Shown: piece by piece, positions 1 to 31,325 of the stretch
How positions within the stretch are numbered: the first letter of the stretch is position 1
Layout of the letters: each line of letters opens with the position of its first letter
From: a virus
DNA: 31,325 nt
Virus record (IMG/VR): IMGVR_UViG_3300037189_005055
Coordinates: 1 to 31,325 of that record
Strand: one strand, 5' to 3'
Translations under genes and position numbers: made by a program
The notes under the pieces: generated by a model
The model's database searches: none
Told to the model about the DNA's origin: nothing
The model's input: the letters and a program-made list of their open reading frames with translations, nothing else

Positions 1-2
1 CT

Positions 3-116
3 GAGTCGGGCGCATGGAATCCCCTCTACACCGCCCCACCCCGCCGCGAGTGGCGGTCGCTGAGCGAGGAGGAGCGCGATGCTGTTAATGGAGTCAGTCT
101 GCGCACATCAGGATGA
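3..116 (+). CDS. Phage hypothetical protein, C-terminal end only
   Basis: The frame is open from the window's left edge to a TGA at 114-116 and gives about 37 residues with the run PLYTAPPRREWRSLSEEER. This 'PLYTAPP..EW..LS.EE' pattern is one I associate with the C-terminus of small phage/prophage proteins of unknown role. The stop overlaps the start of the next small ORF (ATGA at 113-116), as in most junctions that follow. The sequence is GC-rich compared with the rest of the plus arm. The start lies outside the window and no function can be given. Confidence 0.6.
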   Translation, partial: ESGAWNPLYTAPPRREWRSLSEEERDAVNGVSLRTSG

Positions 117-220
117 CAGCCAAGGAAGCGGCAAAGTTTGCATATGTCGAAACTCTTTTGGACGACGACATCGAATGGACCGACAGGCCCGCATCGTGGC
201 CGGAAAGGAGCAGAACATGA
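113..220 (+). CDS. Small hypothetical protein, 35 aa
   Basis: ATG at 113 overlaps the upstream stop (ATGA), and the TGA at 218-220 overlaps the ATG at 217 of the next gene, so this ORF fits exactly between its neighbours. The peptide begins MTAKEAAKFAYVETLLDDD, an alpha-helical acidic start, and ends in a W/R/P-rich stretch. The upstream GAGGAGGAGCG at 66-76 is far from the start, so initiation probably depends on coupling to the upstream gene. No family is recognised. The main support is the perfect start/stop tiling. Confidence 0.45.
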   Translation: MTAKEAAKFAYVETLLDDDIEWTDRPASWPERSRT

Positions 221-435
221 CCCAAGAAGATATCCTCAAGCTGGCGCGGGAGGCCGGGTTGGCAATCGCCTATTCCGAGCGCGATGACGACGGATGGAAA
301 GAGCTTGCCATTTTCGCCGCCCTCGTCGCCGCAGCCGAGCGCGAGGCGTGCGCCGACATCTGCGACCAGCACGCCAGTATTGAGGGCATCGCGCAGCGGT
401 GTGCGGCAGAAATCCGCGCAAGGGGGAGCAAGTGA
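217..435 (+). CDS. 'AAEREACA' family protein, 72 aa
   Basis: The start at 217 is chosen because GGAAAGGAG at 201-209 sits at good spacing and the protein then begins MTQEDILKLAREAGL. Upstream in-frame codons are read by the previous gene in another frame. The centre carries AAEREACADICDQ and the end CAAEIRARGSK, giving a Cys-x3-Cys pair and a third Cys before a basic tail. I associate this architecture with small phage and prophage proteins of Burkholderiales-type hosts; its role is unknown. The gene at 651-899 encodes a clear paralogue. The stop TGA overlaps a GTG start of the next membrane peptide. Confidence 0.75.
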   Translation: MTQEDILKLAREAGLAIAYSERDDDGWKELAIFAALVAAAEREACADICDQHASIEGIAQRCAAEIRARGSK

Positions 436-542
436 AACCAACCGCATCGGACACCCACGCGATAGCCGTGCTTGTACTACTGTGCATAGTAGCAGTAACA
501 CTGCTGTTCAACAGCATAGCTTTGTTGGTGTACGTATTTTAA
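432..542 (+). CDS. Single-pass membrane micro-protein, 36 aa
   Basis: GTG at 432 overlaps the upstream TGA (GTGA) and follows AGGGGGAG at 421-428. After a short polar head (KPTASDTHA) the peptide is an uninterrupted hydrophobic segment from about residue 10 to the end (IAVLVLLCIVAVTLLF and beyond), enough for one membrane helix. Its size, hydrophobicity and coupled start argue for a real gene. Its role is unknown; phage micro-proteins of this type can act at the host membrane, but nothing here shows that. Confidence 0.6.
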   Translation: MKPTASDTHAIAVLVLLCIVAVTLLFNSIALLVYVF

Positions 543-558
543 AATTAGCGGAGTTGAC

Positions 559-654
559 ATGACCACCATCCACTACTGGTGCCCGCTGACCCGGGCGTAT
601 GTGCAACGGACAGTGCCAACAGCGTTGGCGTTCAAACTTGCGAGGTTGACATGA
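559..654 (+). CDS. Small hypothetical protein, 31 aa
   Basis: ATG at 559 follows GCGGAG at 549-553, and the TGA at 652-654 overlaps the ATG of the next gene (ATGA at 651). The peptide begins MTTIHYWCPLTRAYVQRT and is basic. The 13 nt around its start (GTTGACATGACCA, 553-565) recur exactly at the next gene's start (645-657), so the initiation region looks duplicated. No family is recognised. Support comes from tiling and the ribosome binding site. Confidence 0.45.
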   Translation: MTTIHYWCPLTRAYVQRTVPTALAFKLARLT

Positions 655-899
655 CCAAAGACGAAATCGCCAAGCTGATGAACGACACTGCAGGCCAGCA
701 CTGGGGCGACGAGGCTCATTTCCAACGGTTTGCGAACATGCTGCTGGCAGCAGAGCGTGAGGCGTGTGCGAAGGTGTGTGATGAAATCAGCGAAGAGTAT
801 GGACGGCGAGAGGCAAGAAGGTATCCAGGATTGAGAACAGATGCAGAAATGGGAGCGGATGTATGCGCCGTAGCCATCCGCGCAAGGAGAAACAAATGA
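651..899 (+). CDS. 'AAEREACA' family protein, 82 aa, paralogue of the 217-435 product
   Basis: ATG at 651 lies after GCGAGG at 640-645 and overlaps the upstream stop. The protein begins MTKDEIAKLMNDTAGQHWG, has LLAAEREACAKVCDE in the middle and ends CAVAIRARRNK. The N-terminal MT-x2-x-I-x-KL, the central AAEREACA-x2-CD and the C-terminal CA-x2-IRAR match the protein at 217-435, with about ten extra residues between the Cys motifs. The two genes are separated by two micro-ORFs and look like an old duplication. Function unknown. Confidence 0.75.
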   Translation: MTKDEIAKLMNDTAGQHWGDEAHFQRFANMLLAAEREACAKVCDEISEEYGRREARRYPGLRTDAEMGADVCAVAIRARRNK

Positions 900-1105
900 A
901 ACGCACCAAATGGTTTCCATCACACATCAAGCCTGTACATATTGGTGTCTATGAAGTCAAGGATAAATATCCTCCTTGGTATAGATACTGGAATGGACGA
1001 AACTGGTTTATAGGCGGCAACACGCCTACAGGGGCTAGGCAACATTGTGGGATTAGGATAGAAAAAGAGTTCTATATGCCCTGGCGCGGCATTGTGAAGG
1101 AGTGA
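896..1105 (+). CDS. Small W/Y-rich hypothetical protein, 69 aa
   Basis: The start at 896 overlaps the upstream stop (ATGA) and has CAAGGAGA at 881-889 as ribosome binding site. An in-frame ATG further upstream at 863 would need a longer overlap and lacks such a site. The protein is short, basic and rich in Trp and Tyr (MKRTKWFPSHIKPVHIGVYE, then repeated W/Y/G), consistent with a small beta-sheet domain such as an SH3-like or DUF551-like fold, which is only a guess. From here on base composition becomes more AT-rich than in the first few hundred bases. Confidence 0.65.
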   Translation: MKRTKWFPSHIKPVHIGVYEVKDKYPPWYRYWNGRNWFIGGNTPTGARQHCGIRIEKEFYMPWRGIVKE

Positions 1106-1108
1106 ATG

Positions 1109-1471
1109 ATGGGAACGAACTACTACACCGTAAACAAATACTGCGACCACTGCAACCAATACAAGGAAGACTTACACATAGGTAAGAGCAGCTATGGTTG
1201 GTGCTTTTCCTTCCAAGGATACAAGTACATGAACCTGGTTTCATGGAAGCAATGGAAGGAATATTTGAAAGACAAAACCATTGTCGATGAATACGGAGAC
1301 AAGAAGACCTACGAAGATTTCATCGATATGATAGAGACATATAAGTCCCCATCAGCACAACACAGCAAATACCAACACAACAAAGAAGGAAAGAAACAAG
1401 GATGGTTCAACGATGAATATGATTGGGATGACGAAGACGGTTATCCCTTCTCTTCAAGAGAGTTCTCATGA
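1109..1471 (+). CDS. GTNYY-type hypothetical protein, 120 aa
   Basis: Two ATGs stand in tandem at 1106 and 1109. The second gives better spacing from AAGGAG (1097-1102) and a protein beginning MGTNYYTVNKYCDHCNQYK, the usual start of a phage family I know as 'GTNYY' proteins. A CDHC pair at residues 13-16 followed by HIGKSSYGWCFSFQG suggests a small metal-binding beta domain. The C-terminal third is very acidic (D/E/Y/W-rich). No function is established. The stop overlaps the start of a micro-ORF at 1468. Confidence 0.75.
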   Translation: MGTNYYTVNKYCDHCNQYKEDLHIGKSSYGWCFSFQGYKYMNLVSWKQWKEYLKDKTIVDEYGDKKTYEDFIDMIETYKSPSAQHSKYQHNKEGKKQGWFNDEYDWDDEDGYPFSSREFS

Positions 1472-1539
1472 ACGACGACACCGCAATCGGTCTTTTCTTT
1501 ATAGGAGCAATCTGTGCATTCCTCGCTGTCTTTTTCTGA
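1468..1539 (+). CDS. Membrane micro-peptide, 23 aa
   Basis: ATG at 1468 overlaps the upstream TGA. The peptide is MNDDTAIGLFFIGAICAFLA followed by VFF and stop: a short acidic head and a hydrophobic stretch just long enough to cross a membrane. It overlaps the next GTG-started gene by 26 nt in another frame. An AGAGAG tract at 1457-1462 could serve as ribosome binding site. It resembles the micro-protein at 432-542 in design but not in sequence. At this length it could be chance. Confidence 0.4.
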   Translation: MNDDTAIGLFFIGAICAFLAVFF

Positions 1540-1705
1540 CAAGCCTGTCCCTTTGTCGCAAGCAAAGGTGAACACCTACATCAAAGACATGTATGAAGAG
1601 GTGTTTCTATTCAAGCGATGTGCACTAGGCGAAGGAGTCTGCGAAGACTCCACAGGAAACGTCAACTATCTAGACCTACATGAGAAGGTGTACATTCAAA
1701 AATGA
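1514..1705 (+). CDS. Hypothetical protein, 63 aa, directly upstream of integrase
   Basis: GTG at 1514 is preceded by ATAGGAG (1501-1507) with six bases of spacing. The stop TGA overlaps the integrase ATG at 1702. The protein (MHSSLSFSDKPVPLSQAKV...) has a Ser-rich head and a mixed helical middle (YIKDMYEEVFLFKR), with three residues of Lys/Gln at the end. Its position just before int would suit an excisionase or directionality factor, but no helix-turn-helix or winged-helix pattern is visible, so that remains a guess. Confidence 0.6.
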   Translation: MHSSLSFSDKPVPLSQAKVNTYIKDMYEEVFLFKRCALGEGVCEDSTGNVNYLDLHEKVYIQK

Positions 1706-2868
1706 AAGAGCTTCCAGCGTATGTCCGTTACACCTCGAACGGCTACTACTATTGCCCACCAGAGGACGCTGTCCATGCTGGTGTTGTCAAGCGCAAGTGG
1801 AGCAAAGAACTAGACAAGGTGTTGAAGGCAGCAGAGGCAGGCTCCATACGCATGGCTGAGTGGAGGAAAGCTAGAGCAGAAGCCAGAGCCGTCCGCAAAG
1901 ACGGAAGAGTTGGTGGTCTAGTGTCTAACTACCTTCACAGCCTAGACTATGCTGCGTTGACGTCCAGGTCTAAGATGGACTACAAAACAGGGCTGATGGC
2001 ATGGGCTAAGAAGCGCATAGGTGGTGTTGAGCTACACAATGCAAAGATAGAGCATCTCACTGCTCCGATGTGTCAGCGCATTTACGAACAGGCAGTGAAG
2101 GAGACAGGCTCACTAGAGTCTGTATACAAAACTGTTGCCTACTATCGCATCGCCTTCAATTGGGGTATCAGACACGGCTATTGCACCTTCAATCCCTTCA
2201 CTTATGTCAAGGTGAAGCGAGGCAAGACTAGGAAGGAAATGTGGGAGAGGAAGCATGTCATGGCATTTCTCAACACAGCCTTCTCTAAATGGGAATGGCG
2301 TAATGCTGGCATCCTGTTCTACTGTCTTTATGAATGGGGACAACGGGTTAGCGACATCCTCAATCTGAAATGGGCTCAGGTGGACTTGAAAGAAAGGATG
2401 GTAATCATTACACAGAGCAAGCGTGGGGCAACAGTGAAGCTGCCCATCTCTGATGGTTTGCATTCTGTGTTGCAGCAGCAGTGGAATGATTTTCCATGCC
2501 GTCACCTGGTTGCGCCTAGGATGCGTCGGGTTGGTAGCGAATGGGTTGCATACAATGTTTTGTCAATCAACGCCATCTACCACGACATTGCAGAGGCTGC
2601 TAAACTACCTAAGCAGCTACAGCTTCGAGACCTTCGCCGCACTGCCATCACAGAGACCATCGAGAACGGTGCAGACATGCTGACGGTGATGATGTTGTCA
2701 GGACATCGTAGCGTAGCTTCAGTGTCTCCTTATTTTGTTCACACCCTGAAGGGTGCAACAAAGGCGCAGGAGATAAGACAGTTCCCTGACCAGCTAATTG
2801 AGGACGTCACCCTTGATGTCCCTAGGCTGGGGTATAAACGAAAGGAAGCATATGAAAATAGTCATTGA
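1702..2868 (+). CDS. int: Tyrosine recombinase / phage integrase, 388 aa
   Basis: The C-terminal half has the catalytic layout of tyrosine recombinases: Arg I in EWGQRVSDILNLKW (R215), the beta-hairpin Lys in TQSKRGA (K240), box II LRDLRRTA (R312), GH of MLSGHRS (H335) and the nucleophile Tyr in SPYFVHT (Y344). The normally His first position of the HxxR box is Arg (R309), a variant tolerated in the family. The N-terminal 180 residues form the arm-binding/SAM-like part. The product would cut and rejoin DNA through a phosphotyrosine intermediate, so the phage may integrate, or may resolve concatemers. The gene overlaps both neighbours (4 nt upstream, 17 nt downstream), placing it inside the replication operon instead of under its own promoter. 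Confidence 0.93.
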   Translation: MKELPAYVRYTSNGYYYCPPEDAVHAGVVKRKWSKELDKVLKAAEAGSIRMAEWRKARAEARAVRKDGRVGGLVSNYLHSLDYAALTSRSKMDYKTGLMAWAKKRIGGVELHNAKIEHLTAPMCQRIYEQAVKETGSLESVYKTVAYYRIAFNWGIRHGYCTFNPFTYVKVKRGKTRKEMWERKHVMAFLNTAFSKWEWRNAGILFYCLYEWGQRVSDILNLKWAQVDLKERMVIITQSKRGATVKLPISDGLHSVLQQQWNDFPCRHLVAPRMRRVGSEWVAYNVLSINAIYHDIAEAAKLPKQLQLRDLRRTAITETIENGADMLTVMMLSGHRSVASVSPYFVHTLKGATKAQEIRQFPDQLIEDVTLDVPRLGYKRKEAYENSH

Positions 2869-3049
2869 ATGCAATGATGCTTGGGAAGCCAAGGGCATGT
2901 TAGATTGGTACAGATACAAATCAACCTGTGAGCAAATCCGTGCAGAAATCAGAGCAGGCATCAAATACAGAGAACTTTCCGCAGAAACAATCGCAGAATT
3001 GGAGCGAATTCAATCGCTGCTGTACGCTGAAGAAGAAACCGAAATCTAA
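2852..3049 (+). CDS. Conserved phage hypothetical protein, 65 aa
   Basis: ATG at 2852 lies within the last codons of the integrase and follows AAAGGAAG at 2841-2848. The protein begins MKIVIECNDAWEAKGMLDWY and continues as a charged helix with repeated E/I/R (QIRAEIRAGIKYRELSAET), ending in EEETEI. The pattern 'L-x2-YR..IR-x2-KY..LS.E....LE.I...L' is one I have seen in small phage proteins of unknown role. It looks like a helical hairpin. No catalytic motif is visible. Confidence 0.65.
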   Translation: MKIVIECNDAWEAKGMLDWYRYKSTCEQIRAEIRAGIKYRELSAETIAELERIQSLLYAEEETEI

Positions 3050-3092
3050 TTGGCCCTTCCTCTACTACCAAGACACTGATGGAGAAATGAAG

Positions 3093-3158
3093 ATGAATCC
3101 AGTTATTCAAACTTCAGCGTATGTTTCTGCCAGCAGTGTTGGAGAAGCATTGTTATGA
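3093..3158 (+). CDS. Micro-ORF, 21 aa
   Basis: ATG at 3093 stands eight bases after GGAG (3081-3084), and the TGA at 3156-3158 overlaps the next ATG at 3155. The peptide is MNPVIQTSAYVSASSVGEAL plus one Leu, slightly hydrophobic and without a family. An alternative ATG at 3087 would add two residues but sits too close to the GGAG. It could be a leader that couples translation of the downstream gene. Confidence 0.35.
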   Translation: MNPVIQTSAYVSASSVGEALL

Positions 3159-3418
3159 ACACCAAAACTGCTGCTGATATAGCCGCTGAACGTCATAGGC
3201 ATAGTCCCTATGCTGAACTCGAAGAACTGAAAGCTGCTATCGAAGAGATAAAGAAAGAGCTATGTCATTTATCAGGACTCATGTCTCATGTGACAACTGC
3301 GGAAGCAGCGATGCCCGCAGCATCAACGCAGACGGAAGCAGCTTCTGTTTCTCCTGCAACACCTTCACACCAGGCAACGGCGAAGCGCCGGAGCCGCAAC
3401 GCAAAAGGAAATATGTGA
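3155..3418 (+). CDS. Coiled-coil hypothetical protein, 87 aa, overlapping the primase gene out of frame
   Basis: ATG at 3155 overlaps the upstream stop. Ribosome binding is supported by GGAG at 3141-3144. Residues 1-40 (RHSPYAELEELKAAIEEIKK and flanks) form a charged amphipathic helix. Residues 41-87, encoded inside the first 157 nt of the primase gene in another frame, are Ala/Ser/Thr-rich and end in a basic tail (KRRSRNAKGN), as an out-of-frame reading of another gene might. The N-terminal part is outside the primase ORF and is probably real; the tail may be constrained mainly by the primase zinc domain. Function unknown. Confidence 0.5.
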   Translation: MNTKTAADIAAERHRHSPYAELEELKAAIEEIKKELCHLSGLMSHVTTAEAAMPAASTQTEAASVSPATPSHQATAKRRSRNAKGNM

Positions 3419-4866
3419 ACAACGTCACCAAGCATTTCGATGACAACGAACCCTGCTCTGTCCCTGACAGGCGTCTTACCAGGGCTACGTTGGAGCGATA
3501 TGGTGTTGTCAAGGATGACAAGAACTTCTACTTCCCTTACCACGACAAAGAGGGCACTCTTGTCGCTGCAAAGGTGAGGAACATTGCAGAGAAGAAGTTT
3601 CACGCTGAAGGTGAGTTTGGCAAAGCCACCTTGTTTGGTCAGCACCTGTACACAGCAGGCGGTAAATACGTCACCGTCACTGAAGGTGAGTTTGATGCAT
3701 TGGCTGCGTTTCAAGCCACAGGCAGCAAGTGGCCTTGTGTGTCCATCCGCAGTGGTGCTGCTGGTGCATTGAAGGATTGCAGAGCAGCCTACGAATGGCT
3801 CGATAGCTTTGACACCATCGTCATCTGTTTTGACAACGATGAGCCTGGTAAGAAGGCAGCGAAGGAAGTTGCAGAGCTATTCGGTAACAAGGCTAAGGTG
3901 TTCAAGCACGAACACGATTTGAAGGACGCTTGTGACTACACAGCAGCTAACAAAGAAGCTGTGTTTGTCCATCGCTGGTGGAGCGCAGAGGCATACATCC
4001 CTGATGGCATCATCGCTGGTACCACGCTGTGGGACTTGGTGTCAACACCGCCAGCACCCGCGCAATGCATGTACCCTTGGGAGGGACTGAATGCGCTAAC
4101 CAATGGCATCAGATATGGTGAGCTTGTCACCATCACAGCAGGCAGTGGCTTGGGTAAGAGTCAGGTGATGCGTGAGATAGCCTGGCATGTGCTAGGCAAC
4201 ACCGAAGACAATCTAGGCTTCCTGTTCATGGAAGAAGGCATCAGGAAGACAGGCTTGTCTTTGATGTCGCTGGCTGTGAACAAGCCTCTGCACCTGCCTG
4301 ACACAGAAGCAAGTTCAGAAGAGCGTAAGGATGCCTTTGAACGCACGCTAGGAACAGGCAGGCTCTATCTGTTCCAGCACTTTGGAAGCACAGCCATTGA
4401 GAACATTGTCAACCGTGTGCGCTACATGGCGAAGGCGCTCAACTGTCGCTACATCTTCCTTGACCATCTATCCATCCTGGTTAGCAGTCAAGACAATGGA
4501 GACGAACGCAAAGCCATTGATGAAATCATGACCAAACTGCGTATGCTTGTTGAAGAAACCAGCATTGCTTTGTTTGTTGTCTCCCATCTCAAACGTCCTG
4601 ATGGTCGTGGACATGAGGAAGGGGCTGCAACGTCTTTGTCTCAGCTTCGTGGCAGCGCAGCCATTGCACAGCTTAGCGACATGGTGATTGGTCTAGAGCG
4701 TAATGGACAGGCTGATGATCCTAATGAGCGCAACAAGACCAAGCTACGTGTCCTGAAGAACCGATGGAACGGAGAGACAGGACCAGCTTGTTATTTGCTG
4801 TACAGCAAACAAACAGGCAGGATGTTGGAGCACTTTGAAGAAGAAGGCGAAGAGGAGTTGCTATGA
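3262..4866 (+). CDS. DNA primase-helicase, T7 gp4 type, 534 aa
   Basis: One protein combines primase and replicative helicase, as in T7 gp4. Residues 10-32 form a zinc ribbon (CDNC...CFSC: C10, C13, C29, C32) for template recognition. Residues 137-215 are a TOPRIM fold with TEGEFDA (E141) and FDNDEPG (D191, D193) that would bind catalytic Mg. The DnaB/RecA-like helicase begins near 275 with Walker A TAGSGLGKSQ (K299), Walker B YIFLDH (D401) and motif H4-like VSHLKRP (440-446). The C-terminal RVLKNRWNGETGP carries the expected basic motif. The hexamer would unwind DNA and synthesise primers for the polymerase encoded at 5255. The start at 3262 keeps the zinc ribbon; its ribosome site (AAAGAAAGAG) is only moderate. 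Confidence 0.95.
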   Translation: MSFIRTHVSCDNCGSSDARSINADGSSFCFSCNTFTPGNGEAPEPQRKRKYVNNVTKHFDDNEPCSVPDRRLTRATLERYGVVKDDKNFYFPYHDKEGTLVAAKVRNIAEKKFHAEGEFGKATLFGQHLYTAGGKYVTVTEGEFDALAAFQATGSKWPCVSIRSGAAGALKDCRAAYEWLDSFDTIVICFDNDEPGKKAAKEVAELFGNKAKVFKHEHDLKDACDYTAANKEAVFVHRWWSAEAYIPDGIIAGTTLWDLVSTPPAPAQCMYPWEGLNALTNGIRYGELVTITAGSGLGKSQVMREIAWHVLGNTEDNLGFLFMEEGIRKTGLSLMSLAVNKPLHLPDTEASSEERKDAFERTLGTGRLYLFQHFGSTAIENIVNRVRYMAKALNCRYIFLDHLSILVSSQDNGDERKAIDEIMTKLRMLVEETSIALFVVSHLKRPDGRGHEEGAATSLSQLRGSAAIAQLSDMVIGLERNGQADDPNERNKTKLRVLKNRWNGETGPACYLLYSKQTGRMLEHFEEEGEEELL

Positions 4867-5258
4867 ACCCACTGTTCTATGACCTGAGTCAGAAAGCCGA
4901 GGACATCACTGACCAGCTATATTCCCGTAAGCTGTCTGGTGAGTCTTGGCAAGACATCTTCAGACAGAAGTACGGAGAACTCATAGTGGAAGAGTGTGTT
5001 AAGGTTAGCAATTTCTCACATGAAAGCGACATGTATCCGGGCGCTGTCATTAAAGAACATTTTGGAATTGATGGAGAAAGAGAAATGACACCACAAGAAA
5101 CACTACAGGAAGTCATAGCCTTTCTCAATGCAATGCACGAAGAAGCTAAATACAACCACAACTACTATGCCCATGCAGCGCTTCGCCTCAACGAACACTT
5201 CTATGGACATGGTGGTCTCTTAACCAACGACGAAGAAAAGAGAAAGCCCTACGCATGA
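4863..5258 (+). CDS. Hypothetical protein between primase-helicase and polymerase, 131 aa
   Basis: ATG at 4863 overlaps the primase stop (ATGA) and follows GAGGAG at 4853-4858. The stop overlaps the polymerase start, so it is locked into the replication operon. The centre reads KYGELIVEECVKVSNFSHES followed by GAVIKEHFGI. I associate this 'ELIV.EC......IK.HFG' pattern with many phage proteins of unknown role. The last 55 residues (after an internal Met) form a separate helical, His/Asn/Tyr-rich segment (EEAKYNHNYYAHAALRLNEH). No enzyme motif was found. Confidence 0.75.
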   Translation: MNPLFYDLSQKAEDITDQLYSRKLSGESWQDIFRQKYGELIVEECVKVSNFSHESDMYPGAVIKEHFGIDGEREMTPQETLQEVIAFLNAMHEEAKYNHNYYAHAALRLNEHFYGHGGLLTNDEEKRKPYA

Positions 5259-7069
5259 TATTTCTTGACATCGAAACCAATCTAGCACACACCACCATTT
5301 GGCTTGTTGTGACAAAGAAAGGCGATGAAGTAAAGACATGGCGTGAGAGGACAGGGCTGCAGCAATACCTAGATGAGAACAAGGTAGTTGCTCACAACGG
5401 CATTGACTTCGACTTCGATGTCCTTTCTAAGGTATGGCAGGTGTATGTGCCTGAGAATATGCAGGTGGATACGCTGGTGTTGTCTCGCCTGTACAACCCT
5501 GAGCTACCCCCGCCCGAGGAAGATCCTAAGGCAGGTAAACACTCTCTTCGTAGCTGGGGAATTCGCTTTGGCGAGCACAAGGGAGACTTTGACGCCTTTG
5601 ATGAAGGCTGGTCACAGGAGATGGAAGACTATTGCATCCAGGATGTGTTGCTGTTGGAGCGCCTGTATCAGCATCTCACGAAGGAGATGGAGAGCATGGG
5701 CTTCAGCGACACCAGCATTGAACTAGAGCACAAGGTGGCTCAGATATGCGGAAGGATGATGAACAATGGCTATCCGATCAATGTCCCTAAGGCTCAGACT
5801 CTTCTGGCTACACTGTCAGGTAAGATGGCTGACATTGAAAATAAGCTACAAGAAGTTTTTCCACCAACGATAGAAGAGACAAAGACTCCTCAGTATTGGG
5901 AAGTTGTCGATGACTCTTGGAAGGAATACAGAGCAGACACTAAAGGTGCTCTGCTGGAGGTGTTGAAACAGGTAGGTGTAGCTAAGCCGTCTAAGCTGAT
6001 ACAGGAAGCTATTCCTGGTCCTATGAAGGTGAAGGTTATTCCGTTCAATCCAGGAAGTCGTCAGCAGATTGCTGAGCGTCTGCAAGTGCTTGGTGTTGAG
6101 TTCACAGAGACGACAGAGAAAGGAGCCATCTCCATCAATGAAGACATCCTGTCTGACATTGACAAGCCTGAGGCTAAGCTACTCAATGAATATCTGATGT
6201 TGCAGAAGCGTGTGGCACAGGTGAGTAGTTGGTTGGAGAAGGAAACAAATGGCGTTGTCTACGGACGCATCATCACCTGTGGTGCTGTCACTGGCAGAGC
6301 CACGCATAACAGCCCCAATCTAGGACAAGTGCCTAATGTGTCTGCCCCATACGGTCCTGAGTGCAGAGAAGTGTGGTATCCAGGTAAGGGCCGGATGCAG
6401 GTTGGTGTTGACCTTAGCGGCATTGAGCTACGCTGCCTCGCTCACTATCTGAATGACGAAGGCTGGACCAATGAGTTGCTGAAGGGCGATGTGCATTGGA
6501 TGAATGCACAGAGCTTTGGGTTGGTGCCTAAGGGAACGGTGAAGGAAGACACCATTGAACATAAGCGTATTCGCAATGTGACGAAGACACTTACCTATGG
6601 AGTTTTATACGGAGCAGGAGCAGAAAAGGCAGGAACCATCGTTGGTGCCAGTAGCACCAAAGGAAAGAAGCTCATCGACAACTTCATCAACAACACACCA
6701 GGCCTTGCCCCGCTGAAGCAGAAGCTGTCTAAGTTTGTGAAGAAGGGTCATGTGCCTGGTTTGGACGGACGACGCATCCGCATCAGAAGCGACCATGCTG
6801 CGTTGAACACGTTGCTACAAGGGGCAGGTGCCATCATTGCTAAGCAATGGCTTGTAGAGGCTGATAGGCTGCTTCGTGAGCACAACATCGATGCTCGGCT
6901 GATGGCATGGGTACATGACGAAGTGCAGTATTCGGTGCTGCCTCAACAGGCTGAACAGGCAGCGAGGCTTATTGAGAAAGCTGCCAACATTGCTGGAGAG
7001 GTGTTACAATTTCGCTGCCCCGTTGACGCTGAAGGCAAAGTCGGGGCAAACTGGCGAGAATGTCATTGA
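5255..7069 (+). CDS. Family A DNA polymerase with 3'-5' exonuclease, T7-like, 604 aa
   Basis: Residues 1-140 are the proofreading exonuclease: Exo I FLDIETN (D5, E7), Exo II VVAHNGIDFDFDVL (45-57) and Exo III YCIQDV (Y126, D130). The polymerase domain has GRATHNSPNLGQVPN (348-361), motif A VGVDLSGIELR (D386), motif B RNVTKTLTYGVLYGAGAEKA (R440, K444, Y448) and motif C MAWVHDEVQ (H554, D555). There is no N-terminal 5' nuclease; that activity is encoded separately at 7760. Tyr448 aligns with T7 Tyr526, the residue known to permit dideoxynucleotide use. At 604 aa it is shorter than T7 polymerase (704), with no clear thioredoxin-binding insert. The start overlaps the upstream stop (ATGA). It would be the phage replicase. 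Confidence 0.96.
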   Translation: MIFLDIETNLAHTTIWLVVTKKGDEVKTWRERTGLQQYLDENKVVAHNGIDFDFDVLSKVWQVYVPENMQVDTLVLSRLYNPELPPPEEDPKAGKHSLRSWGIRFGEHKGDFDAFDEGWSQEMEDYCIQDVLLLERLYQHLTKEMESMGFSDTSIELEHKVAQICGRMMNNGYPINVPKAQTLLATLSGKMADIENKLQEVFPPTIEETKTPQYWEVVDDSWKEYRADTKGALLEVLKQVGVAKPSKLIQEAIPGPMKVKVIPFNPGSRQQIAERLQVLGVEFTETTEKGAISINEDILSDIDKPEAKLLNEYLMLQKRVAQVSSWLEKETNGVVYGRIITCGAVTGRATHNSPNLGQVPNVSAPYGPECREVWYPGKGRMQVGVDLSGIELRCLAHYLNDEGWTNELLKGDVHWMNAQSFGLVPKGTVKEDTIEHKRIRNVTKTLTYGVLYGAGAEKAGTIVGASSTKGKKLIDNFINNTPGLAPLKQKLSKFVKKGHVPGLDGRRIRIRSDHAALNTLLQGAGAIIAKQWLVEADRLLREHNIDARLMAWVHDEVQYSVLPQQAEQAARLIEKAANIAGEVLQFRCPVDAEGKVGANWRECH

Positions 7070-7115
7070 TGCTTGATCGGTTGCCTGTGATGTATCTACA
7101 GCACAGAAGGCTCGG

Positions 7116-7217
7116 ATGTCTGAGCGGCAGCAACGCTGGATTATCGTAACCAGCTACACGAAGCTACAGCGTGTTCAATTCTGTAGCACACTAGAGGAAA
7201 TGAAATGGAAGCAGTGA
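7116..7217 (+). CDS. Possible small ORF in the polymerase-SSB gap, 33 aa
   Basis: The 135 nt between polymerase and SSB hold an ORF starting ATG at 7116, preceded by AGAAGG at 7105-7110, whose TGA (7215-7217) lies 10 nt inside the SSB gene. The peptide begins MSERQQRWIIVTSYTKLQRV and is basic. The overlap with the next start resembles other junctions here, which is its main support. A second frame (ATG at 7071, 26 codons) is also open, so the region could equally be a non-coding leader for SSB. Confidence 0.3.
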   Translation: MSERQQRWIIVTSYTKLQRVQFCSTLEEMKWKQ

Positions 7218-7603
7218 AGCTCAAAGCCGTTGTTATGTGGTGCCAAAACAAAGAGCCTAACGAGATGTCGGGGAAGCATCAGATTGATCTGACCCAGCTT
7301 TCTGACGCCGCTGTTGAGGCGCTGGAGGCTATGAAGATTGATGTGAAGGAAAAGGAAGGCATGGGCAAGTACATCACTTGCAAGTCTGCGCGTCCCATCA
7401 AGGTGCTTGATATTGACGGTGACGAGATTCAAGAGAAGATCGGCAACGGCAGCAAAGCCAAGTGCATCGTGAGTAGCTACGAATGGAAGTACAAGAACAA
7501 GAAGGGTGTGTCTCCTTCGTTGCAGAAGATTGTCATCACTGACCTCGTTGAGTTTGGTGGTGGTGGCGGTGGCAGCAACATCAGCGACGACGAAGCTCTC
7601 TGA
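7205..7603 (+). CDS. ssb: Single-stranded DNA-binding protein, 132 aa
   Basis: ATG at 7205 follows AGAGGAAATG at 7192-7201. The body (residues 1-115) is beta-rich with alternating hydrophobic strands typical of an OB-fold (KAVVMWCQNK, GKYITCKSARPIKVLDIDGD, AKCIVSSYEWKYKNKKG, KIVITDLVEF). It ends in a six-glycine linker and an acidic tail (SNISDDEAL), the standard feature by which phage and bacterial SSBs recruit replication partners. It sits between polymerase and exonuclease genes. The assignment rests on architecture and context more than on a diagnostic motif; a T7 gp2.5-like role is inferred. Confidence 0.82.
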   Translation: MEAVKLKAVVMWCQNKEPNEMSGKHQIDLTQLSDAAVEALEAMKIDVKEKEGMGKYITCKSARPIKVLDIDGDEIQEKIGNGSKAKCIVSSYEWKYKNKKGVSPSLQKIVITDLVEFGGGGGGSNISDDEAL

Positions 7604-7776
7604 TGTTGTCCATCAAACTTACATCAGAAGCTGATGCCTCTGTTGTTGTTCAGGCCTTGCGTGTGATAGGCCAGCATCACCTTGCTGGCTATATCGTGCA
7701 GCAGGTGGAAGAACAACAGCGATATGTCATCGATGATGCAAAGCTGGTGAGGGAAGTTGATGAAGGCTCTGCTTGA
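7603..7776 (+). CDS. Small hypothetical protein, 57 aa
   Basis: The SSB stop and this start share a base (TGATG at 7601-7605), and the stop lies 17 nt inside the exonuclease gene. The protein begins MLSIKLTSEADASVVVQALR and has a helix-strand look with a Q/E-rich middle (IVQQVEEQQRYVIDDAK). No signal peptide, membrane segment or catalytic motif is seen. Tight tiling between two sure genes supports it. No specific ribosome site is visible, so coupling to SSB translation is likely. Confidence 0.6.
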   Translation: MLSIKLTSEADASVVVQALRVIGQHHLAGYIVQQVEEQQRYVIDDAKLVREVDEGSA

Positions 7777-8449
7777 TGGAGACGTCATGTGCTACAGGGC
7801 TGCATTCGCCTGTCAAGACGAAGCAGCTTCTGCAGCACAGCGAACAATAGACAGCATCGTAACAACGGCGCTGTTATCGTGCGATATAGACGATAGATGG
7901 TACGACACCTGGCAGATTTATTTGACAGGCTCTGCCAACTTCAGAAACACCCTAGCCAAGACAGCCGTCTATAAAGGCAACAGAACTCAGCCTAAGCCTA
8001 AGCATCTACCTGTGGTGAGAAAGCATCTGTTGAAGGAATGGAAGGCTGTGTTGTCCAAAGGAGAAGAAGCCGATGATGCCATTGCTATTGAAGCTACTAA
8101 GCAACAACACCAGTGCTGCATTGTCTCCATCGACAAAGACTTCATGCAAGTCCCATGCCATATCTTCAACTTCGTCAAGCGTGAGCACACATTCATTGAA
8201 CCCTTCGAAGGACTGAGAAACTTCTACAAGCAAATCCTCACTGGTGATGCTGTTGATAACATCATAGGCATACACGGCATTGGGCCTGTAAAGGCTGCTA
8301 AGCTGCTTAAAGAATGTGCAACAGAACGAGAGATGTACAATGTATGCGTAGAAGCCTTTCACGGGGCTGAAGAGCGTGTCATTGAGAATGGACAACTACT
8401 ATGGCTGAGACGACAGGAAAATCAAATATGGACACCCCCGTTGGAGTGA
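7760..8449 (+). CDS. 5'-3' exonuclease, FEN/T7 gp6 type, 229 aa
   Basis: The protein shows the acidic-site layout of flap/5' nucleases: LLDGDVM (D7, D9), YKGNR (71-75), EADDAIA (E103, D105, D106), SIDKDF (D125, D127) and TGDAVDNIIG (D163, D166). The last runs into the helix-hairpin IHGIGPVKAAKLL (171-183) that binds DNA. The family removes RNA primers and 5' flaps and, in T7-like phages, degrades host DNA and supports recombination. The ATG at 7760 is chosen over the TTG at 7757; GAGGGAAG at 7749-7756 is close upstream. The C-terminal codons overlap the next gene. Confidence 0.9.
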   Translation: MKALLDGDVMCYRAAFACQDEAASAAQRTIDSIVTTALLSCDIDDRWYDTWQIYLTGSANFRNTLAKTAVYKGNRTQPKPKHLPVVRKHLLKEWKAVLSKGEEADDAIAIEATKQQHQCCIVSIDKDFMQVPCHIFNFVKREHTFIEPFEGLRNFYKQILTGDAVDNIIGIHGIGPVKAAKLLKECATEREMYNVCVEAFHGAEERVIENGQLLWLRRQENQIWTPPLE

Positions 8450-8793
8450 AATACGACGACAACAAGCCTAAGTTTTCTCTCATCAAGCAAGATGCTTTGA
8501 TGGAGATGGTGGCTGTGTTGACATATGGGGCTAAGAAGTACAGCCCTGACAATTGGATGCATCTTGATAACGCTAGGCAGCGCTACTTCGATGCAGCCAA
8601 TCGTCATCTGTGGCAATGGTTTGGTGGTGAAGAACGAGATGAAGAGTCTGGTCTACATCATCTGGCTCATGCCATGTCTTCGTTGATGTTCGTTATCCAA
8701 ATGGATATAAACAAAGAAAAGGAAATGGATTCATGGAAGGCTACAGAAATGCCTTCTCTGTTTACCACACCTTCTGAGCCTCATGGCTGGTAG
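8428..8793 (+). CDS. dATP/dGTP diphosphohydrolase-family (DUF5664-like) protein, 121 aa
   Basis: The sequence has the features I know from the DUF5664 / dATP-dGTP diphosphohydrolase N-terminal family: KYDDNKPKFSLI, then AVLTYGAKKYSPDNW, then AANRHLWQWFGGEERDEESG followed by LHHLAHAMSSLMF. These are all-alpha, MazG-related enzymes that would hydrolyse purine dNTPs or NTPs, using the Glu/Asp of ERDEESG for Mg. The ATG at 8428 is preferred because AGGA (8416-8419) precedes it. An in-frame ATG at 8401 would add nine residues and deepen the overlap with the exonuclease. Members occur in many phages, including ones with modified purines, but no purZ is seen here. Confidence 0.8.
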   Translation: MDTPVGVKYDDNKPKFSLIKQDALMEMVAVLTYGAKKYSPDNWMHLDNARQRYFDAANRHLWQWFGGEERDEESGLHHLAHAMSSLMFVIQMDINKEKEMDSWKATEMPSLFTTPSEPHGW

Positions 8794-9154
8794 GAATGGA
8801 GGAGCCTGGACAGAAGCTAGGTTTCGTAGCTTTGTCATTAGCGCTCTACGCAGCGCTTCTAGACGCTGGCCTGTGAAATACCAGGTACTGAAGGAAGCCT
8901 GTGTAGGACGCTATGTCAACAAAGAAACAGGAAAGCTAGCACAGCATTATCAATGTGCTTTATGCCAGGAACAGTTCCCTGCTAAGCATGTGGCTGTTGA
9001 CCACATATCGCCAGTGGTGCATACTACAGAGGGGTTTGTTAGTTGGGATAGGTTTGTAGAACGGCTCTTCTGTGAGAAGGAAGGTCTACAAGTTTTGTGC
9101 AAGGTCTGTCATAAAGCAAAGACGGCAACAGAAAGAAAGGAAAGAAAGAAATGA
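8783..9154 (+). CDS. HNH-type nuclease, 123 aa
   Basis: A zinc-braced HNH pattern is clear: YQCALCQ (C58, C61), VAVDHISPVV (D73, H74) and VLCKVCHKAKT (C106, C109, H110). The basic N-terminus and K/E/R-rich tail (TATERKERKK) would contact DNA. Such small endonucleases in phage replication clusters are candidates for junction or branch resolution (the job of T7 endonuclease I or T4 endonuclease VII) or for host DNA breakdown; which one cannot be told from sequence. ATG at 8783 overlaps the upstream stop by 11 nt; the stop overlaps the next ATG (ATGA at 9151). Confidence 0.88.
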   Translation: MAGRNGGAWTEARFRSFVISALRSASRRWPVKYQVLKEACVGRYVNKETGKLAQHYQCALCQEQFPAKHVAVDHISPVVHTTEGFVSWDRFVERLFCEKEGLQVLCKVCHKAKTATERKERKK

Positions 9155-9405
9155 ATGACTTCAATCTGAAACTAGATTACGACACAGCCTACGGCTTCTT
9201 CAAGTCAATCCTCAAGCAGGATTACTTTCAACTCAAGCAAGAAGCAGAGAGCAACAGTTTTAACGACAAGCATCCTGAGGATCAGCTTGTGACATTGAAG
9301 ACGATGAAGGGTATGGAGACGCTGTTTCAATACTACTTCACTAGCCACGAAGCTGCTGACCTGATGGAAGGCTTCGATCCTGACAAGCGCTACACCCGTA
9401 CCTGA
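9151..9405 (+). CDS. Hypothetical protein, 84 aa
   Basis: ATG at 9151 overlaps the HNH gene stop, with AAAGGAAAG at 9136-9144 as ribosome site. The protein (MNDFNLKLDYDTAYGFFKSI...) is acidic, helical and aromatic-rich, with no membrane segment or known motif. The shape resembles small phage proteins of T4-like and T7-like viruses that sit between replication genes. Unknown function. Confidence 0.65.
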   Translation: MNDFNLKLDYDTAYGFFKSILKQDYFQLKQEAESNSFNDKHPEDQLVTLKTMKGMETLFQYYFTSHEAADLMEGFDPDKRYTRT

Positions 9406-9414
9406 GGAGCTAAG

Positions 9415-9603
9415 ATGCAAGTCATTGCAGTTGAAGAGCAAGAAGATGGTAGTGCTCTTGTCACCGTCGATCTCACTTTTGAAGAAGTGAAGCTCATTGT
9501 CAATGCAGCCGTCACAAAAGCATTGACTGAATTCCTTGAAACCATTGTGGAGCAGCATGATGACAACAAAGGCCAGACTAATCTGGGCAACACCGAATAT
9601 TGA
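9415..9603 (+). CDS. Hypothetical protein, 62 aa
   Basis: GAGGAG at 9404-9409 gives a good ribosome site for ATG at 9415. The N-terminal half has beta-strand character (MQVIAVEEQEDGSALVTVDL) and the second half is one helix (EEVKLIVNAAVTKALTEFLE). Its last 44 nt are shared with the start of thyX in another frame, so the two are probably coupled. No family recognised. Confidence 0.6.
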   Translation: MQVIAVEEQEDGSALVTVDLTFEEVKLIVNAAVTKALTEFLETIVEQHDDNKGQTNLGNTEY

Positions 9604-10219
9604 GAGTGTCATAGCCTATTGTGCAAGAGTTAGCAATCCTGCTAACCAGCACAATGACGAGACTGCCTCTAAGCTGTTGCGTTATTGCATGAAGCACAAC
9701 CATTGGTCTGTGTTTGAAATGGGGAACATCTGCATCGAGATTGAAACAACGAGGGACATTGCTAGGCAAATCTTGAGGCATCGCAGTTTCCAATTCCAGG
9801 AGTTTAGCCAGCGCTATGCTGTCGTTGGTGACCATGAAATTGGCGAGGCTAGGCTACAGGACACCAAGAACAGACAGAATAGTCTCGCCACCGAAGACAG
9901 GGAAATCCAACGTTGGTGGAAAGAACAACAACAGAAGACCTGGAAGCAGGCTAAGGAGTCGTATGAAGCGGCCTTGAACATGGGCATCGCAAAGGAAGTG
10001 GCTAGGAAGTTGTTGCCCGAAGGAATGACGATGTCGCGTATGTATGTAAACGGCACCGTCAGAAGCTGGCTTCATTACATCGCCATTCGATGTGACGACG
10101 CTACACAGAAGGAGCACAGGGAAGTGGCACAGCAATGTCGTACAATTGTTTCCCATCTTCTTCCTTCGTTGTTTGTAATGCCCGACGGGAGCTACTATGG
10201 CACTAATCACATACATTGA
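9560..10219 (+). CDS. thyX: Flavin-dependent thymidylate synthase ThyX, 219 aa
   Basis: The ThyX signature RHR-x7-S is present as RHRSFQFQEFS (R73, H74, R75, S83), followed by QRYA. The second conserved patch NGTVRSWLHYIAIR also fits. The enzyme methylates dUMP to dTMP using FAD, NADPH and methylene-THF, supplying thymidylate for phage DNA without the host ThyA/DHFR pair. Length is within the usual range. Tandem ATGs stand at 9557 and 9560; the second has better spacing from GGAG (9549-9552). The gene overlaps the previous ORF by 44 nt and the following one by 23 nt. Confidence 0.95.
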   Translation: MTTKARLIWATPNIESVIAYCARVSNPANQHNDETASKLLRYCMKHNHWSVFEMGNICIEIETTRDIARQILRHRSFQFQEFSQRYAVVGDHEIGEARLQDTKNRQNSLATEDREIQRWWKEQQQKTWKQAKESYEAALNMGIAKEVARKLLPEGMTMSRMYVNGTVRSWLHYIAIRCDDATQKEHREVAQQCRTIVSHLLPSLFVMPDGSYYGTNHIH

Positions 10220-10382
10220 TCCACCATCAGGATGGAAATATGGTTTCCCAAAGCCTATCCCTGACTTCACTACAGACCACCACAAATGGCTTGTTGAACA
10301 GGGGTATCCACAAAAGCTCATTGATGAACTCGGAGAACACTTCTATGTTCGCTACTGGAGAGAAGAAACTAAGTCTGAATGA
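10197..10382 (+). CDS. Small hypothetical protein, 61 aa
   Basis: GGGAG at 10187-10191 precedes ATG at 10197, inside the end of thyX. The protein begins MALITYIDPPSGWKYGFPKP and continues with aromatic and acidic residues to YWREETKSE. The short 'PPSGW.YGFPK' opening is one I associate with small phage proteins next to nucleotide-metabolism genes, but no role is known. It overlaps the MazG-like start by 38 nt. Confidence 0.65.
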   Translation: MALITYIDPPSGWKYGFPKPIPDFTTDHHKWLVEQGYPQKLIDELGEHFYVRYWREETKSE

Positions 10383-10704
10383 CTACCAAGAGAAGGCTTG
10401 GTCCTATGCTCTACCGTCAGCAAAGGATATTAGCTATCTTTTCTTAGGGCTCACTGGAGAAGTTGGAGAGTTGTGTAGCGCTCAGGCTAAATGGATTAGA
10501 GACAATCCTACAACAACTGACTATGAGTTGTGGGAAAAGAAGCAGGAGATGCTGAAGAAAGAACTAGGAGATATCCTGTGGTTTGTTGCTGGCATTGCTA
10601 GAAACTACTACTGGAACCTGGAAGACATTGCTCAGATGAACCTAAACAAGCTGGAGGACAGGAAGAATAGAAATGTAATCCAAGGAAGTGGTGACAACCG
10701 CTAA
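10345..10704 (+). CDS. MazG-like nucleotide pyrophosphohydrolase, 119 aa
   Basis: The protein has the MazG Mg-binding pattern: GLTGEVGELCSAQAKW (the E-x2-E pair) and LKKELGDILWFVAGIARN (the E-x2-D pair), in a small all-alpha protein beginning LNDYQEKAWSYALPS. Members hydrolyse NTPs or dNTPs to monophosphates. In phages they are thought to clean the pool or affect stringent-response signalling, which is not shown here. The start at 10345 is chosen for CGGAGA at 10331-10336 and gives nine residues before the conserved LNDYQEKA. No other in-frame start lies near. It is the last gene before a terminator. Confidence 0.85.
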   Translation: MFATGEKKLSLNDYQEKAWSYALPSAKDISYLFLGLTGEVGELCSAQAKWIRDNPTTTDYELWEKKQEMLKKELGDILWFVAGIARNYYWNLEDIAQMNLNKLEDRKNRNVIQGSGDNR

Positions 10705-10717
10705 AGCGTGATATAAC
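10691..10717 (+). promoter_or_regulatory. Possible sigma70-type promoter for the RNR gene
   Basis: GTGACA (10691-10696) and TATAAC (10712-10717) each match five of six consensus bases, but the spacer is only 15 nt against the usual 17. The site falls between mazG-like and the terminator hairpin at 10732, so a transcript from it would first meet that hairpin. Weak candidate from sequence inspection only. Confidence 0.2.
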
Positions 10718-10731
10718 CCTCGCCCCTTGTT

Positions 10732-10760
10732 AAGGCAGCTTCATTGCTGCCTTTGTTTTC
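10732..10760 (+). terminator. Intrinsic terminator between mazG-like and RNR genes
   Basis: A perfect 8-bp stem AAGGCAGC (10732-10739) / GCTGCCTT (10746-10753) with loop TTCATT is followed by a T-rich run TTTGTTTTC. It is a standard Rho-independent terminator and lies 14 nt before the RNR start, so it could also attenuate RNR expression. Confidence 0.85.
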
Positions 10761-10773
10761 TGTAAGGAAGAAT

Positions 10774-12669
10774 ATGACTCCGTATCAAACCTACATTGCA
10801 AAGAGCCGCTATGCTCGCTTTCTTGACGACAAAGGACGTCGTGAGCATTGGCATGAGAGCGTTAGGCGCTATTTCGATTTCATGCAAAAGCATCTGAAGA
10901 CCCAACACAACTACGACATTCCTGCTTCTCTTCGTGCAAAGCTGGAAACAGCAGTGGCTCATCGAGAAGTGTTGCCGTCTATGCGTTCTGTGATGACTGC
11001 TGGAGAAGCGCTGGAGCGCCAGAACGTTGCAGGCTACAACTGTTCGTATCTGCCCATTGACGACGCCAAAGCGTTCGATGAGGCTATGTACATCCTGCTG
11101 TGTGGCACTGGTGTTGGCTTTAGCGTGGAGCAACAATACGTCAACAAACTCCCTGAAGTGCCTGATCGTCTGTTCGACTCTAACACTGTTGTTGTTGTCA
11201 AAGACTCCAAGGAAGGCTGGGCTAAGGCGCTGCGTCAAATCATTGCCCTTCTTTATGCAGGCGAGATCCCAAAATGGGAGGTTTCTGCTGTTCGCCCAGC
11301 AGGAACACGGCTGAAGACGTTTGGTGGTCGAGCAAGCGGTCCTGAGCCCTTGGTAGACCTGTTCAAGTATGTCGTTGCCAAGTTCAAAGGCGCTGTAGGA
11401 CGTAAGCTGACAAGCCTGGAAGCCCATGACATCCTCTGCAAGATTGGTGAGGTTGTTGTTGTGGGTGGTGTGCGACGCAGCGCAATGATTTCGTTGTCCG
11501 ACCTCAGCGATGACCGCATGGCTCATGCCAAGGCAGGTAATTGGTGGGACGGTAATGGTCAACGTGCTCTGGCAAACAACAGCGCTGTGTACGCTAGTAA
11601 GCCTGATGTAGGCAAGTTCATGCGTGAATGGTGTTCCATCTATGACAGCCATTCTGGTGAACGAGGCATCTTCAGTCGCTATGCCAGCGAAAAGCAAGCA
11701 GCGAAGAATGGGAGGAGAGAACTCGGCTATGAATGGGGAACGAATCCTTGCTCGGAGATTATTCTCCGTCCTTATCAGTTTTGTAATCTTTCCACCATTG
11801 CTGTTCGTAGCACTGATACTGTGGAGCGATTGGCTGATAAGGTGGCTATGGCGACGATCCTTGGAACTTTTCAATCGACTATGACCAACTTCCCCTATCT
11901 GCGTAAGATTTGGCAAACCAACACAGAACAAGAGCGTCTGTTGGGTGTATCAATGACGGGTATCTTGGACAACGCTTTGTTGAACAATCCAGACAATCCT
12001 GAGTTGCCTGCTATTCTGGAGCGTCTGAAGGCTGTTGCTGTTGAGACTAACGCTAAGTATGCTGCTGACATTGGCATCAATGTCTCTGCTGCCATCACTT
12101 GCGTCAAGCCTGAAGGAACAGCTTCACAGCTTACTGGCACTGCCAGCGGCATCCATCCGCAGCATTCTCAGTATTACATCAGGCGTGTTCGTAGCGACAA
12201 CAAAGACCCGCTGACGACGTTCTTGAAGAACGCGGGCTTCCCTGCAGAGCCGTGTGTTATGAAGCCTGATAGCACCACTGTGTTTTCGTTTCCGATGTCT
12301 ACAGACGAAGGCGCTGTCTTGCGTGAACACATCGACGCATTGCAGCATCTGAAGCTGTGGCTGGCTTTCCAGCGCCATTGGTGTGAGCACAAGCCTTCAG
12401 TGACCATCTCGGTCAAGGAAGAGGAGTGGCCTGCTGTTGGTGCTTGGGTGTGGGAACACTTCGATGAAATCACTGGTGTTAGCTTCCTCCCTTATGATGG
12501 AGGCACCTATCGCCAGGCTCCTTATGAGGAGATTGACGCAGAGCAGTACAAGCAGATGGTTGCTTCAATGCCTGCTGATATTGATTGGGATGGTTTCATT
12601 GAAGTCACCGACAACGTCGAAGGTGTTCAGATGTTGTCCTGCACTGCTGGTGCCTGCGAGATCCGCTAA
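10774..12669 (+). CDS. Ribonucleotide reductase, class II (adenosylcobalamin-dependent), monomeric type, 631 aa
   Basis: The protein carries the class II monomer pattern: first redox Cys in VAGYNCSYLPID (C90), radical site NPCSEI (C326, E328), second redox Cys in YQFCNLS (C337), VKPEGTASQLTGTASGIHP (445-462), and a C-terminal swinging pair SCTAGACEIR (C623, C628, C-x4-C). The separated redox Cys residues, the C-x4-C tail and the lack of any radical-subunit gene nearby fit the cobalamin form. It would reduce ribonucleoside triphosphates to dNTPs using host or imported B12. At 631 aa it is shorter than the Lactobacillus enzyme (739 aa). ATG at 10774 follows GTAAGGAAG. It is the only gene in the arm flanked by terminators on both sides. 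Confidence 0.93.
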   Translation: MTPYQTYIAKSRYARFLDDKGRREHWHESVRRYFDFMQKHLKTQHNYDIPASLRAKLETAVAHREVLPSMRSVMTAGEALERQNVAGYNCSYLPIDDAKAFDEAMYILLCGTGVGFSVEQQYVNKLPEVPDRLFDSNTVVVVKDSKEGWAKALRQIIALLYAGEIPKWEVSAVRPAGTRLKTFGGRASGPEPLVDLFKYVVAKFKGAVGRKLTSLEAHDILCKIGEVVVVGGVRRSAMISLSDLSDDRMAHAKAGNWWDGNGQRALANNSAVYASKPDVGKFMREWCSIYDSHSGERGIFSRYASEKQAAKNGRRELGYEWGTNPCSEIILRPYQFCNLSTIAVRSTDTVERLADKVAMATILGTFQSTMTNFPYLRKIWQTNTEQERLLGVSMTGILDNALLNNPDNPELPAILERLKAVAVETNAKYAADIGINVSAAITCVKPEGTASQLTGTASGIHPQHSQYYIRRVRSDNKDPLTTFLKNAGFPAEPCVMKPDSTTVFSFPMSTDEGAVLREHIDALQHLKLWLAFQRHWCEHKPSVTISVKEEEWPAVGAWVWEHFDEITGVSFLPYDGGTYRQAPYEEIDAEQYKQMVASMPADIDWDGFIEVTDNVEGVQMLSCTAGACEIR

Positions 12670-12678
12670 TCTGTAACA

Positions 12679-12709
12679 AAAGAGGGCTACAATGCCCTCT
12701 TTCTTTCTT
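12679..12709 (+). terminator. Intrinsic terminator after the RNR gene
   Basis: A 9-bp stem AAAGAGGGC (12679-12687) / GCCCTCTTT (12694-12702) with loop TACAAT is followed by CTTTCTT. It begins 10 nt after the RNR stop and ends just before the ribosome site of the phoH-like gene. Confidence 0.88.
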
Positions 12710-12721
12710 GAAAGGGGAGGC

Positions 12722-13468
12722 ATGGTAACGAAAAGGAGAGCAGCTTTGCTAGAAGAAGCGCCTACAACCACAACGACGACAACGACGAGATCGTTGAAGA
12801 TAAAGCTGGATGACATGAACACCATCCAGCCTAAGACAGCAATGCAGAAGTCGTTCTTTGACGCCTACAAATCAGGACACTATTTCATGTGTCTGCATGG
12901 TGTAGCTGGTACAGGGAAGAGCTACATTGCTCTGTATCGAGCGTTAGAGGAAGTGTTGGACAAGTCGTCTTCTTTCAACAAAGTAGTCATCATTCGTTCT
13001 GCTGTACAGAGCAGAGAAATGGGACATCTACCAGGCAATGTCGAAGACAAAATGGAGGTATATATTCAGCCTTACCGACAAATCACAACAGATTTGTTCA
13101 ACCGCAAAGACGCCTGGGATAGACTTTGCGAACAAGGCCACATAGAATTCTTGTCTACGTCGTTCATTCGTGGCACCACCTTCTGGAACTCCATCATCTT
13201 GGTTGATGAATTCCAGAACATGAACTTCGAAGAGCTAGACACCATCATCACTCGCGTTGGTAACAACAGCAAAATCATCTTCTGTGGAGACATTCGACAG
13301 ACAGATTTGAGGAAGAAGGATGACAGGACAGGCTTGCCTAAGTTCATGTCCATTGCTGACAGCATGACGCAGTTCAGCAAGTTCGAATTCAGCGTGAACG
13401 ACATTGTTAGAAGCAGTCTGGTAAAAGACTACATCATCGCTAAGATGAAGCATGAAGATGGAGAGTAA
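12722..13468 (+). CDS. PhoH-like P-loop ATPase, 248 aa
   Basis: AAGGGGAGG at 12712-12720 strongly supports ATG at 12722. Residues 35-248 match the PhoH domain: Walker A HGVAGTGKSYIAL (K66), a conserved RSAVQSREMGHLPG, Walker B SIILVDEFQNM (D162, E163), and sensor-like FCGDIRQTDL. PhoH proteins are superfamily 1-type ATPases frequent in marine phages; links to phosphate stress or RNA metabolism have been proposed but the phage role is unsettled. An oddity is a run of eight threonines (residues 15-22) before the domain, coded by mixed ACN codons, probably a flexible linker. Confidence 0.9.
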   Translation: MVTKRRAALLEEAPTTTTTTTTRSLKIKLDDMNTIQPKTAMQKSFFDAYKSGHYFMCLHGVAGTGKSYIALYRALEEVLDKSSSFNKVVIIRSAVQSREMGHLPGNVEDKMEVYIQPYRQITTDLFNRKDAWDRLCEQGHIEFLSTSFIRGTTFWNSIILVDEFQNMNFEELDTIITRVGNNSKIIFCGDIRQTDLRKKDDRTGLPKFMSIADSMTQFSKFEFSVNDIVRSSLVKDYIIAKMKHEDGE

Positions 13469-13470
13469 AA

Positions 13471-13725
13471 ATGATTAGTATGGAATTTCGTCATGGATTT
13501 GGTATCGACTTCGAGTTCAATGAGAACATCTGCTATCGAGCAGGTCTTGTTGACGAAGAAGGCAAGGAGCTTGCAGGTGAGCACATCATGTGCTACATTG
13601 GACACATCATCAGGCTTCCTCTGATGACCATCTACATTGGTGAATTTGCTCCTATTGAGGAGATGTCCAATTTTGGTGGCTTCAACAAAACGCAGCAAGT
13701 AGAGGAGAAGAAGGATGACCAATAA
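13471..13725 (+). CDS. Hypothetical protein, 84 aa
   Basis: ATG at 13471 starts two bases after the phoH-like stop; GGAGAG at 13460-13465 lies inside that gene's end. The protein begins MISMEFRHGFGIDFEFNENI and is beta-rich with a hydrophobic middle (IMCYIGHIIRLPLMTIYIGE), then an acidic/Lys tail. The middle could be buried strands instead of a membrane helix. No family recognised. It overlaps the next gene by 11 nt. Confidence 0.65.
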   Translation: MISMEFRHGFGIDFEFNENICYRAGLVDEEGKELAGEHIMCYIGHIIRLPLMTIYIGEFAPIEEMSNFGGFNKTQQVEEKKDDQ

Positions 13726-13903
13726 TTCCTTCGCTTACAAGGAGGGCTATTACGCCTTCAGTCGAGGCTGGACTGAGAACAAGTACAATCACAGCACCAG
13801 CAAAGGCAAGGAATGGCAGCGTGGCTTTGACCGAGCCTACTTCGACAATCTCAACTACCTTCAGAGGAGCAAGCATGTTTTTAACGCCAGTAACGCCTAT
13901 TGA
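13715..13903 (+). CDS. Small RMF-like hypothetical protein, 62 aa
   Basis: AGAGGAGAAGAAGG upstream of ATG at 13715 is a strong ribosome site. The order AYKEGYYAFSRGWTENKY followed by KEWQRGFDRAYFD fits the loose pattern A/Y-x2-G-x2-A-x3-G....NPY......W-x2-GF-x2-A seen in ribosome modulation factor-like small proteins and their phage relatives. That similarity is by eye only and the Pro of the NPY position is missing. If real it might act on ribosomes or nucleic acid; otherwise unknown. Confidence 0.65.
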   Translation: MTNNSFAYKEGYYAFSRGWTENKYNHSTSKGKEWQRGFDRAYFDNLNYLQRSKHVFNASNAY

Positions 13904-14204
13904 GCTGTGCAACACTGTGTCTGTCAAAGACTGGTCCATCTACGAGATTGAGTACAAGGGTGAGCTAGAGCGACACATCGTTGGCTTTGACTTCACAGAC
14001 ATGTGGGCAACCAGGGTGTCCACCGCCATCAAGAGCTTCAGCATGGATACCATGCAAATGGTGACGAAGAGCGGGCGAGTCTACACTCTCAGCGAAGAAC
14101 CAAGGGATACAGCACAGCCTCCATATCCTGTGTGGCTGGATTGGTGTTGCATGATTGGTGTTGAGGACTGGAAGAACGTCACAGACTCTTACAAGAAGCA
14201 TTAA
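13875..14204 (+). CDS. Hypothetical protein, 109 aa, last gene of the plus arm
   Basis: GAGGAG at 13864-13869 supports ATG at 13875, which overlaps the previous gene by 29 nt. The protein (MFLTPVTPIELCNTVSVKDW...) is Trp/Asp-rich with alternating beta strands (YEIEYKGELERHIVGFDFTD) and ends KNVTDSYKKH. No motif identifies it. Its TAA is immediately followed by the first base of a tRNA gene, so the tRNAs are probably processed from the same transcript. Confidence 0.7.
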   Translation: MFLTPVTPIELCNTVSVKDWSIYEIEYKGELERHIVGFDFTDMWATRVSTAIKSFSMDTMQMVTKSGRVYTLSEEPRDTAQPPYPVWLDWCCMIGVEDWKNVTDSYKKH

Positions 14205-14279
14205 GCGTCCATAGCTTAAAGGATAAAGCCGTGCCCTTCTAAGGCACTGATGTAGGTTCGATTCCTACTGGATGCGCCA
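14205..14279 (+). tRNA. tRNA-Arg (anticodon UCU)
   Basis: A full cloverleaf fits 75 nt: acceptor GCGTCCA/TGGATGC (one G-T pair), D stem GCTT/AAGC, anticodon stem GTGCC/GGCAC with loop CTTCTAA, T stem GTAGG/CCTAC with TTCGATT, discriminator G and encoded CCA. The anticodon TCT reads AGA (and AGG by wobble), codons that appear often in this window. It starts directly after the stop of the upstream gene. Confidence 0.95.
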
Positions 14280-14281
14280 AA

Positions 14282-14357
14282 GCCCTGTAAGCATTGCTGG
14301 CGATGCAACGGATTTGTAACCCGAAGATAGCAGGTTCGATTCCTGCACAGGGCACCA
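14282..14357 (+). tRNA. tRNA-Thr (anticodon UGU)
   Basis: Perfect acceptor stem GCCCTGT/ACAGGGC, D stem GCAT/ATGC, T stem GCAGG/CCTGC, discriminator A and encoded CCA give 76 nt. The anticodon loop TTTGTAA puts TGT at 34-36 (reads ACA). The anticodon stem ACGGA/CCCGA has only three Watson-Crick pairs: the loop-closing pair is A-C and the outermost is A-A. This is weaker than usual, so identity or activity could be altered, though T33 and A37 are normal. Confidence 0.85.
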
Positions 14358-14361
14358 AAAA

Positions 14362-14447
14362 GCGGTTATGACGGAATTGGTAGACGTAGCGGGCTTAAAC
14401 CCCGCTGTCCTTAGGACGTACAGGTTCGATCCCTGTTAGCCGCACCA
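14362..14447 (+). tRNA. tRNA-Leu (anticodon UAA)
   Basis: The 86-nt gene has acceptor GCGGTTA/TAGCCGC (one T-G pair), anticodon stem GCGGG/CCCGC with loop CTTAAAC (TAA at 34-36, reads UUA), a long variable arm GTCCTTAGGAC typical of Leu/Ser class II tRNAs, T stem ACAGG/CCTGT and encoded ACCA. It is the third of three tRNAs spaced by only 2-4 nt. Confidence 0.95.
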
Positions 14448-14452
14448 AAAAC

Positions 14453-14476
14453 AAAGGCCCTTAATTGGGCCTTTTT
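14453..14476. terminator. Bidirectional intrinsic terminator between convergent arms
   Basis: Stem AAAGGCCC (14453-14460) / GGGCCTTT (14467-14474) with loop TTAATT. The top strand ends in TTTTT. The bottom strand reads GGGCCTTTGTTTTTGG, so U-tracts exist in both directions. It would end the plus arm after the tRNAs and the minus arm after the 1102-aa gene. Confidence 0.9.
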
Positions 14477-14495
14477 GCTGTGCAGCGAATATGCT

Positions 14496-17400
14496 TTATC
14501 TACCGAATAACCTATTAGTCTGCTCTGTTAGTGTTCCTGTTCTCGCCTTAAGCTCTGTTTCATACTTGTCAATAGCAAACCAATCTTTGGCGTTCTCCAG
14601 CGTCACTCCCTTGTGGTCTTCTGCATAGCGTCTGTTGATGGCTTCCTTAGCCTGCTTAGGCAGCTTGTTAAACCGCATTTTGTAGATGCGAGGAAGATCG
14701 TCTTTGGACACATTGGCATTGACAACCTGGCGAGCAACAGCAACCTGCTCACGGACAGCAGCGTTCATCATGATGTTCTTCTCTACATCAGGAAGAAGTC
14801 TGTATTGGTTGCTATTCAGCAGAGGACTAATTTTCTCATTCACTCTCTTGTTAGCTTCAGCGATGAGCATACGGTCATAGTTTCTGTCACCGCTGCTGGA
14901 GCCGTACAGAGCATATGGATCTAGATTGAGCCTGGTGATTTCAGACTCAACAGGAGAGCGCTTAAGCACTTGTCTGAAGCCCAGCAGCCTGTTGAAGTAT
15001 TCACCTTCTCTAGACAGTTCCTCTTCATTGAGCCTGATAACAGCCTCAGGAAGCTGTTCCTTGAACACCGGCAGCTTACCTGCTACACGCTGTAAAGCAG
15101 CCTCTGCAAAGGCTCCTGGTGCTGATTCAGCTTCGATGATGTTGGGGTCTCTAACAACTCTTCCTTCTTCTCTGATGAGGTTAGCAAAGTCATAGAGTTG
15201 TTTGACGATGAACGGCTGAGTGAAACCACCAGCGATGTCTCCAACAAACTTGCCGTTCTCAATAAGGAATTGACGAGCGGCTTCATCACTCTTTAAGACA
15301 TTGAAAATTCTATCTACAAAGGTGTCACCACTGCCTGCATTGAATTTAAGACCAATTACAGATTCAATAGCGCTCTTAACGTCAGAATCTTTCAATGTCC
15401 CTTGTGCGTTTCTGACAAAGATATCAGCGATAGCAAAGTATGAACCAGGTGTGCCTAAGGCCCTTACGTCAATAGTAGTGCCTCTGTTTGTCTTCACTTC
15501 ATACCACGGAACATCTTGGTTTTTCTCTCTGTACTCAATAGCAGAAGCGAAGGCAGCAGTGCCCACAGCGGCTTGAGCAGCCTTCTCAGAAGCTCTTCTG
15601 TAGAGAAGTTCAGCCTTGCCTGTTTCTCCAGCTTTGGCAAGACGAACAGCCTGAGACATTTCTTCACCAGCGCCAACAAGGCCTACAGGGCTGTATTTAT
15701 ACAGATAGGAAACAGCGTTTGCCATGTAGCGAGGGAACGGAATAGCAAAGTTGACAAACGGTGTTTTGTCAATGAGCCTAATCATCTCTGATCCGAGTGT
15801 TGAAGCTCCTCTTTCAAAGGAAGAAACAATAGTAGCATCTCTGGCTTTAGGAACATATGCAAACGTTGTTTGCAGCGCTTCCTTCATTGCCTCTTTAATG
15901 ATTGGAGAAGGGATGTCGATGTCCTTTTCAAGGAAGTCTGTGTAAAGATTTTGTCCTTGACGACGCAGTTGTCTATCAACAGAATCAGCAAACACGGCTC
16001 TACGAACAAAGCTGTCTGTGACAACGTTGAGCGAGTTAGCCCAACGAGCAACAGCAGAGACTTGCCTGTCCCCTGTCTCCTGCAGAGCATTGTTGATGTT
16101 GTCCAAGAGGATGGGATTGCTCTTCAATATTTGATCAGTGACTTCGCTGCTTAGTCCTTGATTCTTCATGTAGAAATAGACATCAAAGGCGTCATGGATG
16201 GTGTCACCCATTGACCGCTTAAGCGTCTCCATACGCTGTCCCTGTGCTGATTTAGACAGAGCACTACCAATGGAATAGGCTGTGCCTTCCATGAGTTGGA
16301 TGCCTGTCTTCATAGGCACAACAATGGCTGTTGACAACACGTTTCTAGCTGTGGTGTCAACACCGGAGGTGATCCAGGCTTTCCATTCTCTAGCTAAGCC
16401 TTGCTGTGCAGCATTGAATTTAGACAGAGCACCAACTTGATCGTTATCAAAGTTGTAAAGACTGTTAATCTTCTTCTCAAAATCTGGGTTGGTAGCTGCC
16501 GCTCTTTTGAATACAGCAGCAGCAGCAGAATATTGCTGCATAATGCGGGCAGCATCTGTCACTGTTGCTTTGTTCATAGCAGCGAACTGCTCTTTAGTGA
16601 CGCCGCTTTCCGTCAGAGCCTTCTCCAGCACTACGCTGTCAATGTCCTGCATACGAGCAAACACTTTGTTCAAAGCAGAACTGATTTGCTCTTGAGGCTT
16701 AAGCTGGAAATTGGGGTCATTCTTGACAACATGCAGAGCAATACGGACGGCTGCTTTACTCAATTCTGTCTTCACCTTAGCATCTGTCAAAGCATTAGCA
16801 GGGTCAATGGTGTCCAACAAAGAACGCCCATACAGCTTCATATACTCATCATGAACCCTATCCATGTTGTCGTTGATGGGGTCAATAAGAGCCTTCTCCA
16901 CCGCTGTAACAGGAGACGTAGGTGACGTAGGACCAAGACCTTGTTTATTTCTTTGGTCTGCAATGGCTTCGCTGAGTCTCTGTCCTTGTTGTTGAACACG
17001 TTGGGGTTTGACAGCATCAAGCAGCAACGGAGCACCAGCACTGATGGCACCAGCAAACAACATAGCTGCGCCAGTGCTGACAGGGTCTAGAGGTGCTGGT
17101 TGTTCTTTGAATGCCTTAGCCTCTTCCTGCTCTGCACGCTGTCCAGTGATGTTCTGAGCACCAGCAATGGCTGCTTCTGACGTAGCTAAGCCAGCAACAC
17201 CAGCACGCTTAAGAGCAACATCAGAAGCCTCTTTAGCGGCTACACGCAGTGCTCCTTGTGCGCCAAACTTACCAGCACCTGCACCAACCATATAGAGAGG
17301 AATGTCTGTTCCTATAGCTTTGGCAACGTCAACAACAGGACGAATGCCTGTTTGACCACCTGGCTCAAACACACCAGCCATTTTGTCGTACAAGTCTCTG

Positions 17401-17804
17401 CCCTTGGCAATGTCCAGCTTCTGCTTCTCAGGAGCATTGGCAATACGCATCAACTCAGGAATCTGACCAACAGTGGTTCCTACTTCAGCAAGACGACGCT
17501 CTGACATGAAGCGCTTGACAAGGTCTTCTCTGGTTTCTTCTTGCTTAAGACCAGGCTGTCCAGAAGCAACCAAGTAGTTTTGAGCAATGTTGAACAGCTT
17601 ATCATCCTGAGCAACATCGCCAAAGGCAATCTTAGGAGGCTCTGTAGGACGAACACTAGCAACAGTTGCACGCTGTCGCGGCAACATGCGAGGAATCTCC
17701 TCAGTGCCTTCAGCGAGAAAAGCTGGGCGACGTTGAGGAACTAAGTCCTCAAAAGCACCCGGTGTAGCCTTTTTAGGAATGAGGTCGTCAAAACCTGTTG
17801 CCAT
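14496..17804 (-). CDS. Large internal virion / ejection-type protein, 1102 aa
   Basis: This is the last gene of the virion arm and is comparable in size and position to T7 gp16. The N-terminus has two 'F(D/E)DL(I/V)P' repeats (GFDDLIPKK at 4-12, FEDLVPQRR at 18-26), a feature I associate with internal and injected phage proteins. The middle alternates Ala/Gly-rich, mildly hydrophobic stretches (near 160-185 and 245-260) with long helical charged regions, as expected for a protein that must unfold, leave the capsid and form a channel. No lytic transglycosylase motif is seen. It starts at the previous gene's stop (TAATG, one shared base). Role inferred from context. Confidence 0.7.
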   Translation of the reverse strand: MATGFDDLIPKKATPGAFEDLVPQRRPAFLAEGTEEIPRMLPRQRATVASVRPTEPPKIAFGDVAQDDKLFNIAQNYLVASGQPGLKQEETREDLVKRFMSERRLAEVGTTVGQIPELMRIANAPEKQKLDIAKGRDLYDKMAGVFEPGGQTGIRPVVDVAKAIGTDIPLYMVGAGAGKFGAQGALRVAAKEASDVALKRAGVAGLATSEAAIAGAQNITGQRAEQEEAKAFKEQPAPLDPVSTGAAMLFAGAISAGAPLLLDAVKPQRVQQQGQRLSEAIADQRNKQGLGPTSPTSPVTAVEKALIDPINDNMDRVHDEYMKLYGRSLLDTIDPANALTDAKVKTELSKAAVRIALHVVKNDPNFQLKPQEQISSALNKVFARMQDIDSVVLEKALTESGVTKEQFAAMNKATVTDAARIMQQYSAAAAVFKRAAATNPDFEKKINSLYNFDNDQVGALSKFNAAQQGLAREWKAWITSGVDTTARNVLSTAIVVPMKTGIQLMEGTAYSIGSALSKSAQGQRMETLKRSMGDTIHDAFDVYFYMKNQGLSSEVTDQILKSNPILLDNINNALQETGDRQVSAVARWANSLNVVTDSFVRRAVFADSVDRQLRRQGQNLYTDFLEKDIDIPSPIIKEAMKEALQTTFAYVPKARDATIVSSFERGASTLGSEMIRLIDKTPFVNFAIPFPRYMANAVSYLYKYSPVGLVGAGEEMSQAVRLAKAGETGKAELLYRRASEKAAQAAVGTAAFASAIEYREKNQDVPWYEVKTNRGTTIDVRALGTPGSYFAIADIFVRNAQGTLKDSDVKSAIESVIGLKFNAGSGDTFVDRIFNVLKSDEAARQFLIENGKFVGDIAGGFTQPFIVKQLYDFANLIREEGRVVRDPNIIEAESAPGAFAEAALQRVAGKLPVFKEQLPEAVIRLNEEELSREGEYFNRLLGFRQVLKRSPVESEITRLNLDPYALYGSSSGDRNYDRMLIAEANKRVNEKISPLLNSNQYRLLPDVEKNIMMNAAVREQVAVARQVVNANVSKDDLPRIYKMRFNKLPKQAKEAINRRYAEDHKGVTLENAKDWFAIDKYETELKARTGTLTEQTNRLFGR

Positions 17805-19270
17805 TAGAAATCCCGTCCTGTGAGTTCTTTGAAACGCTTCTTAACAGCGGCTGGATCAGCGCCTTGTGCAATAGCGTTTTGTGCATCTTCTCTTAGTTGC
17901 ACGATGTTAGGAGGAACCGCCACAGGTGTTCTAGCCCCTAAGCCACGCGGAGTAGCAGCCGTAGCTGATGCTGCCTGAGGAGGCGCTGCAGGCGCTGCAG
18001 AACGAGTGGCTGGAGGCGCAGCAGCAGGAGCCGCAGGCTCCACCCTAGTTGCAGGCTCTGTAGCGGCTGTAGGAGGCGTTACAGGCCTTGCTGGTGCTGT
18101 ACCGATGCCGCTCAAGAGCGAGTCAATGGCTGCTTTGTATGCGTCACTGATGGGCGCTCTAGTCATTGGATCAACGAATCGACCAGCAACAGCACGAACA
18201 GCGCTGGCATAGACTGCATCAATGTCCTTCTTTACATCTACTCCTGGATCACCAATGTAGTTGTACGAAGAACTACCGTCTGCGTTTGTAACGACAGCAA
18301 TGTTTTTACCGACAAGATCGCCGTATTTCCGAGCAACAGCATTTGTACCAGCTGTCTGAGCAAACTTAAACAAGTCACCAGGAGACAGCATGTTCTTGTC
18401 AATACCGTCACCACGCATGATTTCAACTTCTGCTTTGTCCTTTTCCTGCACTGTCGTATCAGGACTAGCAACAATAGCAATCAGTTCATTACGACGCTTA
18501 CTCCAGCTACGCTGAGTAGGTGTCAGTAAGCTAATAGCAGCTTCTGTTGTAGCAAGCTCTTCCAAAGCCTTCGTAGTTCTAGGATTGTCTTTTCCAAATT
18601 GACGAGTAAACTGAACCACCTTGCCTTGAAGGTGCTCCAATTGCTCCTCAGGCTTCTTGATGTCTTTGGGATAGAGTTCAGCGTTGATGCGGGCAACATC
18701 AAGCAACGGATCTGTCGTGGAAGGACCAACGCCTTCGTAGGCCAGCAACTGAGCAGCAGAAGCACCGCCACCAACTGTGCCAGCAATCTTTTCTGCCCTG
18801 CCTGTGCTGATACCAGTGCGGAAGAAGCCTCTGTCCTGCCCTAACGCTGCTTGCATCTGTTCAGGAGAAACAGCAGCAGGAGCAGCAGAAAGACTATCGA
18901 TGTACTTCTGCACTGTCTCAAAGCTCTTTGGAATCTTGTCCTTGTTGGTAACGAGATAGGAAGCCAAGTTAAGAGCTTCACCTTTTCCACGGCGGTCAAT
19001 GAAGTCTTTTGCAATGGCATCATTGGAAATGAGAGCCAGCTTTTCCTCTTCTGTCTCTGATCCTGTCAGATAAGGAGAAATGGAGCTATAGCGATCTGTC
19101 AGCGCTGTCTTCTTAGCAGCTACTTCAGCTTCTCTCTTTTGCTTGTTTACAGCAGCCAGTTTAAGACGAGTGGTGATGAGTTCTTCATTCTCTTCACGCT
19201 CACGCTTAAGTTTCTCTGCCTTACCGAGAGCTAAGCCTGTTAACAGCCCTGTCAATGCAATAGAAGCCAT
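17804..19270 (-). CDS. Internal virion-type structural protein, 488 aa
   Basis: ATG at 19270 follows AAGGAG with five bases of spacing. Residues 3-16 are hydrophobic (SIALTGLLTGLALG), followed by a charged coiled-coil-like helix to about 60 (KAEKLKREREENEELITTRL). The body is helical. Residues 395-450 are an Ala/Pro linker (for example RVEPAAPAAAPPATRSAAPA), and the protein ends in AIAQGADPAAVKKRFKELTG, a small helical motif I associate with phage structural proteins. Position just upstream of the 1102-aa gene suggests the counterpart of T7 gp15. No enzyme motif seen. Confidence 0.65.
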   Translation of the reverse strand: MASIALTGLLTGLALGKAEKLKREREENEELITTRLKLAAVNKQKREAEVAAKKTALTDRYSSISPYLTGSETEEEKLALISNDAIAKDFIDRRGKGEALNLASYLVTNKDKIPKSFETVQKYIDSLSAAPAAVSPEQMQAALGQDRGFFRTGISTGRAEKIAGTVGGGASAAQLLAYEGVGPSTTDPLLDVARINAELYPKDIKKPEEQLEHLQGKVVQFTRQFGKDNPRTTKALEELATTEAAISLLTPTQRSWSKRRNELIAIVASPDTTVQEKDKAEVEIMRGDGIDKNMLSPGDLFKFAQTAGTNAVARKYGDLVGKNIAVVTNADGSSSYNYIGDPGVDVKKDIDAVYASAVRAVAGRFVDPMTRAPISDAYKAAIDSLLSGIGTAPARPVTPPTAATEPATRVEPAAPAAAPPATRSAAPAAPPQAASATAATPRGLGARTPVAVPPNIVQLREDAQNAIAQGADPAAVKKRFKELTGRDF

Positions 19271-19272
19271 TT

Positions 19273-19725
19273 TTACTCCTTAGACATCAGCCCAGCCTGA
19301 CGAACAGCAGGCGCTTGCTTCACTTCAGCAACAGCGCTCTTAAGCACCTCCATTGCCGTTTTCTCATCCACCTCTGTAGCTTGAATGTAGTCTTCGTCTT
19401 CAACGATGTATCCAACATCATTCATGTCGCCAATGGTCTTCATCAGTTCAACAATGATGGGAATAGCAACGAAGCCAGCGTCAATGGTGTGAATACCCTT
19501 CATCACTCCAGCCTTAATCATCCCATTAGCCATTGTTAACAGAGGCGTGTTCGCCTCCATAGCCGAGAGAAGATTGTCAACAGCTTTCTCCGTCGTCAGC
19601 TTCTCTGTGTAGAAAGCAACAACGTCATCCAGAGAAGAATACTGAGGAGGCTGTTCCCAAGGATTGTTACCGGGCGTTCCTGTCAAAGACATACCAGGAA
19701 TAGGAGTTGCTCTTAATTCTCTCAT
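19273..19725 (-). CDS. Small structural-type protein, 150 aa
   Basis: ATG at 19725 overlaps the upstream stop (ATGA) and has GAGAGGAAC upstream. The N-terminus reads PIPGMSLTGTPGNNPWEQPP, close to a 'PG.SLT..P.N.PWE.PP' motif I associate with virion structural proteins of T4-like and podovirus-type phages. The remainder is helical with hydrophobic Ala/Gly/Ile segments (AGFVAIPIIVELMK) that could be membrane-interacting. Its place before the 488- and 1102-aa genes makes it a possible third ejection protein, as T7 gp14 is. Inference from order. Confidence 0.65.
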   Translation of the reverse strand: MRELRATPIPGMSLTGTPGNNPWEQPPQYSSLDDVVAFYTEKLTTEKAVDNLLSAMEANTPLLTMANGMIKAGVMKGIHTIDAGFVAIPIIVELMKTIGDMNDVGYIVEDEDYIQATEVDEKTAMEVLKSAVAEVKQAPAVRQAGLMSKE

Positions 19726-19916
19726 TTGACAAGTTCCTCTCGTTGCTTTCTGATGATGGCAATGTACTTGGCAATCTGTGCCTCAGGGGAAGACTCATCA
19801 ATCTTGCTCATCTTCCCTTTAGGAGCTAACAAGCCAGACGTAGACAAAGGAAGCTCTTTGTTCTTGTCGTGGATGAGCTTATCCACTCTTGCCATCAAAG
19901 TTTTGTAGTTTCTCAT
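19722..19916 (-). CDS. Small hypothetical protein, 64 aa
   Basis: ATG at 19916 is preceded by GGTGAGG at close spacing, which includes the stop of the upstream gene. TTG and GTG codons further up would overlap that gene and have no ribosome site. The protein is basic and helical (MRNYKTLMARVDKLIHDKNK, then AQIAKYIAIIRKQREELVK), resembling a small scaffolding or assembly factor. No family recognised. Its stop overlaps the next gene. Confidence 0.6.
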   Translation of the reverse strand: MRNYKTLMARVDKLIHDKNKELPLSTSGLLAPKGKMSKIDESSPEAQIAKYIAIIRKQREELVK

Positions 19917-19921
19917 AAGCC

Positions 19922-22900
19922 TCACCAATCAATTTCAGACATCATCTTACCGAAAGCTGTCCACATACTTGCCTTAGCTGCTGTAGAAGCTGTCGTTGCA
20001 TCAGCCCTAGCTGCAATATCAGCCACCGCAAGCTGTGTCACTCTGTCAGCGTCTTTCTCAAAGCTCTGCCATGCCAGTTGAATCTGGTCTCTGTAAAGCT
20101 GAGTTTCATTATTGTACTCTGCCAGCGTCATCTGCTGCATGTTCTGTGCTGTCAAATACAAACCTGCATTGATGGCAGCAGTATCAGCGGTTGATACTTC
20201 TCTACGCCATTGAGCATTGCTCTGGTCAATTACAAGGCGTTGATTGGCGTTGAACTGCGCTCTAGCGTTGGTCTGCTCAGTGTTGAATTTAGAGACAGCA
20301 TTGGCCTGGTCTGTGTTGAACTGGTCAATGGCGTTCTTCTGCGAAGCATTGAACTGATTGACCTGCGTAGCCAAGGAAACCATGAACTGATCTACCTGGT
20401 TCTGACTAGTGGCGTTGAACTGCTTCATAGCATTTTCAGCAGCCGCATCAGACAACAGAGCAGCGCTAAGTTGTTGTCCCTTGAACAACGTAGTCTGCTG
20501 CTCACGATCAAGGTTAGCCATGTCCATAGCTAGGAAATTCTGAGCATTCATGACAGCAGCTTGCTGTCTGTTGTTCAGATTTGCCATGTCCATAGACGCA
20601 TATGTAGCGGCATTGGCGAGAACAGAAGCCTGTTCGTTGCTCAGATCAGCAAGGTTAATCTGCTGAATAAACTGTGCATTGGCAAGAGCATTCTGCTGTG
20701 CTGCTGTGAAGTTGACATTGGCAATTTCAGCAACACGGGCAGCGTTGGTGATGTTCACCTGCTGCTTGTTCGTCAACTCCTGTCCCTTCAGAGCAGCTTC
20801 AATCTGAGCATTAGCCAACGCTGTCTGTTGCTTGTTAGACAGATTAGCCATCTCAACCTGCAGAGCATTGGTGGTGTTGAACAGACGAGTTTGTTGTTCG
20901 TTGTTGAGGTTGAGATTACGCTCTTGCAACACGTTGCTAACGTTGAACAACGCTGTCTGCTGCGTGTTAGACAACACCTGCCCCTCCAACGCTGCTCTAG
21001 CTTGGAAGTCTTGAATGAAGGCTTGTTGCTTGTTGCTAGCTTCAATGCCAGCGGCTTCAAAGTTTTGTGTGCTCTGCAGCATTGCCATCTGCTGGTCATT
21101 GCTGAGTTCTTGACCCAACGTAGCCGCTCTCACTTGCAGATTGGCTAAGGCAGTTTGCTGACGGGCAGACAGGTTAGTAAACTCCACCTGAAGATTCTCT
21201 GAAGAACGCTGAAGCACAGCCTGCTGAGAATTGTTGAGGTTGATGTTGTTCACTTCAGCATACTTAGCAGCATTGGCTAAGGATGTCTGTGTCTTGACAT
21301 CGAGGTTCTTTTCAGCAACAGCAGCCTTGATGTTGGCATTGGCAAGAACAACCTGCTGTGTGTTAGACAGGCTAGCCGATTGCAATGCAAATGCATTGGT
21401 GCTGTTAGTCAGCGCTGCTTGTTGCCTGTTGTTCAGATTCTCAAGCTCGATCTTCTGCGAAGCTGCTGCATTAGCCAACGCCACTTGCTGCTTGTTATTC
21501 AGATTGGCCATATCCATAGCAGCAAAGGTTTCAGCGTCCTTTGCAGCAATAGGAATAGCAGCCTCCATAGCCGCCTGCACAATGGCAGCACCAGCCATGC
21601 TGCTGCCGCCTAAGCCTCTAGCAGCCATTGCAGCATTGGCTTGTCTAATGGCACCAGCAGCCCACGCAGGAGTGCCGTCATTGAACTGAGCCATCAGCTT
21701 TGAAAGCTGTCCAGACACAGTGGAAGCAGCAGCAACAGTGCCTGTCTGCGCCTCAGCCAAGGCCTGGCTAAAGCTACCTTGCTGTGCCACCATCTTAGCT
21801 TCTTCGTTGAGCTTGTCCATCGTGGCTGCAACAGCCTGGACAGGCTCGGTGATTTGAAGAGCTTGCTTAGAAACGTCGATGATTTCTTCTTGAGAAATAG
21901 CACGCTGCTGACCAACAGCAGTGGAAGAAGCTGTGGTTTGGTTTGTATTAGCTGCAGGAATCTCAGCAGCCTTTGCCGGGGGCAGCACAGTAGGAGCATC
22001 CATACCAGCATACTTCGTCTCAGGCAGGGTGTAGTTGGTGGCAGCAGACGCCGCAGGAGTACCAGACAACTGAGCAGCATCGGTCTTGAAAGCTGCTGTC
22101 GTTGTCTCTGCTGTAGCCTTCGTAACACCGCCAACATCTGCTATCGTCGCTGCCTTGGCTTCCTGCTCAGGAGTCATAGCCAATGCAGGAGGTGCTGTCA
22201 CTTGAGCAGCACCAGGAGCTTCAGCAGCCTTTGCAATAGCCTCAGGAGAAACATAGCCCTGCTGAGCCTGCACCTGAGCTTGTTGGTCTACAGTGCCTTG
22301 TGCTGCTTGAACACCACCTTCTGGTTTGAATGTACGAACATATTCTTCATAGGCAGCTTGCCCAGCACTTACCATTCTTCCGTCTGGTGTTGTGACCTGA
22401 ACAGCAGGAAACGCTTTATCCTTACTCCACTCCTCCATACTAAGAGGTGTGGTAGTCCCTTCTAAGGCTTTCTTGATATCAGGAGCAGCCGCTGTAGTCT
22501 CTGCTGTAGACGCAGTGACGGTCTTAGGCTGTGCAGCCTGTGCCGCTGTCCCTGCCTGCGTTGTTGTCGCTGTAGCGGCTGTGCCTGCTCCACCAGTGCC
22601 AGCAATGGACTGCTCAGAAGTGATGGCTGTCTTTGCAGGAGTGACACCAGCAGCAGCGCCGGGAATGGGAACACCTGCTCTGCCTTCTTCGCTTGAGAAA
22701 TCTGTTCTACCGCCGCCAGTGGTTGTTCCTGTTGTTGCAGGCGCAGGAGCGCTTGTCTCTTGAATCTGCTGAGACACATCTGAAGAGACGTTGACAGGTG
22801 GAGGAGGCGCTGGAGACGTCACAGGCGCTGGAGCCGGTGCTGTTGCTGGAGCAGGTGTAGGGGCTGGGGCCTGTACAGGCGTAGGCGCTGGTGCTGATAC

Positions 22901-23320
22901 AGGTGTCGGTGCTGTTGCCGGTGTCGGAGCAGGAGCAGGAGCAGGAGCCTGCACAGGCGCTGGTGCAGGTGCTGACGTTTGATTAGATGTAGCAGCTATC
23001 CGAGCATCATTTTCTCTTCTAATTCTCTGATTAGTTGTTCTTGCTTCGTATTCTGCTTGCTCACTATCAGTGAGACCTGCAGGGCTGTTCAGCTTTGTTT
23101 CAAGTTCCTGCAGACGAGGGTCTACATAACCACCTTCAGCATAGCCTGTGACAGACCCTCCCTTAGCCATACGCTGAGCATACTTATCCGAGACAGCGTT
23201 GTACTTCATCATCAATGCAGGAGAGCTTTGGAGAAACTCATCAAAGCCCTGCATAGGGCCATCGTATCCCAGCTTACGAGCTAAGATTTCACGCTGCTTA
23301 GATGTAAAAGATGTGTTCAT
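19922..23320 (-). CDS. Long hendecad-repeat virion-type protein, 1132 aa
   Basis: Numbering is from ATG at 23320, which has AGGAC five bases upstream; an in-frame GTG at 23335 is less likely because it overlaps the lysozyme stop. Residues 1-65 hold a helical head (ARKLGYDGPMQGFDEFLQ ... AKGGSVTGYAEGG), familiar from phage structural proteins. Residues 115-175 are Pro/Ala repeats. Residues 195-480 are Ala/Thr-rich linker. Residues 608-959 are sixteen gapless 22-residue repeats (consensus L-S/N-N-x-QQ-x-x-L-A-N ...), and 967-1043 seven 11-residue repeats (QFN-x8). Both are multiples of 11, as in hendecad coiled coils. The C-terminus is helical. No catalytic motif. A rod-like virion part or ejected tether is inferred. 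Position between lysozyme and internal-protein genes supports a structural role. Confidence 0.75.
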   Translation of the reverse strand: MNTSFTSKQREILARKLGYDGPMQGFDEFLQSSPALMMKYNAVSDKYAQRMAKGGSVTGYAEGGYVDPRLQELETKLNSPAGLTDSEQAEYEARTTNQRIRRENDARIAATSNQTSAPAPAPVQAPAPAPAPTPATAPTPVSAPAPTPVQAPAPTPAPATAPAPAPVTSPAPPPPVNVSSDVSQQIQETSAPAPATTGTTTGGGRTDFSSEEGRAGVPIPGAAAGVTPAKTAITSEQSIAGTGGAGTAATATTTQAGTAAQAAQPKTVTASTAETTAAAPDIKKALEGTTTPLSMEEWSKDKAFPAVQVTTPDGRMVSAGQAAYEEYVRTFKPEGGVQAAQGTVDQQAQVQAQQGYVSPEAIAKAAEAPGAAQVTAPPALAMTPEQEAKAATIADVGGVTKATAETTTAAFKTDAAQLSGTPAASAATNYTLPETKYAGMDAPTVLPPAKAAEIPAANTNQTTASSTAVGQQRAISQEEIIDVSKQALQITEPVQAVAATMDKLNEEAKMVAQQGSFSQALAEAQTGTVAAASTVSGQLSKLMAQFNDGTPAWAAGAIRQANAAMAARGLGGSSMAGAAIVQAAMEAAIPIAAKDAETFAAMDMANLNNKQQVALANAAASQKIELENLNNRQQAALTNSTNAFALQSASLSNTQQVVLANANIKAAVAEKNLDVKTQTSLANAAKYAEVNNINLNNSQQAVLQRSSENLQVEFTNLSARQQTALANLQVRAATLGQELSNDQQMAMLQSTQNFEAAGIEASNKQQAFIQDFQARAALEGQVLSNTQQTALFNVSNVLQERNLNLNNEQQTRLFNTTNALQVEMANLSNKQQTALANAQIEAALKGQELTNKQQVNITNAARVAEIANVNFTAAQQNALANAQFIQQINLADLSNEQASVLANAATYASMDMANLNNRQQAAVMNAQNFLAMDMANLDREQQTTLFKGQQLSAALLSDAAAENAMKQFNATSQNQVDQFMVSLATQVNQFNASQKNAIDQFNTDQANAVSKFNTEQTNARAQFNANQRLVIDQSNAQWRREVSTADTAAINAGLYLTAQNMQQMTLAEYNNETQLYRDQIQLAWQSFEKDADRVTQLAVADIAARADATTASTAAKASMWTAFGKMMSEIDW
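20192..20422 (-). repeat. Seven tandem 33-bp / 11-residue repeats
   Basis: Directly after the 22-residue array come seven 11-residue units beginning Q-F-N (QFNATSQNQVD, QFMVSLATQVN, QFNASQKNAID, QFNTDQANAVS, KFNTEQTNARA, QFNANQRLVID, QSNAQWRREVS). The aromatic at position 2 is the regular core residue. The register differs from the 22-residue array by a few residues. Confidence 0.9.
20444..21499 (-). repeat. Sixteen tandem 66-bp / 22-residue repeats
   Basis: Within the 1132-aa protein, the unit start (SNKQQTALANAQ, NNRQQAALTNS, SNTQQVVLANAN and so on) recurs every 22 residues without a single insertion or deletion for 16 copies. Best conserved are N2, Q4-Q5, L8/A9-N10 and a hydrophobic last residue. 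Copies differ widely in sequence, so the array is old, not recently amplified. Confidence 0.92.
22796..22978 (-). repeat. Pro/Ala-rich low-complexity tract
   Basis: About 60 residues of alternating Ala-Pro with Val, Thr and Gln (APAPAPTPATAPTPVSAPAP) near the N-terminus of the 1132-aa protein. Such tracts are extended, flexible spacers. At DNA level the region is a GC-rich imperfect repeat of GGAGC/GGCGC-type words. Confidence 0.85.
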
Positions 23321-23327
23321 AATTGTC

Positions 23328-23834
23328 CTATTCACTTAGAAACAAAGCTCTTTCTGCTTGTCTGCGTCTAACAAGACCAGGAAGCACCTTTCCTGCCGCT
23401 TTAGTCCACGACATGAAAGCATCAGCAGCTTTCTCAAAGTCTCCTCTATTGATAGCCATACGCATTGCAGAGCGTTGAAAATTACCTAGCCCTGCATTGA
23501 ACGCAAAAGAGACACAAGCGTCAAATGCTCCTTGACGACCAATAAGGCCAGGAGAGAGACGAAATACACCTCGCTCAAATACACTGAGATCTTTCTCAAA
23601 AAGCTCATTCACTTCTTCCTTGCTCCAAGTCCTGTTGTCAACAGAGCGCAAAGGATAGTCCTTCCTGATAATGCCTGTATAGCCTTCTTTAGGCGTCATA
23701 GGCAAAGCAATCTGATCTTGGTACAGAACATGCCCATAGCCAATAGTCCAGATATGAGCAGGACACAGATAGGGCTTAAGTCTGCACCCTTCAAACAGGT
23801 GCATCAATTCTATACCTTTTTTGCTTGTTTTCAT
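23328..23834 (-). CDS. GH24 (T4-type) lysozyme, endolysin, 168 aa
   Basis: The muramidase triad fits E-x8-C-x5-T: FEGCRLKPYLCPAHIWTIGY places E15, C24 and T30, followed by GYGH. In this subgroup Cys takes the place of the T4 Asp20. The C-terminal AFNAGLGNFQRS and GLVRRRQAERALF match the family. It would cut the glycan backbone of peptidoglycan. No signal peptide or SAR helix is seen at the N-terminus, so it needs a holin for release. ATG at 23834 overlaps the stop of the 3TM holin-like gene. Confidence 0.93.
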   Translation of the reverse strand: MKTSKKGIELMHLFEGCRLKPYLCPAHIWTIGYGHVLYQDQIALPMTPKEGYTGIIRKDYPLRSVDNRTWSKEEVNELFEKDLSVFERGVFRLSPGLIGRQGAFDACVSFAFNAGLGNFQRSAMRMAINRGDFEKAADAFMSWTKAAGKVLPGLVRRRQAERALFLSE

Positions 23835-24337
23835 TTCTTCGAGAAAGCCTGTGTACCAAACCAGAAAGCAATGATGGATGACAGGATAATCATCTCATCG
23901 TCAGTGAATGCTTGAGAGACAACAGTCATGAAGTCAAGCCCTTCAGACCAACCCCACCAAATGATAGCAAAGTTGAGAATGACAAGCTCGATAACAAAGA
24001 TGAGAGTCACCAGAGGTCTAATCATAGCTCTGAGGTTGATAACCCATCTACTAGCGCCTTCACCAATAGCAACATCATGCGCTAACAGAGCCTTCTGATG
24101 ATCAACAACAGTTTCATGTTCTCGAATGGACGCATCCACCTTCTGTTGATCTAGTCTGATTTCTTCAACGCGAGCCTGGGCTACATAGCCTCTTTCAAGC
24201 ATCTGTAGCTCTTTGTCATTCTGCATACGAGCAAGAGCAAGTTCGTGCTTCTTATCAGACCTGTCTTGAAAGAACTCAAGGAACTTAGGTAGCCCTCCCA
24301 TGAGGAAAGAAGCAATAGTAGACAACAGGCTAATCAT
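23831..24337 (-). CDS. 3TM holin-family membrane protein, 168 aa
   Basis: AAGGAG seven bases before ATG at 24337 gives a strong start. An N-terminal hydrophobic helix (LLSTIASFLMGGLPKFLEFF), a long charged coiled-coil region (residues 27-85, many K/E/R/Q), then two membrane helices (RPLVTLIFVIELVILNFAII and MIILSSIIAFWFGTQAF) match the layout of the GTA/phage '3TM holin' family as I know it. It directly precedes the lysozyme gene with a 4-nt overlap. It may be the holin or a helper in lysis; a second holin candidate is at 24815. Confidence 0.72.
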   Translation of the reverse strand: MISLLSTIASFLMGGLPKFLEFFQDRSDKKHELALARMQNDKELQMLERGYVAQARVEEIRLDQQKVDASIREHETVVDHQKALLAHDVAIGEGASRWVINLRAMIRPLVTLIFVIELVILNFAIIWWGWSEGLDFMTVVSQAFTDDEMIILSSIIAFWFGTQAFSKK

Positions 24338-24822
24338 AGTTCCGCTCCTTGCATCAATGAATAAACGACATCAGCTATAGCCCAGATTAGGTAGGCTAGG
24401 AAAATGATAGAAGCACCAAGTATGGTGTTCATGACAACACTCTTTCTCTTCTGCGCTTGTAGATGCTCTTGTCTCTTTCTTCTTGTCGTTATCTTCTTCC
24501 GCTCTTCTATCATGTCTCTATAGGCTTCGATACCAAAGCGGTAAACAATCATCGTTCTCAATTCAGTCTCTTGCTCTTCAATCTTTTTTCTTCTTATCAG
24601 AGCTTCCAGCGCTTCCTGCTCTACCGATTCTTTGTGTACTATCTGCTTAAATAAAGAAGGGTTGTTAGCTTCTTCGTCTGCCTTGTTCAAATCAGCACAG
24701 GCACTAAACCACTTGCCCAACTGCGAAGCAATGCCTTCGATTTCTTGTCCTAGCTCAACGCCTCTTTTAACAGCGTTGAACGCAGCCGTAGCCGCAGCGA
24801 AGGCGCTTATAGGATCAATCAC
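24334..24822 (-). CDS. C-terminally membrane-anchored protein in lysis group, 162 aa
   Basis: GTG at 24822 begins MIDPISAFAAATAAFNAVKR; this 'DPI.A.A.A..AF..VK' opening is one I have met in podovirus and cyanophage proteins of unknown role. A charged helix (residues 75-125, many E/R/K/Q) is followed by one membrane helix (MNTILGASIIFLAYLIWAIA, about 131-152) and a short tail. Placed between two holin-like genes, it could be a spanin-like or anti-holin component, but the usual i-spanin orientation (N-terminal anchor) is not met. Confidence 0.6.
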   Translation of the reverse strand: MIDPISAFAAATAAFNAVKRGVELGQEIEGIASQLGKWFSACADLNKADEEANNPSLFKQIVHKESVEQEALEALIRRKKIEEQETELRTMIVYRFGIEAYRDMIEERKKITTRRKRQEHLQAQKRKSVVMNTILGASIIFLAYLIWAIADVVYSLMQGAEL

Positions 24823-25012
24823 GACGTCTCACATCTTTGTAGATTTGGTACAGCTTCTGTCCTATCATCAACACTGTGTAGACAAGGGTAACCCACACCA
24901 AAATCTCTGACACCTGGTAGCCTGCCAACGTAGCCAACGACACTGAAGCTGGAGGAGTAACCTTTGCAGCAATAGCTGCGCTAGACTCTGTAATCTGCTC
25001 TGTTGACGACAT
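24815..25012 (-). CDS. Class II holin candidate, 65 aa
   Basis: GAGG six bases before ATG at 25012. The protein has a polar N-terminus, then TPPASVSLATLAGYQVSE and one or two hydrophobic stretches ending VWVTLVYTVLMIGQKLYQIY and a basic tail KDVRRRD. Size, charge distribution and the 'W....YTV-x2-IG-K' pattern resemble T7 holin gp17.5. It lies directly after the gp12-like tail gene. Assignment is by shape and context. Confidence 0.6.
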   Translation of the reverse strand: MSSTEQITESSAAIAAKVTPPASVSLATLAGYQVSEILVWVTLVYTVLMIGQKLYQIYKDVRRRD

Positions 25013-25020
25013 AGGCTACC

Positions 25021-27057
25021 TCAGCGTCTATCGTTAGTTGCATATTCAATGGTAAAGTCTTTGAAGCTAAAATCAGTGTTAGCAGTGTTGCTAACAAATT
25101 TGATAGAAGCATTATTCCCATTACCAATCAACGTAGTCTCAAAATAGCTTCCGATGTTGTCTCCAAGAATGCCTGATGTGTTCCCCATAGAAATAGATGA
25201 AGGCTGAATAACATCAGACTCATTGAAGTTCAACAATACAGAAGCAGTGAAAGCGATGTTTGCATTCTTCTCTGTCGATACAGACAAGTTGTACAGCGTC
25301 TTTCTTTTCTGTGGATCATTGAACACAAAGAACGGTGTGGAGTATGTGGCAACGATGTTGTCGCCATCAAAGGTGTTTCCATACTCCATTTGATAGACAT
25401 ACGGATCATAGCCATTACAGAAAACAACCAGACTGTCTACTCTACCTTCACCAGTGAAGTTGAGACCTTGGAATCCATAGTTGTAATCTACAGCCCAAAC
25501 ACTAAGCCCTAATGTCTCTGACCATTCAATTTGACCTTGTTTCTTTAACGTTCCAATCAAGCCGAGAGAAGCCGCTTCTGTGCTATCAGCGTCATATCTA
25601 AATATTCTGTACTGAGATTTTTCGTTGATTGTGATAGCCGTCTGCAGGCTGTTTGTTGTGAAGCTAGTAGTCGCTGTAGACAACAGAGTTTCAATCTTGT
25701 CTTGAATGATCTCTGTCAGCGAAGCAAGGTTGAAGTCACCAAACTTCTCTGTTGCTGCTAAATATCTGATGCCGTCCTTAGTCTGGAAAACAAGGTCACC
25801 ACCAACTTCCTGAATAGAGAAAGCGTTGTTACAACCAATGGTTTCTGTGATAGGTTCCTGGCGAAAATCAGCAACGCTGTTTCCAGACAGACGATAGATT
25901 TTCTCCGTAGTGAAAATGATTAGTTGGTCTCTAAAGGCTTTTAAACCTGTCACTGTCCCATCAAAGGACAACACACCAGCGCCTAAGGCTGTGTCATAGC
26001 TATAGACATCATAAGGAACACTAAAGAAAACTTTGTTGTTCTTAGCTAGGAACAGATGATTTCTGTAATAGGTACAATGCTCACAGCCGTCTAAGTCGCT
26101 GTTGCTGGTAAGAATGCGATAGCCCTTCAAAGGCTCAATCACAATTGGATATTCTCCAGTTGCAAACACAATGTTCTGTATGCTGTCTGTGAAGTAGGTT
26201 GTGTATGTTGTTCTTCTTCCAATGCCTAAGAAGTTCTTAGCCTCACCAGAGTGATACCAGGTGATTGAGGCATCATCAGAAGGAGAAGACGTCAGAGACT
26301 GCGCCAGCGTAAGCGTTGATTGTGTTCCTGTTAAATCTGTGGCAGACAACACTGAATAGACATCAGTGACACCGCTAATGTAGAACGTATCACCAACAGA
26401 GGGCTTGAAAGCAAGACCATCAACAATCAGAGTTGTTCCTGTCTGTCCAGCGCCATTCACCAACGTTGTTCCGTTGTGATAAGGAACAGCACCAAAAGCA
26501 TTAGCGCTATACGGATCTAATCCGTTGCTAAGAAATACTTGATACCCTCCGTCCGGTCTTACATAACAACGAGGAGGTTCAGCAGAAATAACAGGAAAAA
26601 ACTTCGTTGCTTGTGCGTAGGAAGATCCAATACCTGTGTATCCTGTGATGGTCACTACAGCCTTGTCAGCAACGTTTGCAGACAAAGCAGGAGAGAAATT
26701 CACTGTGGCTGATCTGCCTTCTGTGTACCTGCTTCTAGACGTCACTGTATAGTCGGTGGCTTGACCAGCAATACGGAATGTCATATTGCTTTCAAGCTGA
26801 AAGAAAGGATCGGAAACAACAATAGTTGTTACTCCAGCGCTGAATGCCTGCTTCACCAACAGAGTTGCATATCTAGGAACAGGAGAACTATTGAGCTTTC
26901 TGTAGCCTTTGATTCTTCTATATCCACCTTTAAGAGAGCTTTCAAAATTGATAAGCTCTCTAGCGCTACCAGGTTGCTGAACAGCCTGCTCAATAGGAGA
27001 CACATTGGTGACCAACCCACCAGAGCAAGCTACAGGAAAGCTCTCAATCTTATCCAT
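25021..27057 (-). CDS. Tail tubular protein B / nozzle, T7 gp12-like, 678 aa
   Basis: The opening ACSGGLVTNVSPIEQAVQQP followed by PGSARELINFESSLKGGYRR and IKGYRKL is the typical start of gp12-like nozzle proteins of podoviruses. The rest is beta-rich with propeller-like blades (FRDQLIIFTTEKIYRLSG, GGDLVFQTKDGIRYLA). The product would form the distal part of the short tail. It follows the gp11-like gene by one base, the same order as in T7. ATG at 27057 has only a weak upstream site (AAGG at a distance), so coupling is likely. Confidence 0.88.
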   Translation of the reverse strand: MDKIESFPVACSGGLVTNVSPIEQAVQQPGSARELINFESSLKGGYRRIKGYRKLNSSPVPRYATLLVKQAFSAGVTTIVVSDPFFQLESNMTFRIAGQATDYTVTSRSRYTEGRSATVNFSPALSANVADKAVVTITGYTGIGSSYAQATKFFPVISAEPPRCYVRPDGGYQVFLSNGLDPYSANAFGAVPYHNGTTLVNGAGQTGTTLIVDGLAFKPSVGDTFYISGVTDVYSVLSATDLTGTQSTLTLAQSLTSSPSDDASITWYHSGEAKNFLGIGRRTTYTTYFTDSIQNIVFATGEYPIVIEPLKGYRILTSNSDLDGCEHCTYYRNHLFLAKNNKVFFSVPYDVYSYDTALGAGVLSFDGTVTGLKAFRDQLIIFTTEKIYRLSGNSVADFRQEPITETIGCNNAFSIQEVGGDLVFQTKDGIRYLAATEKFGDFNLASLTEIIQDKIETLLSTATTSFTTNSLQTAITINEKSQYRIFRYDADSTEAASLGLIGTLKKQGQIEWSETLGLSVWAVDYNYGFQGLNFTGEGRVDSLVVFCNGYDPYVYQMEYGNTFDGDNIVATYSTPFFVFNDPQKRKTLYNLSVSTEKNANIAFTASVLLNFNESDVIQPSSISMGNTSGILGDNIGSYFETTLIGNGNNASIKFVSNTANTDFSFKDFTIEYATNDRR

Positions 27058-27058
27058 A

Positions 27059-27781
27059 TCAGGCTAGCCTTGGACCAGCAATGTAGAACGGACCATGAGG
27101 AACATAGGTCGATGTCAGGTATTCGTATTTGTTGATGAGAATGGTTCTCATACGCTTGATGCCTTCATCAAACTTGTTCTTCGACAGCGCCGCCGCCTGT
27201 TCATTACTTCTGAACATGTAAGCGTGATACATAGCGCCGTCTAAGACGACATGCTTGTACCGCTCAGGCACGAAAGGAACATCGTCGTACTTCTCCAGGT
27301 CAACAGGAATACGATAGTATTCGTAGACGAGTTTGTACGCTTCCTTTGGTGGAGGTACGACGATGTATTCTTGAGACGGAGCATTGCAAACCTTCTCAGG
27401 AACATTCCTGATGCTGGTGTCCGTCGTGTATTCCTGGTCTACGTGTTCCTTGAGATAGTCATCATAGGTGATGACACGCAGCTTCATTGTCTTATTGTTG
27501 AACGTAGAGTTTTCTTTGATGCGGAAGCTGTCAAAGTCAATGGAAGCAGCGTCAATGGGAAAGGCATAGCGGCTTGTACCAGCCGTCAACGTCTCTTCTG
27601 TAATGACATGGTTGAAGGGCCATTCAAAATGGCTCTGGTTGATGTCACGCAACGAAGCATTGATGGAGTCTTTGCACTGCGAATACCAACCCTTAGCTGA
27701 AGCGAAATTAGCCGAAGTGAGTTCAACCTCATTCAGCTTCCTGTTGACAGAATTGATAAGTTCAAGGTAGTTGTATGCCAT
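27059..27781 (-). CDS. Tail tubular protein A, T7 gp11-like adaptor, 240 aa
   Basis: The N-terminus YLELINSVNRKLNEVELTSA, then KDSINASLRDINQSHFEWPF, matches the helical opening of gp11-like head-tail adaptor proteins. RYAFPIDAASIDFDSF and the PPPKEAYKLVYEYYR strand lead to a C-terminal helical part. It would ring the portal and bind the nozzle. The start shares one base with the upstream stop (TGATG) and has AAGGAAAAC before it. Adjacent gp12-like gene supports the call. Confidence 0.87.
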   Translation of the reverse strand: MAYNYLELINSVNRKLNEVELTSANFASAKGWYSQCKDSINASLRDINQSHFEWPFNHVITEETLTAGTSRYAFPIDAASIDFDSFRIKENSTFNNKTMKLRVITYDDYLKEHVDQEYTTDTSIRNVPEKVCNAPSQEYIVVPPPKEAYKLVYEYYRIPVDLEKYDDVPFVPERYKHVVLDGAMYHAYMFRSNEQAAALSKNKFDEGIKRMRTILINKYEYLTSTYVPHGPFYIAGPRLA

Positions 27782-28101
27782 CAGTTTTCCTTGATGTTCA
27801 GCTTGATGACTCGCTCAGCAATAGAACCACTGCTGTCGGTGATGCGACAGTAGATTTTGTATTCCTTGTTCAGTGTCCCCAAACCAAGATTGATAGTGGC
27901 AACAGTGGATGTTGCTGTCTGAGACACGTTCTGTAAGCCATTGACAGAAACACCAGCACCAAAGGAAGTTTTAACGCCAGAGGCGTTGTCAACAAACCAG
28001 GCCACGGATGCAATAGTGACGCCCGTGCCTAACCACCTAGACCAGTCTACGCTGTAGTCTAGGGTTTCATCGGGGTCTTTGTTGGGCCATTTGTAAGACA
28101 T
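27781..28101 (-). CDS. Small Ig-like / fibre-tail adaptor candidate, 106 aa
   Basis: ATG at 28101 follows AAGGAA. The protein begins MSYKWPNKDPDETLDYSVDW, the 'KDPDE.LDY..DW' motif shared by a family of small phage proteins that usually sit next to neck/tail or fibre genes. The remainder is an Ig-like beta sandwich by strand pattern (TVATINLGLGTLNKEYKIYC, AERVIKLNIKEN). It may bridge fibre and tail or decorate the particle. Precise role unknown. Confidence 0.7.
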   Translation of the reverse strand: MSYKWPNKDPDETLDYSVDWSRWLGTGVTIASVAWFVDNASGVKTSFGAGVSVNGLQNVSQTATSTVATINLGLGTLNKEYKIYCRITDSSGSIAERVIKLNIKEN

Positions 28102-28146
28102 AGCTATTCCTTAGCTGGGGTGTTATAGGAGCAAACCTACGATTTG

Positions 28147-29058
28147 TCAACTTAAGCCTACATTGGCTGTTCGTTCACTAGATGATGTCGTTCTATCGGA
28201 AGTGACATAGACAATGCGTTGTTGTAATGGAATTAATACTATTCTAGCTTCTCTAGCTCCAACATAAACAGTGCGTAGTCTTTCATACAAATTCTTTACA
28301 GCTTCGTAGTCAAAGGAGGTGTTAGTGACAGATTCATTACCAAGCGCTGTTGTGCCAACAACACCAGCAGCAAATGCTTGTGCTTTGGCAATGACAATGA
28401 CTGTTTGTACAAACGCCGTAGCGCTAACACCAGAGACGCTGAAGTTGGCATTGGTGATGAAGTCTACGTTACCAATAGAGCCTGTAGCGCTGACACCAAC
28501 AGCGCTGACATTGGCTGTGGTGTTTACTGTTTCATTGCCTAAGGACGTTGTAGCGCTAACGCCTGTCGTCGTTGCTGTGATGGCAATGGAAGCAACAACA
28601 CTGCCTAACGACGCTGTAGCGCTAACACCTGTAACGCTTACTACAGCATCTGTAGTGACATTGACGTTTCCAACACTAGATGTTGCGCTTACACCAGAAA
28701 CGCTAAAGGCGATATCTAGGCTGATAGTGACAGACCCCACAGAGGCTGTGGCGCTGACGCCTGTGACATCTACGTTAGCGTCTATGCTGACAGCGACAGA
28801 GCCTACAGAGGCTGTAGCGCTGACGCCTGTCACAGGCACTGGCGTTACGGAGACAACGGTGACGCTTCCAACAGAGCCTGTAGCGCTAACACCAGTAGCG
28901 TTGACAGTGGTGTCTGTGTTGACAGTGACACTACCTACAGAGCCTATAGCGCTGACACCAGTGGCATTAATGCTTACATTGCCCCCTACTGGAGCCTCAA
29001 ACAACCAGCCAAAGGATCCGTTGTTGGTGCTATTATTACCAGCGTACCAGTTGCTCAT
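28147..29058 (-). CDS. Beta-repeat tail/fibre-associated protein, 303 aa
   Basis: After a 24-residue head (MSNWYAGNNSTNNGSFGWLF) come ten exact-length 22-residue repeats at 25-244 (core V-x-GVSAT-x-S-x-G-x-V-x-V). A C-terminal domain of 59 residues carries YERLRTVYVGAREARIVLIP and RIVYVTSDRT, a pattern I associate with short phage tail-attached proteins. The repeats predict a beta-solenoid or stacked beta hairpins. It lies between the large fibre-like gene and the adaptor, so a receptor-binding or fibre-linking role is likely. ATG at 29058 shares one base with the upstream stop. Confidence 0.75.
   Translation of the reverse strand: MSNWYAGNNSTNNGSFGWLFEAPVGGNVSINATGVSAIGSVGSVTVNTDTTVNATGVSATGSVGSVTVVSVTPVPVTGVSATASVGSVAVSIDANVDVTGVSATASVGSVTISLDIAFSVSGVSATSSVGNVNVTTDAVVSVTGVSATASLGSVVASIAITATTTGVSATTSLGNETVNTTANVSAVGVSATGSIGNVDFITNANFSVSGVSATAFVQTVIVIAKAQAFAAGVVGTTALGNESVTNTSFDYEAVKNLYERLRTVYVGAREARIVLIPLQQRIVYVTSDRTTSSSERTANVGLS
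28327..28986 (-). repeat. Ten tandem 66-bp / 22-residue beta repeats
   Basis: Ten consecutive units of 22 residues without gaps (for example NTDTTVNATGVSATGSVGSV and SIDANVDVTGVSATASVGSV, each plus two residues). The GVSAT word is the best conserved part at both protein and DNA level (GGCGTTAGCGCTAC-like on the coding strand). Outer units are more diverged than central ones. Confidence 0.95.
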
Positions 29059-31325
29059 TAGAATGCCCTAACGCCTGTGATGGTGAGGTAGTCAACATCG
29101 GCTGCTGTACCAGAGCCTGTGTGGACTAATGTGCATGGAGAAGACGCGGAAGAGCCTGTCAGCGTCAACACTCTACCGACTTCACCAGCAGCGGTGAAGT
29201 TGCCAACCGTCTGCGTTGTGGTGCCGAAGTTGATGGTGGTGGCGCCAGTGGCTTTGTAGGTGTTGGTGATGTTGGCGAAGGTGTTGTTGCCGCTGATGGT
29301 GAGCGTGCCTGCGCCGCCTTGGTTGAGGGTGATGTTGGTGTAGGAGACGCTGCCGCCTGCGAAGGTCTTGGCTGATGCGGAGGTGAGGCTAATAGTGCCG
29401 CTGCCGGTGACGGTGAGGTTTTGCGAAGCAGTGGCAGACACCACAATACCGGAACCAGCAACCAATAAAGTACCTGATCCAATATCTAAAGTACGAGAAG
29501 AAGCTGTGCTAGCTAATGCCAATGTTGCAGAACTTCCAGATAATGTGATATTGTAGGTATCAGCATCAAACGTGCCAAAGCTAACATCCAAGGCGCCAGA
29601 TACGCTGACGTTAGTTGTTAAAGCGTCTTGAATGGCTACAGTGCCATTCGGACTATTTATTGTAAACGGCTGTGTAAAGGTTGCACCAGCACTAGTTATA
29701 GTTTGGCCACCTCTTCCAGAGAATGTTATTCTGGCTGTGCCGGATAAACTTGTTCCTGTACCGTTGATCCAATTACCGTAAATGGTTGGTGTGTTAGTGC
29801 CACTAATACTCAGCGTCATCGTATTCGTCGTCCTGGCCGACATGTCAATGGTGCCGATGTTGTAGGCGGCGTTAACGGTGATGGTAGCGCCGCTGTTCAG
29901 CCCCGTAGCTTCAAAGAAGCAGGTGTCTTGGGCAAGCGGGAAGTTGTTGACTGCAGGGGAGCCACCACTGCTTGTTGCCCAGCCTGTTGCAGACCAGTTT
30001 CCACCACCAGCAAGGTTCCAATACTTGTTCGCCGCAGCCGTAAACGTGATGCCGCTGTTGCCCTTGCAATCGCCCAGGCGCGTGCCTGTTGCTGGCGCTG
30101 CTGCACCGGCTATGGTGACGTCTCTGAAGTCAACGTCCGTCAGGGACACGGCAGCGGCTGTGATGGTGCGGGTGGTGCCGATGGTGTCGCTGCGGCAGAA
30201 GTGCCGCATCGTGGCGTTGGTGCCTGCTGAGCAGGTGAGGGTGCCGGTGATGGTCGCATTTTCTCTAAAAATATGGTTAGTAAGCCCTGAACTAGTAGGT
30301 GCGGCCAGTGTTAGATTTCTATACGTAATAGCCGCATTAAAACTGGTAATATTAGAAGCAGATGTGCTAGTATAAGCTACGTCGTAAAAAGTTATCGGAG
30401 TATTCCAAATTTGTGTAATAGGAGAGCCTGTAAAATTTACTAAAGAAGTACCTGCGTTAAACGTAAGATTTAATGATTTTGCAACTGAACCTATAAAATG
30501 AAAAAATGGGTTGGTATTATTTAGCGAAACTGTGGAAGAACCAAACGACACGGTGCTAGTTGTTTCAGGGAAAGAAATAGCGGCTATAGTGACATTATAA
30601 TTTGCAGTGTCAAAATCACCATTAATTATTCCTAAAAATACTGAGCCGGACAACGCACTTCCTAATGACCATGAAGAACCCACTCCGTTAATGTTAAGTG
30701 TAGAATTATTTGCCAACGCCACTCCGTTTGTCGTCAACGTCAACCCCGACGTAGACCCCGACAGCGTGATAGCGCCCGTGTACGTCCTCGTCAGCCCTGT
30801 CGCAGGCAGCGTCACGTTGCCGTGAATGCCGTCAATAGCTGTGCTGCCCGCCAGCGTCACGTTGCCGCTTGCAGGGCCTGCAATGGTCAGAGACTTCATC
30901 CTGATGCCGCCAGTGACAGCATTCACCGTGGCTGTGTATGCTGTGGCGTTGGAGGCACTGTCGAAGACAACATCATCATGGCTGCGAGGCACGGAAGCCC
31001 CAGAAGCTCCACCAGATGACGTAGACCAGCGTGCCGTGTCGCTCCAGTTGCCTGTGCCACCTACCCAGTAGCGTGTGCTGTCGGCAGGCTTGGCGGTCAG
31101 ATAGACCGGAGCAACCGCAGAGGTTGCCGTGCTGTTGGCCCCTGCGTAGAGCTCACCAGGGCTTGTGGCTGCGAAGCCAATCGAGCCCATAGCAAGGTAG
31201 TCAATGCCGGATGTGGCTGCACCTGCGAGGACATGCGCCGTGCCTGTGCCTGTGAGGGTGACGACGTTGCCTGCAGTGCCCGTCACCGTCCACTTGCCAA
31301 AGGTCTGCGTGGTTGTACCCAACGC
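29058..31325 (-). CDS. Large fibre/adhesin-like beta-repeat protein, N-terminus outside window (at least 755 aa seen)
   Basis: The frame is open to the right edge, so the start is missing; residues below are numbered from the TTG codon at 31322. Gly/Ser/Thr/Asn-rich strands run throughout, as in beta-helix or repeat adhesins. Two module types recur: one with RYWVGGTGNWSDTARWSTSS (84-103), repeated in diverged form KYWNLAGGGNWSATGWATSS (433-452), and one with GTTTQTFGKWTV ... DYLA (2-44), repeated at the C-terminal end as GTTTQTVGNFTA ... DYLTI (700-748). Local base composition changes sharply along the gene, with an AT-rich block at about 30245-30720. It is likely a tail fibre or surface-binding protein. 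Confidence 0.75.
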   Translation of the reverse strand, partial: ALGTTTQTFGKWTVTGTAGNVVTLTGTGTAHVLAGAATSGIDYLAMGSIGFAATSPGELYAGANSTATSAVAPVYLTAKPADSTRYWVGGTGNWSDTARWSTSSGGASGASVPRSHDDVVFDSASNATAYTATVNAVTGGIRMKSLTIAGPASGNVTLAGSTAIDGIHGNVTLPATGLTRTYTGAITLSGSTSGLTLTTNGVALANNSTLNINGVGSSWSLGSALSGSVFLGIINGDFDTANYNVTIAAISFPETTSTVSFGSSTVSLNNTNPFFHFIGSVAKSLNLTFNAGTSLVNFTGSPITQIWNTPITFYDVAYTSTSASNITSFNAAITYRNLTLAAPTSSGLTNHIFRENATITGTLTCSAGTNATMRHFCRSDTIGTTRTITAAAVSLTDVDFRDVTIAGAAAPATGTRLGDCKGNSGITFTAAANKYWNLAGGGNWSATGWATSSGGSPAVNNFPLAQDTCFFEATGLNSGATITVNAAYNIGTIDMSARTTNTMTLSISGTNTPTIYGNWINGTGTSLSGTARITFSGRGGQTITSAGATFTQPFTINSPNGTVAIQDALTTNVSVSGALDVSFGTFDADTYNITLSGSSATLALASTASSRTLDIGSGTLLVAGSGIVVSATASQNLTVTGSGTISLTSASAKTFAGGSVSYTNITLNQGGAGTLTISGNNTFANITNTYKATGATTINFGTTTQTVGNFTAAGEVGRVLTLTGSSASSPCTLVHTGSGTAADVDYLTITGVRAF
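29079..29225 (-). repeat. Fibre module 'GTTTQT...DYLT', C-terminal copy
   Basis: Encodes GTTTQTVGNFTAAGEVGRVL through DYLTI near the protein's C-terminus. The same order GTTTQT-x-G ... G-x-V-x2-LTGT ... DYL is found at 31188-31319, so the visible part of the gene is bounded by copies of one module. Confidence 0.75.
29871..30026 (-). repeat. Fibre module 'YWVGG-x-GNW', copy 2
   Basis: Encodes KYWNLAGGGNWSATGWATSS and then DTCFFEATGLNSGATITVN, aligning with copy 1 at 30921-31073 in the Trp, Gly and Ser positions and in the following strand. Confidence 0.75.
30921..31073 (-). repeat. Fibre module 'YWVGG-x-GNW', copy 1
   Basis: Encodes RYWVGGTGNWSDTARWSTSS followed by an Asp/Val strand (DDVVFDSASNATAYTATVN). 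A diverged second copy is at 29871-30026. The module is a recurring building block of phage fibre-like proteins as far as I recall. Confidence 0.75.
31188..31319 (-). repeat. Fibre module 'GTTTQT...DYLA', copy near the window edge
   Basis: Encodes GTTTQTFGKWTVTGTAGNVV through DYLA, the partner of the C-terminal copy at 29079-29225. It directly precedes the first YWVGG module, so a complete unit of the protein may be GTTTQT module plus YWVGG module plus filler strands. Confidence 0.7.

Follow-up and report, generated by a model that had tools for sequence, protein, structure and literature searches.

The long repeat protein described here has about an even chance of being the first member of an HMO-2011-type internal-virion (ejection) cassette, in which an array of capped helices, adjustable in length, precedes a hendecad helix. 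A component of this kind is the most likely assignment because of the position of the gene and the helical make-up of its product. The gene lies in a window, i.e., the whole stretch of DNA analysed, of 31,325 nucleotides, which is itself a standalone 31-kb virus record (IMGVR_UViG_3300037189_005055). Five parts would make up the protein (Table 1). A small domain at the N-terminus is followed by a probably disordered linker and by a helical domain that is conserved; then come an expandable array of 22-residue units and, as the last part, a hendecad helix (about 110 residues) together with the helical domain at the C-terminus. For this one member of the cassette, an exact length rule holds across hundreds of phages, with differences that are multiples of 11 residues and mostly of 110; together with its three partners, it forms a four-gene candidate delivery cassette that can now be named.

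From its DNA polymerase, ribonucleotide reductase, PhoH, integrase and structural genes, the window phage appears to be one of the HMO-2011-type podoviruses, which are abundant in the sea and have SAR116, Roseobacter and SAR11 hosts. The closest relatives of the repeat protein are encoded on IMG/VR contigs; in cultured phages the protein is annotated only as a hypothetical protein, and in one uncultured genome as 'huntingtin'. The search of host genomes returned only contigs that resemble phage pieces binned into MAGs. Contigs of equal size (L112/L113 and L111/L114; 55,371 and 62,825 bases) recur in two MAGs that belong to different phyla, which suggests that these entries are misbinned phage contigs.

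Domain layout and periodicity

On the minus strand the open reading frame can be extended to a GTG at 23335 (19922-23335), which adds five residues at the N-terminus; judging from the sequence, the ATG at 23320 is the likelier start because an AGGA is spaced upstream of it. Residue numbers are counted here from the GTG at 23335; the repeat limits of the first-pass annotation (608-1043) are in ATG numbering. The protein is nearly uncharged overall, and Asn plus Gln amount to about 30% of the repeat region. By composition, 48 prolines are present in the linker, and DNA tandem repeats are found inside its coding region at 22805-22927. Among the relatives (L001-L302), the arrays are without any proline, in contrast to the proline-rich linker.

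Table 1. Features of the repeat protein gene and of its neighbours in the window (residues counted from the GTG at 23335)
Feature	Position	Strand	Remarks and basis
Repeat protein gene	19922..23320	-	ATG start at 23320, 1132 aa; ORF call; homologs align from this Met
Conserved N-terminal domain, residues 6-76	23108..23320	-	Gly-rich end MAKGGSVTGYAEGG; HMM alignment across relatives
Pro/Ala/Thr-rich linker, residues 77-488	21872..23107	-	Length variable; composition
Conserved helical domain ahead of the repeats, residues 489-612	21500..21871	-	Motif GTPAWAAGAIRQANAAMAARGLGGSSMAG; alignment with invariant columns
Sixteen 22-residue units, putative capped helices, residues 613-964	20444..21499	-	Translation, autocorrelation, AlphaFold2, cap statistics
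Hendecad segment, residues 965-1048	20192..20443	-	Same phase as the 22-mers; translation, autocorrelation, AlphaFold2
Predicted continuous helix, residues 978-1090	20066-20404	-	AlphaFold2
Conserved C-terminal helical domain, residues 1049-1137	19925..20191	-	HMM anchor
150-aa partner gene, PIPGxSLTxxPGNxPWExPP family	19273..19725	-	Next downstream in 250/263 relatives with enough sequence
488-aa partner gene, unknown family	17804..19270	-	Homologs in same position
1102-aa helical protein, last cassette gene	14496..17804	-	AlphaFold2; BFVD matches; downstream in 177/207 relatives
Three tandem tRNA genes, Arg-TCT, Thr-TGT, Leu-TAA	14205-14447	+	Where two transcription directions meet

The first-pass annotation had described sixteen 22-residue units without any indel, followed by seven 11-residue units. 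Both are seen in the translation, the latter at 20422-20192 (residues 972-1048), and residues 965-971, the seven that link the two, keep the phase, with the 11-residue phase unbroken throughout. BLOSUM autocorrelation against shuffles gave z values of 13.0, 13.9 and 13.2 at lags 22, 44 and 66 for the 22-mers, and of 9.7 at lag 11 for residues 965-1048; with values so far from chance, and with the length rule in relatives, the proposed 11-residue rhythm is well borne out.

The sequence thus has a period of 11 residues without phase breaks, but the hydrophobicity of the 22-mers does not follow the expected 3.67 residues per turn. Its power is found at the harmonics 2.75, 7.34, 2.2 and 11, and not at 3.67, where an amphipathic hendecad helix would place it (KD power of 5.0 at 3.667 versus 22.5 at 2.75); this value is approached in the 11-mers only, where LIVMF residues peak at 3.65 (9.7). 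In the 11-register average, the 11/3 helix has a stronger second harmonic (6.9) than first (1.9), which fits helices packing on two sides. A simple amphipathic hendecad helix was rejected for the 22-mers, its first harmonic being too weak. Amphipathic membrane helices like those of apolipoproteins or synuclein, a candidate reading on account of the 11/22 period, were rejected given the few charges, the Gln/Asn-rich units and the lack of a single hydrophobic face. Elsewhere in the window, at 28147-29058 on the minus strand, there is a second, unrelated 22-residue repeat of beta type, made of GVSATxSVGSVxV units with an identity of 0.38 at lags 22 and 44.

Length of the array across relatives

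The length of the repeat region was taken as the distance between the conserved flanking domains, used as anchors (residues 489-612 being the left one), in a first set of 86 relatives and a later set of 152 distinct ones. In 56 of 56 close relatives the offset from the window protein is -220, -110, 0, 110, 220 or 330 residues, all multiples of 110; more distant isolates show offsets such as -132, -231, -264, -275, -286 and -297, still multiples of 11, and one distant relative, at -219, is off by one residue from a multiple of 11. The 142 later relatives with both anchors were fetched separately and none was used to define the rule; the length difference is a multiple of 11 in 140 of them, and among the 139 whose anchors are complete it is a multiple of 110 in 115, the proteins counted being related and their numbers not equivalent to numbers of events.

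The array length therefore changes mostly in blocks of five units (110 residues). In the close family the arrays contain 6, 11, 16, 21, 26 or 31 of the 22-residue units, and in distant groups 2, 3, 4 and 9; one relative has 14 units, i.e., 9+5, with an uncertain placement, and a few come out at half-units, 5.5 or 8.5. On a tree of the 86 proteins, a quick one with several long branches, 22 changes in unit number are needed.

There is somewhat less than an even chance that the five-unit steps are only the product of unequal recombination between five-unit DNA repeats and carry no structural meaning. Copies of 110 residues are visible in the arrays of 21 to 31 units (identity at lag 110 of 0.39, 0.48 and 0.59, the last for 31 units); therefore, recombination between copies explains the recent growth of the longest arrays. 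Nevertheless, the arrays of 11 and 16 units are also five units apart, yet lag 110 is not favoured in them (identity of 0.31-0.33, versus 0.28-0.36 at lag 66 or 22), which goes against recombination as the sole cause, although old copies may have diverged. In these shorter arrays the steps may reflect a structural constraint, e.g., one superhelical turn, or they may be old duplications whose similarity has faded. The length rule leads to a direct test, in which array length is compared with the dimensions of the envelope, the head or the channel.

Putative capped helices and the continuous-helix reading

In 774 distinct units, position 1 is Ser, Thr, Asp or Asn in 96% and position 4 is Gln in 90%; in the later units (n=931) these values are 92% and 86%. 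Such a pair of positions reads as a classical helix N-cap and capping box, and in the 11-mers, which are without the cap, Ser, Thr, Asp or Asn amount to 47%. AlphaFold2 predicts each 22-mer as a helix of about 16 residues and a loop of about 6, with a period of 22, and the C-terminal 11-mers as part of one long helix of about 17 nm. The confidence of the model is moderate (mean pLDDT of 63, pTM of 0.43), which counts against the preferred reading of the protein; in the centre of the array (model residues 180-380), pLDDT is about 70-85. Helix caps in the 22-mers are thus suggested by both the sequence and the predicted model. The conserved Asn and Gln had initially been regarded as polar layers or ligand sites; Ser/Asn/Thr/Asp at position 1 and Gln at position 4 are better read as caps, and N10 and N21 are outside that reading.

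The statistical couplings in the array peak at i+3/i+4 and drop to background at i+5, from which it follows that the repeat rhythm is helical, as first proposed. Across the unit boundary the couplings are mixed: 17-21 and 20-23 are strong and most pairs starting at 18-22 are weak, the i+3/i+4 couplings starting at these positions being low except for pairs 20-23 and 18-21. No clear signal of unit-to-unit contacts was obtained from the coupling analysis, and likewise none of parallel versus antiparallel packing. A beta-solenoid with Asn/Gln ladders and 22 residues per coil was rejected in view of the i+3/i+4 couplings, the absence of proline and the AlphaFold2 helices. PDB and VIA searches with the predicted models gave nothing above chance level for helical models; the best Foldseek PDB match of the repeat array model had an E value of 0.019 (designed cages) and the VIA Z was at most 6.2, therefore no known fold was assigned to the array.

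It is unlikely that the whole region of 436 residues is one hendecad helix in a long rod or helical tube, i.e., an oversized structure like that of phiX174 H with a Gln/Asn-lined lumen. A continuous helix of 60-65 nm over about 435 residues had been suggested by the first-pass annotation, and it would agree with the phase that runs unbroken through both repeat types, the absence of proline, the content of Asn and Gln, the strong second harmonic expected of two-sided packing, and the precedent of phiX174 H, whose Gln/Asn-rich hendecads line a DNA tube (PMC7354561). Nevertheless, almost all units start with a cap in their sequence, the AlphaFold2 model interrupts each of them with a loop, the couplings from positions 18-22 are low apart from the two pairs mentioned above, and a length of 65 nm exceeds the cell envelope, which the 31-unit relatives would exceed even further. 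The rod is accordingly replaced by units that, from their sequence, each seem to begin with a helix cap; of the hendecad coiled coil, the 11-mer segment survives as one long predicted helix, but the 22-mers are predicted to be broken into units.

Proline is found at none of the 17,028 plus 25,509 array residues (about 42,000, the second figure counting arrays and not distinct units), which is odd for a helix-loop model in which one residue in four is loop. That model does not account for it, and the array could turn into a continuous helix in another state. A very improbable extension of this idea is that the proline-free, phase-locked array is a folding switch, whose capped helices, compactly stacked inside the head, would zip into continuous hendecad helices after ejection and extend the amide-rich 11-mer helix into a tube; if so, the length of the tube would be set in fixed steps of 110 residues (16.5 nm of helix).

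The cassette, its proposed role and known systems

In the window, the cassette genes come after matches to tail and internal-virion families and before the tRNAs, and their order is kept in HMO-2011, CRP-1, CHOED, phiM6 and ctYwJ313. The last member, the 1102-residue protein, resembles internal virion proteins in its predicted fold: with Foldseek and BFVD, its AlphaFold2 model matches those of Pelagibacter phage EXVC018P (E value of 4e-8) and Synechococcus phage S-RIP1 (1.2e-6), and also many 'large polyvalent' phage proteins. T7 gp16 is absent among the VIA matches listed for this protein, which is not evidence against the likeness. These fold matches and the linkage of the cassette in relatives agree with the internal-virion-type neighbours proposed at first; the adjacency to lysozyme is not conserved, a lysozyme of the window type being just upstream in 53 of 218 relatives. 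In some relatives the 1102-residue neighbour has a long form of about 1700-1835 residues (e.g., L058:12554-18058), the extra part of which has no Pfam or PHROG match.

The repeat protein is encoded with this internal-virion-like gene in the virion gene block, the identity of the neighbour resting on a predicted-fold match. The window protein itself has no PHROG, Pfam or PDB family match, and sequence and profile comparisons placed it in no named ejection protein family; ejection is therefore argued from gene position and from the predicted fold of the neighbour. Ejection protein families diverge fast. As a member of the ejection cassette, the repeat protein would be carried inside the head, close to the portal, and would exit before the DNA together with its three partners; the long hendecad helices of several copies, candidates for a channel wall, could then join to line or extend the delivery channel, and the capped-helix array would act as an adjustable-length spacer between two conserved domains. 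A literature search found neither virion proteomics or mass spectrometry of this family nor a 22-residue phage repeat.

An external fibre or appendage, with the array as its shaft and with an S74 domain that aids trimerisation in some relatives, is improbable. The S74 chaperone domain is better known from tail fibres, and its presence at the C-terminus of several relatives (L006, L055, L058, L059, L061, L065, L068, L069 and L099) and of CRP-3 counts against the internal-virion reading; nevertheless, it occurs in a minority of relatives only, the window protein having no C-terminal Peptidase_S74, the isolates have separately annotated tail fibre genes, and the repeat protein is linked to the internal-virion cassette. 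Furthermore, phages of such different hosts as SAR116, Roseobacter, SAR11, Rhizobium, Vibrio and Aeromonas have both the helical domain and the C-terminal part in common, which suits core machinery better than a host-range fibre. It is decidedly improbable that the protein is not ejected but stays in the head, as an internal or scaffold-like component by which DNA or the portal core is organised, for although the location in the virion gene block, the internal-virion-like neighbour and the helical, nearly uncharged protein would suit it, scaffold genes normally adjoin the capsid gene and that of phiM6 is about 6 kb away.

The cassette is similar to those of T7 (gp14, gp15 and gp16) and P22 (gp7, gp20 and gp16) in its place after the tail genes in the virion gene block, in its mostly helical proteins with the largest one last, and in the internal-virion-like predicted fold of its last member; it differs in that the repeat protein is without a detectable sequence match in PHROGs, Pfam or PDB, and in its expandable 22-residue array, which is not described for T7 or P22 ejection proteins in the excerpts considered of PMC8954989, PMC11440229 and PMC13320782. 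According to these excerpts, the T7 core proteins, once out of the head, refold and form a trans-envelope channel (PMC8954989), and the third ejection protein of phage PhiM1 is an eight-helix barrel on the portal (PMC11440229). Protein H of phiX174 shares Gln/Asn-rich hendecad helix segments with the repeat protein (PMC7354561, Table 1); however, it has three hendecads followed by heptads in a decameric tube of 121 residues, versus seven hendecads after a capped array. H is unrelated to this dsDNA phage, and for the repeat protein, known from its sequence, the hendecads and the amide richness are observed and membership is not claimed. The array is also similar to the alpha-solenoids of natural and designed helical repeat proteins, with short repeated helices joined by loops in the AlphaFold2 model, but each of its 22-residue units has a single helix, of about 16 residues. 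HMO-2011 gp25 (ADW08438.1) and the related proteins of CRP, HTVC, CHOED, MQM1, phiM6 and Rhizobium phages belong to the same family and have both flanking domains, the 22-mers, the 11-mers and the same cassette, with 2 to 9 units versus 16 in the window protein.
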